This document shows, piece after piece, positions 1-64,000 of a stretch of DNA of 64,000 nt (position 1 is the first letter of the stretch; each line of letters begins with the position of its first letter). Source of the stretch: Natronosalvus caseinilyticus (lineage in GTDB: Archaea; Halobacteriota; Halobacteria; Halobacteriales; Natrialbaceae). Made by a program: the position numbers and the translations under genes. Location: contig NZ_CP071596.1 of assembly GCF_017357105.1 (NCBI RefSeq), positions 2,666,001 to 2,730,000 of the forward strand, given 5' to 3'. The notes under the pieces were generated by a model. It worked only from the letters and a program-made list of their open reading frames with translations, ran no database searches and had not been told where the DNA came from.

Positions 1-1574
1 CTGGGCAGGTACGCTTCGCGAAGCACCTGCGGGAGTCGGCCGCCGGCCGCTCGTTCAAGTTTCGGGTGGTCGGCCAGCGCCGGATCGTTGTCTCCCTCGT
101 ACCCCTCGAGGACGGCCGTCACGCGCTCGAGCGCCCGATACGCCCGTTCGGCGGCCGCTGGCGATCCCGGCGCGTTGCCGTCCCGATCGACGGCGTCGAC
201 CAGTTCGGCGCGCAGGCTGCCGCCGGTGACGCCCCACTCGCCCCAATACGAGCCGTCGTCGCGGTGGGTCCGCTCACCAGGTCGAAGGAGAAACTCGAGG
301 ACGTCACCGGTGTACCCATCAGGGTCGTTCTGGACGGCCCCAGCCATCGCGAGCGCCGTTCGGTGACCGCCCGACGGCGAGTGAATCTGGTGGGATTTCA
401 CGGCAGGTAACACCGCTCGGACGACGTTCGATTCGACGTTCTCGCGGAGGTCGTCGGCCGTTCCTTTCGAGCCGATCTCGTACTCGGTCGCCCGCTCGTC
501 CAGGAACGCGAGCAGTTCGGCGTCGTCCGTCGCGGGGAGGAACGCGTCGTACGCGCTCAGGAGGACGCGAACGGTGATCGTCTCCTGGACGCAGCCACAG
601 ATTTTCCCCTGGCCGGTCCACTGGTGGACGCCGGCGTAGCCGTCGTCATAACGGTGAGTGGACAGATCCATCTCGGGGTAGACGTCCGCGATGCGGTCCA
701 AGAGGACGAGTCCGGCCCGCGCGTACTCGGCGTCCTCGGTGAACAGGTACGCGTCGCGAAACGCCCTGAGCGCCTCGAGCAGTTGCTCCCAGCGGTAAAT
801 CCGGTTGTAGTATGCCACGAAGTGGTAGCGGGCGCCTTCGACGCCGAGGTAGCCGTCCTCGTCGACCCAGCCAGTGCCGTCGTCGACGCCCCAGTCGTCC
901 GGTTTGTCGGGCCGTCGCTCGTTGACGAACAGCGAGTCGTCGGCCAGGTCCGGGTCGAAGACGCCGCGATCGTCGAGACCGCTCTCGCGGTAGGCGGCGA
1001 AGTCGTTCGTCGGGAACACGCCGCCGCTCGAGGGTTCGACGACGGTCCACGGTTCGTCGGTCGCGAACGTCACGTCCTGGCGCTCGACGCCTGGGGTCGA
1101 GTCGATCAGTTCCCACGGCCGTCGCGTCGACTCGGCCTCGAACGGAACCTCGTCGAACGACTCGTATACGCCCGCGTCGTTGAGCGGGCGATCACCCTCG
1201 GCCATCGTGGAGAGCGCCACGCTCCGGGGAACGGATTGCCCGGTAACGGCCTGCCACAGTCCGTCAAACCCGTCGTAGGTCTCGAGGTACTCGGTCGCGG
1301 TTTCGACGGCCGACGCTCGCCGGTCGGCCGCCCAGGTGTAGTTCTGGACGTTCTCGAGCGCCGCGTTTCGCCGCTCCGGCGTGTACAGATTCGATCGGTG
1401 CTTCTCGGCCTGGATTACGGTTGGCCTGGAGCCTTCGCCCCGCGTCGGGTCGGCCGACAGGAACAAACCGAGCGAGAGCAGGCTCGTGGTCTGAAGAAAC
1501 TCCCGACGGCCGTGCCCTCGAGAATCCGATAGTTCGTCGTCCGGGCGATTCGTCCGCTCCACACTGTTACTCAT
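1..1574 (-). CDS. Tat-exported heparinase II/III- or alginate-lyase-like protein (3' end outside window)
   Basis: The reading frame is open from an ATG at 1574 to the window edge, about 524 codons, so the C-terminus is missing. The N-terminus has a twin-arginine signal (RREFLQTTSLLSLGLFL, about residues 23-39), so the protein is probably exported folded. The visible part is rich in Trp, Tyr and His and contains helical segments such as YNRIYRWEQLLEALRAF and GKICGCVQETITVRVLLSAY that resemble the alpha/alpha-toroid of heparinase II/III and alginate lyases. That family assignment is a judgement by eye, and no catalytic set can be confirmed without the missing part. It lies downstream of, and on the same strand as, the exported subtilase. 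Confidence 0.6.
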   Translation of the reverse strand, partial: MSNSVERTNRPDDELSDSRGHGRREFLQTTSLLSLGLFLSADPTRGEGSRPTVIQAEKHRSNLYTPERRNAALENVQNYTWAADRRASAVETATEYLETYDGFDGLWQAVTGQSVPRSVALSTMAEGDRPLNDAGVYESFDEVPFEAESTRRPWELIDSTPGVERQDVTFATDEPWTVVEPSSGGVFPTNDFAAYRESGLDDRGVFDPDLADDSLFVNERRPDKPDDWGVDDGTGWVDEDGYLGVEGARYHFVAYYNRIYRWEQLLEALRAFRDAYLFTEDAEYARAGLVLLDRIADVYPEMDLSTHRYDDGYAGVHQWTGQGKICGCVQETITVRVLLSAYDAFLPATDDAELLAFLDERATEYEIGSKGTADDLRENVESNVVRAVLPAVKSHQIHSPSGGHRTALAMAGAVQNDPDGYTGDVLEFLLRPGERTHRDDGSYWGEWGVTGGSLRAELVDAVDRDGNAPGSPAAAERAYRALERVTAVLEGYEGDNDPALADHPKLERAAGGRLPQVLREAYLP

Positions 1575-1928
1575 TATCAACCACACCACACCTTTCGAAG
1601 ATTTCGTAATATTATTTTGGGTTACATTCTGTGAGGGTGATGAGAATATTCCCTAGGATTAATCTAACAATCTCGTAAAACAATCACCGAGAGTTTTGGT
1701 TTATTCAGGCGTAATAAGACACGCCGGCGAACGGATGGGCGGTGACCCACTTCGCGAAAGAAGCGAACGCGCTCCGGCAACGTGAACGGACACCCTCCGT
1801 TGCGCACGATGCGACGATTCCGCTTCGTCACTCGAGAACCGACGGGCGATTTGGTGTTTATACCGACCGATAGCACCGCGGAGCCCCGTCCAATCGAGGG
1901 CACCGCGGAGATTCGTCAAACCGGATGC
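1575..1928. other. Intergenic region, no gene seen
   Basis: 354 bases between the heparinase-like gene and the end of the subtilase gene. The part from about 1595 to 1690 is clearly AT-rich against the surroundings and probably holds the promoter of the heparinase-like gene on the minus strand. Open frames here are short, overlap in several frames and show no recognisable domain. Confidence 0.5.
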
Positions 1929-4900
1929 TCAGTCGTCCGTGGCGACCGATCGTCGCATCCTCGAGAGCGTCGAACCCCCGCGTTTCTCCGCGTGTGACTC
2001 TACGGTTCGATCGGGGTCCGTTTCGTCACCCTCCTCGTCGAGGAACTCCGCCTGGATCAGCGTCTCGACGGCCTCCTCGGCCGCGAGATCCGTCGCCTCC
2101 GCCACGAGGTCGGCGTGCGCCGACGGTGTCTCCGCGGCCGTCGTCTCCGCCGTCGTCGAGAACTCCTCGAGGACATCGTCCAGGTCGGCGTCGAGGTCGA
2201 CGGTCGCGAGCCGTTCCGTGACGAAGGCGGCTACCCGCTTGACGGCAATCTCCTCGTCGCCGGGGGCCTCGAGCACGCTCTCGAGCGTCCGATCCATTCC
2301 GCCAGCGTCGGCCGAGGGGCCGGGATTCGCGTGAATCTGCGGGTCGAGACCGAGCCCTTCGTAGAGTTCCGTCATCGTCGGGTCGTACGCCGTGATCCCG
2401 GCGTCCAGCCAGTGATCGTCCGTCGCCTCGACCAGGTAGCCGGTGAAGGCTGTCTTCTGGCCGTCGCCGATCTGCCCGCCGGGTGCGTGCAGCGAGTCGT
2501 CGATCGAGTCGACGACGTCCATCTCAAAGACGTCTTCCTCGTCGCCGTACGCCGGTGCAGCGACGAAGTTCCAGCCATCCTGGAGGTGGGTTTTCTCGAG
2601 GTCGGAATCGCGGTGGCCCGGCGGCGTTCCGTCCGGACCGACCGGCGGGTCGTCCGCTCGCTGGAAGTGGACCTCGGCGCGTACGCCTTCCGCTGGCGTC
2701 ACCCTGAACGCGTAGAGCGTGTCGGCGTACTGCAGGTTCCCGTCGCCGGTGACCGACTTCCACTTGCCGGCGTCGTGGTTCCACATCTCGATTTCGCCGG
2801 CGAACTCGCCGTACCCGTCGACGCCGAGGACGTCGTAGATCGTCTGATCGGTCGGTCCCGGGAAACCGATGGCGTACGAGCCACCCGGATCGAGGGACAG
2901 GTCTGTCGCGATTTCCGTCGGTTCGATCGCGTCGACGGCGAGGGCTCCTGCATCCGCGTCCACGTCTGCGGACTCAAGGTCCGCTGGCGGCACGGTCAGA
3001 TAGGGGTCGTACACGACGTCGCCATCCACGATCGTATCGCCGTAGCTCCGGTCACCGAGGTAGTTCTCGCGACAGTCGAACGGTCCCTCGGGGGCGTTCC
3101 ACCCGTCGCTGGGTTCACCGCGGAACGGCAGGTCGGTGGCAGAGAGGTCGTTGTACCGCGCCAGGACCGCGTCGGCGTCGAGGCCGAAGTAGCCGGGTCC
3201 GAGGTCGAGACCGGTCGCGGCCCCGACGTCGTTGAACGCGAACAGCGCCGTGTCGCCGAACTGCCGGAAGCCGATCCCGGCGTTTTCGATGGTGTTCCGT
3301 TCGATGCTCACCGCTGGTGGGTCGATACCGAACCCGTACTCTGCGACTCGAATCCCTGTGTAGGAGTCGACGATATGGTTGTCCTCGACCACGACATCGA
3401 CGCCGTCGACGTAGATACCGTTGTTCCGGTCGTCCGAATAGGGTTCCTCGTCGGGGCCGACGATCGTGTTGTTCGTGATGCGGCAGTCCTCGCCACCGTC
3501 GAAGGGGCCGAAGAGCGCCACGCTAGCCTGGTCGCCGTCCTCGTGCTCGAGGTGGCAGTCGATGACGGTGACGCGGGTCGCGCCGTTGACGATCACGCCG
3601 CCCTGGAACGAGTAGTCGGGACTGTCGGTCACGGTGACGTTTCGGATCGTCGCGCCGTCGACGGTGCCGAAGAACCCGGAGTCGGTGCCGACGCCGACGA
3701 CCGTCCCAAACGCGGTGACGTCCTCGACGAGCGCGTCGGTCGTCTCGTGGAGCTGGACGCCGAATGTCCCGGCCGCGGTGACGTTCCTGATGGTCACATT
3801 GCTGGTGCCATCACCGGCGAGCACGCCGGTTCCGATGGCGTTCTTCGAATCGACCTCGCCGTCGATCACGTTCGCCTCGACGTTCTCGAGCGTGACGTCG
3901 TCGGCACCGAGGTGGATAATGCGCGGCCCCGGGAGGTCTCGTTCGTGGACGATCGACGGTGTCGCACCGTCGACGCCCCGGATCGTGATACCGGGCGTAC
4001 CGACGTACAGGCCTGTCTGGAAGCCTCGGTCGGGTGTGTCGACTTCGTAGACGCCGTCGGCGAGTTCGACGGTGTCGCCCTCGCGCACAAAGTCCACGGC
4101 CGCCTGCAGGTCGTCGACCTGCTCCGGGACGCGCAGCGGCGACTCGTAGACGGTGGTCGGTCGGAACGTCGCCGCCGTTTCGATCTCCTGATCCCGGTCG
4201 CCGAGCGTGACGAATCGGGTGCTGATCGCGAACTCGCCGATCCGTTGGGACGTGTCGACCGTTATCTCGACCGTCCCGTCGTAGGCGTCGAACTCGAGCG
4301 GGTCGTCGAAGGCGACGCGCTCTCCATCGATCGAGAGCGAGAGGTCACCCTCGTCGAGGAACTGCAGTCCGGTGACGCCGACTTCCATTTCCTCGAGATT
4401 CTCGACGGCGACCTCGAGGGTAACCGATTCGCCGGGGGCCACCCGTTCGGCCGGCGGGGTGACGACGTCGATCGGCGGCGTCGCAGCGGCGTGGGCAACG
4501 AGGTTGCCCAGCAGCGATCGTCCGGCGTCGGTGACGGCGTCACGGTCAACGAACGTCCCGAGGCCGAGCGACGACGCGTGGGCGACTCGAGAGAGGTCGT
4601 CGATCGCGAGGCCGTCGCCCGTCTCCGTGGACGCGACGGCCGTCGAGGCGACCGTCGAGCCGGCGACACCGCCGCTGTACCCTTCGAAGTAGCTGTGGAA
4701 CCCGCTGTAGTACACGCCAATGCCGACCGAAACGGGGTCGGGTTCGGTGATGGTGACGCGCTCGCCGTCGGCGGCGATTCCCTCGAACACGGGGTGCGCT
4801 ACCGAAACGTCGTACTCGATCGGGTACGCGATCGGATACGGTACCTGGGCGGCGACCTCGCTCGTCTCGCGCGGGTCGCCGGTCGCATCGGACACCTGCG

Positions 4901-7082
4901 AGACGGCGTCGCTCGCCTCGCCGAACTGGTCGAGGTACACCGCACCGATTTCGGGCGCCGAGGCCATATCGACGAAGTCGGCGACGAGGTCAGGGTCGCC
5001 GCCCAAATTCTGCACGACGTAGCCTTCGTGTTCGTGACTCTCGGCAGCGTCGAGGGCCTCCGCGGGCTCGAGTCGATCGAACCGGTATCGCGGGTGCATC
5101 GCCTCGGCGAGAATCGCCTCGAGGTCGGCCGCGTAGCCGCTCCCGGCGTCGACGATCCCGATCGGAACCGGCTCGTCGTAGACGAACGTCGGCCCCGTCG
5201 AGACGGTGACGGAGTCACCGAGGCCCGCGAAGGTGTGCTCGAGTTCGAGGTTGCCGACGCCGTCGGATTCGGTCCCGATGGTGAACGTAATCTCGTCCGA
5301 GCGGGCGGATTCGAAGTCGACGCGGTCGCCGAACGCGGCCTGCTCGCCGTCGATCTCGAGCCAGGCCTCGCCGACGTAGTCTCCGACCTGCTCGACGGTG
5401 ACCGACTCGACGTGGGCGACGTTGGCCGTCACGTCGAACGACTCGCCGGCCTCGAGGCCCTCGGGCTGGCCGTCGACGACGGCGATTGCGAGGCTGTCGC
5501 CGAGCGTGAAGTCGACCGACTGGAAGCCGTCGTCGACCTCGACGGTGACGGTGTCGGCGGCGTAGCCGAACGCGTCGGCGGTCAGTTCGTACGTGCCGGG
5601 GATCGCCCGGACCTGGAACTCGCCGTCGGCGTTCGTCTCGACCGGGAACCTGTCGAGCGTAACAGTTGCATCGTCGATGGGGGCGCCGTCGGAGTCGGTG
5701 ACGGTCCCGGTGACGCCGCTATCGGCGGCGACGCGACCGACGGCAGCGAAGGCATCGACGATCCCGCGCCCGTACCGAATATCGGGGTCATCCGACTCGC
5801 CCTCGGGTTTCCAGGCGGTGGCGGCGAGGGCGCGTTTCACCCGCTCGGGCGTGGCTTCCTCGAGAGTCGCCGACCTGATGAGGCCGACGACGCCCGCGAC
5901 GTGGGGCGACGCCATCGACGTCCCGGAGATCGCGTGGTACGGGCCGTTCGCGTGGTCGACCGGGAACGCGCTGGTTACGTCCACGCCCGGCGCCGACACG
6001 TCCGGAACGACGTAACTCTCGGGCCAGTCGTCCGGAGCGAGGTGCCCCCAGTCGTCCGCCGTCGAGATCGTTTCGCCGCTCGAGAACTCGGCGATCGCCT
6101 CGTCCTCGTTGGAGGCTCCGATGGCGAAGGCGTCGTAGACGTTGGCGGGCGACCCGGACGTTCCGACCCTGCTGTTGCCCGACGAGGAGACGACGACCGT
6201 GCCTGCCCGATCCGCGTTTCGGACTGGCTCGATCATCTCGCCCACGTAGCCGGTAATCCCGAGGCTCATGTTGATCGCGTCGGCGTCCTCCTCGACGGCC
6301 CACTGCATGCCGCCGATGATCTGGGCGAACGACCCGCCTCCATCAGGGAGGACGAGCCCGCCGAGCAACGTCGCGTCCGGGGCGACGCCAATCGCGGTAC
6401 CGGAAGCGTCTCCACCCGCGACCGTCCCGCTCACGTGGGTGCCGTGGTAGTGCGAATCGTGGGGCTCTGAACCGACCTGCTCGCCGTCGCCGTCGAACTC
6501 GGCGAAGTGCTCGGGCTCGAGGTCGATGTCCGGATGCGTCGGATCGACGCCGGTGTCGAGCACCGCGATCCGGGCGCCCTCGCCACGTGAATCGTACGCG
6601 TCCCAGGCCGCAGGCGCATCGATCTGCTCGAGGCCGTACGTCACGTCGCCCGTCTCCTCGCTGGCGGTTCCGACGTCTGGCTCGGGAATCTCGTAGCGGA
6701 AGTTGGGGTGAACCTCCGAGACGCCCTCCTGGGCGGTCACCTGCTCGAGGTCGACGACGCCGGTGTCGACCTCGAGGAGGAGCGCGTTCGCGAGCCAGAA
6801 GCGGTTCTTCACCGCGAGGCCGTCCGTTTCCTCGACGTACTCGACGATGGGGGCCTGGCTCTGCTCGGCCGTCGCCTCGAGTTCGTCGACGACGGAATCG
6901 GATGCGACGAGTGGAACGTCCACGTCCTCGGCGCGGACGACGACTTCAGTCGTCTCGTCAGCACTACCACTCGCCGTCGGGAAGAGTGCGAGTAGACCGG
7001 CACCCGCCGTTCCCTGGAGAACCTGCCGGCGCGACACGACGGATGGCGATTCGTCTACTCCTTTGGGGGGACGCTCTGTCAT
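1929..7082 (-). CDS. Tat-exported subtilisin-like (S8) protease with carboxypeptidase-regulatory and beta-helix domains
   Basis: A 1717-residue secreted protein. It begins with a twin-arginine signal (SRRQVLQGTAGAGLLALF, residues 17-34), then a propeptide-like region (about 45-135) and an S8 domain (about 150-455). Asp176 (VLDTGVD), His213 (HGTHVSG) and Ser389 (GTSMASPHV) form the triad, and Asn303 (SSSGNS) fits the oxyanion hole. Next come a carboxypeptidase-regulatory-like beta-sandwich (about 455-525), Ig-like and adhesion-like segments, and a right-handed beta-helix of the NosD/pectate-lyase type (about 1000-1350). A C-terminal module follows that starts near the WNFVAAPAYG motif and ends in a helical acidic tail. 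Typical haloarchaeal halolysins have about 400-550 residues, so this is a large multidomain version, perhaps held at the cell surface. Confidence 0.9.
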   Translation of the reverse strand: MTERPPKGVDESPSVVSRRQVLQGTAGAGLLALFPTASGSADETTEVVVRAEDVDVPLVASDSVVDELEATAEQSQAPIVEYVEETDGLAVKNRFWLANALLLEVDTGVVDLEQVTAQEGVSEVHPNFRYEIPEPDVGTASEETGDVTYGLEQIDAPAAWDAYDSRGEGARIAVLDTGVDPTHPDIDLEPEHFAEFDGDGEQVGSEPHDSHYHGTHVSGTVAGGDASGTAIGVAPDATLLGGLVLPDGGGSFAQIIGGMQWAVEEDADAINMSLGITGYVGEMIEPVRNADRAGTVVVSSSGNSRVGTSGSPANVYDAFAIGASNEDEAIAEFSSGETISTADDWGHLAPDDWPESYVVPDVSAPGVDVTSAFPVDHANGPYHAISGTSMASPHVAGVVGLIRSATLEEATPERVKRALAATAWKPEGESDDPDIRYGRGIVDAFAAVGRVAADSGVTGTVTDSDGAPIDDATVTLDRFPVETNADGEFQVRAIPGTYELTADAFGYAADTVTVEVDDGFQSVDFTLGDSLAIAVVDGQPEGLEAGESFDVTANVAHVESVTVEQVGDYVGEAWLEIDGEQAAFGDRVDFESARSDEITFTIGTESDGVGNLELEHTFAGLGDSVTVSTGPTFVYDEPVPIGIVDAGSGYAADLEAILAEAMHPRYRFDRLEPAEALDAAESHEHEGYVVQNLGGDPDLVADFVDMASAPEIGAVYLDQFGEASDAVSQVSDATGDPRETSEVAAQVPYPIAYPIEYDVSVAHPVFEGIAADGERVTITEPDPVSVGIGVYYSGFHSYFEGYSGGVAGSTVASTAVASTETGDGLAIDDLSRVAHASSLGLGTFVDRDAVTDAGRSLLGNLVAHAAATPPIDVVTPPAERVAPGESVTLEVAVENLEEMEVGVTGLQFLDEGDLSLSIDGERVAFDDPLEFDAYDGTVEITVDTSQRIGEFAISTRFVTLGDRDQEIETAATFRPTTVYESPLRVPEQVDDLQAAVDFVREGDTVELADGVYEVDTPDRGFQTGLYVGTPGITIRGVDGATPSIVHERDLPGPRIIHLGADDVTLENVEANVIDGEVDSKNAIGTGVLAGDGTSNVTIRNVTAAGTFGVQLHETTDALVEDVTAFGTVVGVGTDSGFFGTVDGATIRNVTVTDSPDYSFQGGVIVNGATRVTVIDCHLEHEDGDQASVALFGPFDGGEDCRITNNTIVGPDEEPYSDDRNNGIYVDGVDVVVEDNHIVDSYTGIRVAEYGFGIDPPAVSIERNTIENAGIGFRQFGDTALFAFNDVGAATGLDLGPGYFGLDADAVLARYNDLSATDLPFRGEPSDGWNAPEGPFDCRENYLGDRSYGDTIVDGDVVYDPYLTVPPADLESADVDADAGALAVDAIEPTEIATDLSLDPGGSYAIGFPGPTDQTIYDVLGVDGYGEFAGEIEMWNHDAGKWKSVTGDGNLQYADTLYAFRVTPAEGVRAEVHFQRADDPPVGPDGTPPGHRDSDLEKTHLQDGWNFVAAPAYGDEEDVFEMDVVDSIDDSLHAPGGQIGDGQKTAFTGYLVEATDDHWLDAGITAYDPTMTELYEGLGLDPQIHANPGPSADAGGMDRTLESVLEAPGDEEIAVKRVAAFVTERLATVDLDADLDDVLEEFSTTAETTAAETPSAHADLVAEATDLAAEEAVETLIQAEFLDEEGDETDPDRTVESHAEKRGGSTLSRMRRSVATDD

Positions 7083-7316
7083 CTGTTATCGACTGGTCTG
7101 GGAACCATACGAACCCCGCCTCACCCGAAAATAGTAAAGAGGCGTACAGTCGTCGTTTTCTGAAAATCGCCAAAAATAATATGTGTATGAGTGATGTATT
7201 TAGGCAATTATCTCCGGCTACAGACGAGGGGATTCCCGCGTAGGGTCGGACACGTACGGACCCCGAGTATAGCACCCTATCGACGCGCTATTAGGGAACG
7301 AATCGCTAGACTGAGT

Positions 7317-7904
7317 ATGCACACGCTCGACGAAATCGACGTGGAGATCCTGTCGCTCCTAGGGGAGAACGCACGCCGCCCGTTCAGCGACATCGCAGAG
7401 ACGGTCGGACTGTCCGGACCGGCCGTCTCCGACCGCGTCGCCCGCCTCGAGGAGGCCGGCGTCATCAACCGGTTCACGATCGACGTGGACCGGTCGACGA
7501 TCAGGGGAGGCGTTCCCGTCTTCGTCCAGGTCGACGTTGGGAGCGCGGACGTCGATTCGCTCAGAGAGCGGATCGGTGACGCCGACGCGGTCGAACACCT
7601 CTTCGTGACCGCCGAGGGTAACGTCTGGTTTTACGCCCGCGCGGAGGGACGGAACGTCCGTCGCTGGCTCGAGGAGTTGCTCGGCGACGACACGTCCGAG
7701 TATCGCGTCACGCTGATGGACGACGTCGAGTGGCGCCCATCGCTCGGCGGAACCGCATTCGCGCTGACCTGTGCGGAGTGTGGGAACACCGTCGACAGCG
7801 AGGGCGAATCGGCGACTATCGGTGGGGACGCCTACCACTTCTGTTGCCCATCGTGTCGGGAGCGATTCGAGAATCGGTACGCTCGGCTCGAAGAAGGCGC
7901 GTGA
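7317..7904 (+). CDS. Lrp/AsnC-type transcriptional regulator with C-terminal TRASH metal-binding domain
   Basis: 195 residues from the ATG at 7317. The frame is open further upstream, but that part lacks family similarity, whereas the AsnC helix-turn-helix begins directly with LDEIDVEILSLLGENAR. Residues 1-60 are the DNA-binding domain and about 65-140 an RAM-like ligand/oligomerisation domain. The C-terminus (about 148-190) has the TRASH pattern with paired cysteines (LTCAECGNTV and FCCPSCRERF). TRASH domains bind soft metals, and AsnC-TRASH proteins in haloarchaea are linked to copper-efflux control. No metal transporter is adjacent, so any target is probably elsewhere. The AT-rich region 7165-7215 is its likely promoter. 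Confidence 0.88.
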   Translation: MHTLDEIDVEILSLLGENARRPFSDIAETVGLSGPAVSDRVARLEEAGVINRFTIDVDRSTIRGGVPVFVQVDVGSADVDSLRERIGDADAVEHLFVTAEGNVWFYARAEGRNVRRWLEELLGDDTSEYRVTLMDDVEWRPSLGGTAFALTCAECGNTVDSEGESATIGGDAYHFCCPSCRERFENRYARLEEGA

Positions 7905-8046
7905 GTGGAGGGGTTGCCCGGTTCGAGGAAGGCACCTGATGAACGGGTCTGCTCGGCTCGAGTCGAGAGACGTCGCTCCCTGGCGATGTGGTCCGAAGGA
8001 TTTTGCGAGGGAAGATCTCTACCGCAGGACCTTCCGCATCTTACGA

Positions 8047-8129
8047 TGCGAGGGGAGGGAATCGAACCCACGAACTCCTACGAGAGCGGATCTTGAGTCC
8101 GCCGCCGTTGGCCGCTTGGCTACCCTCGC
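8047..8129 (-). tRNA. tRNA-Leu (anticodon CAA)
   Basis: Read on the minus strand, the acceptor arms GCGAGGG and CCCTCGC pair over 7 bp with discriminator A. The anticodon stem GCGGA/TCCGC encloses CTCAAGA, so the anticodon is CAA. A long variable arm (CTC-GTAG-GAG stem) marks a class II Leu tRNA. The T-loop is TTCGATT. No intron is seen and CCA is not encoded. The T stem (GTGGG/CCCTC) has one U-U mismatch at its second pair. Confidence 0.95.
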
Positions 8130-8177
8130 ACGCGCTAGCGAGTAGGCAGGTGGCCCTTGAATACTCTACGGTTTCGT

Positions 8178-9149
8178 TCACCCCTCGTCCTCGAGCGCCG
8201 GAAGCACGTGCTCCCCGAAGTCCTCGACGAACGCCGTCTGGTTCGTGGTGACGTTGTGCAGGTACACCCGGTCGACCTCGAGGTCGAAGTCGTCCTCGAG
8301 CCACGCGACGTGCTCGTCGAGGTCGGCCGAGACGCGGACGTTCTCCTCGATTTGTTCCCTGTCGACGCCCTCGGCCAGTTCGTCGAAGTCGCCGGGCGTC
8401 CGAAGTTGCTGGGTCACCGGCCCCGGCACGCAGTTTGTTCGCCACTGGTCGTACGCCCCCTCGAGGGCGGCCTCGTCCGTCTCGTCGTAGGCGAGCTGGA
8501 CTTTGAGGTAGACGGGTTTGTCCGGCGCCCGCTCTTTGAACGCTCGGACGCGCTCGGCGTCGGCCTCGTGGTCGGGCGTCCCGAGCGTGAGCAGGCCGTC
8601 GGCCCACTCACACTCCGCGAGCCACGCGGCGGTTTCGGGCGAGAGGGCGGCGCCGACGAGCGGCGGCGGCGTCTCGGGACGCGAGTAGAGTTTCGCCGCC
8701 TCGACCGTCACCTGGCCCTGGTGGGTCACCTCCTCGCCGTCCCAGAGCCGCCTCATTACGTTGGCGCACTCCTCGAGGCGGGCGTTGCGCTCGTCCTTGA
8801 CCGGCCAGTCGACGCCGGTGATGCCCTCGTTGAGCAGCTGCCCGCTGCCGACAGTCAGCCAGAAGCGTTCCGGGTGAAGTTCACGGAGGGTGGCCGCGGC
8901 CTGGGCGATCACGGCGGGGTGATACCGGTAGCCCGGTGCATTGACCGTCCCGAAGGTCATCGACGTCGCCTGTGCGGCGGCGCCGAGCCAGGACCAGACG
9001 TGCCCGGACTCCCCCTGTCGCTCGCTCCAGGGGTGGAAGTGGTCCGAGGCCAGACAGTGTTCGAAGCCGTACTCCTCGGCGCGTTGCACGTACTTGAGCA
9101 ACTCGCTCGGGGCGAACTGCTCGTGGGAGGCGTGGTAGCCGATCGTCAT
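8178..9149 (-). CDS. LLM-class flavin-dependent oxidoreductase (TIGR03885-like)
   Basis: 323 residues of a luciferase-like TIM barrel. It starts MTIGYHASHEQFAPSELL, and the HFHPWSERQGESGHVWSWL and GTVNAPGYRYHPAVIAQAA segments match the LLM family of FMN- or F420-dependent oxidoreductases. The TIGR03885 subfamily, annotated as non-F420 flavin oxidoreductases, is the closest I recognise. The substrate is unknown. I chose the ATG at 9149; a GTG at 9158 would add three residues (MIH) and has no support. It stands alone, ending just beyond the tRNA-Leu gene and divergent from the GH15 gene. Confidence 0.82.
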   Translation of the reverse strand: MTIGYHASHEQFAPSELLKYVQRAEEYGFEHCLASDHFHPWSERQGESGHVWSWLGAAAQATSMTFGTVNAPGYRYHPAVIAQAAATLRELHPERFWLTVGSGQLLNEGITGVDWPVKDERNARLEECANVMRRLWDGEEVTHQGQVTVEAAKLYSRPETPPPLVGAALSPETAAWLAECEWADGLLTLGTPDHEADAERVRAFKERAPDKPVYLKVQLAYDETDEAALEGAYDQWRTNCVPGPVTQQLRTPGDFDELAEGVDREQIEENVRVSADLDEHVAWLEDDFDLEVDRVYLHNVTTNQTAFVEDFGEHVLPALEDEG

Positions 9150-9362
9150 GTGGATCACTCCGGAGACGGAAACCGTCTCGAGATGAGTGCGGTTTCAACG
9201 AGGGTGACCGTATAAGTCGGGGACGCATACGGAAGGCGGTCGAAACCGTTCCCGTGCCGTGCACGGTCGGGCAGACATTTCAGGAGCCACGTTTATCCAC
9301 GACGTCGTGGAACGGGTCGGGTAGATGCGACGGCTTCGACGAACGACCGGTGCAGGGACCAG

Positions 9363-11327
9363 ATGAACATGGGATATACACCACTCACCGAGTACGGAAT
9401 CATCGGCAACGACGACCGGATGGCCCTTGTCGATCTATCCGGATCGATCGACTGGTGCTGTTTTCCCCACGCCGCGGGACCGAGCGTGTTCGCCCGCCTG
9501 CTCGACGACGAACGAGGCGGTCACTTCGCCGTCAGGCCGACGGACAGCTACGAGGTCGAACAGGCTTACCGCGATCGGACGAACGTCCTCGAGACCACGT
9601 TCTCGACGCGCTCGGGGACGCTCGAGGTGACGGACTTCATGCCGGTCTGGAGGGACGACGACCGCGAACACGACGGCGACCAGAACCACGACGACCGAGA
9701 CCAGCGCGCGATCTACCGACGCGTCCGGTGTACGGACGGGACGCTCACCGTCGAACTCGAGTTCGAGCCGCGGTTCGAGTACGGCCAGGCGCCGACGACC
9801 GTCTCGCGGACGGAGACCGGCTACGTGGCGACCGGCGACTCGAGTGCGAGCCCCGACTGGATCGAGCGCCAGGACGACCTCGTCCTCGAGGTCTGTGGCG
9901 AGTTCGAACCGAACGCGCTCGAGGATCGCGTCGTCGGCACGCGAACGCTGGTCGCGGACGACGAGGTCTGGTTCTGTCTCCGGTACGGGGTGGGCGGACG
10001 CGACGGCGAAGGGGAAGAGGAAGGGGAAGGAAAAGAGCCACAGAGACAGAAATCAGCGTCGATCGCATCCTGTCGAAACGCCCTCGAGTCGACCGTCGAC
10101 TACTGGCAATCCTGGACGGACTCGCTGATCGACGACGCGGTCCCGCTCGTCGACGACACCCCCTGGGGCGAGTACGTCCTCCGATCGGGGCTGGTGCTCA
10201 AACTCCTGATCAACGAGGAGACGGGCGGCATCTACGCTGCAGCGACGACGTCGCTCCCGGAGAAGTACGGCACCGATCGCAACTGGGACTACCGGTACAA
10301 CTGGATCCGCGACGCGAAGTTCACGGTCCAGGCCCTGCACAACCTGGGTCGAGACGAGGAAGCCCGCGACTACTTCGAGTGGTTCCGGGACATCGTCACC
10401 GAGTCGCCGGGCGAGATGCAACCCGTCTACGGCGTTCACGGTGAGGCGGACCTCACCGAACACGAGCTCGAGGGGCTCTCGGGCTATCGCCACTCGACGC
10501 CGATTCGAATCGGCAACGCGGCCGCGACCCAGAACCAGCACGATATCTACGGCGCCATCGTGCAGGCGATTTACGAGACGCTCGTCCGCGACGGCGACCT
10601 CGACGACGACGAGTGGGAAGCGATCGAAGCGCTGGTCGATCACGTCTGCGCCGTCTGGGCGGAGCCCGATCACGGCATCTGGGAGTACCGCGACGAACAG
10701 CGTCACTACGTCCACTCGAAGCTCCTCTGCTGGGTCGCCCTCGAGCGCGGGATCACGCTCGCCGAGGACCACGACGTCGAGGCGCCGCTCGAGCGCTGGC
10801 GATCGGAACGCCGGGCGGTCCGTGAGGCGATCCTCGAGCACGGCTACAGCGAGCGTGTGGGGTCGTTCGTCCAGCACTTCGACACGGACACCGCACTCGA
10901 CGCGTCCTGTCTCCTGATCCCGCTGTACGGGTTCCTCCCGCCGGACGACCCCCGGGTGACGGCGACGCTCGACACCGTCCTGGATGAGCTCGCGACCGAC
11001 GAGGGGCTGGTCTACCGAACGAAGGGGAGCGAGGCCGTCCCCGACGTCCACGGGACGTTCGTCTTCTGCACCTGCTGGCTCGTCGACGCGCTCGTGTTGG
11101 CCGACCGGATCGACGCGGCCGAGGACATCTTCCACACCGTGCTCGAGCACGCCTCGCCGCTCGGGTTGCTGTCGGAGCGAATCGAACCCGAGACCGGCGA
11201 ACTCCTCGGCAATTTCCCGCAGGCGTTCAGCCACATCGGCCTCGTCAACAGTGCGATCTACCTGGCGAGTGCTCGGGGCGAGGCCGACGAGTTGAACAAC
11301 GATCCGCGGAGAGACGATCGACGGTGA
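9363..11327 (+). CDS. Glycoside hydrolase family 15 protein (glucoamylase/trehalase-like)
   Basis: 654 residues, typical for archaeal GH15 enzymes, which hydrolyse alpha-1,4 glucans or trehalose. An N-terminal beta-sandwich (about 1-240, starting YTPLTEYGIIGND) precedes an (alpha/alpha)6 barrel with NWDYRYNWIRDA, a GH15 hallmark. Probable catalytic glutamates are Glu441 (GIWEYRDE) and Glu605 (LLSERIEP). Two hydrophilic insertions, a Asp/His-rich stretch near residue 100 and a Glu/Gly/Lys stretch near 220, are absent from many homologues and look like low-complexity halophile loops. There is no signal peptide, so it is cytoplasmic, perhaps acting on storage glucan or trehalose. A second ATG lies two codons in. 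Confidence 0.9.
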   Translation: MNMGYTPLTEYGIIGNDDRMALVDLSGSIDWCCFPHAAGPSVFARLLDDERGGHFAVRPTDSYEVEQAYRDRTNVLETTFSTRSGTLEVTDFMPVWRDDDREHDGDQNHDDRDQRAIYRRVRCTDGTLTVELEFEPRFEYGQAPTTVSRTETGYVATGDSSASPDWIERQDDLVLEVCGEFEPNALEDRVVGTRTLVADDEVWFCLRYGVGGRDGEGEEEGEGKEPQRQKSASIASCRNALESTVDYWQSWTDSLIDDAVPLVDDTPWGEYVLRSGLVLKLLINEETGGIYAAATTSLPEKYGTDRNWDYRYNWIRDAKFTVQALHNLGRDEEARDYFEWFRDIVTESPGEMQPVYGVHGEADLTEHELEGLSGYRHSTPIRIGNAAATQNQHDIYGAIVQAIYETLVRDGDLDDDEWEAIEALVDHVCAVWAEPDHGIWEYRDEQRHYVHSKLLCWVALERGITLAEDHDVEAPLERWRSERRAVREAILEHGYSERVGSFVQHFDTDTALDASCLLIPLYGFLPPDDPRVTATLDTVLDELATDEGLVYRTKGSEAVPDVHGTFVFCTCWLVDALVLADRIDAAEDIFHTVLEHASPLGLLSERIEPETGELLGNFPQAFSHIGLVNSAIYLASARGEADELNNDPRRDDRR

Positions 11328-11486
11328 CGGTGACGGTAACGACGGTGTGTCGCGAGAACGGAGCGACAGTACGGCATTACGTCGCGGGAATCGGCCGGCG
11401 GCGACAGCAATGTATCGCCGAACAGAACGAGACGTACGTTAGAAGACGAGTGCGACACCTCGCCTCGCGAGAAACCAAGGAACGAC

Positions 11487-11789
11487 TCAAGACGACGGCG
11501 TCTCGAGGAGAATCGGCGTCGCGTTGCGGTTACGTTTATCGTCCCGTTCGTGAGCACGCTCGGTCGGTTCGGGCGGGTCGATGTGCGAAACTGGCTCGAC
11601 GACGAGTTCCGTCTCGCTCCCCCGGGAACCGCCGGAGTCGGGGGACGAAGGACCGTCCGAGGACTCGCCCCGTCCGTCGGAATCGTCCTGGTCGTACCGG
11701 GCCCCGCAATTGTGACACACGACCCCGCCGTCGACGTGGGCGAACAGCCGTTCGCCACACGCCACACACCGTTGCGACGGATAGATCAT
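11487..11789 (-). CDS. Small zinc-ribbon protein with acidic tail
   Basis: About 100 residues. The N-terminus carries two CxxC knuckles (RCVACGERLF and VVCHNCGARYD) that make a zinc ribbon, followed by a disordered Ser/Asp/Glu-rich tail. The function is unknown. An ATG at 11798 is in frame, but a TATA-like element at 11812-11819 lies 27 bases from the ATG at 11789, so the inner start fits a leaderless transcript better. It is divergent from the DUF309 gene across about 120 bases. Confidence 0.68.
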   Translation of the reverse strand: MIYPSQRCVACGERLFAHVDGGVVCHNCGARYDQDDSDGRGESSDGPSSPDSGGSRGSETELVVEPVSHIDPPEPTERAHERDDKRNRNATPILLETPSS

Positions 11790-11811
11790 TACTCCCATTC
11801 GTCAATCGAAT

Positions 11812-11819
11812 CCTATAAG
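11812..11819 (-). promoter_or_regulatory. TATA-like box for the zinc-ribbon gene
   Basis: On the minus strand this reads CTTATAGG. Its centre is 27 bases before the ATG at 11789, the spacing expected for a leaderless archaeal transcript, and it decides between two possible starts. Confidence 0.5.
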
Positions 11820-11878
11820 CGCTCCGGCCAATCTACGACGTCGGGAACGGGTCGGCGGTTCGCGCGGAGGCGCCAAGA

Positions 11879-11887
11879 CGTTTTACC
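11879..11887 (+). promoter_or_regulatory. TATA-like box for the DUF309 gene
   Basis: CGTTTTACC is centred 26 bases before the GTG at 11909, supporting that GTG as the start of a leaderless transcript. Confidence 0.5.
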
Positions 11888-11908
11888 CTGCCCCTCATCT
11901 ATCCCCCC

Positions 11909-12397
11909 GTGGACGAACACACACGAGCCCCCGACGTGGACCCGCCGTCGGACTCGAGCGCGCCGACGGGCTGGCGGCCCGAACTCGACCGCTGGGAACA
12001 CGGAACGCTCCGGCGGGCGACGGTTCACGGCGTCCGACTGTTCAACGCCGGCGACTACCACGCGAGTCACGACTGTTTCGAAGACGAGTGGTACAACTAC
12101 GGTCGTGGAACGGTCGAGAGCCGGTTCCTCCACGGCATGGTACAGGTCGCCGCCGGCGTCTACAAGCACGTCGACTTCGAGGACGAGGACGGGATGCGAA
12201 GCCTGTTCGTCACCGCACTGCAGTACCTCCACGGCGTCCCGAACGACTTCTACGGCGTCGACCTGCTCGAGGTCCGGATTACGATGACGAACGCGCAGAA
12301 CGACCCATCGGTCCTCGACGGGTGGAAACTCCCGCTCGACGGCCGGTATCCGGAGGCGACCGAGGCCGACGTCGCCTACGTCGAGGGACTCGAGTAG
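11909..12397 (+). CDS. DUF309 domain-containing protein
   Basis: 162 residues with a GTG start supported by a TATA-like box 26 bases upstream. After a disordered N-terminal 25 residues, the DUF309 helical fold is recognisable from [17 protein letters not shown] and [16 protein letters not shown], which hold the family's conserved His, Glu and Trp positions. The family is widespread but has no established biochemical role. The C-terminus ([16 protein letters not shown]) is intact. The next gene on this strand, the polyprenyl synthase, follows after 190 bases and has its own ribosome binding site, so an operon is not certain. Confidence 0.85.
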
Positions 12398-12587
12398 CGG
12401 GGTGCGTCGGCGCCATTTCGGCTGCTGTCGTCGCGCGAGCAATTGTCGTCACAGAGCACGCGTCACCGGACTCGAGCGAGCGCCGTCACTCGCTGATCTG
12501 CGCTGTTCTCCCGCGTTCACCGCCCGGACGACGACCATTTCATCGGAAACTGAAGCTTTTTGTCCACCCCGAGCGAGGAGGAGACGT

Positions 12588-13658
12588 ATGCGAGAGGCGC
12601 TTGCCGAGTGGCGGCCGGTGATCGACGACGCCATCGCCGAAATTCTCCCACGGGAGGTCGACGGCGACGACCTTGAGGCGTTCTTCGGTGAGCCGACGTT
12701 CGCGTACGATCCGGAGGGGATCCAGCGCGCGCTCGCCGATCCGCTCTGGGACCTCCTCGATCGTGGCGGCAAACGATGGCGAGCCGTCCTGTTTCTGGTG
12801 TTCGTCGAGGCGCTCGGTGAGAATCCCGAAGCGTTCCTCCCCTACGCCTGTATTCCCGAAATCCTCCACAACGGGACGATCATCGTCGACGACGTCGAAG
12901 ACGAAGCGTCGATTCGACGCGGCGAACCGGCGCTCCACCACGTCCACGGCGAGGACGTCGCCCTGAACGCCGGCAACGCGATGTACTTTCTCCCGCTGAA
13001 GATTCTGACCCACGATCCCGCCGACCTCGGCCCAGAAACGCGACTTCGGGCCTACGAGATGCTGCTATATGAACTCAACAGGACCCACCTCGGACAGGGG
13101 ATGGACATCTGCTGGCACAACGACCGCGGCGTCCGCATCTCGACCGAGCAGTACCTCGAGATGTGCGCCTGCAAGACCGGGTGTCTGAGCCGGATCGTCG
13201 CCCGTCTGGCGGCGATCGTCACCGGTCAGTCGACGACCGTCGAGGATGGGCTGGCCCAGTACGCCGAACTGACGGCCATCGCGTTCCAGATCGGCGACGA
13301 CATCCTCGACGTCGAGCACTCGCTGGGGCGGGCTGGCGAGTTCGGTAAGGAGTTCGGCAACGACATCCGCGAGGGAAAGAAGACGTTGCTGGTGTTACAC
13401 GCCATCGAAACCGCAGGCCCCGACCGAGCGGGGCGACTCGAGGAGATCCTCGGAATGGAAGCCAACACCGACGAGGAAATCGCCGAGGCACTCGCGATCC
13501 TGGAGGACGTGGGGAGCATCGAGTACGCCCGCGAACGAGCACTCGAGTTCTCGGAACAGGCACGGGTGGCGCTCGAGGACCTGCCGGTCGAGCTGGCACC
13601 GGGACCGAAAGCGCAGTTGGTCGAGTTTACCGAGTTCGTCGTCGATCGGGACGTCTGA
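12588..13658 (+). CDS. Polyprenyl synthetase family protein (trans-isoprenyl diphosphate synthase)
   Basis: 356 residues. It condenses isopentenyl diphosphate onto an allylic diphosphate to build the C20 or longer chains used in archaeal lipids and quinones. The first Asp-rich motif is DDVEDEASIRRG (residues 101-112), preceded by ILHNGTIIV, and the second is GDDILD in the last third. The start is the ATG at 12588, preceded by a purine-rich GAGGAGGAGA; the frame continues upstream but is Arg/Ser-rich and unlike the family. Product chain length cannot be read from the sequence alone. A distinct N-terminal 60 residues precede GGKRWR, the usual GGKRxR motif of the family. Confidence 0.9.
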   Translation: MREALAEWRPVIDDAIAEILPREVDGDDLEAFFGEPTFAYDPEGIQRALADPLWDLLDRGGKRWRAVLFLVFVEALGENPEAFLPYACIPEILHNGTIIVDDVEDEASIRRGEPALHHVHGEDVALNAGNAMYFLPLKILTHDPADLGPETRLRAYEMLLYELNRTHLGQGMDICWHNDRGVRISTEQYLEMCACKTGCLSRIVARLAAIVTGQSTTVEDGLAQYAELTAIAFQIGDDILDVEHSLGRAGEFGKEFGNDIREGKKTLLVLHAIETAGPDRAGRLEEILGMEANTDEEIAEALAILEDVGSIEYARERALEFSEQARVALEDLPVELAPGPKAQLVEFTEFVVDRDV

Positions 13659-13689
13659 GGGCCTTTTGGCGATTTCCGGAGTTCAGGCG

Positions 13690-14628
13690 TTATCGCTCGC
13701 CGGTTTCGTCAGCCTCGAGGTACGGCCGACAGACCCGCTCGACGCCGTCCTCGAAGTCGATTTCGGGGCGCCATCCAGTCGCATCCCTGAACGTCGAACT
13801 GTCGGCGCAGGTGTCGTGAACGTAGTTCGTCAGCGGGATGGGTTCGTAGACCGGTTCGACGTCGGTTCCGAGGGCGTCGTTGAGCAGGTCGACCACCTCG
13901 TTGAACGAGTACGACTCCCCGGTCCCGAGGTTGTAGACGCCCTCGAGTCGGTTCTCGGCGGCGAGTTCGAGGCCACGGACGACGTCCTCGACGTGCGTGA
14001 AGTCCCGGGTCTGGCTGCCGTCGCCCCACAGGACCGGCGGGGTGCCGTCGGCGATCTTCTCGGCGAACTGCGAGACGGTGTTCGCGAACGTCCCTTTGTG
14101 GCTCTCCGCCCCGCCGTATCCCTGGTAGACCGAGAAGAATCGCATGCCAGCCAGCGCGAGGTCGTCGTAGAAGTCGTTGTAGTACTCCGCGTAGCGCTCC
14201 CTGGCGAGCATCGAGGCGTCGTAGCCGGTCGAGGCGTCGATGGGAACGTTCTCGGGAGTCGGTTCGGTCCGGTCGCCGTAGATCGAGGATGTCGACGCGT
14301 ACACGACCGTCTCACAGCCGTCGGCCATCGCCTGCTCGACGACGTTGACGAACCCCTCGACGTTCACTCGCGTCCCCTCCCGCGGATGATCCTCGAGCAA
14401 TTGTCGACTCGAGAGCGCCGCCAGGTGGAAGACGACGTCGACGTCGGTCGGGAGGTCGTCGTCGAGGACGTCCGCCTCGACGTACGTGACCGCGTCCTCG
14501 AGGTTGTCGACCGTGCCGAGGAAGCCGTTGTCGAGGGCGACGACGTCGTTGTCCGCGGCGAGCGCGTTCGCGAGGTTCGAGCCGATGAACCCCGTGCCGC
14601 CGGTGACGAGGACTCGCTTTCCGTCCAT
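13690..14628 (-). CDS. NAD-dependent epimerase/dehydratase (extended SDR) with altered YxxxK motif
   Basis: 312 residues of the extended SDR fold, similar to UDP-glucose 4-epimerases. The Rossmann motif is TGGTGFIG (residues 9-16), and the active-site Ser/Thr region ASTSSIYG is at about 111-118. The usual catalytic YxxxK is YDASM (Tyr136, Met140), so the lysine is missing and catalysis by the normal SDR route is doubtful unless another residue substitutes. Downstream SDR landmarks (GDGSQTRDFTHVEDVV) are normal. It is the last gene of a minus-strand run with two GT4 glycosyltransferases, suggesting nucleotide-sugar supply. A TATA-like element precedes the ATG by 26 bases. Confidence 0.85.
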   Translation of the reverse strand: MDGKRVLVTGGTGFIGSNLANALAADNDVVALDNGFLGTVDNLEDAVTYVEADVLDDDLPTDVDVVFHLAALSSRQLLEDHPREGTRVNVEGFVNVVEQAMADGCETVVYASTSSIYGDRTEPTPENVPIDASTGYDASMLARERYAEYYNDFYDDLALAGMRFFSVYQGYGGAESHKGTFANTVSQFAEKIADGTPPVLWGDGSQTRDFTHVEDVVRGLELAAENRLEGVYNLGTGESYSFNEVVDLLNDALGTDVEPVYEPIPLTNYVHDTCADSSTFRDATGWRPEIDFEDGVERVCRPYLEADETGER

Positions 14629-14650
14629 AGAGAACCGTTCCGACCTTCGT

Positions 14651-14658
14651 CATATAGG
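14651..14658 (-). promoter_or_regulatory. TATA-like box for the SDR gene
   Basis: The minus strand reads CCTATATG, centred about 26 bases before the ATG at 14628. It suggests the SDR gene can be transcribed separately from the glycosyltransferases upstream of it. Confidence 0.5.
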
Positions 14659-14799
14659 GGTACTGATTGCCGATCGTTGATTGCCCGTGTCGTCGGGTGC
14701 GGGCCCCACTCGAGCCGTAGTCGAGCGGTGTTCGGAATACCGACGATCAGCGTCGAATCCCCGACAAGAGGCCGGCAAACAGCCGCCGAACAATCCCAG

Positions 14800-15897
14800 T
14801 CAGTCCTCGTGAGACGGCCCCCACTGCAAATCCTCGAGCGCGGACGCCGCCGGCGTCGTCAGCGGCACGTTGTGGTACAGTTGCTCGAGGTGGACCAGCG
14901 TCCGGTCGATGGCGTAGCGCTCGACGGCCGCCCGGGTGTCGCGGTCGGTCTCGAGACAGGACTCGATCCCCTCGGCCATCGCCTCGAGGTCACCCAGGGC
15001 GAACCGGTCGCCGTTCTCGGGCTGGATCGTCTCGTCGAACGGCGGGACGTCGGCGGCCGCGACTGGCGTTCCGCAGGCGTTCGCCTCGAGCGTCGACAGG
15101 CCCAGGGTGTCGCCCGTCGAGGCCGTCACGAAGACGTCGATCGAGGAGTAGAAGGTGGGGACGTCCTCGCGCGGGAGGAAGTCCCGCAGGGTGACGTTCT
15201 CGGGCGCCTGGGCCTCGAGCGGTTCGCGGTACGGCCCCTCGCCGACGATGACGAACTCGTAGTCGGGCAGTTCGGCGGCGACGCGCAGGATCTCGTCGAC
15301 GTTCTTCTCCATGCTCAGCCGGCCGCTGTAGCCGACGACGGTCTGATCCGGATCGGGATACCAGTCCTCGTCGGTCGGCTGGAAGAACTCCATGTCGATG
15401 CCGACAGGGAGTTCGATGTACTCGACGGCGCGGTTGATCCGACTCGTCGAGGCGGTGACGACGTCGAAACTCCCGAGCAGGGCGTTCTCCCAGGGGACGT
15501 ACAGCTTGCTCAGGCCGCGAGCGACCGTCTTCGACTTCACGCTCTGGTGGAAGTACTCCTCGAGTGGCGTGTGGTGGGTGTAGATCGATGGCACGTCGTG
15601 CTTCTTGGCGTAGTAGCGCCCGAGGATGCCCACCGGAGCGGGACCGTGGCAGTGAACGACGTCGAGATCGGGTAGTTTCGAGGTTCGCTTGAACAGGGGA
15701 ATCCGATACCCGCGGTAGAACGGGTTCGGCAGGGACCGGACCGGAATCTCGTTCTCGTCCGGTTCGTACTCGCCGTCCGGATACACGACGTACACCTCGT
15801 GTCCCTTCGCCTCGAGTTCCGCCCGCCAGAGGTCGATCGTGTACGTGACGCCGTCGATCCCGGGGAAGTAGCTGTCGGTGAAGAAGCCGATCTTCAT
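14800..15897 (-). CDS. GT4 family glycosyltransferase
   Basis: 365 residues with a GT-B fold. The N-terminal acceptor half starts MKIGFFTDSYFPGIDGVTY. The C-terminal donor half has YSGRLSMEKNVDEIL, IVGEGPYREPLE and the signature TLGLSTLEANACGTPVAA (the position of the E-x7-E motif). Such retaining enzymes move a sugar from a nucleotide donor to a lipid or glycan; the start resembles glycolipid-forming members, but the substrate is not known. Its ATG follows the stop codon of the upstream GT4 gene without any gap, so the two are almost certainly translated from one mRNA. Confidence 0.88.
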   Translation of the reverse strand: MKIGFFTDSYFPGIDGVTYTIDLWRAELEAKGHEVYVVYPDGEYEPDENEIPVRSLPNPFYRGYRIPLFKRTSKLPDLDVVHCHGPAPVGILGRYYAKKHDVPSIYTHHTPLEEYFHQSVKSKTVARGLSKLYVPWENALLGSFDVVTASTSRINRAVEYIELPVGIDMEFFQPTDEDWYPDPDQTVVGYSGRLSMEKNVDEILRVAAELPDYEFVIVGEGPYREPLEAQAPENVTLRDFLPREDVPTFYSSIDVFVTASTGDTLGLSTLEANACGTPVAAADVPPFDETIQPENGDRFALGDLEAMAEGIESCLETDRDTRAAVERYAIDRTLVHLEQLYHNVPLTTPAASALEDLQWGPSHED

Positions 15898-16881
15898 TCA
15901 GGTCACCTCCGCGTACAGGGTCTCGTAGCGACCCGCGACCGCCGAGAGCGAGAACGCCTCGCTTCGCTTCGCGGCGTTGTCGCCCAGCCGCTGGCGGACG
16001 TCGGGATCGCGAAGCCGTTCGATCGCCGTCTCGAATCCTTCGGTGCCGTCCGCGTCGACTTTCAGGCAGTCTTCGTCGTCCTCGAGCCATGCAAACGTCT
16101 CGATGTCGCGGACGACGACGGGTTTGCCGGCCGCCATCGCTTCGAGCAGGGCGATCCCCTCGTTCTCCTCGTGGGTCGGGAAGAAGAAGACGTCACCCGC
16201 CGCGAACGCGCCGCGGATGTCCTCGACGTAGCCGGTGAACGTGCAGTTCGACGGGGCCTCGTCGACGAGGCGGAGCGTCTCCCGGCCTTTCAATGATCGA
16301 TCCACGGGGCCGAACCAGACGAAGTCGACGTCCGGCAGCCGCCGCGCCGTCTCGACGAACGTCTCGAGCCCCTTGCGCTTGATGACGTGACCGACGAGGA
16401 AGACGACCGGGGGTTCGAGGTCGTAGCGCTCCCGGTAGGTCTCCTCGAGCGACTCGAACCCCTTGAGTTTCTCGACGTCGACGCCGTTGGAGATGACGGT
16501 CGTCGGCACGTCGGCGTACGACTCGATCAGTTGCTGGTTATACGCCGAAGGACAGACGAGCGCGTCGGCCAGGCCGTAGGCCCGCTCGAGGTACGGCCGC
16601 AGTGGCTTCGCCAGCGCGTTGGTGAACCGGAAACTGTCGCCGAAGTCTTCGGCGGTAACGTGGGTGTTGGCGACGACCGGAACTCCCCTCGAGCGAGCGC
16701 GCCGGGCGTACCAGACCGACCGCGGCCCCATGAGGTTGCAGTGAAACACGTCGACGTCGAGTCGGGGCTCGGTCGTGTACGCGACGTCGAGTCGATCCAG
16801 CATCTTGCGCTGGTGGGCGACCGACTCCCGAATGCCGCCTGTGACGTGCGCTTCGAACTCGAAGTAGTGGGAGACCTTCAC
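15898..16881 (-). CDS. GT4 family glycosyltransferase
   Basis: 327 residues with a GT-B fold. Recognisable pieces are HVTGGIRESVAHQRKML near the N-terminus, VISNGVDVEKLKGF, FLVGHVIKRKGLETFVE, and the donor-site motif HEENEGIALLEAMAAGKP. It is somewhat short for GT4 because the N-terminal half is compact. It is upstream of and directly abutting a second GT4 gene, and 103 bases downstream of the alkaline-phosphatase-like gene, so these three probably form one operon for a surface glycan or glycolipid. Donor and acceptor are unknown. Confidence 0.88.
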   Translation of the reverse strand: MKVSHYFEFEAHVTGGIRESVAHQRKMLDRLDVAYTTEPRLDVDVFHCNLMGPRSVWYARRARSRGVPVVANTHVTAEDFGDSFRFTNALAKPLRPYLERAYGLADALVCPSAYNQQLIESYADVPTTVISNGVDVEKLKGFESLEETYRERYDLEPPVVFLVGHVIKRKGLETFVETARRLPDVDFVWFGPVDRSLKGRETLRLVDEAPSNCTFTGYVEDIRGAFAAGDVFFFPTHEENEGIALLEAMAAGKPVVVRDIETFAWLEDDEDCLKVDADGTEGFETAIERLRDPDVRQRLGDNAAKRSEAFSLSAVAGRYETLYAEVT

Positions 16882-16984
16882 GCGAGGTCACCTCTCGTTG
16901 CCGACCCGTTTGGTGGCGACTGGTTCGATGCTGGCCGATCCAATGGCGACTGCTTCATCCCCGTCGACGGACCGCCCCGCCGAC

Positions 16985-17842
16985 TCACTCGAGGACGAGC
17001 CACGGGACCTCCATGAGCGCCGGAATGTGCGTTTCGATGTGGTGCTCCCAGACGCCCTCCTCGCCGAACGCCTCCCCGTGATCGGCGGTGACGACGACCC
17101 GGCCCTCGAGTTCGGGGACGAGGGCCGCGATTGACTCGAGGGCGATTCGCAGGTTCTCCTCGTAGAGGGCCATCGCCGCGTCCCGGGTGCCGTTGCGGAC
17201 GAGGTCCGCCGGGTCGAGCTCGAGCCAGAGGCCGGCCTTCTGGGCGAGTTCACTCCCTTCGAGGGTCGACTCCACCTTCGGCCTGACCGTCTCGCCGAGG
17301 GAGTCGAGGACGCCCCCGTCTTCCTCGTCCTCGTCGGCTTCGTCCTGCCGTCGGATACCCTTCTGGATCTGTTTCAGTTTCTGCCCCGTGCCACGGGCGA
17401 GGTACGGCGCGTGGGGTTGCATGTAGTGAAGGATCGTCCGATCGGCCCCCTCGACCAGGTCGTGGCGCTCGGCGAACGACTCCGCTACGCTGTCGGGCGG
17501 GACGGTCCCGAGGTCGTCGTCCCACCCGTGCTTCCAGACGTCGACGACGTCGCTGATGTGTTCGTTTGCCGTCCACTCGTAGTCGCAGCTGGCCCCCCAC
17601 TTGAGTTCGTTCAGCGGAATCCCGAGGTCGTTGATGAACGGGTTCCCCGAAAAGTACGCGACGTCGTGGTCACCGGTGAACGTTCGAGACGCCCACTCCG
17701 GCGTCGACGACCCCGTACTCCGGCGCTTCTCGAGCGTGCCCTCGAGGTACTCGTCGTACACCTCGCTAAACACGTCGTACCGACACGCGTCCAGGACGAG
17801 ACAGTAATCCCACTGTGAGTCGAGGAGACGCTGGTCTTTCAT
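16985..17842 (-). CDS. Alkaline-phosphatase/sulfatase superfamily protein
   Basis: 285 residues. The start LVLDACRYDVFSEVY is typical of haloarchaeal sulfatase-like proteins found in polysaccharide clusters. HYMQPHAPY and VVVTADHGEAFGEEG supply His and Asp residues of the usual two-metal site. No signal peptide or membrane helix is seen, so it is probably cytoplasmic. The middle (about 160-185) is a Glu/Asp-rich insertion. The activity could be a phosphoryl or sulfuryl transfer on a glycan or lipid head group; the sequence does not settle which. It leads the minus-strand run of glycosyltransferases and is divergent from the UPF0104 membrane protein. Confidence 0.78.
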   Translation of the reverse strand: MKDQRLLDSQWDYCLVLDACRYDVFSEVYDEYLEGTLEKRRSTGSSTPEWASRTFTGDHDVAYFSGNPFINDLGIPLNELKWGASCDYEWTANEHISDVVDVWKHGWDDDLGTVPPDSVAESFAERHDLVEGADRTILHYMQPHAPYLARGTGQKLKQIQKGIRRQDEADEDEEDGGVLDSLGETVRPKVESTLEGSELAQKAGLWLELDPADLVRNGTRDAAMALYEENLRIALESIAALVPELEGRVVVTADHGEAFGEEGVWEHHIETHIPALMEVPWLVLE

Positions 17843-17972
17843 CTGTTATGTCCCGTTTGCTATCCAATCGACGTATCTTTACTGGTTCGTCGGCTGGCGG
17901 CAAAAAACCGCTACTTGCGCCCTATTCGAGGCGAATCAGGACGTTCAAGGGTATCGGTCCGTACTCTCAGGT

Positions 17973-18992
17973 ATGGCACCTGGGAGTCGGCGGGCCCTGC
18001 TCCTCGGCGCGTTCGGCGCGCTCGCCGTGTTCGTCGTCCTGCTCGTCGTCGTCGGCGCCGAGTACGTCGTCGACGCGCTACTGGCGGCCGACCCAGCGTT
18101 CGTTGCGGCGACGATCGTCCTCGGGCTAGCCTGGCTCGCCTCCTGGAGCCTCATGCTCCGAACCGTGCTCGAGACCCTCGGCGTCGGCGTCACCGTCGGG
18201 AAGGCGTTCCTGGTCTACGCGGGAGCCGTCTTCGCGAACAACGTGACGCCGTTCGGACAGGCCGGCGGGGAACCCTTCTCCGCATTGCTCATCTCGCGGA
18301 GCACGGGTGCGAAGTACGAGACGGGCCTCGCCGGCATCGCCACCGTCGACGTCTCAAACGTCGCCCCGTCCGTCCTCCTGGCGCTCGTGGGCGTCGGCTA
18401 CTACGCGACGACCGCCACCGTCGGCGAACGCCTCGAAAACGCACTGACGGGTGCGATCGCGCTCGTCGCCGTTCTCGGGCTGGCACTCGCGCTCGGGTGG
18501 GCCGTTCGAGAGCGTATCGAGGCGCGCGTGCCGGCGACCATCGCGAAGGTAGCCGGCCGATTCGGCGGCGGGCGTCTCAACCCGGTGGCACTCGAGCGCG
18601 AGATCGCGGGGCGGGTGGCGCACTTCTTCGCTAACCTCCGCCAGGTGGGGACGAGTCGCCGACAGCTCGCGTTCATCGTCAGCCTCTCGTTTCTCGGTTG
18701 GCTCTTCCAGGCGGCGGCCCTCCTCGCCGCGTTCGCTGCCGTCGGGTACAGCGTCCACGTCTCCGTCGTGCTCTTCGCGATTCCGCTGGCGAATCTGGCT
18801 GGCGCCGCGCCGCTCCCGGGTGGCCTCGGGGGCATCGAAGCGGCGTTCGTCCTCCTGCTCGTCCCGACGACCGCTGTCCCCCTTCCCGAGATCACCGCCG
18901 CCGTCCTCATCTTCCGTGGGGCCGTCTACTGGCTCCCGGTGCTCATCGGCGGGAGTTCGACGGCCGCGATGGGGATCTGGACGGTCGCCTGA
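17973..18992 (+). CDS. UPF0104 / LPG-synthase-type (flippase-like) membrane protein
   Basis: 339 residues with about eight transmembrane helices. The motif FANNVTPFGQAGGEP and the later APLPGGLGGIEAAF are the two conserved loops of the UPF0104 family (the membrane domain of lysylphosphatidylglycerol synthases; also found in AglD). Members act on lipid-linked intermediates, often as flippase-like domains. There is no attached soluble catalytic domain. Its position next to glycosyltransferases, an alkaline-phosphatase-like protein and a PAP2 phosphatase suggests handling of a glycolipid or lipid-linked sugar. The ATG at 17973 directly precedes the first helix. Confidence 0.85.
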   Translation: MAPGSRRALLLGAFGALAVFVVLLVVVGAEYVVDALLAADPAFVAATIVLGLAWLASWSLMLRTVLETLGVGVTVGKAFLVYAGAVFANNVTPFGQAGGEPFSALLISRSTGAKYETGLAGIATVDVSNVAPSVLLALVGVGYYATTATVGERLENALTGAIALVAVLGLALALGWAVRERIEARVPATIAKVAGRFGGGRLNPVALEREIAGRVAHFFANLRQVGTSRRQLAFIVSLSFLGWLFQAAALLAAFAAVGYSVHVSVVLFAIPLANLAGAAPLPGGLGGIEAAFVLLLVPTTAVPLPEITAAVLIFRGAVYWLPVLIGGSSTAAMGIWTVA

Positions 18993-19082
18993 TCCGTTCG
19001 TCGCCAGAGGTCAGGTGTCCCGTCCCCCGTTCGACCATCACCATCGGTCACTGGTAGGAGCCGATACGAGACGCCGATCACC

Positions 19083-19943
19083 TCAATCACCGAGTTCGGA
19101 AGCGACGCTCTCCTCGCCGTCCTCGAGCGGCGACGGCGCGTCGGATTCGCCTTCGAACGTCTCGACGACGCGCGTCGCCACGACGACGCTCCAGGTGCCG
19201 AGCACGAGGCCGGCGACGACGTCCGTGAGCCAGTGGATGCCGAGTACCATCGTCGACAGGGCGACTGCGGCGGCCGTGATCGTGGACACGTACGTCCACA
19301 GCGGGTACGTCTTTCGAGTCCGCCAGGCGAACAACGCGACGACGACTGCGAGCGAGGTGTGGAGCGACGGAAAGACGTCGGTGTTGGAGGACACCGCGGC
19401 CGTCAACGTCTGCGTCTCGGGGTAGACGTCGTACATCAACCCGGAGACGTGCCGTGGCACTCGATTTCGAGGCCCGTAGGCGATAAAGAGCGTGTACAGG
19501 ACCGCCCCAACCGCGTAGTTGAGGACGTAGGCGACGAGCAATCCCTTGAGGTGACGGCTCGAGGCGTGGACGAAGTACAGTACGAGCGGAACGACGAGCA
19601 GGTACGGGAATCCGAACATGTACATCGCCGAGAAGAACCCAATGAGCGGCTCGGGAACCGCTGCCTGCAGGTCGGCGACGAACAGTCCCTCGAGTTCGTA
19701 CAGCGAGTCGGTGATATCCCAGCCGAGTGCACGGGAGATGCGGAGACTGAGACCGTTCGTCGCCTGCTTCGCGACGAAAAAGAGCCCTGCCACGGCGAGG
19801 TACGGCGCGATGTCGCCGAGTCGTCGGTCGAAGTCGGCGACGGCGTGACGGAACTGCTCGAGACTCGTGCTGAACGCACAGGTCGTGACGAGACCGGTTG
19901 CGACGATCAATCCAGTGACGAAGACGACGGTGAGGAGGGCCAT
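19083..19943 (-). CDS. PAP2-superfamily membrane phosphatase (AUR1-like)
   Basis: 286 residues with about six membrane helices. The PAP2 signature is the AUR1/inositol-phosphorylceramide-synthase form: FPSLHTSLAVV (motif 2) and GIHWLTDVVAG (motif 3) supply the two catalytic histidines. Members remove or transfer a phosphate head group of polyprenyl or diacyl lipids at the membrane. The C-terminus is a short acidic cytoplasmic tail. It is convergent with the UPF0104 gene, and both fit a lipid-linked sugar pathway with the neighbouring glycosyltransferases. The substrate is unknown. Confidence 0.85.
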   Translation of the reverse strand: MALLTVVFVTGLIVATGLVTTCAFSTSLEQFRHAVADFDRRLGDIAPYLAVAGLFFVAKQATNGLSLRISRALGWDITDSLYELEGLFVADLQAAVPEPLIGFFSAMYMFGFPYLLVVPLVLYFVHASSRHLKGLLVAYVLNYAVGAVLYTLFIAYGPRNRVPRHVSGLMYDVYPETQTLTAAVSSNTDVFPSLHTSLAVVVALFAWRTRKTYPLWTYVSTITAAAVALSTMVLGIHWLTDVVAGLVLGTWSVVVATRVVETFEGESDAPSPLEDGEESVASELGD

Positions 19944-20141
19944 TGCGGATAGTTAGTGGAGGGATCGCGGAGTGGGTGAACTGTCAACGGTGGGTATTGA
20001 AACGTTTTTGGAAGAACTATGCCGGGTGTGGTTCGAGAGATGCCAATGTACCGTCATGTGTTCGGATCCGACGGGGTCGTATATGGAAGTATCGATAATC
20101 GGTCTCGTCGATACGTCGTTCGGGCGTCCGTCTCACCCCGT

Positions 20142-20149
20142 CTTTTATT
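20142..20149 (+). promoter_or_regulatory. TATA-like box for the O-methyltransferase gene
   Basis: CTTTTATT is centred 27 bases before the ATG at 20173. It rules against starts further upstream in the same open frame. Confidence 0.5.
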
Positions 20150-20172
20150 CGCGTCGCAGCGTATCACCGACC

Positions 20173-20841
20173 ATGGTCGACGTTCTTGCAGACGAAATCG
20201 CCCGGTTCGTCCGGGCGACCGGCCCGGAACCGGACGAGACGCTCGCCGAGATGGACGAGTACGCGGCCGCCGAGGGGTTCCCCCACGTCGGGCCCGAAGT
20301 CGGCGGCTTTCTCCGCCTGCTCGCTCGACTCGCCGACGCCGAGCGCATCTTCGAGTTCGGCTCCGGCTACGGCTACTCCGCGTACTGGTTTGCCGAGGCA
20401 CTCCCCGACGACGGCGAAATCGTCCTCACCGAGGTCGACGCGGACGAACTCGAGCTGGCGAAGTCCTACCTCGATCGCGGCGGCTACGACGCCCTCGCCA
20501 GCTACGAACTCGGCGACGCGCTCGAGACGATCGAGGACTACGAGGGGCCGTTCGACGTCGCGCTGATCGACCACCAGAAACACCGCTACGCCGAGGCGTT
20601 CGAGGCCATCAAGCCGAAGCTCTCCGTCGGTGGCGTGATCGTCGCGGACAACGCGATGCGAGCGGGGATCATCCAGTTCGAGAAACTCCTCGAGATCGTC
20701 GAGGGCGGCGATCCCGACGACGTCAACGAACACACGCGAGGCGTTGCGACGTACCTCGAGACGGTTCGTGACGATCCGGACTTCGAAACGGTGGTGCTTC
20801 CGCTGGGGGAAGGAATCGCGGTGAGCTATCGAGTTCGATAG
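20173..20841 (+). CDS. SAM-dependent O-methyltransferase (caffeoyl-CoA O-methyltransferase-like)
   Basis: 222 residues from the ATG at 20173. The frame is open 67 codons further upstream, but that part has no family similarity and the TATA-like box lies inside it. The class I fold shows the SAM-binding loop FEFGSGYGYSAYW (about 63-75), an acidic residue after strand 2 (LTEVDADELE) and the ALIDHQKHRYAEAFEAI segment where the metal-binding Asp of this family sits. The substrate is probably a small catechol-like or hydroxylated molecule, but this is unknown. The C-terminus ends in a beta strand (GEGIAVSYRVR) normal for the family. Confidence 0.87.
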   Translation: MVDVLADEIARFVRATGPEPDETLAEMDEYAAAEGFPHVGPEVGGFLRLLARLADAERIFEFGSGYGYSAYWFAEALPDDGEIVLTEVDADELELAKSYLDRGGYDALASYELGDALETIEDYEGPFDVALIDHQKHRYAEAFEAIKPKLSVGGVIVADNAMRAGIIQFEKLLEIVEGGDPDDVNEHTRGVATYLETVRDDPDFETVVLPLGEGIAVSYRVR

Positions 20842-20959
20842 CCGTGGCAGGCTGCGACGGCGGCGGCTCGAGTGCCGACTCCTGTATGGAGCGGGACACA
20901 GGTTCGCAGGGGATTCGATGCGCATCGCCCTGAACTCATACTATCGAATGTGCACCAAT

Positions 20960-20980
20960 ATACTATCATTTTTATAGTAT
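20960..20980. terminator. AT-rich hairpin between convergent genes, possible bidirectional terminator
   Basis: ATACTAT (20960-20966) and ATAGTAT (20974-20980) form a 7-bp inverted repeat around a CATTTTT loop. It sits between the ends of two convergent genes inside a short AT-rich island. A further direct copy of ATACTAT is at 20938-20944. The T-run fits archaeal termination, but a protein-binding site is equally possible. Confidence 0.35.
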
Positions 20981-21067
20981 TACTCATCGTCGATCAGCGT
21001 CTCGGCGCGGAGCCTCCCTCCCCGTCGCTCGGAATCGCTGCTCGAGAGGGGGTGAAAAACGGCGACG

Positions 21068-21526
21068 TTAGTAGTCGTAATCCTGCTCAACGACGGATTC
21101 CTCGGCCGGAATCGCGTCGGTTCCGGCGTTGTACTCCTGGAAGGCGAGGAACGTCGTCGTCGAAGCGGCGCCGACGAGCGTCGCCCACGTCAGTGCGGTG
21201 AACCCGGCGACGACACCGCCGGTGGACGCCGGAAGGGCCGCACCGGTCGCCTCGAGCCCCGGCAGGTGGAGGCCCGCGATCGCGATGAACGCGAGCCAGA
21301 GCCCGATCGAGAGGCGTGCCAGCGTCGGTCTGGAAACGCGTCGTGCGTAGCACGCGACGCCGTAGACGCCGACGACGGCGAGGGCGGCGCCCAGCGTCGT
21401 CTCGAGCGTCGTGGGTTCCAGAGAAGCGGTTCCTGCGGTTACCAGTCCCGAGACGCCGAAGGCGCCGAGGGACAGGGCGAGTAGGGGTCGAACCGAGTGT
21501 GTGCGGAGAGCGCTCACGTCGTGCAC
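21068..21526 (-). CDS. Small four-helix membrane protein of unknown function
   Basis: About 152 residues from a GTG at 21526. Four hydrophobic helices are seen (around PLLALSLGAFGVSGLV, TLGAALAVVGVYGVACY, IGLWLAFIAIAGLHL and GVVAGFTALTWATLVGA), followed by an acidic tail ending EQDYDY. I do not recognise the family. The frame extends to a GTG at 21550, but a TATA-like box centred near 21561 would start the transcript around 21535, so GTG 21526 or GTG 21517 is more likely. It is convergent with the O-methyltransferase. Confidence 0.6.
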   Translation of the reverse strand: MHDVSALRTHSVRPLLALSLGAFGVSGLVTAGTASLEPTTLETTLGAALAVVGVYGVACYARRVSRPTLARLSIGLWLAFIAIAGLHLPGLEATGAALPASTGGVVAGFTALTWATLVGAASTTTFLAFQEYNAGTDAIPAEESVVEQDYDY

Positions 21527-21556
21527 CGGTCGTTGGTGGGTGCAGAACACGGTGGT

Positions 21557-21565
21557 GTATATACC
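21557..21565 (-). promoter_or_regulatory. TATA-like box for the small membrane protein
   Basis: The minus strand reads GGTATATAC. The expected transcript start, about 26 bases on, falls inside the longest open frame and so argues for an inner GTG start. Confidence 0.5.
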
Positions 21566-21643
21566 TGTTGGCTGTGCCAGTGTTGCGGGAACGAATCACA
21601 CAGCCGCGTCCGATTCGAGTGACAGGGCGGGAGCGTCGCTAGA

Positions 21644-22303
21644 TCAGGAGAGCCGCCAGGACAGGACGACGCCGCCGTCGAGTCGCTCGACGTCCTCGAG
21701 TTCGAGTTCCGGAAAGTCCGCGACGAAGCCCTCGCCGTCGGCCAGCGTCGGGGCGTCTCGACCGCCGATGAGCCGCGGACCGACGAACACCCGCAACTCG
21801 TCGACCAGGTCGGCCGCGACTAGCGAAAATATGAGTTCGCCCCCACCCTCGACCATGATCGACTCGAGCCCGGCCGACTCGAGGGCGGCGAACGCCTCGG
21901 GGAGGTCGACGCGGCCCGTTCCCGCGGATACGACCGTCGCGCGCTCGGCGAGGCCATCGACGTTCTCTGCGGGTACGTCCTCGGTTACGCAGACGTAGGT
22001 CTCGGCGGCGTCGTCGAGCACGGCCGCGTCGGGCGGCGTTCGACCACTCGAATCGACGACTACGCGGGCGGGCGACGGTGATTCGCCAGCCTCGAGCCGT
22101 CGCTGCCGCCGTTCGTCGTCCTTGACGGTCAGGTGCGGGTCGTCGGCCAGCACCGTCCCGACACCGACGACGACGGCGTCGCTCGCCGCCCGGAGCGCGT
22201 CCATCCGGTCGAAGTCCGCCTCGCCGCTGATGCGGACCTGCTCCCGTCGCCTCGAGGAGAGTTTTCCGTCGGCGCTCATCGCGGCGTTGACGACGACGTG
22301 CAT
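21644..22303 (-). CDS. 2,5-diamino-6-ribosylaminopyrimidinone 5'-phosphate reductase (RibD C-terminal family)
   Basis: 219 residues from the ATG at 22303; the longer open frame upstream is Arg/Ser-rich and lacks similarity. The start MHVVVNAAMSADGKLSS, then VVVGVGTVLADDPHLTV and VEGGGELIFSLVAADLVDEL are the conserved NADPH- and substrate-binding parts of the archaeal/fungal reductase (MJ0671 and Rib7 type) that reduces the ribosyl side chain in riboflavin synthesis. No other riboflavin gene is adjacent. A TATA-like element lies 26 bases upstream. Confidence 0.88.
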   Translation of the reverse strand: MHVVVNAAMSADGKLSSRRREQVRISGEADFDRMDALRAASDAVVVGVGTVLADDPHLTVKDDERRQRRLEAGESPSPARVVVDSSGRTPPDAAVLDDAAETYVCVTEDVPAENVDGLAERATVVSAGTGRVDLPEAFAALESAGLESIMVEGGGELIFSLVAADLVDELRVFVGPRLIGGRDAPTLADGEGFVADFPELELEDVERLDGGVVLSWRLS

Positions 22304-22323
22304 ACGCTCTCTCCGGAGCGGTG

Positions 22324-22334
22324 GGTAAAGAAAG
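22324..22334 (-). promoter_or_regulatory. TATA-like box for the RibD-type reductase
   Basis: The minus strand reads CTTTCTTTACC. Its centre is about 26 bases before the ATG at 22303, which supports that start over the longer open frame. Confidence 0.45.
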
Positions 22335-22401
22335 CACCGCGAGGCTCGTCGACGTCGAGAATTGACCATCGGTCCGGGAAACCAATGGAGAGTCGTGGCG
22401 C

Positions 22402-22578
22402 TCAGTGCCCGACGCCGAGAGGACGCTTGCAGTTCCGGCAAAGGAACAGGTCGCGGTTTCCGTAGAGGGTTAGTCCGCCCTCGTCCGGTTCCAGTTCGGC
22501 GACCTCGTGGCCCGCTTCCAGGTGTTCTCGTGAGCGAATCGCATTCCCGCATTCCGGGCAGGTCAGGGTATCGGCCAT
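22402..22578 (-). CDS. 58-residue zinc-finger protein
   Basis: A very small protein starting MADTLTCPECGNAIRS and ending LFLCRNCKRPLGVGH. The two CxxC pairs (Cys7/Cys10 and Cys47/Cys50) make a four-cysteine zinc ribbon, the common layout of haloarchaeal micro-zinc-fingers. A TATA-like box (minus strand CGCTTTAC, 22601-22608) sits 27 bases before the ATG, which strongly favours a real leaderless gene. Function is unknown; such proteins may bind nucleic acid or protein partners. Confidence 0.75.
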   Translation of the reverse strand: MADTLTCPECGNAIRSREHLEAGHEVAELEPDEGGLTLYGNRDLFLCRNCKRPLGVGH

Positions 22579-22600
22579 GCTCGTTTAACGGGCTCGAGCG

Positions 22601-22608
22601 GTAAAGCG
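22601..22608 (-). promoter_or_regulatory. TATA-like box for the 58-residue zinc-finger gene
   Basis: The minus strand reads CGCTTTAC, centred 27 bases before the ATG at 22578, consistent with leaderless transcription of this very short gene. Confidence 0.45.
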
Positions 22609-22702
22609 TTCACCGCAGCGCAGACCGAAACGGATTGCTCCGTCGACGTTCGTCGTGCCTAACAGTAACTGACGTGAGCAACGTGAGGGGCGAATTAGTC
22701 GG

Positions 22703-24210
22703 CTAGTCAGTGGCAGTTTGCGTCATCGACACGTTCTCGAATTCGAACCGAGCCCCACCAGTCTCACTTTTCGTCACCGAACACGTCCAACCGTACACGT
22801 CTGCCAACTCTTTGACGAACGTCAATCCCAATCCCATCCCAGCTCCCGTGCTTGCCGTCGTATATCCCTCGTCGAAAATCTCATCGCGGTCGGCTGGAGG
22901 GATTCCGACCCCATCGTCGGCGACGAAAAATCCGGTGGGAAGGTCACCGACCGTGATTGTGACGTCCGCCCCGCCGTGTTTGACCGCGTTCTCGAACAGA
23001 TTCCGAAAGAGATGGCGGAGATACGTGCTATCAGCTTCGATCATCTGGTCTACCGTTACCTCCATTCTCGCCTCGGGGGCGTCCACCTCGCTCCACGTCT
23101 CCTGTGCCGTTTCCAGAACTGAGACTGGCGTTGGTTCGGACAGCGCGTCGCTCCCCCGCGTGATAACCAACATGGCGTCGATGATGTCTTCGATGCGGTC
23201 GAACGCTTCGGTGATGTACTCCGTCACTTCTGGTTTCGTTTCTGTCGGGAGTTCTCGGCTGTATATCTGGCCGATACTCACGGGGTTCCGGAGTTCGTGG
23301 GCCAACATTCCCGCGAACCTGTCCAGTCGATCGTTCTGTTCGGCGAGTTGCTGTTCGCGTTCGTTCCGCTCGGTTACGTCGCGGACAACGCCGACTCGCT
23401 CGTACTCGCTATCGTCCCGAATAATTGCAAACGAAGCTTCCGCCCGAATGGTCTCCCCGTCTGCGGTGTGAACGTCAGCCTCGAACGTGAGCGTCTCCTC
23501 TGGCTCCTCATCCATAACCATCTGTTCTTGATAGTCGTACGCCGTCTCGACTGTTTCTTCGTCCACGACGAGCGAGCCGTGGCTGCCGAGCAGTTCCTCG
23601 CGGTCGTAGCCGACCATCTCGCAGTAGGCGTGTTGACCAGCGTGAAGTAGCCGTCTTCGTCCACGAGATAGATGCCATCGTTGACGGTCTCGACGATCGT
23701 TTCGTAGCGCTCGAGGTCGTGGTTTGCCCGTTCGAGGTTGCGGTTCGCCTGCTCGAGTTTGCGGTTTGCCCGTTCGAGTTCACGCTGGCGGTCTTCGGCG
23801 TCTAACGCACGGGTCTTGGCCCGTGCATCCTTGTACCCGAGGCCGAGCCCAGCAATGCTGGCGAGCGCCGGGAGTACGACGAAGCCAGCAATGGGGTCGT
23901 TGACTCCCCCCGTCAATGCGCTAAACAGAACGATACCGAGCATGGCGCCGACGGCCCGGACACACCAACTGGCGACGTCTGCGTAGAGGTCGGGGCGGAG
24001 GTCGGTGCGTGGGAGATGATAAGCACCAGACACGAGAACGATCCCACTTGCACCAAGTAGCACGCAATTGGTGAGGAGGTCGTCGAACGTATGGATCCCA
24101 CTAACAGTGAGGAGTACACATCCGATAGCACCTGCGAGGTAGACACTTCCGAGACTGAAGATGAAGCGCTGGCCCCCGATGTAGGTGATTCCCCGTGAAA
24201 AATGCCCCAT
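22703..24210 (-). pseudogene. Membrane-bound PAS histidine kinase, broken by a frameshift near 23630
   Basis: Two overlapping frames together encode one normal sensor kinase. The first part (from the ATG at 24210) has about five or six membrane helices, a coiled coil rich in Glu/Arg/Asn and the first half of a PAS domain (DGIYLVDEDGYFTLVN). The second resumes with CEMVGYDREELLG and continues through PAS/PAC, HisKA (MLAHELRNPVSIGQIY) and HATPase (NLFENAVKHGG, DDGVGIPPAD, GMGLGLTFVKEL). Between Asn and Ala-Tyr-Cys there are only two bases where a codon is expected, so one base is missing at 23630-23631. It could be a true mutation, phase variation or an assembly error; everything else looks intact. 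Confidence 0.8.
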
Positions 24211-24433
24211 TGCGTGCTGTTTTGTATCAAGGTGTTATGAGGATTTGGGTTCGTTGGCGGTCAATCGACGCTCTGTATTGGGTGCAACCGAAGCAATCAT
24301 CTCACCGACGAAGGATGTCAATGGGTCCAAATGACTCGAGACCTGCGGAAACGCCAGTGGGGCGCGGCAGCTCGAACCGGTTCCCATCCCCGGCCCTCGA
24401 CGACGACGTTTACTTTCACTCCGTTCCGGGAAC

Positions 24434-24443
24434 GCTTTTTACC
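24434..24443 (+). promoter_or_regulatory. TATA-like box for the rpa1 operon
   Basis: CGCTTTTTAC is centred about 27 bases before the ATG at 24465. It supports that ATG as the start instead of the upstream extension of the open frame. Confidence 0.5.
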
Positions 24444-24464
24444 TCTCCGTTCGAAGTGAACCCG

Positions 24465-25760
24465 ATGGATATCGATACCCATGCCGAGGATCTCGCCTCC
24501 GATCTCGGCGTCGACAAAGAGGAGGTCAAAGCAGACCTGCAGAACTTACTCGAGTACAGCGTTCCACTCGACGAGGCCACACAGAGCCTCCGTCGCAAGT
24601 ACGGCGACGGCTCGAGTGGCGGCTCGAGCGGCACGCCTTCGGCCAGAGACATCGGGGAAATCACGCCCGACGACGGCTCGGTGACGGTCACCGGCGTCGT
24701 CCTGAGCGCGGGCGAGCGGTCGATCCGCTATCAGGGCTCGGACCACGTCATCGTCGAGGGCGAACTCGCCGACGAAACCGGCGTGATCGACTTCACAGCC
24801 TGGGAGGACTTCGGCCTCTCGCCGGGCGATACGATCACCGCGGGCAACGCCGGCGTCCGCGAGTGGGACGGCGAACCCGAGCTCAACCTCGGGGAGAGCA
24901 CCTCGCTGTCGTTCCTCGAGGAGTCCCTGAAAATCCCCTACGAGGTCGGCGGCGACGCCGATCTGGCCGACCTCCGGACGGGCGACCGCGCGAAGAAGAT
25001 CGAGGTCGCCGTCCTCGAGTGCGAGGAACGGACGATCGACGGTCGAGACGGCGAGACCGAGATCCTCAGCGGGGTCTTCGGTGACGAGAGCGGCCGACTG
25101 CCGTTCACGAACTGGGATCCCGTCCCGGAAATCGAGGAAGGCGCCTCGGTTCGAATCGAGAACGCCTACGTGCGCGAGTTCCGCGGCGTGCCCGAAGTGA
25201 ACGTCTCGGAGTTCTCGACGGTGACAGCGCTCGAGGCGGACGTCGACGTCGGCGCCGACGCACCCAGACTCCCCATCGGGGAGGCCGTCGCGACGGGTGG
25301 CGTCTACGACGTCGAACTCGTCGGGAACCTGCTGGCCGTCCGCGACGGTTCCGGGCTGATCCAGCGCTGTCCCGAGTGCAACCGCGTGATCCAGAAGGGG
25401 CAGTGTCGCACCCACGGCGACGTCGACGGCGTCGACGACCTCCGGGTGAAGGCGATACTGGACGACGGCACCGGGGCCGTGACGGTGATCCTGGACGACG
25501 AACTCACCGAGGACGTCTACGGCGGCGACCTCGAGGACGCGAAGGACGAAGCCCGCGAGGCGATGGACCAGGAGGCCGTCGCGGACACCATCCGGGAGAA
25601 CGTCGTCGGCACGGAGTACCGCGTTCGCGGACACCTCTCGGTCGACGAGTACGGCGCGAACCTCGACGCCAGCACGTTCGAAGAGAGCGACGACGACCCC
25701 GTCGAGCGAGCGAACGCGCTACTGGATGGGCGGGACCGAGCCCAGGAGGTGGACGCATGA
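24465..25760 (+). CDS. rpa1: Replication protein A, single-stranded DNA-binding protein RPA1
   Basis: 431 residues, matching Haloferax RPA1. It coats single-stranded DNA in replication and repair. After an N-terminal helical segment (1-60) and a Gly/Ser linker come at least three OB folds: about 70-160 (VTVTGVVLSAGERSIRY), 175-265 (GDRAKKIEVAVLECEERT) and 280-400. The last includes a zinc finger (QRCPECNRVIQKGQCRTHG, Cys-x2-Cys then Cys and His), typical of archaeal RPA1/RPA41. The start is the ATG at 24465 on TATA spacing. It overlaps the next gene by ATGA, so translation is coupled. The rpa1-rpap1-rpe order equals the operon known from Haloferax volcanii. Confidence 0.93.
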   Translation: MDIDTHAEDLASDLGVDKEEVKADLQNLLEYSVPLDEATQSLRRKYGDGSSGGSSGTPSARDIGEITPDDGSVTVTGVVLSAGERSIRYQGSDHVIVEGELADETGVIDFTAWEDFGLSPGDTITAGNAGVREWDGEPELNLGESTSLSFLEESLKIPYEVGGDADLADLRTGDRAKKIEVAVLECEERTIDGRDGETEILSGVFGDESGRLPFTNWDPVPEIEEGASVRIENAYVREFRGVPEVNVSEFSTVTALEADVDVGADAPRLPIGEAVATGGVYDVELVGNLLAVRDGSGLIQRCPECNRVIQKGQCRTHGDVDGVDDLRVKAILDDGTGAVTVILDDELTEDVYGGDLEDAKDEAREAMDQEAVADTIRENVVGTEYRVRGHLSVDEYGANLDASTFEESDDDPVERANALLDGRDRAQEVDA

Positions 25761-27397
25761 GTTCGAATGCCGACGAGGAGGTGCCGGGACGCGAGGTCGC
25801 CTACCGGGTGTTCGCGGCGGAGTTCGACGACGCCGACTACTCCCACGCCGAGAGCGACGAGGAGCGGGCGCCGAACTACGTCATCACCCCGACCGGCGCG
25901 CGACTCAACCGGGTGTTCGTCGTCGGAGCGCTCACGGAGGTCACGGCGGTCAACGACGAGATGCTCCGCGCACGCGTCGTCGATCCAACCGGCGCGTTCG
26001 TCGTCTACGCCGGCCAGTACCAGCCCGACGAACTCGCCTTCCTCGAGCGGATCGATCCGCCGGCGTTCGTGGCCGTCACGGGCAAGGCGCGCACGTTCCA
26101 GCCCGACGATTCGGACGTCGTCTACACGTCGATTCGCCCCGAGAGCATCGCCACGGTCGACCCCGAGACGCGGGACCGCTGGGTCGTGTCGGCGGCCGAA
26201 CAGACCCTCGAGCGCGCCGGCACCTACGCGGCGGCGGCCGACCTCGAGGCCTCGGGTGACGCGCTCGAGGCGGCCCTTCGCGAGGCAGGCGTCGAACGCG
26301 GCCTCGCTGCCGGCATCCCGCTCGCCCAGGGCCACTACGGGACCACGCCCGCCTACCTCGAGGGGGTTCGCGACCTCGCACTCGATGCAGCAGCGGTCGT
26401 GGCCGGGGACCGCGACGAGGTGCGCGGGCTCGACCGACAGCCGAGCGATTCGCAACCGGGTGCGCCGAGTTTCGCTGCGCTGGCGAGTGCCGAGTCCGTC
26501 GACCTGGACGTAGACGTGGATGGCGACGCCGACCTCGAGTCCGACCCGGCCGATGAGGGGAGCGAACTCGAGGCGCCGGCCGCAGCGGAGGCCACAGCCG
26601 CCGCGGGGACGGCCGAAGCTGAGGACGGGACCGAATCCGCCGACCTCGAGGCAGACGGGGCCGACGACGCCAGCGGAGACGACGAACTGGGCGACTTCGA
26701 TGCCGGGGAGTCCGATTCGACGGGCGACGAACTCGGCGATTTCGACGCTGGTGCCGAGGCCGAGGCCGAGACCGAGGCTGCCACCGCCGAGGAATCGGGT
26801 TCGACAGCCGACGAGGACCCCGTCGACGAGGAATCTGTCGACGTCGGCCAGAACGGCGACCTCGAGGAAGACGAACTCGAGGACGCCTCCGGCATGTACG
26901 AGATGGACGACGAGGAGCGCGAGCAACTCGAGGCCGAGTTCGGGACCGAGTTCTCGACGGGGGCGGACGTCGACGAGCCGGGTGAGGCGGATATCGACGT
27001 GCCGACGGGCGACGAGTCGGTCGAGGACGTCGAAGACGCCGAAGACGCCGAAGCGGAACCCGCACTCGACGAAGAAGAGAGTACCGAAGAGGCCGAGGAA
27101 GGCGACGAGATCGACGAGTCCGGCGGAGAAGAGGAATCCGAGGAAGCCGACGAAGACGATGGGGACGAAGAAGGCGACGACGAAGAGACCGACCTCGAGG
27201 ACGTCGACCTCCAAAACCTCGTCGTCGAGACGATGACCGACCTCGACGACGGCGAGGGCGCGGATCGCTCGGCCGTGATCGACACCGTCACCGACGAGAC
27301 CGGGGCAGACGAAGACGATGTCGAGGAGGCCATCGACGACGCCCTGATGGGCGGGGAGTGTTACGAACCCGGCGACGGCAAACTGAAGGCCATTTGA
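25757..27397 (+). CDS. rpap1: RPA-associated protein RPAP1
   Basis: 546 residues. The N-terminal OB-fold domain (1-130, VAYRVFAAEFDDADYSH, VVDPTGAFVVYAGQYQPDE) belongs to COG3390, the partner of haloarchaeal RPA1. A helical part follows (about 145-225), then a very long acidic, low-complexity linker of Asp/Glu/Ala (about 240-490) containing two near-identical DDELGDFDAGE repeats. The last 60 residues (DLQNLVVETMTDLDDGEG to the end) form a winged-helix-like domain resembling the C-terminus of eukaryotic RPA32. The start overlaps the rpa1 stop (ATGA). In Haloferax RPAP1 binds RPA1; this is expected here. Confidence 0.92.
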   Translation: MSSNADEEVPGREVAYRVFAAEFDDADYSHAESDEERAPNYVITPTGARLNRVFVVGALTEVTAVNDEMLRARVVDPTGAFVVYAGQYQPDELAFLERIDPPAFVAVTGKARTFQPDDSDVVYTSIRPESIATVDPETRDRWVVSAAEQTLERAGTYAAAADLEASGDALEAALREAGVERGLAAGIPLAQGHYGTTPAYLEGVRDLALDAAAVVAGDRDEVRGLDRQPSDSQPGAPSFAALASAESVDLDVDVDGDADLESDPADEGSELEAPAAAEATAAAGTAEAEDGTESADLEADGADDASGDDELGDFDAGESDSTGDELGDFDAGAEAEAETEAATAEESGSTADEDPVDEESVDVGQNGDLEEDELEDASGMYEMDDEEREQLEAEFGTEFSTGADVDEPGEADIDVPTGDESVEDVEDAEDAEAEPALDEEESTEEAEEGDEIDESGGEEESEEADEDDGDEEGDDEETDLEDVDLQNLVVETMTDLDDGEGADRSAVIDTVTDETGADEDDVEEAIDDALMGGECYEPGDGKLKAI

Positions 27398-27401
27398 GCC
27401 A

Positions 27402-28259
27402 ATGGCTCGCCTCGAGCCCGTGCCCGACGAACCGGCGGCCGTCGCGGAACTGGACGACGAGCGCGCGCTCGTGATCGCGGACTACCACGCCGGCTACGAG
27501 GTCGGACTGCGCTACGAGCGGGGCGTCGACGTCCCCAGTCGAGCGGACGAGCGTCGAACCCGGCTGCGGTCGCTGCTCGAGCGAACCGCCGCGAGTCGGC
27601 TGATCGTCCTCGGGGACCTGATGCACGCCATCGGCGACCCAGGCGGCGCGGAGCGTGGCGAACTCGAGGTGCTGTTCGAGTCGCTTCCCGACGGCGTCTC
27701 GGTGACGCTGGTCCGGGGCAACCACGACGGAGCCATCGAGGGATGGCTGGGGACAGGGTACGACGAACCTGGCGACCTCGAGAACGACAACGGCGACGGC
27801 AACGCTACCGTCGAGGGCGAGCTGGGCGGGACACCCCTTCAGATCACGGACGGCAGCGGCGTCCGGCTCGACGGCCTCGGCTGCTGTCACGGTCACACTT
27901 GGCCAGATCGATCGGTGCTCGAGGCCGACATCGTCTGCCTCGGCCACGAGCACCCCACCGTCCGACTCGAGGACGACGTCGGCGGCGCCCGCGTCGAGCG
28001 CGTCTGGCTTCGCGGACAGCTCGACCCCATGCCGTTTCGTGAGCGCGACGGCGAGGCCTACGACGGACTGCCGTGGCTCGAGGGCGACGCGGACCCGCCC
28101 GAGGTCGTGGTCGTGCCGGCGTTCAACGACCTGGCGGGTGGGACGTGGACCAATCGCGAGAACCAGTCGTTTCTAGCACCGTTTTTGCCGGAGGCCCTCG
28201 CCTCGACGGAGTCGTACCTGCTCGACGGGACTCGACTCGGGCCGTACCGGCGCGTGTGA
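27402..28259 (+). CDS. rpe: Calcineurin-like metallophosphoesterase RPE, RPA operon
   Basis: 285 residues, beginning 4 bases after the rpap1 stop. The five metal-binding motifs of the calcineurin-like family are all present: ADYHAG (Asp and His), LGDLMHA, RGNHDG, CCHGHTW and GHEHP. The family includes phosphodiesterases and the YfcE/MJ0936-like enzymes; in Haloferax the gene is called rpe for RPA-associated phosphoesterase and is co-transcribed with rpa1. It might act on nucleic acid ends or small cyclic nucleotides, but the substrate is not known. A small Asp/Asn/Gly-rich insertion lies near residue 130. Confidence 0.92.
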   Translation: MARLEPVPDEPAAVAELDDERALVIADYHAGYEVGLRYERGVDVPSRADERRTRLRSLLERTAASRLIVLGDLMHAIGDPGGAERGELEVLFESLPDGVSVTLVRGNHDGAIEGWLGTGYDEPGDLENDNGDGNATVEGELGGTPLQITDGSGVRLDGLGCCHGHTWPDRSVLEADIVCLGHEHPTVRLEDDVGGARVERVWLRGQLDPMPFRERDGEAYDGLPWLEGDADPPEVVVVPAFNDLAGGTWTNRENQSFLAPFLPEALASTESYLLDGTRLGPYRRV

Positions 28260-28262
28260 ACG

Positions 28263-29036
28263 TCATCGATCGATCGGCGGTGATTCCTCCTCGAGTGCCT
28301 GCCGCACCCGCTCGAGGACGACCGGATTGTCGCTGGGTCGGCCGACGCTGACCGCGTCCGCGCCGTAGGCGAGGTACTCGCGAACCGTCGATTCGTCGCG
28401 GACGCCGTTGTTGGCGATCACGTACAGGTCGCAGGCGTCGGTGACGTCCGCGATGACGGATTCGGAGTCCATCGCGTCCACGTGGACGAACGACGCGCCG
28501 GCGGCCTCGAGCGAGCGACAGAGCGTCGGCAGGTCGACGCCCGGAACTTCGGCGCGAACCTTGACGCCGACGGTTGCGCCGCACTCGACGGCGCTGGCGA
28601 CGTACTCGCCGAGTCGGTCTGCGTCTCCCAGGAGCGTTTCGCCACAGCCGACCGCGCACAGCTCGGGCTGGCGGCAGTGGGCGTTGATCTCGAGCAACGC
28701 GTCTCGCTCCCGGCAGACGCGAGCGACGGGCGGGATGGCCTCGACGCTGGCGCTCCTGACGTTGATACCCGCCTGGATTGGTTCGTCCTCGAGGGCGGCG
28801 AGCTGGTCGTCGATGAACCCGATCGGATCGTCGGGGAGGAATTCGGTCCGGTCGCGGGCGACGAGTTCGCGTGCGGCCTCGCGGGACGGGCCGTCGAGCG
28901 CGATACCGCCGAGGAACGCACAGCCGGCCCACTCGGCGGCCGCGAGGGCCCACTCGGCGTCCGATTGTCCCGAGAGGCTGGCCAGTGCGAGTGGCGGGGA
29001 GAGCGAAAGCGATGGGGAGAGCGGGTGCAATGACAT
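28263..29036 (-). CDS. Dus-like TIM-barrel protein in operon with cofD
   Basis: 257 residues. The INAHCRQPELCAVGCGE segment is the signature region of the tRNA-dihydrouridine synthase (COG0042) family, with a catalytic-type Cys. Later parts (TVGVKVRAEVPGVD, DAMDSESV, YVIANNGVRDESTVREY, GADAVSVGRP) are the FMN-phosphate-binding strands of the same barrel. It lacks the C-terminal helical RNA-binding domain of true Dus enzymes, so it may act on a small molecule. It starts 3 bases after the cofD stop. Known haloarchaeal genomes keep it next to cofD, which hints at a flavin- or F420-related job (inference). Confidence 0.75.
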   Translation of the reverse strand: MSLHPLSPSLSLSPPLALASLSGQSDAEWALAAAEWAGCAFLGGIALDGPSREAARELVARDRTEFLPDDPIGFIDDQLAALEDEPIQAGINVRSASVEAIPPVARVCRERDALLEINAHCRQPELCAVGCGETLLGDADRLGEYVASAVECGATVGVKVRAEVPGVDLPTLCRSLEAAGASFVHVDAMDSESVIADVTDACDLYVIANNGVRDESTVREYLAYGADAVSVGRPSDNPVVLERVRQALEEESPPIDR

Positions 29037-29039
29037 CGG

Positions 29040-30032
29040 TCAGGCGAGGATCGAGAGCGCCTCGTCGATGGCCTGAATCACGCGACCGGCGTCCTCCGGT
29101 GAGTCGATCCGGATGTCGGTCTGAATCGTCGGACGATCGAACTCGGTCGGGTCCTCGTTGTCGACGACGAACGCGTCGGCGAAGGGGTACGCCGTCGCCA
29201 GGCCGGCCGTGTTCGGCGTCGCACCGACGGCCTCCATCAGGTCGGCCGCTGGTCCGGAAAAGGCCTCGTCACCCAGGAACGGCGAGACGGCGACGACCGT
29301 CGTCTCCATCAGTGCCCTCGCGACGCCTGGCAACGCGAGCATCGGCCCGATGCTCGTCACCGGGTTCGAGGGGCCGATCACGACGACGTCGGAGAGCGCC
29401 TCGAGCACCCCCGGCGCCGGTTCGGCGTTCGACGAGCCGCGGAACTCGACGTTCGTGATCGTCGGTTCCCCGCGGTGAGCGACCCAGTACTCCTGGAAGT
29501 GCATCAGGCCGTCCTCGGTGTGGATCAGGCTCGCGACGGCGTCGTCGCTCATCGGCAGGACGTCGATCGTCAGCCCGAATCCGTCGGCGAGGACCTTCGT
29601 GACCTCCGAGAGCGTGTGCCCCTGATCGAGGAGGCTGGTTCGCGTAAGGTGAACCGCTCGGTCGCGGTCGCCGATCGTCATGAACTCCGCGATGCCCGAG
29701 AACCGACGCCACCGGGCGATGTCGCGGCCCTCGGTCTGTCTCGAGGGGTCGAGATACTGCGGGCCGTCGGGGAGGTCGGCCGCCGCGGCGATGTCGGACA
29801 GTGCCGAGTGCGTGCGGTGCGTGTCGCCCCTGATCCCCCACCAGCGCTCGCGGTCGAGGACGCCGCCACCCTGAAAGAGAAGCGTGTCGACGTCGGGAGA
29901 GACGAAGAGACCGCCGAGTTCGACGTCGTCGCCGGTGTTGGCGACGACGGTAATCTCGTCCGGCGAGAACGCCGCTCCGGCCCCGTCTAACAGCTTCGGC
30001 GTGCCGGTACCCCCGGAGAGGAACGTAACCAT
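29040..30032 (-). CDS. cofD: 2-phospho-L-lactate transferase CofD (coenzyme F420 synthesis)
   Basis: 330 residues. CofD joins the activated lactyl (or enolpyruvyl) phosphate to 7,8-didemethyl-8-hydroxy-5-deazariboflavin (Fo), giving F420-0. Clear family features are the N-terminal [61 protein letters not shown], the Pro-Met-Ser-Asp of DVLPMSDD, and [15 protein letters not shown]. The length is normal. The transcript probably begins at a TATA-like box 27 bases before the ATG at 30032 and continues into the Dus-like gene. Confidence 0.96.
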
Positions 30033-30054
30033 ACGCGTCAGTTTCCGCTGTGGG

Positions 30055-30063
30055 GCTTAAGCA
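30055..30063 (-). promoter_or_regulatory. TATA-like box for cofD
   Basis: The minus strand reads GCTTAAGCC, itself a palindrome. Its centre is 27 bases before the ATG at 30032, consistent with a leaderless transcript. Confidence 0.45.
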
Positions 30064-30135
30064 GTTGTGGCCCGACACCGATCATCGACTGCCCGGTCGA
30101 CTCGAGCGTGACTTCCCATCTTACTCCGGCTTGGG

Positions 30136-31710
30136 TCACGTCCAGTCCGCGAAACTCCCCTCGAACAGCGTCTCGGCCTGCTGTTCGACGTACCGACGTT
30201 GCATCACCTCGAGGGCGCCCGCGAGTGACTCCCCCGAGGCGACCTCATCGGCCACCAGTTCGTACTTCCAGCGGGCGGGGGTCAGTCCCTGGCGGACGCG
30301 GCGACGCAGCGGGTGGAGGTACGCCGCGACCTCCTCGTCGGTCAGACCGCGACTCGAGAGACCGTCTTCGGCGTGTGCGAAGAGGTCTGCGTAGACGGAC
30401 TCCGTGTCGTTCGTCGTCTGGCCGTCGTTCGTGATCCACTCGAGGTCGGCTGCCAGCCCGTCGCGCATCGCGGCGTAGAAGTTCTCGCGGGCGATCTCCC
30501 AGTCGAGTTCGCGAACGGGGTGCTCGAGGTGAGTGAGACTCTCCAGGAGGCCCGCGTACGCCACGAGGAAGGCCACGGAGTCCCGGACGGTCGGCTGAGC
30601 CGGAATCGGGCGAAACTCGATGCGGGCGTTCGCCGCCGACCGATTCGAGCCGTCGAAGACCGGGCGCACCCACCGCCAGTAGGTGCCGTGCTTGCGCCGA
30701 AAGTGAGCGAACTGGTCGTCGAACCGGTCGCCGTCGCCGACCGGCATCGGGACGAGGGTGTCGTCGGTGGCGATTCGCTCGACGGCCTCCTCGACGCTCT
30801 CGAGGTCGTGCGGGAAGCGGACTTTGCCGGCCCCGGCCGAAGGGTCGTTCAGGACGGTCTCGAAGATGCTGATCCGGTGTTCCATCCAGGCGTCGCGAAG
30901 GACGTCCTCGGGGGCCGCCCCGTCGTCGTAGAGGTCGGCGGGAAGGAACGGCGAGTTGACCCCCAGTGCGAGCAGCGGGCCGGCGATCCTGACGGCGTAG
31001 TTGAAGTACGTCGGCAGGTCGGGGGCGTGGGGGACCTGGTAGTGGGGCTGGATCGAGGTGATGAGGCTCTCCGGCATCGCGGTCTCGGCGGCGAGCGAGA
31101 CGTGCGGGCAGTCGAGGACCATCCCGGCGGCCTCGGCACGGTCGGTGTTGGCCATCGCGTGGTAGCGCGCGGCGTCGCTCATGTTCGTTGCGAGCGTGAC
31201 GGTGCGCGAGTTGGTGCCCGCTTCGCCGCTGGCGACCGAGGAATTGCCAACCTCGAGCGTCCGTTCGACCGTGTCCGTCAGGTACTCGTAGGCGGATTCG
31301 CCCGCGGGCGGAAGGGTCCAGAGGCCGTCGCTGACCAGACGCATCCCCTCCGCGTTCGCGACGTTTTCGGCTGCGCGCAGGCGGGCGAGAATCTCCGACT
31401 CCTGGGCGCGAAGCCCGTCGGCGTTGAGCGGTTGCGGACTCGTCGTCATCTCCGCGTTGTGGAGGCCGAGTTCCTTCTCGAAGCCCATCAACTCGAGGAG
31501 TCGCCGAGGGACGCGCTTGAGCGCGGCCGTTTCGGCGTCGATGGCGTAGAATTCGTATTCGAAGCCGACGATCGCCTGTGGGTTGTCGAATGCGCCCGAC
31601 TCGATTCCCTCGACGATGACGTCGGCTTCCTCGATCGCGCGGTCGCGAAACGACTCGGCATCGACGGCGAGCACCTCCTCGAGACGCGACGCGAGTTCCT
31701 CGGCTCCCAT
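30136..31710 (-). CDS. Glutamate-cysteine ligase-like (GCS2 family) protein
   Basis: 524 residues from the ATG at 31710. The opening active-site pattern GFEYEFYAID (a Glu-x-Glu in the family ATP/Mg site) and later CPHVSLAAETAMPES, SIQPHYQVPH and ARIEFRPIPAQPT resemble the carboxylate-amine ligases of the GCS2/YbdK type. It is longer than, and clearly different from, the canonical haloarchaeal GshA also in this window (48.3 kb). The product may be another gamma-glutamyl or amine ligation; the substrate is unknown. A longer in-frame start at 31764 is less likely because a TATA-like box at 31734 lies inside it. Confidence 0.8.
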   Translation of the reverse strand: MGAEELASRLEEVLAVDAESFRDRAIEEADVIVEGIESGAFDNPQAIVGFEYEFYAIDAETAALKRVPRRLLELMGFEKELGLHNAEMTTSPQPLNADGLRAQESEILARLRAAENVANAEGMRLVSDGLWTLPPAGESAYEYLTDTVERTLEVGNSSVASGEAGTNSRTVTLATNMSDAARYHAMANTDRAEAAGMVLDCPHVSLAAETAMPESLITSIQPHYQVPHAPDLPTYFNYAVRIAGPLLALGVNSPFLPADLYDDGAAPEDVLRDAWMEHRISIFETVLNDPSAGAGKVRFPHDLESVEEAVERIATDDTLVPMPVGDGDRFDDQFAHFRRKHGTYWRWVRPVFDGSNRSAANARIEFRPIPAQPTVRDSVAFLVAYAGLLESLTHLEHPVRELDWEIARENFYAAMRDGLAADLEWITNDGQTTNDTESVYADLFAHAEDGLSSRGLTDEEVAAYLHPLRRRVRQGLTPARWKYELVADEVASGESLAGALEVMQRRYVEQQAETLFEGSFADWT

Positions 31711-32183
31711 ACCACCGGGTCTGCTTTCCAGTGGGTTAAATGCAGTTATCCCTCGAGCGGACACTGTACTCGAGTGTTCGACGCGCTCCGACGAGTGGTG
31801 GCCTGCGTTCTCGGACGACTGGCCCGGTGCGGTGCGACTGCGCCACGGAAGGGGGCGGGTGGCGTCTGGTATTTCGCGCTTTCAACTAGCTCGAGAGGGA
31901 ACGTCTCGAGAGCGCACCTACTCGTTGGCGCGAGCGGTTTATTGGCAAGCCACCAATACACTCTTCAAAATCGGACCATCACCGAATGTGAGAGGTAGTC
32001 GGATTTCGTTGTTCTCCTGCCAACTGAACGGATTCCCCATCGAACGGTCTACGAGTCGTTTGAGCCAGAAACTGACTTCTCGAGGAAGACGCCCATCGGC
32101 AGCCAGCAGTAGTGACGGAAATATAACACCTAAATCGTCCTAAACGTTAATAGGCCAGATTTTGTACTTTTACCGGATTACGG
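31711..32183. other. Intergenic region upstream of the stressosome operon
   Basis: 473 bases between two divergently transcribed genes. I see no credible gene. The left end has the promoter of the GCS2-like gene. The right end is AT-rich, with GGAAATATAACACC (about 32118-32131) and TTAATAGG (about 32149-32156). The latter lies at the right distance to serve as the TATA box for the rsbR-like gene with a short leader. Such a long upstream region for a signalling operon could hold regulator sites, but no clear repeat is visible. Confidence 0.45.
31734..31743 (-). promoter_or_regulatory. TATA-like box for the GCS2-like gene
   Basis: The minus strand reads GCATTTAACC, centred about 28 bases before the ATG at 31710. 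It argues against the longer start at 31764. Confidence 0.45.
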
Positions 32184-32993
32184 ATGTCACCGAGTGATCC
32201 CCCCTACGAGAAATTAATCGAAAATGCTCCTATCGGCATCTTTCGGGTTCCGGTCGACGATCTGGATCTCGAAGCATCCCAGGTCGACTCGGAGAATCAG
32301 TACGCCAATCAGCAACTCGCCAGAATGCTCTCTTTCGATTCGGTCGAACAGTTACGTTCGGAGATCTCGTCCATCGAATACGCAGATCCACAGGACGGCG
32401 AGCGACTCGAAGAACAACTCAAGCGAACGGGTCGCGTAGACGCATTCGAGACGCAACTGATCGCGAACGACGGGGAAACGGTGGACGTTCTCATCTCCGG
32501 AACCGTCGACGACGGTGAGTTTATCGCTTACGTCACCGACATCTCCGAGCGCAAGCGACTCGAGCGGAAGACGGCCGAACAGGCCGAGGCGATTCTCGAA
32601 CAGTCGACGCCGATCGTCGAAATCTGGGATTGCATCACCCTCGCGACGGTGGTCGGAACGCTGGATACGGCTCGTGCACAGCGACTCACCGAGGAGTTGC
32701 TCACCGAACTCACGGAGAACGGAGCGGAGATCGCGCTGATCGACATCACCGGCGTTCCGAACGTGGACACAGCGACGGCACAGCACCTCACCGATACGGT
32801 GAACGCCGTGTCGCTGCTGGGTAGCGAAGTCATCATCACCGGAATCAACCCCAACATCGCCCAGACGCTGGTCCAGCTCGGAATCACGATGGACGACATC
32901 CGAACCAGATCCACGTTGAGCGAGGGGTTAGAACTCGGATTGCACCTCACCCAGAACATCGACATCGTGACGAACGCGTCTCAATCAACGTAA
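32184..32993 (+). CDS. rsbR: RsbR-like stressosome protein (PAS + STAS)
   Basis: 269 residues. Residues about 8-122 form a PAS domain (YEKLIENAPIGIFRVPVD to AYVTDISERKRLERK), unlike the globin-type N-terminus of Bacillus RsbR. A linker helix with EILEQSTPIVEIWDC-type sequence (about 133-150) leads into a STAS domain (about 150-260). LIDITGVPNVDTATAQHL and TGINPNIAQTLVQLGI match RsbR closely. Thr196 in VDTATAQ corresponds to Bacillus RsbR Thr171, and Thr228 in IAQTLV probably to Thr205, the sites phosphorylated by RsbT (inference from memory of the alignment). It is the first of five tightly linked genes. Confidence 0.9.
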   Translation: MSPSDPPYEKLIENAPIGIFRVPVDDLDLEASQVDSENQYANQQLARMLSFDSVEQLRSEISSIEYADPQDGERLEEQLKRTGRVDAFETQLIANDGETVDVLISGTVDDGEFIAYVTDISERKRLERKTAEQAEAILEQSTPIVEIWDCITLATVVGTLDTARAQRLTEELLTELTENGAEIALIDITGVPNVDTATAQHLTDTVNAVSLLGSEVIITGINPNIAQTLVQLGITMDDIRTRSTLSEGLELGLHLTQNIDIVTNASQST

Positions 32994-32994
32994 C

Positions 32995-33369
32995 ATGACC
33001 CACACAGATCGCGTCACCGTTATTCAGGTGCGAGGAACGCTGATCACGACCCTCCCTCCACACCCGACGGACAGTACGATCGACGACCTTCAGGAACGCA
33101 TTCTCGAGCGTATCAACCAGACAAACCTCGAACGCATCGAGGGAGTCGTGCTCGACGTCTCCGACGTGCAAACGGTCGACTCGTTCTTCGCCCGGGTGAT
33201 CGTCGAGACGGCGAAGATGGTCGAACTGATGGGCGTTCGACCGATTCTCGTCGGCATCGGCCCCGCCATCGCTATCACGGTGACCGAACTCGGATTCGAC
33301 CTCGGTGGTGTGCAGACGGCCCGGAGTATCGATGCGGCGCTAGACGCCCTCGACATAGATTCGGGGTGA
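32995..33369 (+). CDS. rsbS: RsbS-like STAS-domain stressosome scaffold protein
   Basis: 124 residues, a single STAS domain. VVLDVSDVQTVDSFFARV is very close to RsbS, with Ser63 at the position of Bacillus RsbS Ser59, the residue whose phosphorylation by RsbT lets the kinase go. The GVRPILVGIGPAIAITVTELG segment is also typical. In bacteria RsbR and RsbS build a large hollow complex that holds RsbT until stress is sensed. It starts one base after the rsbR stop and overlaps the next gene by four bases if the GTG at 33366 is used. Confidence 0.92.
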   Translation: MTHTDRVTVIQVRGTLITTLPPHPTDSTIDDLQERILERINQTNLERIEGVVLDVSDVQTVDSFFARVIVETAKMVELMGVRPILVGIGPAIAITVTELGFDLGGVQTARSIDAALDALDIDSG

Positions 33370-33800
33370 GTTACATGATGAGCGAAGAAGGGGTCCTCGA
33401 GATCGCCTCCGAATCGGACATCGTCACCGCCCGGACCACGATTCGAGAGGTCGTTTCGAACGTGGGCTTCGGGCTAACGGACACCACCCGGATCGTCACC
33501 GCGGTTTCCGAACTCGCCCGGAACATCTATCTCTACGCCGAGGTCGGGACGATGCAGTGGCGCGTCCGTTCGGAGGGGAGTCGACACGTCGTCGAGATCG
33601 TCTTCGACGACGACGGCCCGGGGATTTCGGACGTCGATCGCGCCCTCGAGGAGGGGTACTCGACGTCGAGCGGAATGGGCCACGGCCTCTCCGGCGCCCG
33701 GAAAATGATGGACGAGTTCGAGATCGACACGAGTGCCGAGACGGGGACGACCGTCACCATCCGCAAGTACGTGCCACGAGTGGTCGCCAATGACGGGTGA
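33366..33800 (+). CDS. rsbT: RsbT-like serine kinase / anti-sigma-type ATPase
   Basis: 144 residues, a GHKL (HATPase) protein. VSELARNIYLYAEVG (about 48-61) is almost the RsbT N-box. DDDGPGI (81-87) and GMGHGLSGARKMMDEF (103-118) form the ATP lid, and the DRALEEGYSTSSG region is characteristic. In bacteria RsbT phosphorylates RsbS and RsbR, then leaves to activate an output protein. The start could be GTG 33366 (GTGA overlap with the rsbS stop) or one of two ATGs at 33375 and 33378; I list the longest because the overlap suggests coupled translation. Confidence 0.92.
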   Translation: MSYMMSEEGVLEIASESDIVTARTTIREVVSNVGFGLTDTTRIVTAVSELARNIYLYAEVGTMQWRVRSEGSRHVVEIVFDDDGPGISDVDRALEEGYSTSSGMGHGLSGARKMMDEFEIDTSAETGTTVTIRKYVPRVVANDG

Positions 33801-34809
33801 CGACGAGACGTCGATCACGATTTCCAAACAGGCCGACGTCATCCTCGCCGGCCGCCGGGCGAAGCCGATCCTTGCAGCGTTCGAACTCGACGAGTCGACC
33901 GTCGAAGAGGTCGTCCTCGTGATCCACGAACTGGCCTCGAACATCGTCAAACACGCCGGCGAAGGGACGATCACGCTCGTGCCCACGTCGGCAGACGACC
34001 ATCGCGGTCTCGAGATTCACGCCGAGGACTCGGGGCCGGGAATCGGCGACGTCGATCGGGCGATCACCGATGGCTATTCGACGGCTGGGAGCCTGGGGTC
34101 CGGCCTCGGGGCAGTCGATCGGCTCATGGACGAATTCGAGGTCGTTCCTCGCCCCGACTCACACGCCGGAACACACATCGTCGCCAAACGCGAATTCCAG
34201 ACACGAACACGGTCACAGAAGCCGTTCCCGCTCACGTTTGGAGCGGCGACGCGTCCCCGTTCGCGCGGCGATCCGAACGGCGACGCGTTCGTCATCAAAC
34301 GGTGGGGAGACAACGCCCTCGTCGGCGTGATCGACGGACTGGGGCACGGACGCGATGCTCACACCGCCGCGGCGGCGGCAAAACGGTACGTCACGGGCCA
34401 CTTCGACCAGTCGCTCACCACCATCTTTCAGGGCGTCGAACGGGTGTGTGCCAGGACGCGCGGTGTCGTCATGGCGCTCGCTCGCTTCGACTGGTCCAGA
34501 GAGACGATTTCGTACGCCAGCGTCGGTAACATCTCACACAAGGTCGATGCCCCGGTACCACTCGAGTTCGTGACTCGACGGGGAGTGCTCGGGAACGACG
34601 CCCCGGAACCGCTGATCAGGGAAAACGAGTGGGACCCCGAGTACGCCCTGGCGCTGTATTCTGACGGCGTACGGTCGCTCTGGAAGTGGGACGAATTCGT
34701 CCACCTCGTGGACGAACCGAGTTCGACGCTCGCCCACCGACTCCTGGCGGAGTTGGCGGACGAGAACGACGACGCGACCGTGCTTGTGGTCACGAGGGGG
34801 TCGCGATGA
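33790..34809 (+). CDS. RsbT-like ATPase fused to RsbX/SpoIIE-type PP2C phosphatase
   Basis: 339 residues from the ATG at 33790, overlapping the rsbT end by 11 bases. Residues about 10-135 are a second GHKL domain (IHELASNIVKHAGEGT, EDSGPGIGDVDRAI, GSLGSGLGAVDRLMDEF). Residues about 145-339 are a PP2C-like phosphatase of the RsbX kind (GDAFVIKRWGDNALVGVIDGLGHGRDAHTAA, residues 164-194 in pieces; the DG of IDGLGHG binds metal). RsbX removes phosphates from the stressosome to reset it. Kinase-like and phosphatase domains in one chain are also seen in bacterial stressosome clusters. It overlaps the next gene by ATGA. Confidence 0.88.
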   Translation: MTGDDETSITISKQADVILAGRRAKPILAAFELDESTVEEVVLVIHELASNIVKHAGEGTITLVPTSADDHRGLEIHAEDSGPGIGDVDRAITDGYSTAGSLGSGLGAVDRLMDEFEVVPRPDSHAGTHIVAKREFQTRTRSQKPFPLTFGAATRPRSRGDPNGDAFVIKRWGDNALVGVIDGLGHGRDAHTAAAAAKRYVTGHFDQSLTTIFQGVERVCARTRGVVMALARFDWSRETISYASVGNISHKVDAPVPLEFVTRRGVLGNDAPEPLIRENEWDPEYALALYSDGVRSLWKWDEFVHLVDEPSSTLAHRLLAELADENDDATVLVVTRGSR

Positions 34810-37169
34810 GCGGCCAGGACGGTGACGAACAGCCCTCGGACGCAGACCGGGACATGATCCAGGCGCTGCAAGCGGAACTCAGGGAGACGAACGAGGGGCT
34901 CCTCGCGCTCACTCTCGAGCGGGAAGAACACGAACGGACGCTAACGGCGCTCCACGAGTCGAGTCGGGAACTGCTCCACGCCGAGACCGCCGAGGACGTA
35001 TGCGAACTGATCCTCGAGACGACGAACGAAGTCCTCGGCATTCCCGGCGCCGGGGTGTACTTCGCCAGCGCGGACGGAACCCGGCTCTCGCCGGCCGCGA
35101 CGACCGAGTACGTCGAGAACCGGTTCGGAGCCCTGTCGCCCGTGAGCTCCGACGACGACTCGGTCGCGTGGCGATCGTTCGTCGAGCAAGAGACCATCGT
35201 GATGGACGACGGTATGACCGGTCACGACGAGGGTCTCGAGGCGGCGTTTCCCAGCGGCATCTGGCTTCCGCTCGGGTCTCACGGCGTCATGGTCGCCGTC
35301 TCCGACGAGATCGGGGTGTTCGACGCGGACAGCCGCCAGCTCGCCGGGCTGCTCGCGGCCACCGCCGAGGCGGCCCTCGACCGGGTCGAACAGGAGAAAC
35401 GGCGACGCCGGCGTGAGGCGCAACTCGAGGGACTCGTCGAGGCGACCGGGGAGTTGCTCGGGGCGGAGACGGTACGAGAGGTCTGTGATACCGTGGTCGA
35501 GACGGCCGAATCGGCGCTCGACCTCCCGATCACGATGATCGCGGTCTACGACGACAAAACGGGAACGCTCAGGCCACGCGCACAGACGGCGCTGGCCGAG
35601 ACGATCGTCGACGCGGAGCAGATGTTCGACCCGCAGGCCGAACTGGCGTGGCAGGCGTTCGCCGAGAAACGAGTGACGGTTCACGACGAGATGGCGGTCG
35701 CGTCCGGGGCCGACGCCGACGCCGACATCGACATCGACACCTACGGCGTCGCGGTCCTTCCACTCGGGAGACACGGCGTCCTCGTCATCGGCTCGAGGAC
35801 GAGCGACGACGTACACGACGAGCGACTGTCGCTCGCCCGGATACTGGCCGCGAGCACGGAACCGTCGCTGGCTCGCCTCCTGGCGACGAACGCCGAGTCC
35901 TCGCTCGATCGGGCCGAACGAGAACACCAGTTGATCGAACGCGACGAACGCCTGCACGAACAGAACGAGCGGCTCACGCGACTGAACCAGGTCAACGACG
36001 TCATCCGTCACATCGACCAGGCGCTGGTGGCGGCGGATTCGCGCACGGCGATCGAACAGGCCGTCTGCACCCAGTTGACGACCGCCGGACCGTACACCTT
36101 CGCCTGGATCGGCGAGTACGACGCGGTGCACGACGCGGTGACTCCCCAGGAGTGGGGCGGCGCCAACGAGGGGTACCTCGAAGCGATCGATCCAAAAAAC
36201 GCCGACTCGAGCGAACGGGAACCGACGGAACTGGCAAACGAGACGCAGGAACCGCAGGTGGTCGAGGACCTGCTCGGCGAGCCGCCACTCCCCCGGTGGC
36301 GTCGGGAGGCGCTCAAGCGCGGCTATCGCGCCTGCATCGCGATCCCGCTCGTGTACCGCGAGATGCGCTACGGTGTGTTGACGGTGTATTCGGACCAGCT
36401 CGAGACGTTCGGGGAGCTGGAGCGTACCGTTCTCGTTGAACTCGGCGAGACCATCGCCTACGCGATCAACGCCGTCGAGAGCAAGAAAGCGCTCGTGAGC
36501 GACGAGTTCGTCGAGGTCGAATTCGAGATTCGGGACGACTCCATTCCGTTCCTCTCGGTGACTGCCGAGGTCGGCTGTGTCGTCGAACTCGAGAGCGTGG
36601 TCGCCCGCTCGGACGGTGGGTACCGCGTCTTCTTCACCACCCACGAGACGCCGCCGGAACCCGTCCTCGAGCACATGGAGCGAGCGTTCACGGTGGACGA
36701 TACGCGACTCATTTCGGAAAACGACGAGGAGTGCCTCTTCGAGTGTACGGTCGACGAGTCGAGTTTCTTCGGAACGCTCCTCGGTCACGGCGCCATCCCT
36801 CAGCGATTCAGGGCGGAAAGCGGACACGGAACCATCGTCGTCGCCCTCCCGGAGAGCGCGAACGTTCGACTGTTCATCGACACGATCCAGGCGACGTACG
36901 ACCACTCGGAGTTGCTGGCGCGACGCGAACAGCCTCGAGACCGGGACCGCCGAACGACGAGCGGGTTCGCGGCGGACATGGACGAGATACTGACCGATCG
37001 CCAGCGAGAGGTGCTCCAGACTGCCTACGAGAGCGGCTTCTTCGAGTCGCCGCGAAAGAGCACCGGTAGCGAGATCAGTGACGCACTCGGCGTCTCACAA
37101 CCGACGTTCAACAATCACCTCCGCGCCGCCCAGCGAAAATTCTTCGAACTCATCTTCGAATCGGACTGA
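34806..37169 (+). CDS. Multi-GAF, bacterio-opsin-activator-type HTH-10 regulator, likely stressosome output
   Basis: 787 residues. The N-terminus has a helix LQAELRETNEGLLALTLERE (about 21-40), akin to a helix at the start of output kinases in bacterial stressosome operons. Three GAF domains follow (about 50-200, 215-370 and 395-560), separated by coiled coils. Next is a Bat-type domain (about 565-715), and an HTH-10 DNA-binding domain ends the protein (LTDRQREVLQTAYESGFFE and ISDALGVSQPTFNNHLRAA). HTH-10 proteins are archaeal transcription factors such as Bat. Archaea lack sigma factors, so this is the natural effector of the operon (inference). Confidence 0.88.
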   Translation: MSGQDGDEQPSDADRDMIQALQAELRETNEGLLALTLEREEHERTLTALHESSRELLHAETAEDVCELILETTNEVLGIPGAGVYFASADGTRLSPAATTEYVENRFGALSPVSSDDDSVAWRSFVEQETIVMDDGMTGHDEGLEAAFPSGIWLPLGSHGVMVAVSDEIGVFDADSRQLAGLLAATAEAALDRVEQEKRRRRREAQLEGLVEATGELLGAETVREVCDTVVETAESALDLPITMIAVYDDKTGTLRPRAQTALAETIVDAEQMFDPQAELAWQAFAEKRVTVHDEMAVASGADADADIDIDTYGVAVLPLGRHGVLVIGSRTSDDVHDERLSLARILAASTEPSLARLLATNAESSLDRAEREHQLIERDERLHEQNERLTRLNQVNDVIRHIDQALVAADSRTAIEQAVCTQLTTAGPYTFAWIGEYDAVHDAVTPQEWGGANEGYLEAIDPKNADSSEREPTELANETQEPQVVEDLLGEPPLPRWRREALKRGYRACIAIPLVYREMRYGVLTVYSDQLETFGELERTVLVELGETIAYAINAVESKKALVSDEFVEVEFEIRDDSIPFLSVTAEVGCVVELESVVARSDGGYRVFFTTHETPPEPVLEHMERAFTVDDTRLISENDEECLFECTVDESSFFGTLLGHGAIPQRFRAESGHGTIVVALPESANVRLFIDTIQATYDHSELLARREQPRDRDRRTTSGFAADMDEILTDRQREVLQTAYESGFFESPRKSTGSEISDALGVSQPTFNNHLRAAQRKFFELIFESD

Positions 37170-37276
37170 GACTCGAGGGCCTATTTTGCTATTCTAGCCA
37201 CTGTCACTCAGTCGCATGGCTTGGTGGCTAGCTACAGCCTCCTTTCCACTAGAACCAGTACGTATAATTGAATTTC

Positions 37277-38896
37277 ATGACTGGAATAGCAAACGAACGC
37301 GACGCAGACGATGGACGCCCCTCCGAATCTGAGCAGCCAACCGAAACCGACACCCGCCGGCCCCCGAGGCGGGCGTTCGTGAAGGGTGCGGCCATTGCGG
37401 GTATCTCTACGCTCGGTCTCTCTTCGACTGCCGCGGCCTCGGGCTCGTACACGAAGTACGACGGCGAGTACCGCCACGTCGTCAACGTCGTCGAAGCCGG
37501 CGCCGACAACACCGGAAACAAATCGATCACCCCCGTGCTCAGGAACCTTCGGAAGGACAACACGCTGTTTTACTTCCCACCCGGGCGCTACGCGATGGAT
37601 AGCCAGCTCCGGTTCACGAAGTTCGACAACGTGGCGTTCGTCGGCAACGACGCGACGCTCGTCCCGGCGAATTACTACAACTTCGACGGTCCCCAGTACC
37701 GCCTCTTCCGCCTGGGAACACTCTCCCGACCCGGCAAGAAGCTTCGGTTCGAGGGATTCACGGTCGACCAGACCGCCAAGAATACCGGCATCCGAACGAT
37801 CGACACCGTCGTCACCGATCGCCTCGACGTCGAGGACATTTACGTCAAGGGCGAACACGACAGCGGGACCATGGGCCCCGCGCGGTTCGACGTGATCGGG
37901 TCGAACGGGACTGGTCGCGTCGTCGATTTCAAAGCACCAGACGGCGGCGAGAACGCCAGCAACACGCCCCACGCCGGAAAGACGAGCACGCGGGGGCCGA
38001 TCGGCATCCTCGCGAACGAGACTGCCGGCGAACTGACGTTCAGGCGGTGTCACCTCGGCGGCTTCCCCGGGAGTGGCCTCTACGCCTGTAACGGCTCCGG
38101 GAAGGTCATCGTTCACGGCGGTCTCTACCAGAACAGCACCTCCGCGAGCATCCGGATCGGCGGCTCTGACAGCGTCGTCAGGTGGCCCACCATCGAAATC
38201 GACGACGTCGACGAGAAGTACCCCAGCCATCGTGGCATCCGCGTCGAGCGGGGTGACGTCACGATCAAGGGCGCCGCGATCCGCGTCAGCGATCCGAGTC
38301 CGAGCAACCACGCAATCTCCGTGCTGAGCAACTGTGAGAGCGCCTGGATCGAGAACACGACGATCGAGATGAGCGGCAACGACGTCAACCACGGCATCGT
38401 CGTCTCTCCCGGCGCCGGCGAGACGACCATCGCCCGCACGAACATCACCCACAACGCCGCGGGGGGCTACCCGCTCTGGCTGCGCAGCTCCAACAACACG
38501 GACCGCGTCCACTGTGAGTACCTCTCCATCGACGGCGAAGCCGGCGACGCGAGCGGCCTCCGCGACGGGATTCGCTGTGAACGGCCCAACGTCCGGTTTG
38601 CCGCGTGCGAGATCGACCAGCCTGGTCGAAACGGCGCCAAGCGGAACGCCATCGTCAACACGAGCGAGGACCTCTCAGTGTGGAACATGACGCTGCGTGC
38701 CAGCCACTTCCCCATCGTCGAACTCGGATCCAATTCGAGCTACCTCGAAGCCGACGCCGAGTCGTATAACGGCCGTGAAGCGGCCTGTCTGTACGACCAG
38801 AGTCGCAAGATCTCCATTCGCAACAGTCGGCTGGTCAACGGCGTGCGCGACCTCGGCTCCTGGAGCCTCGAACTGTCGAACAACACGACCTACTGA
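37277..38896 (+). CDS. Tat-exported right-handed beta-helix protein
   Basis: 539 residues from the ATG at 37277 (a TTG at 37268 is possible). The N-terminus has a twin-arginine signal (PPRRAFVKGAAIAGISTLGLSS, residues about 31-50, followed by an Ala-x-Ala-like cleavage site). The rest is a beta-helix with repeating coils of Gly/Asn/Ile/Val, recognisable from VNVVEAGADNTGNKS, the Pectate_lyase_3-like FYFPPGRYAM, and many Asn-Thr-Thr-Ile turns. No catalytic set can be assigned. It could be a polysaccharide lyase or a structural surface protein. It has its own start 107 bases after the HTH-10 gene and may or may not be part of that operon. Confidence 0.85.
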   Translation: MTGIANERDADDGRPSESEQPTETDTRRPPRRAFVKGAAIAGISTLGLSSTAAASGSYTKYDGEYRHVVNVVEAGADNTGNKSITPVLRNLRKDNTLFYFPPGRYAMDSQLRFTKFDNVAFVGNDATLVPANYYNFDGPQYRLFRLGTLSRPGKKLRFEGFTVDQTAKNTGIRTIDTVVTDRLDVEDIYVKGEHDSGTMGPARFDVIGSNGTGRVVDFKAPDGGENASNTPHAGKTSTRGPIGILANETAGELTFRRCHLGGFPGSGLYACNGSGKVIVHGGLYQNSTSASIRIGGSDSVVRWPTIEIDDVDEKYPSHRGIRVERGDVTIKGAAIRVSDPSPSNHAISVLSNCESAWIENTTIEMSGNDVNHGIVVSPGAGETTIARTNITHNAAGGYPLWLRSSNNTDRVHCEYLSIDGEAGDASGLRDGIRCERPNVRFAACEIDQPGRNGAKRNAIVNTSEDLSVWNMTLRASHFPIVELGSNSSYLEADAESYNGREAACLYDQSRKISIRNSRLVNGVRDLGSWSLELSNNTTY

Positions 38897-39004
38897 TCGC
38901 GCTGGTGCGGGTGCTGCGGTGCAGTAACCGGCGATCTCTCCGTCGGAATTTTCGACCTGGGTGTCTCTGGGGTGTTTTCTGATCCTCGAGGACTACCAGG
39001 GAAA

Positions 39005-39013
39005 CACTTTACC
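39005..39013 (+). promoter_or_regulatory. TATA-like box for the 75-residue protein
   Basis: CACTTTACC is centred 27 bases before the ATG at 39036, supporting a leaderless transcript. Confidence 0.5.
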
Positions 39014-39035
39014 TCCCTTCTTTCCCACGTAGCCC

Positions 39036-39263
39036 ATGGAGCAGTTCGAGAAGTACGTCTCCTCGGCGACGCTTCGCGAGGAAAACGAGTCGATCAAGCA
39101 GTACCAGAACACAGTCGGCCTGGCGTGTCCGGCCTGCGACCAGCCCTTCGACGACATGGTCGTCTGCAAGGACGAGCACACGAGCCTGAACCAGACCATC
39201 CCGCTCGACATCTGTACGGGCGTCGAAGACGGGAAACCCGTGCTGTTTACCCACAAGCCCTAG
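39036..39263 (+). CDS. Conserved small haloarchaeal protein with CxxC motif (DUF7385-like)
   Basis: 75 residues beginning MEQFEKYVSSATLREENES. CPACDQPFDDMVVC has a CxxC pair with a third Cys and a His (KDEHTSL) that could bind zinc. Nearly identical proteins occur in many haloarchaea, in some annotated as flagella cluster protein, but no function is proven and no archaellum gene is nearby. The TATA-like box at 39005-39013 supports the start. Confidence 0.78.
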   Translation: MEQFEKYVSSATLREENESIKQYQNTVGLACPACDQPFDDMVVCKDEHTSLNQTIPLDICTGVEDGKPVLFTHKP

Positions 39264-39325
39264 TAGCAGTCGACGTCTGGAAGGGGACTGTCCGACCATT
39301 CCGGCGACCGACACAATCTCGAACC

Positions 39326-39333
39326 CCTTAAGC
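39326..39333 (+). promoter_or_regulatory. TATA-like box for the DNA ligase gene
   Basis: CCTTAAGC is centred about 29 bases before the ATG at 39359, consistent with a leaderless start. Confidence 0.45.
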
Positions 39334-39358
39334 GACCGCCGTCGCCTACTCCCACGAC

Positions 39359-41206
39359 ATGGACTTCGTCACGTTCGCCGACCACGCCGCCACTATCGAG
39401 GCCGAACCCGCCGACCTCGAGACGGTAGCGCACGTCCGATCGCTCCTCGAGGCGGCCGGCCCGGACCTCGAGGTCGTCGCCCGTTTCGTCCAGGGGCGGG
39501 TCTTCCCCGCCTGGGACGCCCGGAAACTCGACATCGGCCCGCGGACGTGCTACGAGGCGATCGCTCGCGCGGCCGGGACGAACGTCGGCCCGGACGACGT
39601 CGAGACAGCCGTCGCCGAGGTCGGCGAGATCGGCGCCGTCGCCGCGAGCTACGAGTTCGGTGGCCAGCGGGGGCTGGGAGCGTTCGGCGGCGGTGGCGGT
39701 GGTGACAGTGGCGGCAGTGGCGGCGGCCAGGACGAACTCACCGTCGCGACGGTGTCCGACACGCTCACGGAACTGGCCGAAACCGACGGCTCGGGCAGTC
39801 ACGACACGAAGGTTGACCTCCTGTTCTCGCTGTTCAACCGGTGTGCGGCCGATGAAGCCCGCTACCTCGCTCGCCTCGTCCTCTCCGAGATGCGCATCGG
39901 CGTCGGGGAAGGGACCGTCCGCGACGCCATCGCCGAGGCATTCGGCGTCCCCGCCGACCGCGTCGAGCGCGCGTTGCAGGTCTCGAACGACTACGGCCGC
40001 GTCGCCGTCGTCGCGCGAGACGAAGGACTCGAGGGACTGGACGCGCTCACCCTCGAGGTCGGGCGCCCGGTCCAGGCGATGCTCGCCCAGGCGGGGAGCG
40101 TGACCGACGCCCTTGAGGCCTGGGACGAGGCGGCCGTCGAGTGGAAGTACGACGGTGCGCGCGTCCAGTTGCACTACGCGCCCGATGGCGTCGAGACGAC
40201 AGGTGCGTCCGACGGGATCTCGGGAGACGAACGCCCGACGACGCGCGTCTTCTCGAGGAATATGGAGGACGTAACCGACGCGCTCCAGGAGGTCGTCGAG
40301 TTCGCCGAGGCGACCCTCGAGGTACCGACGATCCTGGACGGTGAGGTGGTCGCCGTCGACGACGGCGGGGATCCGCTCCCGTTCCAGGAGGTGCTCCGGC
40401 GGTTCCGTCGAAAACACGACGTGGCAAAAGCGCGCGAGGACGTGGCCGTCCGGCCAGTGTTCTTCGACTGTCTCCACGCCGACGGTGAGGACTTACTTGA
40501 CGTCACGCTCACGGAGCGCCACGAGCGACTCGAGGCGGTGCTCTCGGCCGAGGATGACCCCAAAACGGAAATGAGCGTGTCCGAAGCGCCCGAAGCGTCC
40601 GAGGACGCCGCCGAAACGGGAGCGACCGAGACGAAAGGGGACGAGACGCCCGAGGGCCTCTCGCTCCTCCGGATCACCGACGACCCCGACGAGATCGAAT
40701 CGATCGACGCCGACGCACTCGAGGCCGGACACGAGGGGATCATGCTCAAGGATCCCGGCTCGACGTACTCGCCGGGCCGCCGGGGCAAGCACTGGCTGAA
40801 GCGAAAACCCGACGTCGAGACGCTCGACTGCGTCGTCACCGGCGCGGAGTGGGGCGAGGGGCGACGCGGAACCTTCCTCGGCACGTTCCTGCTATCCGTT
40901 CGGACGACGGACGCGTCCGGAGCTGGCGCGTTTGAGACCATCGGCAAGGTCGCCACGGGAATCACCGACGAGACCCTCGCAGAACTGACCGAGCGCCTCG
41001 AGCCGTACATCCGCGCCGAGGACGGCAAAGACGTAGACCTCGAGCCAGTGGTCGTGTTCGAGGTGGGCTACGAAGAGATCCAGACCTCGCCGACGTACAG
41101 TTCGGGCTATGCACTCCGATTCCCACGGTTTCTCGGGATCAGGGAGGACAAGACGCCGTCCGAGGCGGATTCACTCGAGCGCGTCGAACGGCTCCGGTCG
41201 CCGTGA
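39359..41206 (+). CDS. lig: ATP-dependent DNA ligase
   Basis: 615 residues. It seals nicks in DNA in replication and repair, using ATP. The N-terminal DNA-binding domain (about 1-230) contains a Gly-rich, probably flexible insertion at about 107-124. The nucleotidyltransferase core starts with motif I WKYDGARVQ, so Lys263 takes the AMP. ILDGEVVAVDD, FFDCLHADGEDLL, EGIMLKDP and HWLKRKPD are motifs IIIa, IV and V. An acidic Ala/Glu/Thr-rich insertion (about 400-430) sits between the motifs. The C-terminal OB fold follows (CVVTGAEWGEG to FPRFLGIREDK). Length and motifs agree with haloarchaeal LigA-type enzymes. Confidence 0.95.
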   Translation: MDFVTFADHAATIEAEPADLETVAHVRSLLEAAGPDLEVVARFVQGRVFPAWDARKLDIGPRTCYEAIARAAGTNVGPDDVETAVAEVGEIGAVAASYEFGGQRGLGAFGGGGGGDSGGSGGGQDELTVATVSDTLTELAETDGSGSHDTKVDLLFSLFNRCAADEARYLARLVLSEMRIGVGEGTVRDAIAEAFGVPADRVERALQVSNDYGRVAVVARDEGLEGLDALTLEVGRPVQAMLAQAGSVTDALEAWDEAAVEWKYDGARVQLHYAPDGVETTGASDGISGDERPTTRVFSRNMEDVTDALQEVVEFAEATLEVPTILDGEVVAVDDGGDPLPFQEVLRRFRRKHDVAKAREDVAVRPVFFDCLHADGEDLLDVTLTERHERLEAVLSAEDDPKTEMSVSEAPEASEDAAETGATETKGDETPEGLSLLRITDDPDEIESIDADALEAGHEGIMLKDPGSTYSPGRRGKHWLKRKPDVETLDCVVTGAEWGEGRRGTFLGTFLLSVRTTDASGAGAFETIGKVATGITDETLAELTERLEPYIRAEDGKDVDLEPVVVFEVGYEEIQTSPTYSSGYALRFPRFLGIREDKTPSEADSLERVERLRSP

Positions 41207-41227
41207 CCGAAGGGCGTCTGTGGCCGG

Positions 41228-41773
41228 TCACGAGGTGTTTTCGGTGGTCCCCATCGACTCGTCGTCGATCGATACGGCGACGGCGTCCGGTTCGTCGCCC
41301 TCGTCGGTAATCCGGATCGCTAGCGAGTGGACTGCGGCGTCGTCGACGGTCGGCTCGTCCGAATCGGAGGCGATAGAGACGTGAATACCATCTTCGGTTC
41401 GTTCGATATCTCGGACCTCGAGCCAGTGCTGGCTCGACCAGGCTCGTGCCACGACGACGACGAGGTACGATCGGTCGAAATCGGTCTCCGCGACGAATTC
41501 CGTGATCTCGTTCTTGTTCTTGCCCTCGCCCTCGCCTCCGTCTCCGTCTCGCATCCGCTCTCGAGCCGTCGACCGATCAGTTATGATCGTCTGGTACGAG
41601 TGTGGTCGCTCCCCGGACGGCTCGAGACCGTCGTCAGCCAGGTGACTGCCGACGCGATGGTGCGTCTCGACTGTCATCCCGTCAGGGAGGGCGGGACTCT
41701 CTCCCGTTCCCAGACAGCCCGCGACGCTAACCGATCCCATCGCGACCCCGGTGAGGAATCGGCGGCGGTTCAT
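41228..41773 (-). CDS. Tat-dependent lipoprotein of unknown function
   Basis: 181 residues from the ATG at 41773. MNRRRFLTGVAMGSVSVAGC has twin arginines and a lipobox with Cys20, so it is probably exported by Tat and anchored by a lipid. The mature part has a short Gly/Glu/Lys-rich linker (EGEGKNKNE) and a beta-rich domain (FDRSYLVVVVARAWSSQHW). No family is recognised. A TATA-like box 26 bases upstream of the ATG excludes the much longer open frame that reaches to 42238. Confidence 0.78.
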   Translation of the reverse strand: MNRRRFLTGVAMGSVSVAGCLGTGESPALPDGMTVETHHRVGSHLADDGLEPSGERPHSYQTIITDRSTARERMRDGDGGEGEGKNKNEITEFVAETDFDRSYLVVVVARAWSSQHWLEVRDIERTEDGIHVSIASDSDEPTVDDAAVHSLAIRITDEGDEPDAVAVSIDDESMGTTENTS

Positions 41774-41794
41774 ATCTTCCACTCTCGTCGGTCG

Positions 41795-41803
41795 CATATA
41801 TGT
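41795..41803 (-). promoter_or_regulatory. TATA-like box for the lipoprotein gene
   Basis: The minus strand reads ACATATATG, centred about 26 bases before the ATG at 41773. It decides the start in favour of the twin-arginine lipoprotein signal. Confidence 0.55.
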
Positions 41804-41929
41804 CTTTTCGGTGACGTCTACTTCCCGGGTGGATGCTCGGTCGACCGGGGTACGGTTCGATAGTGCGGTCAGCGTACGTGTACCCCGTTTCTGCGTTTCC
41901 GTAATCTGGCGTCTCAAGCGCCCCCGTAT

Positions 41930-42029
41930 CGGCACCCATTCTCGAGTGACCCCAATTCGGCATCCATTCTCGAGCGATCCCGATATGCATTCGTGCTCGA
42001 ACGACCCTGAACCGGCATCCATTTCACCG
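41930..42029. repeat. Degenerate 28-nt tandem repeat, about 3.5 copies
   Basis: Copies start at 41930, 41958, 41986 and 42013 with the core CGGCATCCATTCTCGAGCGA, sharing most bases. The last is partial and the third the most diverged. The array lies just upstream of the IMPase-like gene start at 42051, and behind the lipoprotein promoter. Confidence 0.65.
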
Positions 42030-42050
42030 TTCGTCCACCGAAGACGAGGT

Positions 42051-42878
42051 ATGAGCGAACGAGAGGAGGGTCTCGAAGTGGGGTCGCCAGCGGATCGTGC
42101 CGCGGTCGCCGCTCGAGCGGCCGAGGCCGGGTCCAAGGTCGCCCACGACTCATTCCGGAAGGATATCCCGGTCGAGTTGAAGGGCGGGAAGACTGACGTC
42201 GTCACGCAGGCGGACCGGGACGCCCAGCGGACGGTCATCGAGATGATCCGAGAGACCTACCCCGACGATCCGATCGTCGGCGAGGAGGACGACGAGCGAA
42301 AGACGGTCCCACCGGAGGGGCCCGCCTGGATCATCGACCCCATCGACGGGACGAACAACTACGTCCGCGGGATCCGAATCTTCGCGACGGCCGTCGCCGC
42401 GGTCGTGGACGGCGAGCCAGTCGGTTCGGCGGTCGTCATGCCCGCGCTGGGCGATACGTACCGGGCGGGACCGGACGGCGTCACCCGCAACGGCGAGCCC
42501 ATCTCGGTCAGCGACCGCGACGACCCCGAGACCTGCGCGGTCTGTCCGACCATCTGGTGGGACTTCGACCAGCGCGACCAGTACGCCGCTGCGACCAGAG
42601 AGATCGTCGATCGATTCGGCGACATGCGCCGGTACGGCTGTGCGCAGGCGGCCCTCTCGATGGTCGCCGCGGGCGCGCTCGACGGCGTCATCACGAACCA
42701 CAGGGCGAACCCCTGGGATTCCGTTGCTGGAGTCCACCTGATCAGAACGGCCGGCGGAACGGTCACCGACATCGAGGGCGAACCCTGGCGCTACGACTCC
42801 CGGGGGCTAGTCGCTTCCAACGGAAAAGACGAGGTCCACGACGAGGTACTCGCGGCGACGCGAGCCATCGAGACGTAG
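42051..42878 (+). CDS. Inositol-monophosphatase family protein
   Basis: 275 residues from the ATG at 42051. The frame is open 100 codons more upstream, but that part crosses the 28-nt repeats and has no similarity. The metal-binding motifs are VGEEDDE, DPIDGTNNY (the prosite-type motif with the two Asp) and NPWDSVAG, the second conserved loop. The family covers inositol-1-phosphatase, fructose-1,6-bisphosphatase and PAP phosphatase activities; which one applies here cannot be told. Length is normal. The gene is followed by a convergent HTH-10 regulator. Confidence 0.9.
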   Translation: MSEREEGLEVGSPADRAAVAARAAEAGSKVAHDSFRKDIPVELKGGKTDVVTQADRDAQRTVIEMIRETYPDDPIVGEEDDERKTVPPEGPAWIIDPIDGTNNYVRGIRIFATAVAAVVDGEPVGSAVVMPALGDTYRAGPDGVTRNGEPISVSDRDDPETCAVCPTIWWDFDQRDQYAAATREIVDRFGDMRRYGCAQAALSMVAAGALDGVITNHRANPWDSVAGVHLIRTAGGTVTDIEGEPWRYDSRGLVASNGKDEVHDEVLAATRAIET

Positions 42879-42910
42879 CGACTCGCAATCGGCCTCGAGG
42901 GGCAGACTCG

Positions 42911-43594
42911 CTACCGTTCGACCGCCACGTCTCCAAAAGCGGGGAGTGAGACGGCGAGCGCGTTCCTGGTCAGGTTCCCCGTCGCGCGGCGCAACCGCTC
43001 GGAGACGGCGTTCGTCGAGATGTCGAGGGCCGCCGACAGGTCCTCGATCTGCGCCTCGCGAGGGACCTCGAAGTACCCCATCCGAAGCGCGGTCACGAGC
43101 ACCTCCCGCTGCTCGGGCGTCAGGTCGTACTCTCGTTCCTTCGGAGCGGAGCCAGGGTACATCCGTTGGAGTTCGAACGCGTAGCCCTGCTCGTGAAAGA
43201 ACGTCTGGAACTCCTCGAGTGCCTCCCGGTCGACGAACTGGAGTTTGAGGTACCAGGTGCCGTTTGCGGCTTCCGCTTCCTGCATGACGCCGTGGCGGTC
43301 GACAATCTGGTCCACCAGGTGCTGGACGGGTTCGTCCCAGTCGACGGTGAAGTAGTGGACGTTCGAGTCCGAATCGAGCAGGGTGCACTCGTCGACGGAG
43401 GGATCGTTTCGAAGCGTCGTCTCCACGGTCTCGAGGTCGTCTTCGTCCACGGCCACCCACAGAAACGGCATCACCCACTCCCTGCTGTGGGTCGCGAGGC
43501 GCTCGACCTCGACGGTCGCGTCCGTGAGGGTCTCGAGCGTGTGCTCGAGCGCGAACGCATCCGCGGGAACGGTGAACTCGGTGATAACGCTCAT
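42911..43594 (-). CDS. HTH-10 family (bacterio-opsin activator-like) transcriptional regulator
   Basis: 227 residues from the ATG at 43594. The N-terminal part (about 1-155, MSVITEFTVPADAFAL to GYAFELQRMY) is the Bat-associated sensing domain common in haloarchaea. The C-terminus has the HTH-10 pattern LTPEQREVLVTALRMGYFEVPRE followed by LSAALDISTNAVSERLRRA. The frame is open to 43834, but the TATA-like box at 43618-43625 lies 27 bases before the chosen ATG. It is divergent from an Lrp/AsnC regulator across 94 bases, so the two may control each other or share sites. Confidence 0.9.
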   Translation of the reverse strand: MSVITEFTVPADAFALEHTLETLTDATVEVERLATHSREWVMPFLWVAVDEDDLETVETTLRNDPSVDECTLLDSDSNVHYFTVDWDEPVQHLVDQIVDRHGVMQEAEAANGTWYLKLQFVDREALEEFQTFFHEQGYAFELQRMYPGSAPKEREYDLTPEQREVLVTALRMGYFEVPREAQIEDLSAALDISTNAVSERLRRATGNLTRNALAVSLPAFGDVAVER

Positions 43595-43617
43595 ACGACG
43601 AGTCTCGAGTGGAGACC

Positions 43618-43625
43618 CATAAACG
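43618..43625 (-). promoter_or_regulatory. TATA-like box for the HTH-10 regulator
   Basis: The minus strand reads CGTTTATG, centred 27 bases before the ATG at 43594; it decides this start over the open frame reaching 43834. Confidence 0.5.
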
Positions 43626-43656
43626 AGACGACATTGGTCGAGTTGCGGATGTACAA

Positions 43657-43665
43657 AGAATTTTG
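43657..43665 (+). promoter_or_regulatory. TATA-like box for the Lrp/AsnC regulator
   Basis: AGAATTTTG is centred about 28 bases before the ATG at 43689. It lies about 35 bases from the opposing HTH-10 promoter, so the two could interfere. Confidence 0.45.
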
Positions 43666-43688
43666 ACGACCTGACGTCCATCGGTAGT

Positions 43689-44138
43689 ATGGACCTCGAC
43701 GACACCGACCGGGCGATCCTCCGGATTCTGCAGGAAAACGCCCGGACGCCGTTCAGCGAAATCGCCCGCCAGATCGACATGTCGAGCGCGACCGTGCACG
43801 ATCGGGTCAATCGTCTGGAGGACGCGGGCGTCATCGAGGGCTACCACGCGAAAGTCGAGCCGAAATCGATCGGTCTCGGCATCTCCGCGCTCGTCGGTCT
43901 GCGGGTCGAACAGGGGCGCGAACAGGATACCCTCGAGCGACTGACCGACATCGAGGGGGTCCAGGAAGTCCACCTCACGACCGGCGAGTGGGACGTCATG
44001 ATGAGGGTCTACGCCGCCGACGCGGACGCCCTGCGCGAGTTGATGTTCAACCAGATTGCGCAGATGGACGGCTTTTCGCGGTCGCAGACCATGGTTATTC
44101 TCGGGACGACCTACGACAGCCAGGAACTGCCGATGTGA
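43689..44138 (+). CDS. Lrp/AsnC family transcriptional regulator
   Basis: 149 residues, the standard length. The HTH (LDDTDRAILRILQENARTPF, IDMSSATVHDRVNRLED) takes residues 2-60. An RAM domain (about 65-140) follows with LTTGEWDVMMRVYAADADAL, the usual ligand-binding turn around Gly-Glu-Trp-Asp. It has no TRASH domain, unlike the AsnC protein at 7.3 kb. The ligand is presumably an amino acid, but this is not visible from the sequence. It is divergent from the HTH-10 gene. Confidence 0.93.
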   Translation: MDLDDTDRAILRILQENARTPFSEIARQIDMSSATVHDRVNRLEDAGVIEGYHAKVEPKSIGLGISALVGLRVEQGREQDTLERLTDIEGVQEVHLTTGEWDVMMRVYAADADALRELMFNQIAQMDGFSRSQTMVILGTTYDSQELPM

Positions 44139-44395
44139 ATTCTCGAGCACCGCTTCTGGTACTCGAGGTTGCCCTTCCACACAATTCGAGACTCTGCCTG
44201 CCTACACCGTCGACCGAGACACCCTTCCAACGTCGGTCTGGGTACGCCATCACCTCACGCTCCTGGTCGAGCGTTTTCTCGCACCGTTTCGAGCGCTGCA
44301 GATCCGATCGTAGCGGTCGTCGGTGACGGCGGTCCGGGTTGCTCACACAGCGAAAAACCGCAAACGGTAAGCGACGACCACTCCGGTGTGGTGGT

Positions 44396-45511
44396 ATGGA
44401 AGCGTACGTCGACCGCTACGGCGCAGGACGAATCTGGCTAGCGGTCGTGGGATCGATCGTCGCGTTGATCACGCTAGCGGCGGTGGTATTCCCGCACCGA
44501 GTCGCCGCCGAAATCCTCTGGCACTACTACTGGGGGCCGGTCGCCGCCGACGCCCAGAACTACGGCTGTATCGCCTGGAACGGCGGGTCACCGGCCGAGT
44601 GTGGGCCGAACACGACCGGACCGGAGGCCAGCCCCGGCTACACCTGGCAGTCCTACGCGGGGTACATCCCGACGCTCGTGCTCATGCTCGTCGGGATCAT
44701 CCTCCTGATCAAGCGCCTCGAGATCGATCGCTACCGCGCGGGCTTCTACGGGTTGTTCCCGTTCATGCTGTTTGGCGGGGCGCTGCGGGTCGTCGAGGAC
44801 GCCAACGTCCGGGCGCTCGTCGAGACCGGCGAGATGCCCATCGGACTCCCCTGGGTGGCCGCCCTCATCAGTCCGTTCATCTACGGAACCGTCTTCCTGG
44901 TCGCGTTGTTCGCCGTCGTCCTCTCGGTCTGGCTCGATCGAAACGGATACGTCTCGGGCTACGAGTACCCTCTCGCCGGAATCGGGACGGCCGCGCTGAC
45001 GGTGACCGTGGCCTACCTCGGCTACTTCGCGGCGACCCACGAACTGGCGAGTTTTCACCCGCTCATCCCCCTCATCACGCTCGTCGGGGCGACCGTCGTC
45101 ACCGCCGTCACCTACGGGGCGATCACGCGGTTCGCACCGGATCTCAACCGAGGAACCGGATTCATGGGAGCGATCGTCATCTGGGCGCACAGCGTTGACG
45201 GCATCGCCAACGTCATCGGCCTCGACTGGGCCAGCGTGTTCGGCCTCGGGTACAGTCCGAAACACCCGGTCAACGAGTGGATCGTCACCACGACCGAAGC
45301 GGTGTTCCCGGCGTCGGTCGTCGACGTGATCGGCGCAGCGTGGCCGTTCCTCCTCGTCAAAGTCGTCGCCGCCGTCTTCATCATCTGGGTGTTCGACGAG
45401 TCAATCTTCGAGGAGAGCCCCCGGTACGCCATCTTGCTGTTGATCACGGTGGTCGCCGTCGGTCTCGGGCCGGGAACGCGGGATATGCTGCGAGCGACGT
45501 TCGGAATCTAA
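44396..45511 (+). CDS. DUF63 family multi-pass membrane protein
   Basis: 371 residues with about eight to nine membrane helices. Family features include the aromatic-rich first loop ([18 protein letters not shown]), [33 protein letters not shown] and [10 protein letters not shown], in the order known for archaeal DUF63 proteins. There is no known function; conservation of charged residues inside helices (ALRVVEDA) hints at an enzyme or transporter. The start is the ATG at 44396, just before the first helix; the in-frame extension is hydrophilic and unlikely. Confidence 0.88.
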
Positions 45512-45545
45512 GCCCTGCGGGTAGTTCGTTTGACGTGTGATCGGG

Positions 45546-46331
45546 TCAGTATCCTGGTCCCGTCCGTCGCCAGCACTCGTCGAAACTCGAGGCGAGGTCG
45601 GTAGCTATTCCGTCGTCCCGGAAGTTGACGACGGCGAGGAGGTCGTCGGCGGAAACCGGATCGAGGACCTCGACGCAGACCTCCCGATCGTCGACGACGA
45701 CGAACCGCTGGTTAGGAACGGTCTCCGTTCGACGAATACGTAACCCGGAATCGAGCAACCGTGTGAGCGGCGGTGACGACGGATCGAACTCGGTCGCGAG
45801 GAGTCGAACGTCGATCCCGTCGTCGAGACAGGCCTCGAACTGTGTGACGAACGCGTCGCAGATCTCTGACCGGAACGTGACCGAGTCGACGTAGATACGG
45901 ATCTCGATGGCCGCCGATCCGAAGCGCTCGACCAGGAGGTCGCGGGCGGAGACGTCGTGAAACGCGCTGGTCGCGAACTGCTCGGTCTGTACCTCCTCGA
46001 CGAGCGCCGTCAGGTTCCGGCGGGCGCTCGAGGCCGTCCGTTCGTACTCGCCGCGTTTCGCCTCGAGTTCGTTTCGACGGCGCCCGAGGACGCGGTCGAT
46101 CGCCCTCGACGGTTCGACGTGGGCGTACGTCCGTGGACGGCCGTCGTCTGCTCTGACGAGCGACCGGTCCGCGAGGGAGTTGAGCACGTCGTAGATCCGC
46201 CCGATCGGGACGTCCGCCTCGGTCGCCACGTCGTCGGCCGTCATCACGCCGTTCTCTACGAGGGCGACGTACACTCGAGCCTCGTAACTCGAGAGCCCCA
46301 GCGTCGTCAACTCGTCGACGTACTCGTCCAT
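45546..46331 (-). CDS. TrmB family transcriptional regulator
   Basis: 261 residues from the ATG at 46331. The winged HTH (VDELTTLGLSSYEARVYVALVENG, then PIGRIYDVLNSLADRSLV) is a textbook TrmB DNA-binding domain at residues 3-75. A coiled coil (about 80-115) connects to a C-terminal domain with RIYVDSVTFRSEI and VVDDREVCVEVLDP that resembles the effector part of shorter TrmB proteins. The sugar-binding domain of the longest members is absent. Such proteins often control sugar metabolism genes; no obvious target is adjacent. The in-frame upstream extension (MHFSMRYWRTQ) lacks support. Confidence 0.88.
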   Translation of the reverse strand: MDEYVDELTTLGLSSYEARVYVALVENGVMTADDVATEADVPIGRIYDVLNSLADRSLVRADDGRPRTYAHVEPSRAIDRVLGRRRNELEAKRGEYERTASSARRNLTALVEEVQTEQFATSAFHDVSARDLLVERFGSAAIEIRIYVDSVTFRSEICDAFVTQFEACLDDGIDVRLLATEFDPSSPPLTRLLDSGLRIRRTETVPNQRFVVVDDREVCVEVLDPVSADDLLAVVNFRDDGIATDLASSFDECWRRTGPGY

Positions 46332-46512
46332 GTGAACATTCGTGACGTTCAGCCCCGGGTGACTTAGGGGTTGCGTTCGCCAGTATCTCATCGAAAAATG
46401 CATTCAGTGCGGTTTAGGTCGGTTGGGAAGGGGGCCGGGTTTTCGGTCGATTGCCGTCAGATGAGTGGGACGAATTACTCGGCAGCGTGGGTACGAACGA
46501 ACATCGACGGAA

Positions 46513-46562
46513 TGAGCACGAACGAAACGCTCCACGTGTGAGCACGAACGGAACGCTCCACG
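46513..46562. repeat. Direct repeat of 24 nt, spaced 26 nt, upstream of nop5
   Basis: TGAGCACGAACGAAACGCTC-type sequence occurs at 46513-46536 and again at 46539-46562 with one base changed (A to G). It lies 60 to 110 bases before nop5. A shorter related piece (ACGAACGAACATCGACGG) is just upstream. Confidence 0.6.
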
Positions 46563-46621
46563 GACGATGACCGCGCCCGCGAGTTGAAAGAGTTAATCGG
46601 AACCGGCCGAAAGAGGAACGC

Positions 46622-47524
46622 ATGAGTGGCGACGGGTGGTTCGTCGACGGCGATTTCGAGGCGTCTCGAGCGCGGGTTCGGACCGGAACGGCCGCTGAAC
46701 CGGCGGACTGGCCGACCGAGGCGGTGGAAGCGGGGTTCGCTGCCGATCGGTCGGCGTACTACGACGCGCTCCACGAGGCGACCGTCGAGGCGACGACGGC
46801 GGCCGTCAGGGAACGCGAACGAGCCGACGACCAGCAGCTGGTCCACGCGGTCAGGGCGCTCGACGACTGTCGGCGGACGGCGAACGAACTCGCCGAACGG
46901 CTCGCCGAGTGGGCGGGGACGGTCGACCCCGACGCCGGGTCGGGCGTCGAGTACGCGCGGTCGCTGGCCGGGGGCGAGCGGTCCGGGGACGACGTGGACG
47001 AGACGCCTGGGAAGGACGTGGGCGACCCAATCCAGTCACTGGCCGCTCGTGTGACCGACCTGGCCGACGAGGCCGACTCCCTCGAGGCGTACGTCGAGCG
47101 TCGGGCACCGACCGTCGCCCCCAACCTCTCGGCGCTCGCCGGGCCACTGCTCGCCGCCCGGCTACTCTCGCTGGCCGGCGGCCTCGAGACGCTGGCGAAG
47201 AAACCATCCGGGACGGTGCAGGTGCTCGGCGCCGAGGAGGCCCTGTTCGCACATCTTCGGGGCCACGCCACCTCGCCCAAACACGGGATCATCTTCACCC
47301 ACGAGGCCGTCCGCGGGACCCGCCTCGAGGACCGCGGCTCGGCCGCTCGCGCCCTCGCCGGCAAACTCACTATCGCGGCACGGATCGACCACTACTCCGG
47401 GGACTATCGCCCGGAACTCGAGGCCGAACTCGCCGAGCGGCTCGAGACGATTCGGGCTCGAGCGGAGGGCGACGGGGACGGTGGTAGAGATGGGGGTAGA
47501 GACAGAGGTGGCGACGATGAGTGA
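46622..47524 (+). CDS. nop5: Nop5 family C/D-box ribonucleoprotein core protein
   Basis: 300 residues. Nop5 bridges L7Ae-bound C/D guide RNA and fibrillarin in the 2'-O-methylation complex. The N-terminal half is an acidic helical domain. The Nop domain is clear from RRAPTVAPNLSALAGPLLAARL, then LETLAKKPSGTVQVLGAEEAL, FAHLRGHATSPKHGIIF and RGSAARALAGKLTIAARIDHYSG in pieces. The C-terminal tail is an Asp/Gly/Arg-rich low-complexity stretch. It overlaps flpA by 8 bases, matching the usual nop5-flpA operon order of archaea. Confidence 0.93.
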   Translation: MSGDGWFVDGDFEASRARVRTGTAAEPADWPTEAVEAGFAADRSAYYDALHEATVEATTAAVRERERADDQQLVHAVRALDDCRRTANELAERLAEWAGTVDPDAGSGVEYARSLAGGERSGDDVDETPGKDVGDPIQSLAARVTDLADEADSLEAYVERRAPTVAPNLSALAGPLLAARLLSLAGGLETLAKKPSGTVQVLGAEEALFAHLRGHATSPKHGIIFTHEAVRGTRLEDRGSAARALAGKLTIAARIDHYSGDYRPELEAELAERLETIRARAEGDGDGGRDGGRDRGGDDE

Positions 47525-48167
47525 CGCGTCGCCATCGCTTCCCGAGGGCGTGGAACGCCGCGAGATCGGCGGCCGAGAACGGCTCTCGACGCGCGGCGAA
47601 CCCGTCTACGGCGAGCCGACCGACGGCCCGTGGCGGGCCTGGGACCCGTCCAGGTCGAAACTCGGCGCGATGCTCGAGCTCGGCATGGACACGGGCCTCG
47701 AGGGTGGTGAGACCGTCCTCTACCTGGGGGCGGCCAGCGGCACGACGGTGAGCCACGTCGCCGACTTTTCTGGGCCGACTTACGCCATCGAGTTCGCCCC
47801 GCGACCGACGCGGGATTTGCTCGAGGCTGCCGCGTCCCGTCCACGGCTCTTTCCGCTGTTGAAGGACGCCCGCAAACCCGAGACCTACGCCCACGTCGTC
47901 GAGTCGAACGTCGACGTCGTCGTCCAGGATGTCGCTACCAGGGGGCAGGCCGACGTCGCGAACCGAAATCACCAATTTTTGGCCGATGACGGGCGGCTCC
48001 TCCTCGCGGTGAAAGCTCGGAGCGAAGACGTGACCGCGGATCCCGATGCGGTGTTCGACCGGATTCGCGAAGAACTCGAGGAGTCCTACGAGGTACTCGA
48101 GGTGCGACGCCTGGACGCGTACCACGTCGATCACCTTGGGGTCGTGGCCCGACCGCGGTCGGAGTGA
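47517..48167 (+). CDS. flpA: Fibrillarin-like rRNA/tRNA 2'-O-methyltransferase
   Basis: 216 residues from the ATG at 47517, which overlaps the nop5 stop by 8 bases. This is the catalytic subunit of the C/D box complex; it uses SAM to methylate ribose. VLYLGAASGTTVSHVAD is the SAM-binding loop, YAIEFAPRPTRDLLEAA carries the acidic residue after strand 2, and NVDVVVQDVATRGQADV the catalytic Asp region. YHVDHLGVVARPR is the usual end. Length is normal for an archaeal fibrillarin. Confidence 0.95.
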   Translation: MSDASPSLPEGVERREIGGRERLSTRGEPVYGEPTDGPWRAWDPSRSKLGAMLELGMDTGLEGGETVLYLGAASGTTVSHVADFSGPTYAIEFAPRPTRDLLEAAASRPRLFPLLKDARKPETYAHVVESNVDVVVQDVATRGQADVANRNHQFLADDGRLLLAVKARSEDVTADPDAVFDRIREELEESYEVLEVRRLDAYHVDHLGVVARPRSE

Positions 48168-48234
48168 GGACCGCGGATTCGGCCCGTTAGCGGGCTCGAA
48201 ACCGAAACCGCCCCAGCGTGCCGACTCCAAACGG

Positions 48235-48241
48235 TATTTAC
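48235..48241 (+). promoter_or_regulatory. TATA-like box for gshA
   Basis: TATTTAC is centred 28 bases before the ATG at 48266. It favours that start over ATG 48248 or the longer open frame. Confidence 0.5.
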
Positions 48242-48265
48242 TGCCGGATGAAGAACAGTGGGGCA

Positions 48266-49351
48266 ATGGAACGCGGGTCGCCGGAATCGTTCACGCGAAT
48301 GGGGACGCTGGGGATCGAAGAGGAGTACTTCGTCGTCGACGATCGCGGGCGCCCGACGAGCGGCAGCGACGAACTGGTGTACGAACACGACCCTCCGGAC
48401 GTACTCGAGGACCGTCTCGATCACGAACTCTTCAAGTGCGTCATCGAGACACAGACGCCGTTGATCGAACGGCCGTCGCAGGCCGAAGACACCCTGCTGA
48501 AGGTGCGTCGAGCGCTCCTCGAGCACGCTCACAATCACGGCTTTCAGATCGCCGCCGCCGGCCTCCACCCGCTCGCGCGCTGGCGCGAACTCGAACACGC
48601 AGAGAAGCCGCGCTACCGATCGCAACTGGATCGCATTCAGTACACGCAACACCGGAACACGACCGCCGGCGTCCACGTTCACGTCGGCGTCGACGACGCG
48701 GACAAGGCGGTGTGGATCGCCAACGAACTGCGCTGGTACGTCCCGATCATGCTCGCGCTGTCGGCGAACTCGCCGTTCTGGGACGGGTTCGACACCGGCT
48801 TGCACTCCGCCCGCGCCAAAATCTTCGAGGGATTGCCGAACACCGGGATGCCGACGTACTTCGAGGACTTCGAGGCGTTCGACGCCTACGAACGGCGGAT
48901 GCTCGAGACCGACTCGATCGGGGACCGCGGCGAACTCTGGTTCGACGTTCGCCCTCACACCGGCCACGGGACGGTCGAAATTCGCACGCCGGACGGCCAG
49001 GCCGACCCCGACGTGGTGATGGCGTTCGTCGAGTACACCCACGCGCTCGTGACGAGTCTCGCCGAGGCCTACGAGGACGGCGACCCCGGCACGGCCCGCC
49101 GCCACCGGCGCGAACTGCTCGACGAGAACAAGTGGCGGGCGATTCGCCACGGCCACGACGCCTCGTTCATCGACCGCGACCTCGAGGGAACCGTCTCGCT
49201 GGGCGAACTGGTCGACCGGGAGTGTGAGCGACTCGGGATCGACGGCATCCAGCGGGTGTACGACCGCGAGAGCGGTGCCGAGCGACAGCGACGGATTCAC
49301 GAGGAGGAGGGCGCCGACGCCCTCTGTGAGTCGTTGCTGGTCGAGGCCTGA
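48266..49351 (+). CDS. gshA: Glutamate-cysteine ligase GshA (gamma-glutamylcysteine synthesis)
   Basis: 361 residues from the ATG at 48266. This ligase makes gamma-glutamylcysteine, the main low-molecular thiol of haloarchaea, from Glu, Cys and [23 protein letters not shown] is the typical opening, with the Glu-x-Glu metal motif. [52 protein letters not shown] and [13 protein letters not shown] match the characterised Haloferax volcanii protein. Three ATGs are in frame (48218, 48248, 48266); the last agrees with TATA spacing and with homologues starting just before the family motif. Confidence 0.93.
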
Positions 49352-49504
49352 CCGGACTCGGGCGCGAACTCGAAGGAAAACGAGTCGAAGTCGATCGATT
49401 CTGGAGGGCCGTCGTGCCCCGATCGCGCCCACCTATGTCGGGACGTCGTATCGCTACTCTCGACCTCGAGACGGGAACGATTCGAGACCGTTCGTTCTGA
49501 GTGG

Positions 49505-50308
49505 TTACGCCACGGTCGCCTTCGTGAGCAAGTACTCCATCGAGACACAGTTTCGGCGCTCGTTGAAGAACTGCCCGATCGTCTCGACGGTCTCGTCGCG
49601 GAGCACAGGACGGTCCGCCTGGTCGACGGACTCGAGTGCAACGATGAACAGTCCGGACTCGGTCGTCGCGTGCTCCCAGTAGTGCGCCGGTGAGAGAGCG
49701 AGAATCACCACCGAGGCGGTTTCGAATGTAGTCTCGTCGACTCCGCTGCCAATTCGGTCGCGAACGACGGTGGGATCACCCCACAGTGACGGTGGGTCCG
49801 GGGCGTCCGGATTCGGAGGCAGATACTCGCGAACCACGGCGCCCATCGCGGGGACGACGCTCGAGGGCGTCCACGAGGTAAACCCGACGGCCCCGCCCGA
49901 ACGCGTGACGCGAAGCAGTTCGCGTGCGGCAGCGTCGGGCGGCTCTGCAAACACGTGGCCGACACAGGAGAGCGTCACGTCGAACGCACCATCTTCGAAC
50001 GGCAGGTCCGTTGCGGTCCCCTCGTGCCACTCGACGTCGACGTCGGCAATCGTCGCGTTCTCTCGAGCCACCTCGAGCATCGCCGGAACGAGGTCGAGAC
50101 CGGTCACGGTTGCCCCGCGTCTGGCGGCGGTGAGGGCGACGTTCCCCGTTCCACACGCGACGTCGAGGACGGTATCGCCCTCAGTGACGGCAGTGGAGTC
50201 GACGAGGTGAGCCGCCATCGACAGGAAGTGTGGCGCGATGTCGGGATAGGAGCCCAGCGACCACACTCGCTTGGCTCGTTCTTCTGGTGACGGTGGTTCC
50301 GTAGACAT
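49505..50308 (-). CDS. Class I SAM-dependent methyltransferase
   Basis: 267 residues, similar to UbiE/Coq5-type and other small-molecule methyltransferases. DTVLDVACGTGNVALTAARR (about 44-63) is the SAM-binding motif, VTGLDLVPAMLEVAREN the post-strand-2 acidic residue, TDLPFEDGAFDVTLSCVGHVF motif II, and LLRVTRSGGAVGFTSWTPS motif III. Its N-terminus is about 25 residues before the first helix. The substrate is unknown. It is divergent from the winged-helix regulator gene. Confidence 0.88.
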   Translation of the reverse strand: MSTEPPSPEERAKRVWSLGSYPDIAPHFLSMAAHLVDSTAVTEGDTVLDVACGTGNVALTAARRGATVTGLDLVPAMLEVARENATIADVDVEWHEGTATDLPFEDGAFDVTLSCVGHVFAEPPDAAARELLRVTRSGGAVGFTSWTPSSVVPAMGAVVREYLPPNPDAPDPPSLWGDPTVVRDRIGSGVDETTFETASVVILALSPAHYWEHATTESGLFIVALESVDQADRPVLRDETVETIGQFFNERRNCVSMEYLLTKATVA

Positions 50309-50426
50309 ACCTGTAGTATGCGCCTTGATAGCATAGAACTATGCCTCGAGTGGAGGGCCCGAAGCGGTGTCAAGACCCCACAAACGTTTAACACCGCCGT
50401 GACCGTTGTCCTAGTCGAGAGGACAC

Positions 50427-51137
50427 ATGACTTCCGACAATACCGATGAGCGTCGGGTATCCGACGACCCCGACGCCCATCTCGAGGCGGGCGAGAGCGG
50501 GGCGGACGACGCGTCGCCACGAGATTCGGCGGCGTCACCTGACGACACACAACGGAGCGAAGCGGGCGTCACCGATCGAACGAAGGCCGCCGACGAGGTC
50601 GACCAGCGGATCGTCGACCTCCTCTCGTGGATTCTCGACACCGAGACGCGAGCGAAGATCTACATCCACTTGCTGGCCAACCCCGGGAGCACGTCGGAGG
50701 AAGTGTCTCGAGGCACGGGACTGTACCCGAGTACGGTTCGCGAGGCGCTGGCGGAGTTGCACGACGAGGACCGCGTCAGCCGGCAGAAACGGGCGAGTGG
50801 CGGCGCCGGCAACAATCCCTACGAGTACACGGCGATCCAGCCGAGCGAGCTGGTCGGCGGCGTACTCGATCAGGTCCAGCGTGAACTCAACACAATCTTC
50901 ACCCTCGACAGACTCCTCGACCGTGAGGAGGCGAACGACGAGGCGGTGACCGACCCCGTCACGATCGTCGTCGACGACCCGAGCGACCCGAATGACGTGA
51001 CCAACTCGAGGAACTCGAGCGACTCGAGTCTCAACGACGAACGCGACCAAGACGGCGACGATATCGAGGACCACGACGGGGACTCGAGCGGTGCGGATCC
51101 GAGGAACGGTCGAGAACGGACCGACGAGGGGGAGTGA
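50427..51137 (+). CDS. Winged-helix transcriptional regulator, likely controlling the adjacent phosphate transporter
   Basis: 236 residues. An acidic disordered N-terminus (1-60) and C-terminus (about 170-236, Asp/Ser/Asn-rich) flank one winged HTH. It is recognisable from IVDLLSWILDTETRAKIYIHLLANPG, then STSEEVSRGTGLYPSTVREALAELHDE in pieces and a beta wing, SRQKRASGGAGNNPYEY. This domain resembles PadR/TrmB/ArsR-type helix-turn-helix. It sits directly before the PiT-type phosphate transporter on the same strand, with 16-nt tandem repeats between them, so regulation of that gene is a reasonable guess. Confidence 0.82.
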   Translation: MTSDNTDERRVSDDPDAHLEAGESGADDASPRDSAASPDDTQRSEAGVTDRTKAADEVDQRIVDLLSWILDTETRAKIYIHLLANPGSTSEEVSRGTGLYPSTVREALAELHDEDRVSRQKRASGGAGNNPYEYTAIQPSELVGGVLDQVQRELNTIFTLDRLLDREEANDEAVTDPVTIVVDDPSDPNDVTNSRNSSDSSLNDERDQDGDDIEDHDGDSSGADPRNGRERTDEGE

Positions 51138-51168
51138 CGAGTCGCGATACCATTCTTCCGCGGTTCAC

Positions 51169-51232
51169 CGTTCGCCTCGCTCATCGTTCGCCTCGCTCAT
51201 CGTTCATCTCGCTCATTGTCAACCTCACTCAT
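51169..51232. repeat. Four 16-nt tandem repeats between the regulator and the pit gene
   Basis: Four head-to-tail copies (51169-51184, 51185-51200, 51201-51216, 51217-51232) of CGTTCGCCTCGCTCAT. The first two are identical, the third has one change, and the fourth has more. They lie in the leader or promoter region of the phosphate transporter gene that starts at 51338. Confidence 0.75.
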
Positions 51233-51337
51233 TATTCAATCGAGTCTCGCCGTTCGTCTAAATATCGCGGCCTCGAACCCCGCTCTCGAATTCCCGTCTC
51301 ACAATCTATTTCAGTCTGATCCCGGTACAGTCCCGTG

Positions 51338-52504
51338 ATGCTCTCTGCCGTGTTAGTCGTCGGCGTCGTCGCCTCGTTGTTCGTCGGGTTCAACATCGGC
51401 GGGTCGTCGACGGGGATCGCCTGGGGGCCCGCCGTCGGTGCTGGACTGCTCAAGAAAACGACCGCCGCGGCGTTGATGACGTTCTTCGTCTTCCTGGGCG
51501 GGTGGACGGTCGGCCGAAACGTGATGGACACGCTCAGCGAAGGAATCATCACGACCGAAATCAGCCTCGAGGCCGGCGTCGCCGTGCTCTTCTTCATCGG
51601 CTTCGGCATCCTCGTGGCGAACGTCTTCGGCGTACCCGTCCCCACCTCGATGACCACCGTCGGGGCCATCGCCGGCCTCGGGTTGGCGACGGACACGCTC
51701 AATTTCGTGACGATCGGCGAAATCGTGACCTGGTGGATCGTCACCCCGGTCGTCGGCCTCTGGGTTGGGGCAGTGCTCGGCCGCTACGTCTACCCGGAGC
51801 TCAATCGGCGGTACGCGATCCGGAAGACGCCGGGGCCGTTGCTCGCCCTCGACCGAAGCGGCGATTTCCCCAAACCCGGTCTCGGGCCGAACACGACTCG
51901 ACAAGAACTGGCCGGGACGGTCGTCGTCTTCGTCGTCGGCTGTTATATGGCGTTCAGCGCCGGCGCCAGCAACGTCCCCAACGCCGTCGCCCCGCTGGTC
52001 AGCAGCAACGCCCTTCCGGACGACACCGCGATCATCATCGCTACGGTCGCGATTGGAATCGGCGGCTTCACCATTGCGAGACGGACGATGGAGTCCGTGG
52101 GGAGCGAACTCAGCGACATACCGCTGTTGGCGGCCCTGATCGTGATGCTCACGGCCTCGACGATCACGACGACGCTCTCGTACATGGGCATCCCGATCAG
52201 CCTCGTCATGGGATCGGTGATGACCATCGTTGGCCTCGGCTGGGGACGGGCAACGCGTCCGATCGCCGCTCGAGACGTCGTTCGTGGCAACACCGACGTC
52301 GAAATCGAGATGGGTGCGTTGACCGCAGAACCGGAGACGCCGGTGACGAAAATCGGAGAGCGAGAGCCGCCGGAGGTGCTGAACGCGGGCGATCTGTTCA
52401 ACCCGCGAGCGATCATGAAGTACGTCTCGATGTGGATCATCGGCCCGTCGCTCGCGACGATTCTCTCCTATCTATTCTTCGTGGTGGTCCCGATCAGCAC
52501 CTGA
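51338..52504 (+). CDS. Inorganic phosphate transporter, PiT family
   Basis: 388 residues with about nine to ten membrane helices. The two inverted PiT signature loops are present: VGFNIGGSSTGIAWGPAVGAG near the N-terminus (in pieces, residues about 15-35) and FSAGASNVPNAVAPLVSSN at about 208-226, with the usual Asn/Gly/Asp-type pattern. PTSMTTVGAIAGLG and PISLVMGSVMTIVGLGWG are the re-entrant segments following each. It carries Na+- or H+-coupled phosphate. The start is the ATG at 51338; a GTG sits three bases upstream. It follows a winged-helix gene and a tandem repeat. Confidence 0.93.
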   Translation: MLSAVLVVGVVASLFVGFNIGGSSTGIAWGPAVGAGLLKKTTAAALMTFFVFLGGWTVGRNVMDTLSEGIITTEISLEAGVAVLFFIGFGILVANVFGVPVPTSMTTVGAIAGLGLATDTLNFVTIGEIVTWWIVTPVVGLWVGAVLGRYVYPELNRRYAIRKTPGPLLALDRSGDFPKPGLGPNTTRQELAGTVVVFVVGCYMAFSAGASNVPNAVAPLVSSNALPDDTAIIIATVAIGIGGFTIARRTMESVGSELSDIPLLAALIVMLTASTITTTLSYMGIPISLVMGSVMTIVGLGWGRATRPIAARDVVRGNTDVEIEMGALTAEPETPVTKIGEREPPEVLNAGDLFNPRAIMKYVSMWIIGPSLATILSYLFFVVVPIST

Positions 52505-52585
52505 TCACCTTCACCCGCGATTAGTACCTTGTACCATTCGGCTTCCTCGAACGACAGCGCGGCGTCGACTGAATAGGCGCGGTGC

Positions 52586-52594
52586 CCTTTATCC
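52586..52594 (+). promoter_or_regulatory. TATA-like box for the universal stress protein gene
   Basis: CCTTTATCC is centred 28 bases before the ATG at 52618, consistent with a leaderless transcript separate from pit. Confidence 0.5.
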
Positions 52595-52617
52595 GGGTTC
52601 CCACCGTAAATTCCGGC

Positions 52618-53037
52618 ATGATTTCGCGCATTCTCGTCCCGGTCGACGACTCCGAGATGGCCGAACACGCCCTCGAGCACGCCCTCGAGGTGTACCCCGA
52701 CGCGGAGGTGACGGTACTCCACGTCGTCGGCGAACCGTCGCCGATGTGGGGCGAAGCGGCCGGACTCGCACTTGCCGACGACCTCGAGGCGGCCGCCGAT
52801 GCGAGTGCAGAACCAGTACTCGAGCGCGCAGAAACCATCGCGGCGGATCACGAGCGGGAGATCACGACGACAGTGCAACTCGGCCATCCCGCGCGGGCGA
52901 TCGTGAACCAGGCCGAAGACTACGACGTCGTCGTCCTCGGGAGCCACGGCGGCTCGCTCGTGGACCGGGTCATCGTCGGAAACGTCGCCGAGACGGTTTT
53001 CCGGCGGTCGCCAGTTCCCGTGACGGTCGTCCGGTGA
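52618..53037 (+). CDS. Universal stress protein (UspA) family
   Basis: 139 residues from the ATG at 52618 (TATA spacing). It has the ATP-binding UspA layout: MISRILVPVDDSEMAEHALEH at the start, AEVTVLHVVGE, DYDVVVLGSHGGSL and VIVGNVAETVFRRSPVPVTVVR at the end, where Gly-x2-Gly-x9-Gly-Ser/Asn binds ATP. The specific role is unknown. Spacing of about 110 bases from pit and its own promoter suggest separate transcription. Confidence 0.93.
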   Translation: MISRILVPVDDSEMAEHALEHALEVYPDAEVTVLHVVGEPSPMWGEAAGLALADDLEAAADASAEPVLERAETIAADHEREITTTVQLGHPARAIVNQAEDYDVVVLGSHGGSLVDRVIVGNVAETVFRRSPVPVTVVR

Positions 53038-53156
53038 CTCGGTGAGTTCGGGACTTGAGAGACGACCAATAGAGGGGTGATTCAATCGGGACGTGGGTGA
53101 GCAGAGTCCAGTCACTCCAGAACCTTTTCGTCGACGCGACTTAGAGTCGGGACAAA

Positions 53157-53165
53157 CGTTTATCC
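53157..53165 (+). promoter_or_regulatory. TATA-like box for the DUF389 gene
   Basis: CGTTTATCC is centred 27 bases before the ATG at 53188, giving a leaderless start. Confidence 0.5.
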
Positions 53166-53187
53166 ACGGCATTGTGGTCGTGACACC

Positions 53188-54504
53188 ATGCGACTCGTGG
53201 AGCTTTTGATCCCGAAGCAAAAGCGTGAAGCCGTCGAGGAGACGCTCAAGGACGAAGATATCGCGTTCACCCTCGTTGAGGAGGGGAGTCGTGATGAGCC
53301 CTCGGTCGTCATTACGTTCCCGTTGCCGGCTCCCGCAGTCGAATCTGTCCTCGACGAACTTCGAGACGTCGGGATCGACGAGGATTCGTACACAGTGATC
53401 CTCGAGGCAGAAACCGTCGTCTCAGAGAAGTACGACGCTCTCGAAGAGCGGTACGCGCAGAACACCGCGCGCATCTCCCGTGAGGAGCTCCAGGCCCAGG
53501 CGAAGGACCTTACTCCCCGGTTTAGCACGTATCTCGTTATGACGGTTATGAGTGTGGTCGTCGCGACCGCCGGCCTGTTACTCGATTCACCGGCGGTCGT
53601 GGTCGGATCGATGGTGATTGCGCCGTTGATCGGACCGGCCCTCGGTGCGAGCGTCGGCACGGTCATCAACGATCGCGCGCTGTTTCGTCGCGGGATCAAG
53701 CTCCAGGCGATCGGGCTCGGTATCGGCGTCGTCACGGCCGCCGCCTTCGCGTTCGTCGCCCGGACGACCGGACTCGTCTCACCGATGATCGAAATCTTCG
53801 AAATTTCGGAGATCCAGGGCCGGCTAAGCCCCGATATACTCTCACTCGTCATCGCGGTCGGCGCCGGGGTAGCGGGAGCGTGGACGCTCACTGCGGGCAC
53901 GTCCGCCGCTCTCGTCGGCGTCATGATCGCAGCGGCACTCGTTCCGCCACTGGGCGTCGTCGGCATCGGTATCGCGTGGGGCCTCCCGAACGTCGCACTT
54001 GCCGCGGGCGTCCTCGTTCTGGTCAACATTCTGGTGATCAATATCACCAGTCTCGCCGTTCTCTGGTACAAGGGCTATCGGCCGGAGAACTGGTTTCAGC
54101 AGGACGAAGCGCGCGTTTCCACCAAAAAACGCGCCGTCGTACTCGTCGTCACGATCGTCGCGCTTTCGGTGATTCTCGGCGGGGTAACCTACGATACCTA
54201 CCGAACCGGGATGTACGAAGAGGACGTCACCAGCGACGTGGCCGCCGTGCTCGATTCGCCCGAATATGCCGACCTCACGCTCATCGACGTGACGATCGAA
54301 TACACCGATCCGGTCCCACCTCGTCAACCGGAACGCGTCGTCGTCACGGTCGGCTATCCGGTCGGCACCGACCCGCCACAGGTCGCCGAAGCGCTGCAAT
54401 CTCGAGAGAGCATTCACACCGAATCAGCGATACGCCTTCCGACGGGGTCGCTCGTCGAGCCCCAGCGTCCCGAAGTGGTGGTATATTACAGGGAGGAGGG
54501 GTAG
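53188..54504 (+). CDS. TIGR00341/DUF389 family membrane protein
   Basis: 438 residues. An N-terminal ACT/ferredoxin-like soluble domain (1-90) is followed by about seven membrane helices. VVGSMVIAPLIGPALGASVGT is the diagnostic DUF389 loop, and AALVPPLGVVGIGIAWG is the second. The C-terminal part (about 350-438) is a soluble beta-rich domain ending YYREEG. The family has no proven role; the two glycine-proline loops resemble transporter re-entrant motifs. It stands alone with a good promoter. Confidence 0.9.
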   Translation: MRLVELLIPKQKREAVEETLKDEDIAFTLVEEGSRDEPSVVITFPLPAPAVESVLDELRDVGIDEDSYTVILEAETVVSEKYDALEERYAQNTARISREELQAQAKDLTPRFSTYLVMTVMSVVVATAGLLLDSPAVVVGSMVIAPLIGPALGASVGTVINDRALFRRGIKLQAIGLGIGVVTAAAFAFVARTTGLVSPMIEIFEISEIQGRLSPDILSLVIAVGAGVAGAWTLTAGTSAALVGVMIAAALVPPLGVVGIGIAWGLPNVALAAGVLVLVNILVINITSLAVLWYKGYRPENWFQQDEARVSTKKRAVVLVVTIVALSVILGGVTYDTYRTGMYEEDVTSDVAAVLDSPEYADLTLIDVTIEYTDPVPPRQPERVVVTVGYPVGTDPPQVAEALQSRESIHTESAIRLPTGSLVEPQRPEVVVYYREEG

Positions 54505-54537
54505 ATCCAACGCACTCGTTCTGCGAACTCGAGGCGC

Positions 54538-55104
54538 CTACCGCTCCTCGTCGTTCCGTTCGTCGTTCGCCTTGTCGACCGACTCCTCGATTAGCTCCTC
54601 GACCTGGTCCTCGCGTGGTCGCCGGTCGACGCGCTCTTCGACCGACTCGACCTGGGCCTGCACCTCGCTCACCTGCTTGCCGACGGATTCCTCGACGGCC
54701 GCTCCGACGCTCTTTTCGACCTGCTGGCCGACCTGTGCCTCGACGGTCTGCTCGACCGTCCGTTCGACCTGCGGAGTGACCGTTTTCTCGACGGTCTCCT
54801 CGAGCGACGCTTCGACTTGTTGGCCGACTTGCTGACCGACCGTCTCCTCTACCGTCTCGCCCACCGTCTGTTCGACTGTCTCACCCACAGTCTGTTCGAC
54901 CGTCTCCTCGACGACCTCGGTCATCCACTCGGGGTCGAACCGGGCCATCTTCCAGACGACGTGCACGACGTAGGCCACGAAGACCCCGATCCCGAACGCG
55001 ATTCCGATTCGCGAGTTCTCGAGCGTCGCGATGAGGGCGATTGCCAGAAAGATCAACACGCCGTAGGCGATGTCCACCGCGGCGTCGATTTGTGTCGGTC
55101 GCAT
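54538..55104 (-). CDS. Membrane protein with long tetrapeptide (x-T/Q-V-E/G) helical repeat
   Basis: 188 residues from the ATG at 55104. Two membrane helices (AAVDIAYGVLIFLAIALIAT and SRIGIAFGIGVFVAYVVHVV) are followed by a tail of about 100 residues built of near-identical four-residue units such as EETVEQTVGETVEQ, with Val at every fourth place and Glu/Gln/Thr/Gly elsewhere. The last 35 residues are charged. The tail is probably helical or extended and could bind membrane, protein or DNA. No family is recognised. The open frame extends to 55209, but that part is Arg/Ser-rich and unsupported. Confidence 0.72.
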   Translation of the reverse strand: MRPTQIDAAVDIAYGVLIFLAIALIATLENSRIGIAFGIGVFVAYVVHVVWKMARFDPEWMTEVVEETVEQTVGETVEQTVGETVEETVGQQVGQQVEASLEETVEKTVTPQVERTVEQTVEAQVGQQVEKSVGAAVEESVGKQVSEVQAQVESVEERVDRRPREDQVEELIEESVDKANDERNDEER

Positions 55105-55448
55105 CGTCACCGGGCCTCCTCGACTCGAGCGTCGGTCGTTGACGTGACGGGAGTGATCGACCGCGAGGCGACTCGGCCGGCGGGTCCGCGTTGCGGAGCG
55201 CGACGACAAACTCGGCGATTCATGTGCTCGAGACGAACGTCACGAACGGAGGAAACGTTTTGGGTATCCGTCGGGAGCGAGTCGTTGGGACGGCTAGTCT
55301 CAATCGTTTCCGACATGCGAAACGCGGCATCAGGTTATGGATATAGATTTTATAGTAATAGATGCAATCGATTCACCCCGATCTGTCGTTTCCGCCTCCG
55401 TGGCGTCGAACGGACGATTTTTGCCCCCTGCCCACCCACCTCGAGTGA
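55105..55448. other. Intergenic region before the Bax1-like gene
   Basis: 344 bases between divergent genes, no gene seen. An AT-rich island near 55335-55370 (GGATATAGATTTTATAGTA) could hold a TATA box, giving a transcript for the Bax1-like gene with a leader of about 70 bases. Nothing else stands out. Confidence 0.45.
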
Positions 55449-56957
55449 ATGCTGCGCAAGGAACTGCTCCGCGTCTCCCGGGCCGGCGGTGGCTATCACC
55501 TCCAGTTCGCCGACCGCGAGCACCGACCCCTGGCCGCCCGCGTCATCGGGACGTTCCAGGGTCACGTCGGGGAGCAGCGGGGAACGCTCGAGGACGCACT
55601 GGCCGACCTCGAGGCCGACGCACCCGACTTCAAACTCGTTCGGGGATTCGCCGCCCTGTGCGAGCGCGAGGCCACCTTCGAGACGGACGCACCCTTCGAG
55701 CCCGAACAGCTTCGGCCAGCGGTGTTCGAGGCGGCCGAAGCCGTCGGCGTCGTCACCGAGGACGAACGGGCGATGGCGCTCGTGGGCGCCGCGGAGGGAC
55801 GCGAGGTGTCGGCGGACGACCTCGAGGCTGGCCTGTTCGCCGACCTCGAGGAACGCCAGGTGCTCGCCGATCTGGATGTCCCGTGGGATCCGGACGACCT
55901 CGTCGCCCAGTACAACCTTTCGCTGGCCCAGACGGCGCTGTTCGACGCGACCGAGGTCCGCGTCCGGTCGTCCGATCCGAAGGCGCTGATCTCGGCGGTC
56001 AAGCGACTTCGCCTGATGTACGAGATCGAAGCCCCCGATACCGGAAACCGGGTCGTGATCGTCACCGGGCCTACCGCACTCTTTCGAGCCACCAGACGGT
56101 ACGGGACCCGGTTCGCTCGCCTCCTGCGTACCGTCGCGAAGGCCGAGGAGTGGTCGCTCGAGGCGACGATCGACGACCGGGGAACCGAGCGGACGCTCAC
56201 GCTGTCGGACGCCGACCCCGTTCGGGTGCCCGACGCCGACCCGGTTGCCGAGGTGTCCTTCGACAGCGGCGTCGAGGTCGACTTCGCCGCCCGATTCACG
56301 AACCTGGACCTCGAGTGGGATCTGGTTCGCGAACCCGAACCCCTCTCGACGGGGACGCGGGCGATGATCCCCGACTTCGCGTTCGACTACCGCCACGACG
56401 ACTTCCGGGTCTACTTCGAGATCATGGGCTTCTGGACGCCCGAGTACGTCGAGAAGAAACTCGGCCAGCTCGAGGGACTCGAGGACGTGGACATGATCGT
56501 GGCCGTCGACGAGTCACTCGGGGCCGGCGAGGCCATCGAGGCGAGGGACCACCGGGCGATTCCGTTCCGCGGATCGGTTCGGTTGAAAGACGTCGCCGAC
56601 GTGCTCCGCGAGTACGAGACGGACCTGATCGAGGCCAGTGCGGCGAGCCTTCCGGACGAACTGGTCCCCGAGGAGGACGTGATCGCGCTGGCCGACCTCG
56701 CTGCGCGCCACGGCGTCGGGGAGGACGCCCTCGAGGCGGTGGCGTATCCCGATCACGAGCGCGTCGGGCGGTCGCTCGTTCGTCCCGGCGTGCTCACGGG
56801 GCTGGGAGAGGACCTCGAGGCCGGGCTCTCGCTGGCCGACGCAGAGGAGGTTCTCGAGGAGGTCGGACTCTCGGAGACGAGTGCGGCCCTCTCACGGCTG
56901 GGGTATCGCGTGGAGTGGGAGGGACTGGGCGGTGGGGTATTGCACCGAAGCGAGTAG
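55449..56957 (+). CDS. bax1: Bax1-like nuclease (DUF790 family)
   Basis: 502 residues. DUF790 proteins such as Bax1 bind the XPB helicase and cut DNA like XPG in archaeal nucleotide excision repair. The N-terminal NTD (about 1-180) begins MLRKELLRVSRAGGGYHLQF. The PD-(D/E)xK-like nuclease core is IPDFAFDYRHDDFRVYFEIMG, FWTPEYVEKKLGQLEGLED (in pieces, about 306-345), with Asp, Glu and Lys at the expected places. A C-terminal helical part ends near LSRLGYRVEWEGLGGG. No XPB gene lies next to it in this window, which is unusual for the family. Confidence 0.85.
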   Translation: MLRKELLRVSRAGGGYHLQFADREHRPLAARVIGTFQGHVGEQRGTLEDALADLEADAPDFKLVRGFAALCEREATFETDAPFEPEQLRPAVFEAAEAVGVVTEDERAMALVGAAEGREVSADDLEAGLFADLEERQVLADLDVPWDPDDLVAQYNLSLAQTALFDATEVRVRSSDPKALISAVKRLRLMYEIEAPDTGNRVVIVTGPTALFRATRRYGTRFARLLRTVAKAEEWSLEATIDDRGTERTLTLSDADPVRVPDADPVAEVSFDSGVEVDFAARFTNLDLEWDLVREPEPLSTGTRAMIPDFAFDYRHDDFRVYFEIMGFWTPEYVEKKLGQLEGLEDVDMIVAVDESLGAGEAIEARDHRAIPFRGSVRLKDVADVLREYETDLIEASAASLPDELVPEEDVIALADLAARHGVGEDALEAVAYPDHERVGRSLVRPGVLTGLGEDLEAGLSLADAEEVLEEVGLSETSAALSRLGYRVEWEGLGGGVLHRSE

Positions 56958-57010
56958 CGTGTCGAGCCAGAGTACGTGACGCGACTTACATAGGTCGTGC
57001 TGGCGGCCGG

Positions 57011-57427
57011 TCAGTCGCCGTCGCCGCCACCGCCACCGTCGGTCAACTCCTCGAGCGCGTCGAGGTACCGCTCGCGTGGCACCTGGTAAATCTCGCGGAA
57101 GTCAATCTGGCCCGCAACGAAGCGCTCGGCCAGGTCGAGCGTACACTCGACGGCCTCCTCCCTGGTCGGGAATCGGTTGGTCTCTCGGAGGTGGACCTCC
57201 GGCTCGAGGTAGAGGGTGACGTGCCAGTCACGTTTCGCGTTCTGGTCGCCCGGGTTGACGCCCGGACGGCGCGACCGGCGGCCGTGAGTGAGATACAGCG
57301 TCGGGAGACACGCGGCCGGGTACTCGTCTGCGTCGAACACGTCGGGTCGATAGGCGAGGACGACTCGACCGTCGTCCTGGTCGCTCCAGACGACCCAGCC
57401 CTCGGGGAGGTCCGCGAAGTCGCTCAT
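57011..57427 (-). CDS. Conserved haloarchaeal protein (DUF5820-like)
   Basis: 138 residues. It starts MSDFADLPEGWVVWSDQDDG and has a compact alpha/beta fold with VLAYRPDVFDADEYPAACLPTL and WHVTLYLEPEV. The tail is Gly/Asp-rich. I know it only as an uncharacterised conserved haloarchaeal family, and the DUF number is from memory. A TATA-like box (minus strand CGCTTTAGG, 57451-57459) is 27 bases before the ATG. It is convergent with the Bax1-like gene. Confidence 0.72.
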   Translation of the reverse strand: MSDFADLPEGWVVWSDQDDGRVVLAYRPDVFDADEYPAACLPTLYLTHGRRSRRPGVNPGDQNAKRDWHVTLYLEPEVHLRETNRFPTREEAVECTLDLAERFVAGQIDFREIYQVPRERYLDALEELTDGGGGGDGD

Positions 57428-57450
57428 TGTCTCGGTGTACGCACACGAGC

Positions 57451-57459
57451 CCTAAAGCG
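57451..57459 (-). promoter_or_regulatory. TATA-like box for the DUF5820-like gene
   Basis: The minus strand reads CGCTTTAGG, centred about 27 bases before the ATG at 57427. Confidence 0.5.
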
Positions 57460-57579
57460 GTACTGACACCGGCCGGTACTCGAACACGGTCTCGAGAGCG
57501 CGATATCGGAGCGTGCGCGCGAGCAAAATCGGCTCACTGGCGCCTCTTCACTTATATACGTCGGGACACTATTCGACCA

Positions 57580-57612
57580 TGTTCATTGTCAACATACAAT
57601 TGTTCGTGAACA
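57580..57612. promoter_or_regulatory. Inverted repeat, possible regulator site upstream of prkA
   Basis: TGTTCA (57580-57585) and TGAACA (57607-57612) are perfect 6-bp arms spaced 21 bases, in the AT-rich promoter region of the prkA operon. A 6-bp palindrome CAATTG lies between them. The site is a candidate operator only. Confidence 0.35.
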
Positions 57613-58015
57613 GGATTGCCGGAAAAAGGTTCTGGTAAATATCTTTTGGGGCTATGCTTAAGTGTCTCGAATACACACTCATTAAACACTATCGATATCC
57701 GACCGACGGATCGATTCACTTCACACGGTGCACTGTCGACACAGGCGATGAACGAGTCGCCGCGTCGGCGAAGTGGTGAAGGTTCACACATGACAATCCC
57801 TGCGAACGCCGCCCACGCGACTTCGCCCACCCAACCGCTACCGAGAGCGGCGAGTCTCGACGGATCGAGGCGTTGTCGTCACCCGGGCGTCGACCGACGA
57901 CCGAGTCCGAACCCGAGTGCCGGCCGCCGATCTCGATCGCCCGGTCGGACCGAACGAAACGTGAACCGAATCGGTGCAGACGGACCCGCCCGTGGTTCCC
58001 AGCCCAACACAATCC

Positions 58016-60088
58016 ATGACTAGTGACATCGAAACCCTCGAGACGCTGAGCAGCGATTACAAAGCATCCGTCCCCGAAGACCTCCGGGAGACGCGATCCT
58101 TCGACTGGTACCTCGAGGCGTGCTACGAGGACCCGAAGATTACGCGAAACGCCCACCAGCGCGTCGCGGACATGTTCGACTTCTACGGAACGTCCTACGA
58201 CGAGACAGAGGGCGTCGTCGAATACCGCCTCGCGAGCGAAGACCCGCTGGGTGACGGCGAGAACACGTTCTACGGGACCGTTATCCACCAGTCGATCCAC
58301 GAGTTCGTCAACAAGGTCAAATCCGGCGCCCGGCGACTGGGTCCGGAACGACGGATCAAACTCCTGCTCGGCCCGGTGGGCTCCGGGAAATCGCACTTCG
58401 ACAAGCAGGTGCGCAAGTACTTCGAGGACTACACGCTCCGCGAGGAGGGTCGGATGTACACCTTCCGCTGGACCAACCTCGGCGACGTGATCCGCGACCA
58501 GGACCCGACCGACGACACGGTCCGCTCGCCGATGAACCAGGATCCTCTCGTCCTCCTGCCGCTCGAACAGCGCCAGACGGTGATCGACGACCTCAACGAG
58601 CGACTCGACGCGCCGTACACGATCCGCAACGAGCAGAGCCTCGATCCCGAGAGCGAGTTCTACATGGACAAACTACTCGCTCACTACGACGACGACCTCC
58701 AGCAAGTGCTCGCGAACCACGTCGACATCGTTCGCCTCGTCGCCGACGAGAACAAACGCCAGTGCCTCGAGACGTTCGAGCCCAAAGACAAGAAGAACCA
58801 GGACGAGACCGAGTTGACCGGCGACGTCAACTACTCGAAGATCGCCATCTACGGCGAGTCCGACCCGCGCGCGTTCGACTACTCGGGGGCGTTCTGTAAC
58901 GCGAACCGCGGCATCTTCTCCGGCGAGGAGTTACTGAAACTCCAGCGGGAGTTCCTCTACGACTTCCTCCACGCCACCCAGGAGATGACGATCAAGCCGA
59001 AGAACAACCCCCGGATCGACATCGACCAGGTGATCGTCGGCCGGACGAACATGCCCGAGTACAAGGACAAGAAGGGCGACGAGAAGATGGAGGCGTTCAA
59101 CGACCGGACCAAACGGATCGACTTCCCGTACGTCCTCTCCTACGAACAGGAGTCCCAGATCTACGACAAGATGCTCGCTAACGCCGACGTGCCCGACATC
59201 AACGTCGAGCCCCATACCCTCGAGATGGCGGGCCTGTTCGGCGTCCTCACCCGGATCGAGGAACCCGACACCGAGACGGTCGACCTGCTCTCGAAGGCGA
59301 AGGCCTACAACGGCGAGATCGACGAAGGTGACGACTTAGACGTCAAAAAACTCCGCGAGGAAGCCGCCCGCAAAGCCGAGATCGGCGAGGGAATGGTCGG
59401 CGTCTCACCCCGGTTCATCGGCGACGAGATCGCCGAGGCGATCATGGACTCGAAACACCGTTCGCGGGGGTTCCTCTCGCCGCTGACGGTGTTCAACTTC
59501 TTCGAGGAGAACCTCGAGCACCACGGCTCGATCCCGGAGGAGAACTTCGAGCGCTACTACCGCTACCTCGAGATGGTTCGCGAGGAGTACCGAGAGCGCG
59601 CCATCGAGGACGTCCGCCACGCGCTGGCCTACGACGTCGACGAGATCCAGCGCCAGGGCGAGAAGTACATGGACCACGTCATGGCCTACATCGACGACGA
59701 CACCATCGAGGACTCCCTGACGGGTCGCGAGCAGGAACCCGACGAGACGTTCCTGCGCTCGGTCGAGGAGAAACTCAACGTGCCCGAGGACCGCAAGAAC
59801 GACTTCCGCCAGGAAGTGTCGAACTGGGTCTCCCGGCGCGCCCGCGAGGGTGACACGTTCAACCCGCAGGACAACGAGCGTCTGCGCCGCGCCCTCGAGC
59901 GCAAGCTCTGGGAGGACAAGAAGCACAACATCAACTTCTCCGCGCTGGTGAGCGCCAACGAGTTCGACGACGACGAGCGTAGCGCCTGGATCGACGCCCT
60001 CATCGAACAGGGCTACTCCGAAGCCGGCGCGAAGGAGGTGCTCGAGTTCGCCGGCGCGGAGGTCGCCAAGGCCGAAATCGAGGACTAA
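58016..60088 (+). CDS. prkA: PrkA-type serine protein kinase (AAA+ domain)
   Basis: 690 residues from the ATG at 58016; a GTG at 57974 is also in frame. PrkA proteins (E. coli YeaG) have an AAA+-like ATPase domain and a kinase-related C-terminus, and act in starvation and stress responses. IKLLLGPVGSGKSHFDKQV holds the Walker A motif (residues 119-126). MYTFRWTNLGDVI and GAFCNANRGIFSGEELLKLQREFL match the family, as do MTIKPKNNPRIDIDQVIVG and IVGRTNMPEY. The C-terminal helices (RFIGDEIAEAIMDSKHRSRG) follow. It is the first gene of a four-gene overlapping run. Confidence 0.93.
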   Translation: MTSDIETLETLSSDYKASVPEDLRETRSFDWYLEACYEDPKITRNAHQRVADMFDFYGTSYDETEGVVEYRLASEDPLGDGENTFYGTVIHQSIHEFVNKVKSGARRLGPERRIKLLLGPVGSGKSHFDKQVRKYFEDYTLREEGRMYTFRWTNLGDVIRDQDPTDDTVRSPMNQDPLVLLPLEQRQTVIDDLNERLDAPYTIRNEQSLDPESEFYMDKLLAHYDDDLQQVLANHVDIVRLVADENKRQCLETFEPKDKKNQDETELTGDVNYSKIAIYGESDPRAFDYSGAFCNANRGIFSGEELLKLQREFLYDFLHATQEMTIKPKNNPRIDIDQVIVGRTNMPEYKDKKGDEKMEAFNDRTKRIDFPYVLSYEQESQIYDKMLANADVPDINVEPHTLEMAGLFGVLTRIEEPDTETVDLLSKAKAYNGEIDEGDDLDVKKLREEAARKAEIGEGMVGVSPRFIGDEIAEAIMDSKHRSRGFLSPLTVFNFFEENLEHHGSIPEENFERYYRYLEMVREEYRERAIEDVRHALAYDVDEIQRQGEKYMDHVMAYIDDDTIEDSLTGREQEPDETFLRSVEEKLNVPEDRKNDFRQEVSNWVSRRAREGDTFNPQDNERLRRALERKLWEDKKHNINFSALVSANEFDDDERSAWIDALIEQGYSEAGAKEVLEFAGAEVAKAEIED

Positions 60089-60089
60089 C

Positions 60090-62375
60090 ATGCGCGGCAC
60101 CGACTACGTCGACGCGGCCGACCGTACGCTCGAGGAGACCTACGAGGAGCCGATGAGCCTCGCGGCGTACGTCGACCGGATATTCGAGACGCCGTCGACG
60201 GCTTCCCACGCCTCGAAGTACCTGCTCGAGGCGATCGAGGCCAGCGGAACCCGGGAAGTGATCGAAGAGGGAGAAGAGAAGCGGCGCTACCGCTTCTTCG
60301 ACGATCCCGGAAACGACGGTGAGCACGCGATCCTCGGCAACACTGAGGTGCTCAACGAGTTCGTCGACGACCTGCAGTCGATCGCTGCGGGCCGGGCGAA
60401 AGACGAGAAGATCATCTGGTTCGAGGGGCCGACGGCGACCGGGAAGTCCGAACTCAAGCGCTGCCTGGTCAACGGCCTGCGCACGTACTCGAAGACGCCC
60501 GAGGGTCGTCGGTACACCCTCGAGTGGAACGTCGACGCGACCGACCCGGACGAGCGGGGGCTGAGCTACGGCGGCAATCCCGCGCCGTCTGACGACGAGA
60601 ACTGGTACGAGAGCCCGGTCCAGGTCCACCCGCTGGCCGTCTTTCCCGAGCCGGTCCGGGAGGAACTGCTCGAGAAACTGAACGCGCAACTGGACGACCA
60701 CGTCCCGATCTCGGTCGACACCCGGCTCGACCCGTTCTCCAGGGAGGCCTACGACTACCTCGAGGAGCAGTACCGCCGCCGCGGCACCGAGGGGCTGTTC
60801 TCGGCGATCACCGACGAGAGTCACCTCCGGGTGAAGAACTACGTCGTGGACGTCGGCTCGGGAATCGGCGTCCTCCACGCGGAGGACGACGGTCGTCCGA
60901 AGGAGCGGCTGGTGGGGTCGTGGATGCACGGGATGCTCCAGGAACTCGACTCCCGCGGCCGGAAGAACCCGCAGGCGTTCAGCTACGACGGCGTCCTCTC
61001 GCAGGGCAACGGCGTCCTGACGGTGGTCGAGGACGCCGCCCAGCACGCCGACTTGCTCCAGAAGCTGCTCAACGTACCCGACGAGCGATCCGTGAAACTC
61101 GACAAGGGCATCGCGATGGACGTCGACACCCAGATGCTCATCATCTCCAACCCGGACCTCGAGGCCCAGCTGAACCAGCACGCCGACCGGAACGGAATGG
61201 ACCCGCTGAAGGCGCTCAAGCGCCGTCTCGACAAACACGAGTTCGGCTACCTGACGAACCTGAGCCTCGAGACCGAGTTGATCCGCCGGGAACTCACCGG
61301 CGAGACGACCATCTGGGAGGCCGAGGACTACGACGACGTGGCCGCAAAGATCAGGGAACCGATCACCATCACGGTCAAGGAGAGCGACGGATCGTTGCGC
61401 GAACGCGAGCTCGCCCCGCACGCACTCGAGGCGGCGGCTCTCTACGCAGTCGTCACGCGCCTCGACGAGGACGGAACGCCCTCTGGACTCGACCTGATCG
61501 ACAAGGCGCTGCTCTACGACCGGGGGTACCTGCAGGAGGGCGACACCCGTCGGGACAAAGACGAGTTCGAGTTCGACGACCAGAGCCACGACGGGGAGCA
61601 CGGCATTCCGGTGACGTACACCCGCGATACGCTGGCCGAACTCATCCAGCACGAGGCGGACCGTCACCACCCCGACCTCCCGGTTGCCGACGTGGTCATG
61701 CCGCGCGACGTCCTGAACGCGATGGCCGAGGGACTGGCCGATGCCCCGGTGTTCTCGACGGGCGAACGCTCGGAGTTCGAGAACCGAGTCGTCCCCGTGA
61801 AGAACTACGTCTACGACCAGCAGGAGTCGGACGTCATCGAGGCTATCATGCACGACCAGCGCGTCGACGAGGCGACCGTCGCCGAGTACGTCGAGCACGT
61901 CTACGCCTGGGAGACCGACGAGGCACTCTACAACGACCGGGGCGAGGAGATCGACCCCGACCCGCTGAAGATGAAGCTCTTCGAGGTCGAACACCTTGGC
62001 CGGTTCTCCGAGGAGGCCTACGAGTCGAACCTGCCGCGGGAGGTCGTCAGGGAGTTCCGACGCGAGAAAGTCATCACGGCGCTCAACCGTCACGCGTGGG
62101 AACAGCGCAACGAGGACTTCTCCGTGTCGGACGTCGACCTGACGTCGATCCCCGTCATCAGGTCCGTCCTCGAGAGTCACGACTGGGACGACGTCAGGCG
62201 GACCTTCGAGGACCTCGACCCCCACCAGTGGGACAATCCTCCGAGTGGCACCGAGACTGAGGCCGTCAAGGAGGCAACGTTCGAGCGCCTGGTTGCAGAC
62301 TTCGAGTACTCCCCGGCCTCGGCCGAGTTGACCAGCAGACACGTCATGGGACAGGTGAGTTACCGATGGGACTGA
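60090..62375 (+). CDS. Second PrkA-type kinase, divergent paralogue
   Basis: 761 residues, starting one base after the prkA stop. It keeps the PrkA layout: Walker [15 protein letters not shown] (residues 112-125) and an Asp-rich N-terminal half, then [23 protein letters not shown] and [13 protein letters not shown] corresponding to the usual sensor strands. It is longer than the first kinase and much diverged, particularly in the C-terminal third ([18 protein letters not shown]). It may form a hetero-complex with the first, as tandem PrkA genes are kept together in haloarchaea. The start is the ATG at 60090. Confidence 0.88.
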
Positions 62376-63694
62376 GAGACGACCTCGACCGATTCCGCGA
62401 AGTGGGCGAAGAGCGCCGCGAAGACCTCTCGGAGTTCATCCAGTACGGCGATCTGAGCGGCGGCGGACGAAACGACATCCAGATCCCGATCAAGATCGTC
62501 TCCCTGCCGGGATTCGAGTACGATCAGCGCGACCAGGGCGGCGTCGGGCAGGGCGACGGCGATACTCCGGACGTTGGCCAGCCGGTCGGCCAGCCGCAGC
62601 CCCAGCCCGGCGACGGCGACGACGGTGAGGAGGGCGAGCCCGGCGAGGAGGGCGGTGAACACGAGTACTACGAGATGGACCCCGAGGAGTTCGCCCAGGA
62701 ACTCGACGAGGAACTCGGCCTGGACTTAGAGCCGAAGGGCAAGCGCGTCATCGAGGAGAAAGAGGGGCCGTACACGGACCTCACGCGTTCCGGGCCGGAC
62801 AGCACGCTCGACTTCGAGCGCATGTTCAAAGAGGGGCTCAAACGCAAGCTGACGATGGACTTCGACGAGGAGTTCGTCCGCGAGGTTTGCAAGGTCGAGG
62901 AGATCACCCCGCGGGAAGTTTTCGAGTGGGCGCGCGGCGAGAACCTGCCCGTGTCGATGGCCTGGATCGAGGACGCCCACGCCGAGGTGGCCGACGAGCG
63001 CGGCGCATGGGCCTCCATCGAGGAGGTCGAAGAAAACGTCGAGCGCGAGACGATCCACGAGCAGATTCGACGCGACGGCATCAAGCACGTCCCGTTCCGA
63101 CGCGAGGACGAACGCTATCGCTTCCCCGAGATCATCGAGGAGAAAGAGAAGAACGTCGTCGTCGTCAACATCCGGGACGTCTCGGGGTCGATGCGCGAGA
63201 AGAAACGGGAACTGGTCGAACGAACATTTACGCCGCTCGACTGGTACCTCACCGGGAAGTACGACAACGCCGAATTCCTCTACATCGCCCACGACGCCGA
63301 CGCCTGGGAGGTCGAACGCGAGGAGTTCTTCGGCATCCGCTCCGGTGGGGGAACCCGCATTTCGAGCGCGTACGAACTCGCCCAGGAACTCCTCGAGGAG
63401 TACCCCTGGAGCGACTGGAACCGCTACGTCTTCGCCGCCGGCGACTCCGAGAACTCGAGCAACGACACCGAGGAGGGCGTCATCCCACTGATGGAGTCGA
63501 TTCCGGCGAACCTCCACGCCTACGTGGAGACCCAGCCCAGCGGCAACGCCATCAACGCGACTCACGCCGAGGAACTCGAGCGCCACTTCGGCGATACCGA
63601 CGACGTCGCGGTGGCGTACGTCAACAGCGAGGAGGACGTCACCGACGCGATTTACCGCATCCTCAGCACCGAAGCGGGTGATTCAGATGAGTAA
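62366..63694 (+). CDS. DUF444 (YeaH/YhbH) family protein
   Basis: 442 residues. This family is always next to PrkA and Spo[19 protein letters not shown] is a VWA-type MIDAS motif (Asp-x-Ser-x-Ser), and [19 protein letters not shown] the second metal-binding loop. The N-terminal region (about 55-100) is Gly/Gln/Asp-rich and disordered. The start ATG at 62366 overlaps the previous stop by 10 bases. In E. coli YeaH partners with the kinase YeaG; the same pairing is expected here. Confidence 0.93.
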
Positions 63695-64000
63695 TTCCGA
63701 TCGATTCCACAAACAGGCGATCGCCGCCGACCTCGAGGAACCCGTCCGCGAGGCGCGCAACCTCGCCCAGAAACTCGGCCTCGAGCCCTACCCGGTGAAG
63801 TACTGGATCGTCGACTACGACGAGATGAACGAACTCATTGCCTACGGGGGCTTCCAGTCGCGCTATCCCCACTGGCGGTGGGGAATGCAGTACGACCGCC
63901 AGCAGAAGCAGGGCCAGTACGGCGGCGGCAAGGCCTTCGAGATCGTCAACAACGACAACCCGGCCCACGCCTTCCTCCAGGAGTCGAACACGACGGCCGA
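63687..64000 (+). CDS. SpoVR family protein, 5' part only (window ends)
   Basis: About 104 residues visible, beginning [20 protein letters not shown], open to the window end. [39 protein letters not shown] and the [19 protein letters not shown] segment are clear SpoVR/YcgB motifs. The start overlaps the DUF444 stop by 8 bases. It completes the usual PrkA-YeaH-SpoVR group (YeaG, YeaH, YcgB in E. coli), for which a shared role in starvation or stress is known but the mechanism is not. Confidence 0.92.

Follow-up and report, generated by a model that had tools for sequence, protein, structure and literature searches.

PhoU_div/DUF47 (PF01865) is a Pit accessory protein and a gene partner of PiT permeases. 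In human PiT2, the aspartates of two GANDVANA-type signatures are critical, according to the available part of PMC3126765. Long rods of short helical repeats are described for the bacterial FilP/Scy proteins, which are built of hendecads and have a periodicity of 3.67 (PMC9858780, available part). Other right-handed coiled coils are arranged as pentadecads (15/4) or, like the YadA stalk, locally as 19/5; hendecads correspond to 11/3. The available text of PMC4786415 expects coiled coils to reach a ceiling at about 3.9 residues per turn and places 4.0 outside the accessible range; the most extreme coiled coil that it names is YadA, with 3.8 residues per turn. Our search of mostly open-access literature returned, in the texts available, no account of a pure tetrad coiled coil, of a haloarchaeal PiT accessory protein or of the tail family described here.

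This family is represented in the window (the whole stretch of 64,000 nucleotides of Natronosalvus caseinilyticus DNA that was analyzed) by a gene for a membrane protein with a long tail of four-residue repeats, or tetrads (Table 1). We lean towards reading the protein as a membrane-anchored, acidic and probably cytoplasmic helical rod that would serve as an accessory of a PiT permease; the tie to the permease is suggested by gene neighbourhood only. The original prediction had given correct coordinates for the gene, which lies on the minus strand and encodes 188 aa, and its order of parts, two membrane helices and then a repeat tail, was confirmed by the AF2 hydrophobic helices (residues 4-29 and 32-54) and by the tetrads that follow them. 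These span 80 residues, with valine, or once leucine, in the first place, and a heptad-like V-xx-V pattern extends the tail to about residue 158; the predicted 100 or so residues with almost no break were thus a fair description. After the tetrads, the protein continues as VSEVQAQ-VESVEER-VDRRPRED-QVEELIEES.

Table 1. Positions of the tail-protein gene, its parts and its neighbours in the window
Feature	Position	Strand	Remarks
Tetrad-tail membrane protein, 188 aa	54538..55104	-	ATG at 55104, stop at 54538; start agrees with homologues
Two-helix membrane hairpin, residues ~10-52	54949..55077	-	Homologue alignment, AF2 and charge counts
Near-invariant stretch HVVWKMARFDPEWM	ends at 54922	-	Ends after the hairpin, at residue 61
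Run of 20 contiguous tetrads (V or L, then x-x-x), residues 65-144	54673..54912	-	
Heptad-like end module VSEVQAQVESVEERVDRRPREDQVEELIEES, residues 145-175	54580..54672	-	Carries the [VI][DEG]RRP motif
PiT-type permease (PF01384, 143 bits)	51335..52504	+	Branch accompanying the tail family
Universal stress protein, USP (PF00582)	52582..53037	+	Second recurrent neighbour
DUF389 membrane protein (PF04087)	53188..54504	+	Between USP and tail gene; not a conserved neighbour

The tetrad pattern was measured in 74 complete proteins, namely those of 73 of the 80 named loci (seven, cut by a contig end, were left out) and that of the window. Neighbouring hydrophobic residues of the tails gave 2534 spacings, a count in which the tail of locus L121 is under-read by the gap rule. 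Spacings of 4 numbered 2343 and spacings of 3 numbered 161; the remaining 30 comprised 15 of 1, 4 of 2, 9 of 5 and 2 of 7, and the stripe-breaking spacings of 2 and 5 totalled 13 of 2534. Tetrad position a is V in 97.7%, whereas position b is mostly E or G, c mostly E or K, and d mostly T. The mean spacing per member had a median of 3.94 and a 10th percentile of 3.75. Most members lay in the range from 3.75, a value that goes with intervening 7-residue steps, up to 4.0; the few below 3.75 are explained by VV pairs or by the gap rule of the reading. A spectral analysis of the 128 homologue rows (126 distinct proteins, two genomes being present in both sets) covered the 113 tails that were long enough, 15 proteins with short arrays being left out, and had its median peak at 90.5 degrees, which corresponds to a period of 3.98 residues. 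With 92.5% of spacings equal to 4 and this spectral median, the period of four is a true one, distinct from heptads, as had been proposed. In the window tail, the longest period-4 hydrophobic run was 22 (M61 and V145 counted); when the tail was shuffled 20,000 times, no such run was longer than 9. The longest unbroken run of the family, 52 tetrads or 208 residues, was found in Natronosalvus hydrolyticus (locus L053).

The repeat was kept in the homologues read, none of which had exchanged it for a non-repetitive tail. Comparison of close relatives showed gain and loss of whole tetrads: of the 84 pairs whose membrane domains are at least 93% identical over 58 aa, 79 had unequal numbers of tetrads. 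Because these pairs differ while the spacings stay at 4 and 3, tetrad number is free, whereas the register is fixed. Such spacings are steps that a helical stripe would tolerate, and we regard their near-exclusive use as the best evidence from sequence for a helix (the arithmetic of stutters in helical stripes is given in the available part of PMC4786415). The [VI][DEG]RRP motif was present in 51 of the 126 distinct homologues, mostly within the last 30-40 residues and sometimes in mid-tail or twice. Some homologues (L110, L101 and L027) end, at the extreme C-terminus, in another acidic tandem repeat that is unrelated to the tetrads and has a unit of about 8 residues, for example DDEEADRT in L110.

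Structure prediction drew a helical tail in both settings, with moderate confidence in one and poor confidence in the other. From the single sequence, AF2 drew one helix from residue 58 to residue 160 with a mean pLDDT of 75.7. With a 23-row alignment, helices were drawn at an overall confidence of 48.4, and most of the tail consisted of blocks of 31-47. Ambiguous alignment of the repeats may lie behind the low values, which nevertheless count against a firm claim of a predicted helix. Valine, threonine and glycine are poor helix formers. A PDB fold search with the single-sequence model gave 23 matches with a best E value of 2.0 and no resembling solved structure.

The low confidence with an alignment is also what would be expected if the tail were a flexible spacer or a brush, acidic and for the most part disordered, in which the tetrad stems from repeat expansion and the need for an acidic, soluble sequence, and in which there is no defined pairing of helices. 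The free length, with 79 of 84 close pairs differing, and the net charge of -0.26 per residue would suit such a tail as well. A brush, however, needs no such register: valine is held at position a while b, c and d vary, the spacings are nearly only 4 and 3, and the register is kept in genera with different repeat sequences. We consider the disordered tail unlikely.

A predicted property of the tail, a slowly turning stripe of valines, was borne out by arithmetic for one straight helix, on which the stripe turns by about +37 degrees per tetrad. Over 20 tetrads this amounts to about 734 degrees, and the stripe cannot face one flat surface for that reason. The turning argues against an amphipathic surface helix of the phasin, perilipin or synuclein type lying on the membrane or on the permease, a reading that the membrane anchor and the repeated amphipathic pattern might otherwise recommend. 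The strongly acidic character of the tail also stands against it, the less polar face being made of V and T only, and so does the match to the phasin model (PF05597), with 13.1 bits against a cut-off of 28.8. We judge a surface helix to be improbable, and the membrane-surface helix of the original prediction is thus disfavoured. The DNA clamp that was suggested along with it is not supported either, the tail being strongly acidic. Apolipoprotein- and synuclein-like surface helices have an 11-residue repeat, and kinship to them was rejected on the period of 4.

At the DNA level, Tandem Repeats Finder reported periods of 48, 24 and 12 for the window array. Identity was then compared at four lags with a null in which the codons were shuffled among the tetrads 2000 times. 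At lag 12, it was 0.575 against a null mean of 0.586, and 1424 of the 2000 shuffles were at least as high. No excess over the null was seen at lags 12, 24 and 36. Lag 48 was the sole exception, with an identity of 0.661 that was reached by 10 of the 2000 shuffles. The visible unit of duplication in the window copy is therefore four tetrads, not one. The window array is no fresh 12-nt expansion; its likeness at lag 12 is forced by the protein pattern and codon use. As to the DNA, the original prediction was thus borne out in part: repeats are present, but its expansion by 12-nt duplication is not supported in this copy. Between the window and the relative L003, the 20 valine or leucine codons differed by a single synonymous change and by no amino-acid change; at the 60 codons of positions b, c and d, 8 changes were synonymous and 3 altered the amino acid. 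These numbers are too small for a test of selection.

If the repeats had expanded without functional consequence, the membrane hairpin would be the sole working part of the protein. Lengths that vary as widely as 118 to 332 aa among the 74 complete members would fit this reading. It has little to recommend it, however, since the adjoining residues change from family to family and valine and register do not, and since some tetrads and the end module are present even in L108 and L109, which at 118 aa are the shortest members. A beta-solenoid or cross-beta repeat of V/T-rich tetrads is most improbable, for although valine and threonine favour strands, the interspersed 3+4 steps suit the turns of a helix and would be out of place in a strand repeat of four residues, and neither AF2 model contains a strand.

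On the preferred reading, a membrane-anchored helical rod, the sidedness of the hairpin bears on where the rod would lie. In 126 distinct homologues, K and R made up 138 of 1329 residues before the first membrane helix, 18 of 1260 in the loop and 254 of 1386 after the second helix; the acidic residues of these regions numbered 155, 75 and 242, giving net charges of about -17, -57 and +12. Both ends of the hairpin are likely to be cytoplasmic, although they are not strongly marked as such, because the positive-inside signal is weak once acidic residues are counted.

The family is a haloarchaeal one. The window protein matched 110 of the 121 genomes searched in its family, its own included, and the membrane-domain profile A1 found 83 of 146 genomes of the order. 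Among 246 genomes of the phylum, 34 matched the profile; 32 belong to the same order, and the two outside it were weak (E values of 0.004 and 0.009). The named carriers come from the best 80 of the 178 relatives found and include Halorubrum, Natrinema, Natrialba, Natronococcus, Natronorubrum, Halovivax, Halolamina and Halogranum. Plasmids carry the gene in Halobaculum, Haladaptatus, Haloarcula, Halocatena and Natrinema; the match is annotated as "hypothetical protein" in six of the eight plasmid records, has no gene under it in one, and lies in one record without annotation. Among phage records, the tail protein had no match.

The protein does not fall into a known family that we could name. 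No model reached its cut-off in Pfam, for the window protein or five homologues, or in NCBIfam, for the window protein. DUF445 (PF04286) was rejected, with 14.9 bits for the window protein and 31.6 bits for the best of the five homologues (L118) against a cut-off of 33.8; the L118 match runs along the tetrads. Identity with PhoU_div was also rejected, this family being absent from the 15 listed for the window protein. By sequence, the window protein had one PDB match (E value of 0.25). For L110, a long homologue, the PDB matches were the chain dnHEM1 (5.9e-6) and a ribosomal protein (0.022), which we read as probably due to shared composition.

A finding absent from the original prediction is the proximity of the gene to PiT permease genes, which is more frequent than chance would give. 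In 99 genomes, 41 of 64 tail genes lay within 2.5 kb of a PiT match, compared with about 0.3% expected at random positions, in a count that ignores kinship among loci and leaves out a weak second family match in genome G131 (E value of 9.8e-4). Since the adjacency was counted among the best 150 matches to the window PiT, 41 of 64 is a lower bound. PiT matches at 1e-25 occurred in 92 of the 99 genomes, 88 of which are represented among the matches listed. Among these matches, all 57 genomes with a tail gene also have a PiT match, 31 have PiT and no tail gene found, and 11 have neither. The 31 suggest that the tail protein would be an accessory and not an essential subunit. The other 23 of the 64 tail genes, which have no listed PiT match within 2.5 kb, warn that some copies may serve another partner or act at a distance.

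Further loci agreed with this. Among the 69 named loci flanked by 2 kb or more on both sides (11 of 80 with short flanks were left out), tblastn at 1e-6 placed PiT within 3 kb in 35 and not in 34, and found USP in 40. None of the four neighbour families sought was present in 23 of the 69, largely Halorubrum and a second Natrinema-type copy. In nine other families of the order, PiT lay within 640 bp in 39 of 53 readable loci. Seven of 61 loci, which lack the motif used for reading, were left out; two of 60 are identical in DNA to a named locus, neither with PiT, and the position of the tail gene is approximate for loci L127-L194. All eight plasmid matches have a PiT neighbour, seven by annotation and one by tblastn. 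The pairs counted in the 99 genomes comprised 22 on the same strand with PiT downstream, 15 divergent and 6 convergent. Such varied arrangements with one partner speak for a function rather than mere joint inheritance, although the loci share ancestry and cannot be taken as independent. Eleven same-strand loci were picked for a short gap, and in 9 of them a PiT start codon with an open frame overlaps the stop of the tail gene by 1 or 4 nt.

In the window itself, there is no operon: the other strand carries PiT at about 2.0 kb and USP at about 1.5 kb from the tail gene, and the DUF389 gene lies in between. A DUF389 match was found in one of the 80 named loci, 2.4 kb from the tail gene. Upstream of the window PiT, 16-bp direct repeats (51165-51232; 3.2 copies, 91% matches) lie in the gap between genes and could be a regulator site. 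Compared with window positions 50427-55104, the N. hydrolyticus locus L053 has kept the tail gene, USP and a regulator gene. It had no PiT match in the locus at 1e-20 nor within 3 kb at 1e-6, and possibly lost its PiT partner from the site. In eight of the 69 loci, which are of the Halorubrum type (L050, L054, L055, L061, L082, L088, L093 and L120), the same strand carries, downstream, a gene resembling amino-acid permeases, a possible alternative partner in these copies; this gene was read out in L054 and L055.

The permeases that accompany the tail gene are related but do not form a single clade. A tree of 149 PiT sequences split into two deep halves, with 113 of 115 tail-adjacent genes in one of them, and the adjacency label needs 8 changes on the whole tree; the sample is uneven, its 26 comparison genes being 6 from the window's own genome and 20 best Pfam matches. 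In the PiT proteins of both haloarchaeal halves, other residues take the place of the aspartates in the two GANDVANA-type signatures, and the substrate may for this reason not be phosphate. The annotation of these haloarchaeal PiT-type permeases as phosphate transporters may thus be wrong as regards the substrate.

Taken together, we propose that the two-helix hairpin would hold the protein in the membrane with both ends probably cytoplasmic, as charge suggests. The tail would form an alpha-helical acidic rod, in which one valine per four residues, flanked by threonine, would make the only strong hydrophobic contacts. Two or more copies probably pair along the i,i+4 ridge with a strong right-handed twist. 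The most likely role of the rod would be to cluster or regulate the permease, as a spacer or scaffold, and to bring the end module to a partner; we prefer a spacer or scaffold to a precise ruler because rod length varies by whole tetrads. The PiT link gives a testable role to a family without a name. It may also point to an archaeal transporter complex without a PhoU-type partner, a partner that is rare in the order: PF01865 was found in 19 of 99 genomes, and not in the genome of the window.

Among transport systems, the window permease is a clear PF01384 member like the PiT phosphate transporters, and it differs from human PiT2, as that protein is described in the available part of PMC3126765, in that the haloarchaeal proteins lack the critical aspartates. 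The tail protein resembles PhoU_div in being a PiT gene partner and differs from it in having no PF01865 match.

Among rods, the tail shares with FilP/Scy a long build of short helical repeats, and differs from these bacterial proteins, as far as the available part of PMC9858780 describes them, in its period and in its two-helix membrane anchor. A canonical heptad coiled coil (3,4 spacing, periodicity 3.5) was rejected for all but the heptad-like end module, given the dominance of spacings of 4, and a hendecad or pentadecad right-handed coiled coil (3.67-3.75) was rejected on the median mean spacing; a minority of members, mostly short, lie near 3.75. With such right-handed coiled coils the tail has in common 4-residue runs with occasional 3+4 steps, an expected right-handed twist and a predicted helix. 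Those named in the available text of PMC4786415 do not exceed 3.8, whereas the tail keeps to 4.0 over as many as 52 consecutive tetrads, and its median period of 3.98 exceeds the ceiling expected there.

In a simple geometry with assumed radii, burial of the stripe would wind two strands into a right-handed rope, with a pitch of about 51 A and a crossing angle of about 63 degrees, compared with 144 A and 24 degrees for heptads in the identical geometry. We tentatively suggest, as a possibility that we hold to be rather doubtful, that an undistorted helix would form such a rope (pitch of about 50 A, crossing near 60 degrees) by pure i,i+4 ridge packing, or else that the helix would be continuously underwound, and that the rope would hold the permease complex together. 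With exact tetrads running for as many as 208 residues, the family offers a natural test of the limit of coiled-coil periodicity, and its members, mostly with mean spacings from 3.75 to 4.0, are a ready-made series for that limit. We rate the tail as one that would act like a coiled-coil accessory rod, yet by its tested periodicity lies outside the coiled-coil classes with which it was compared.
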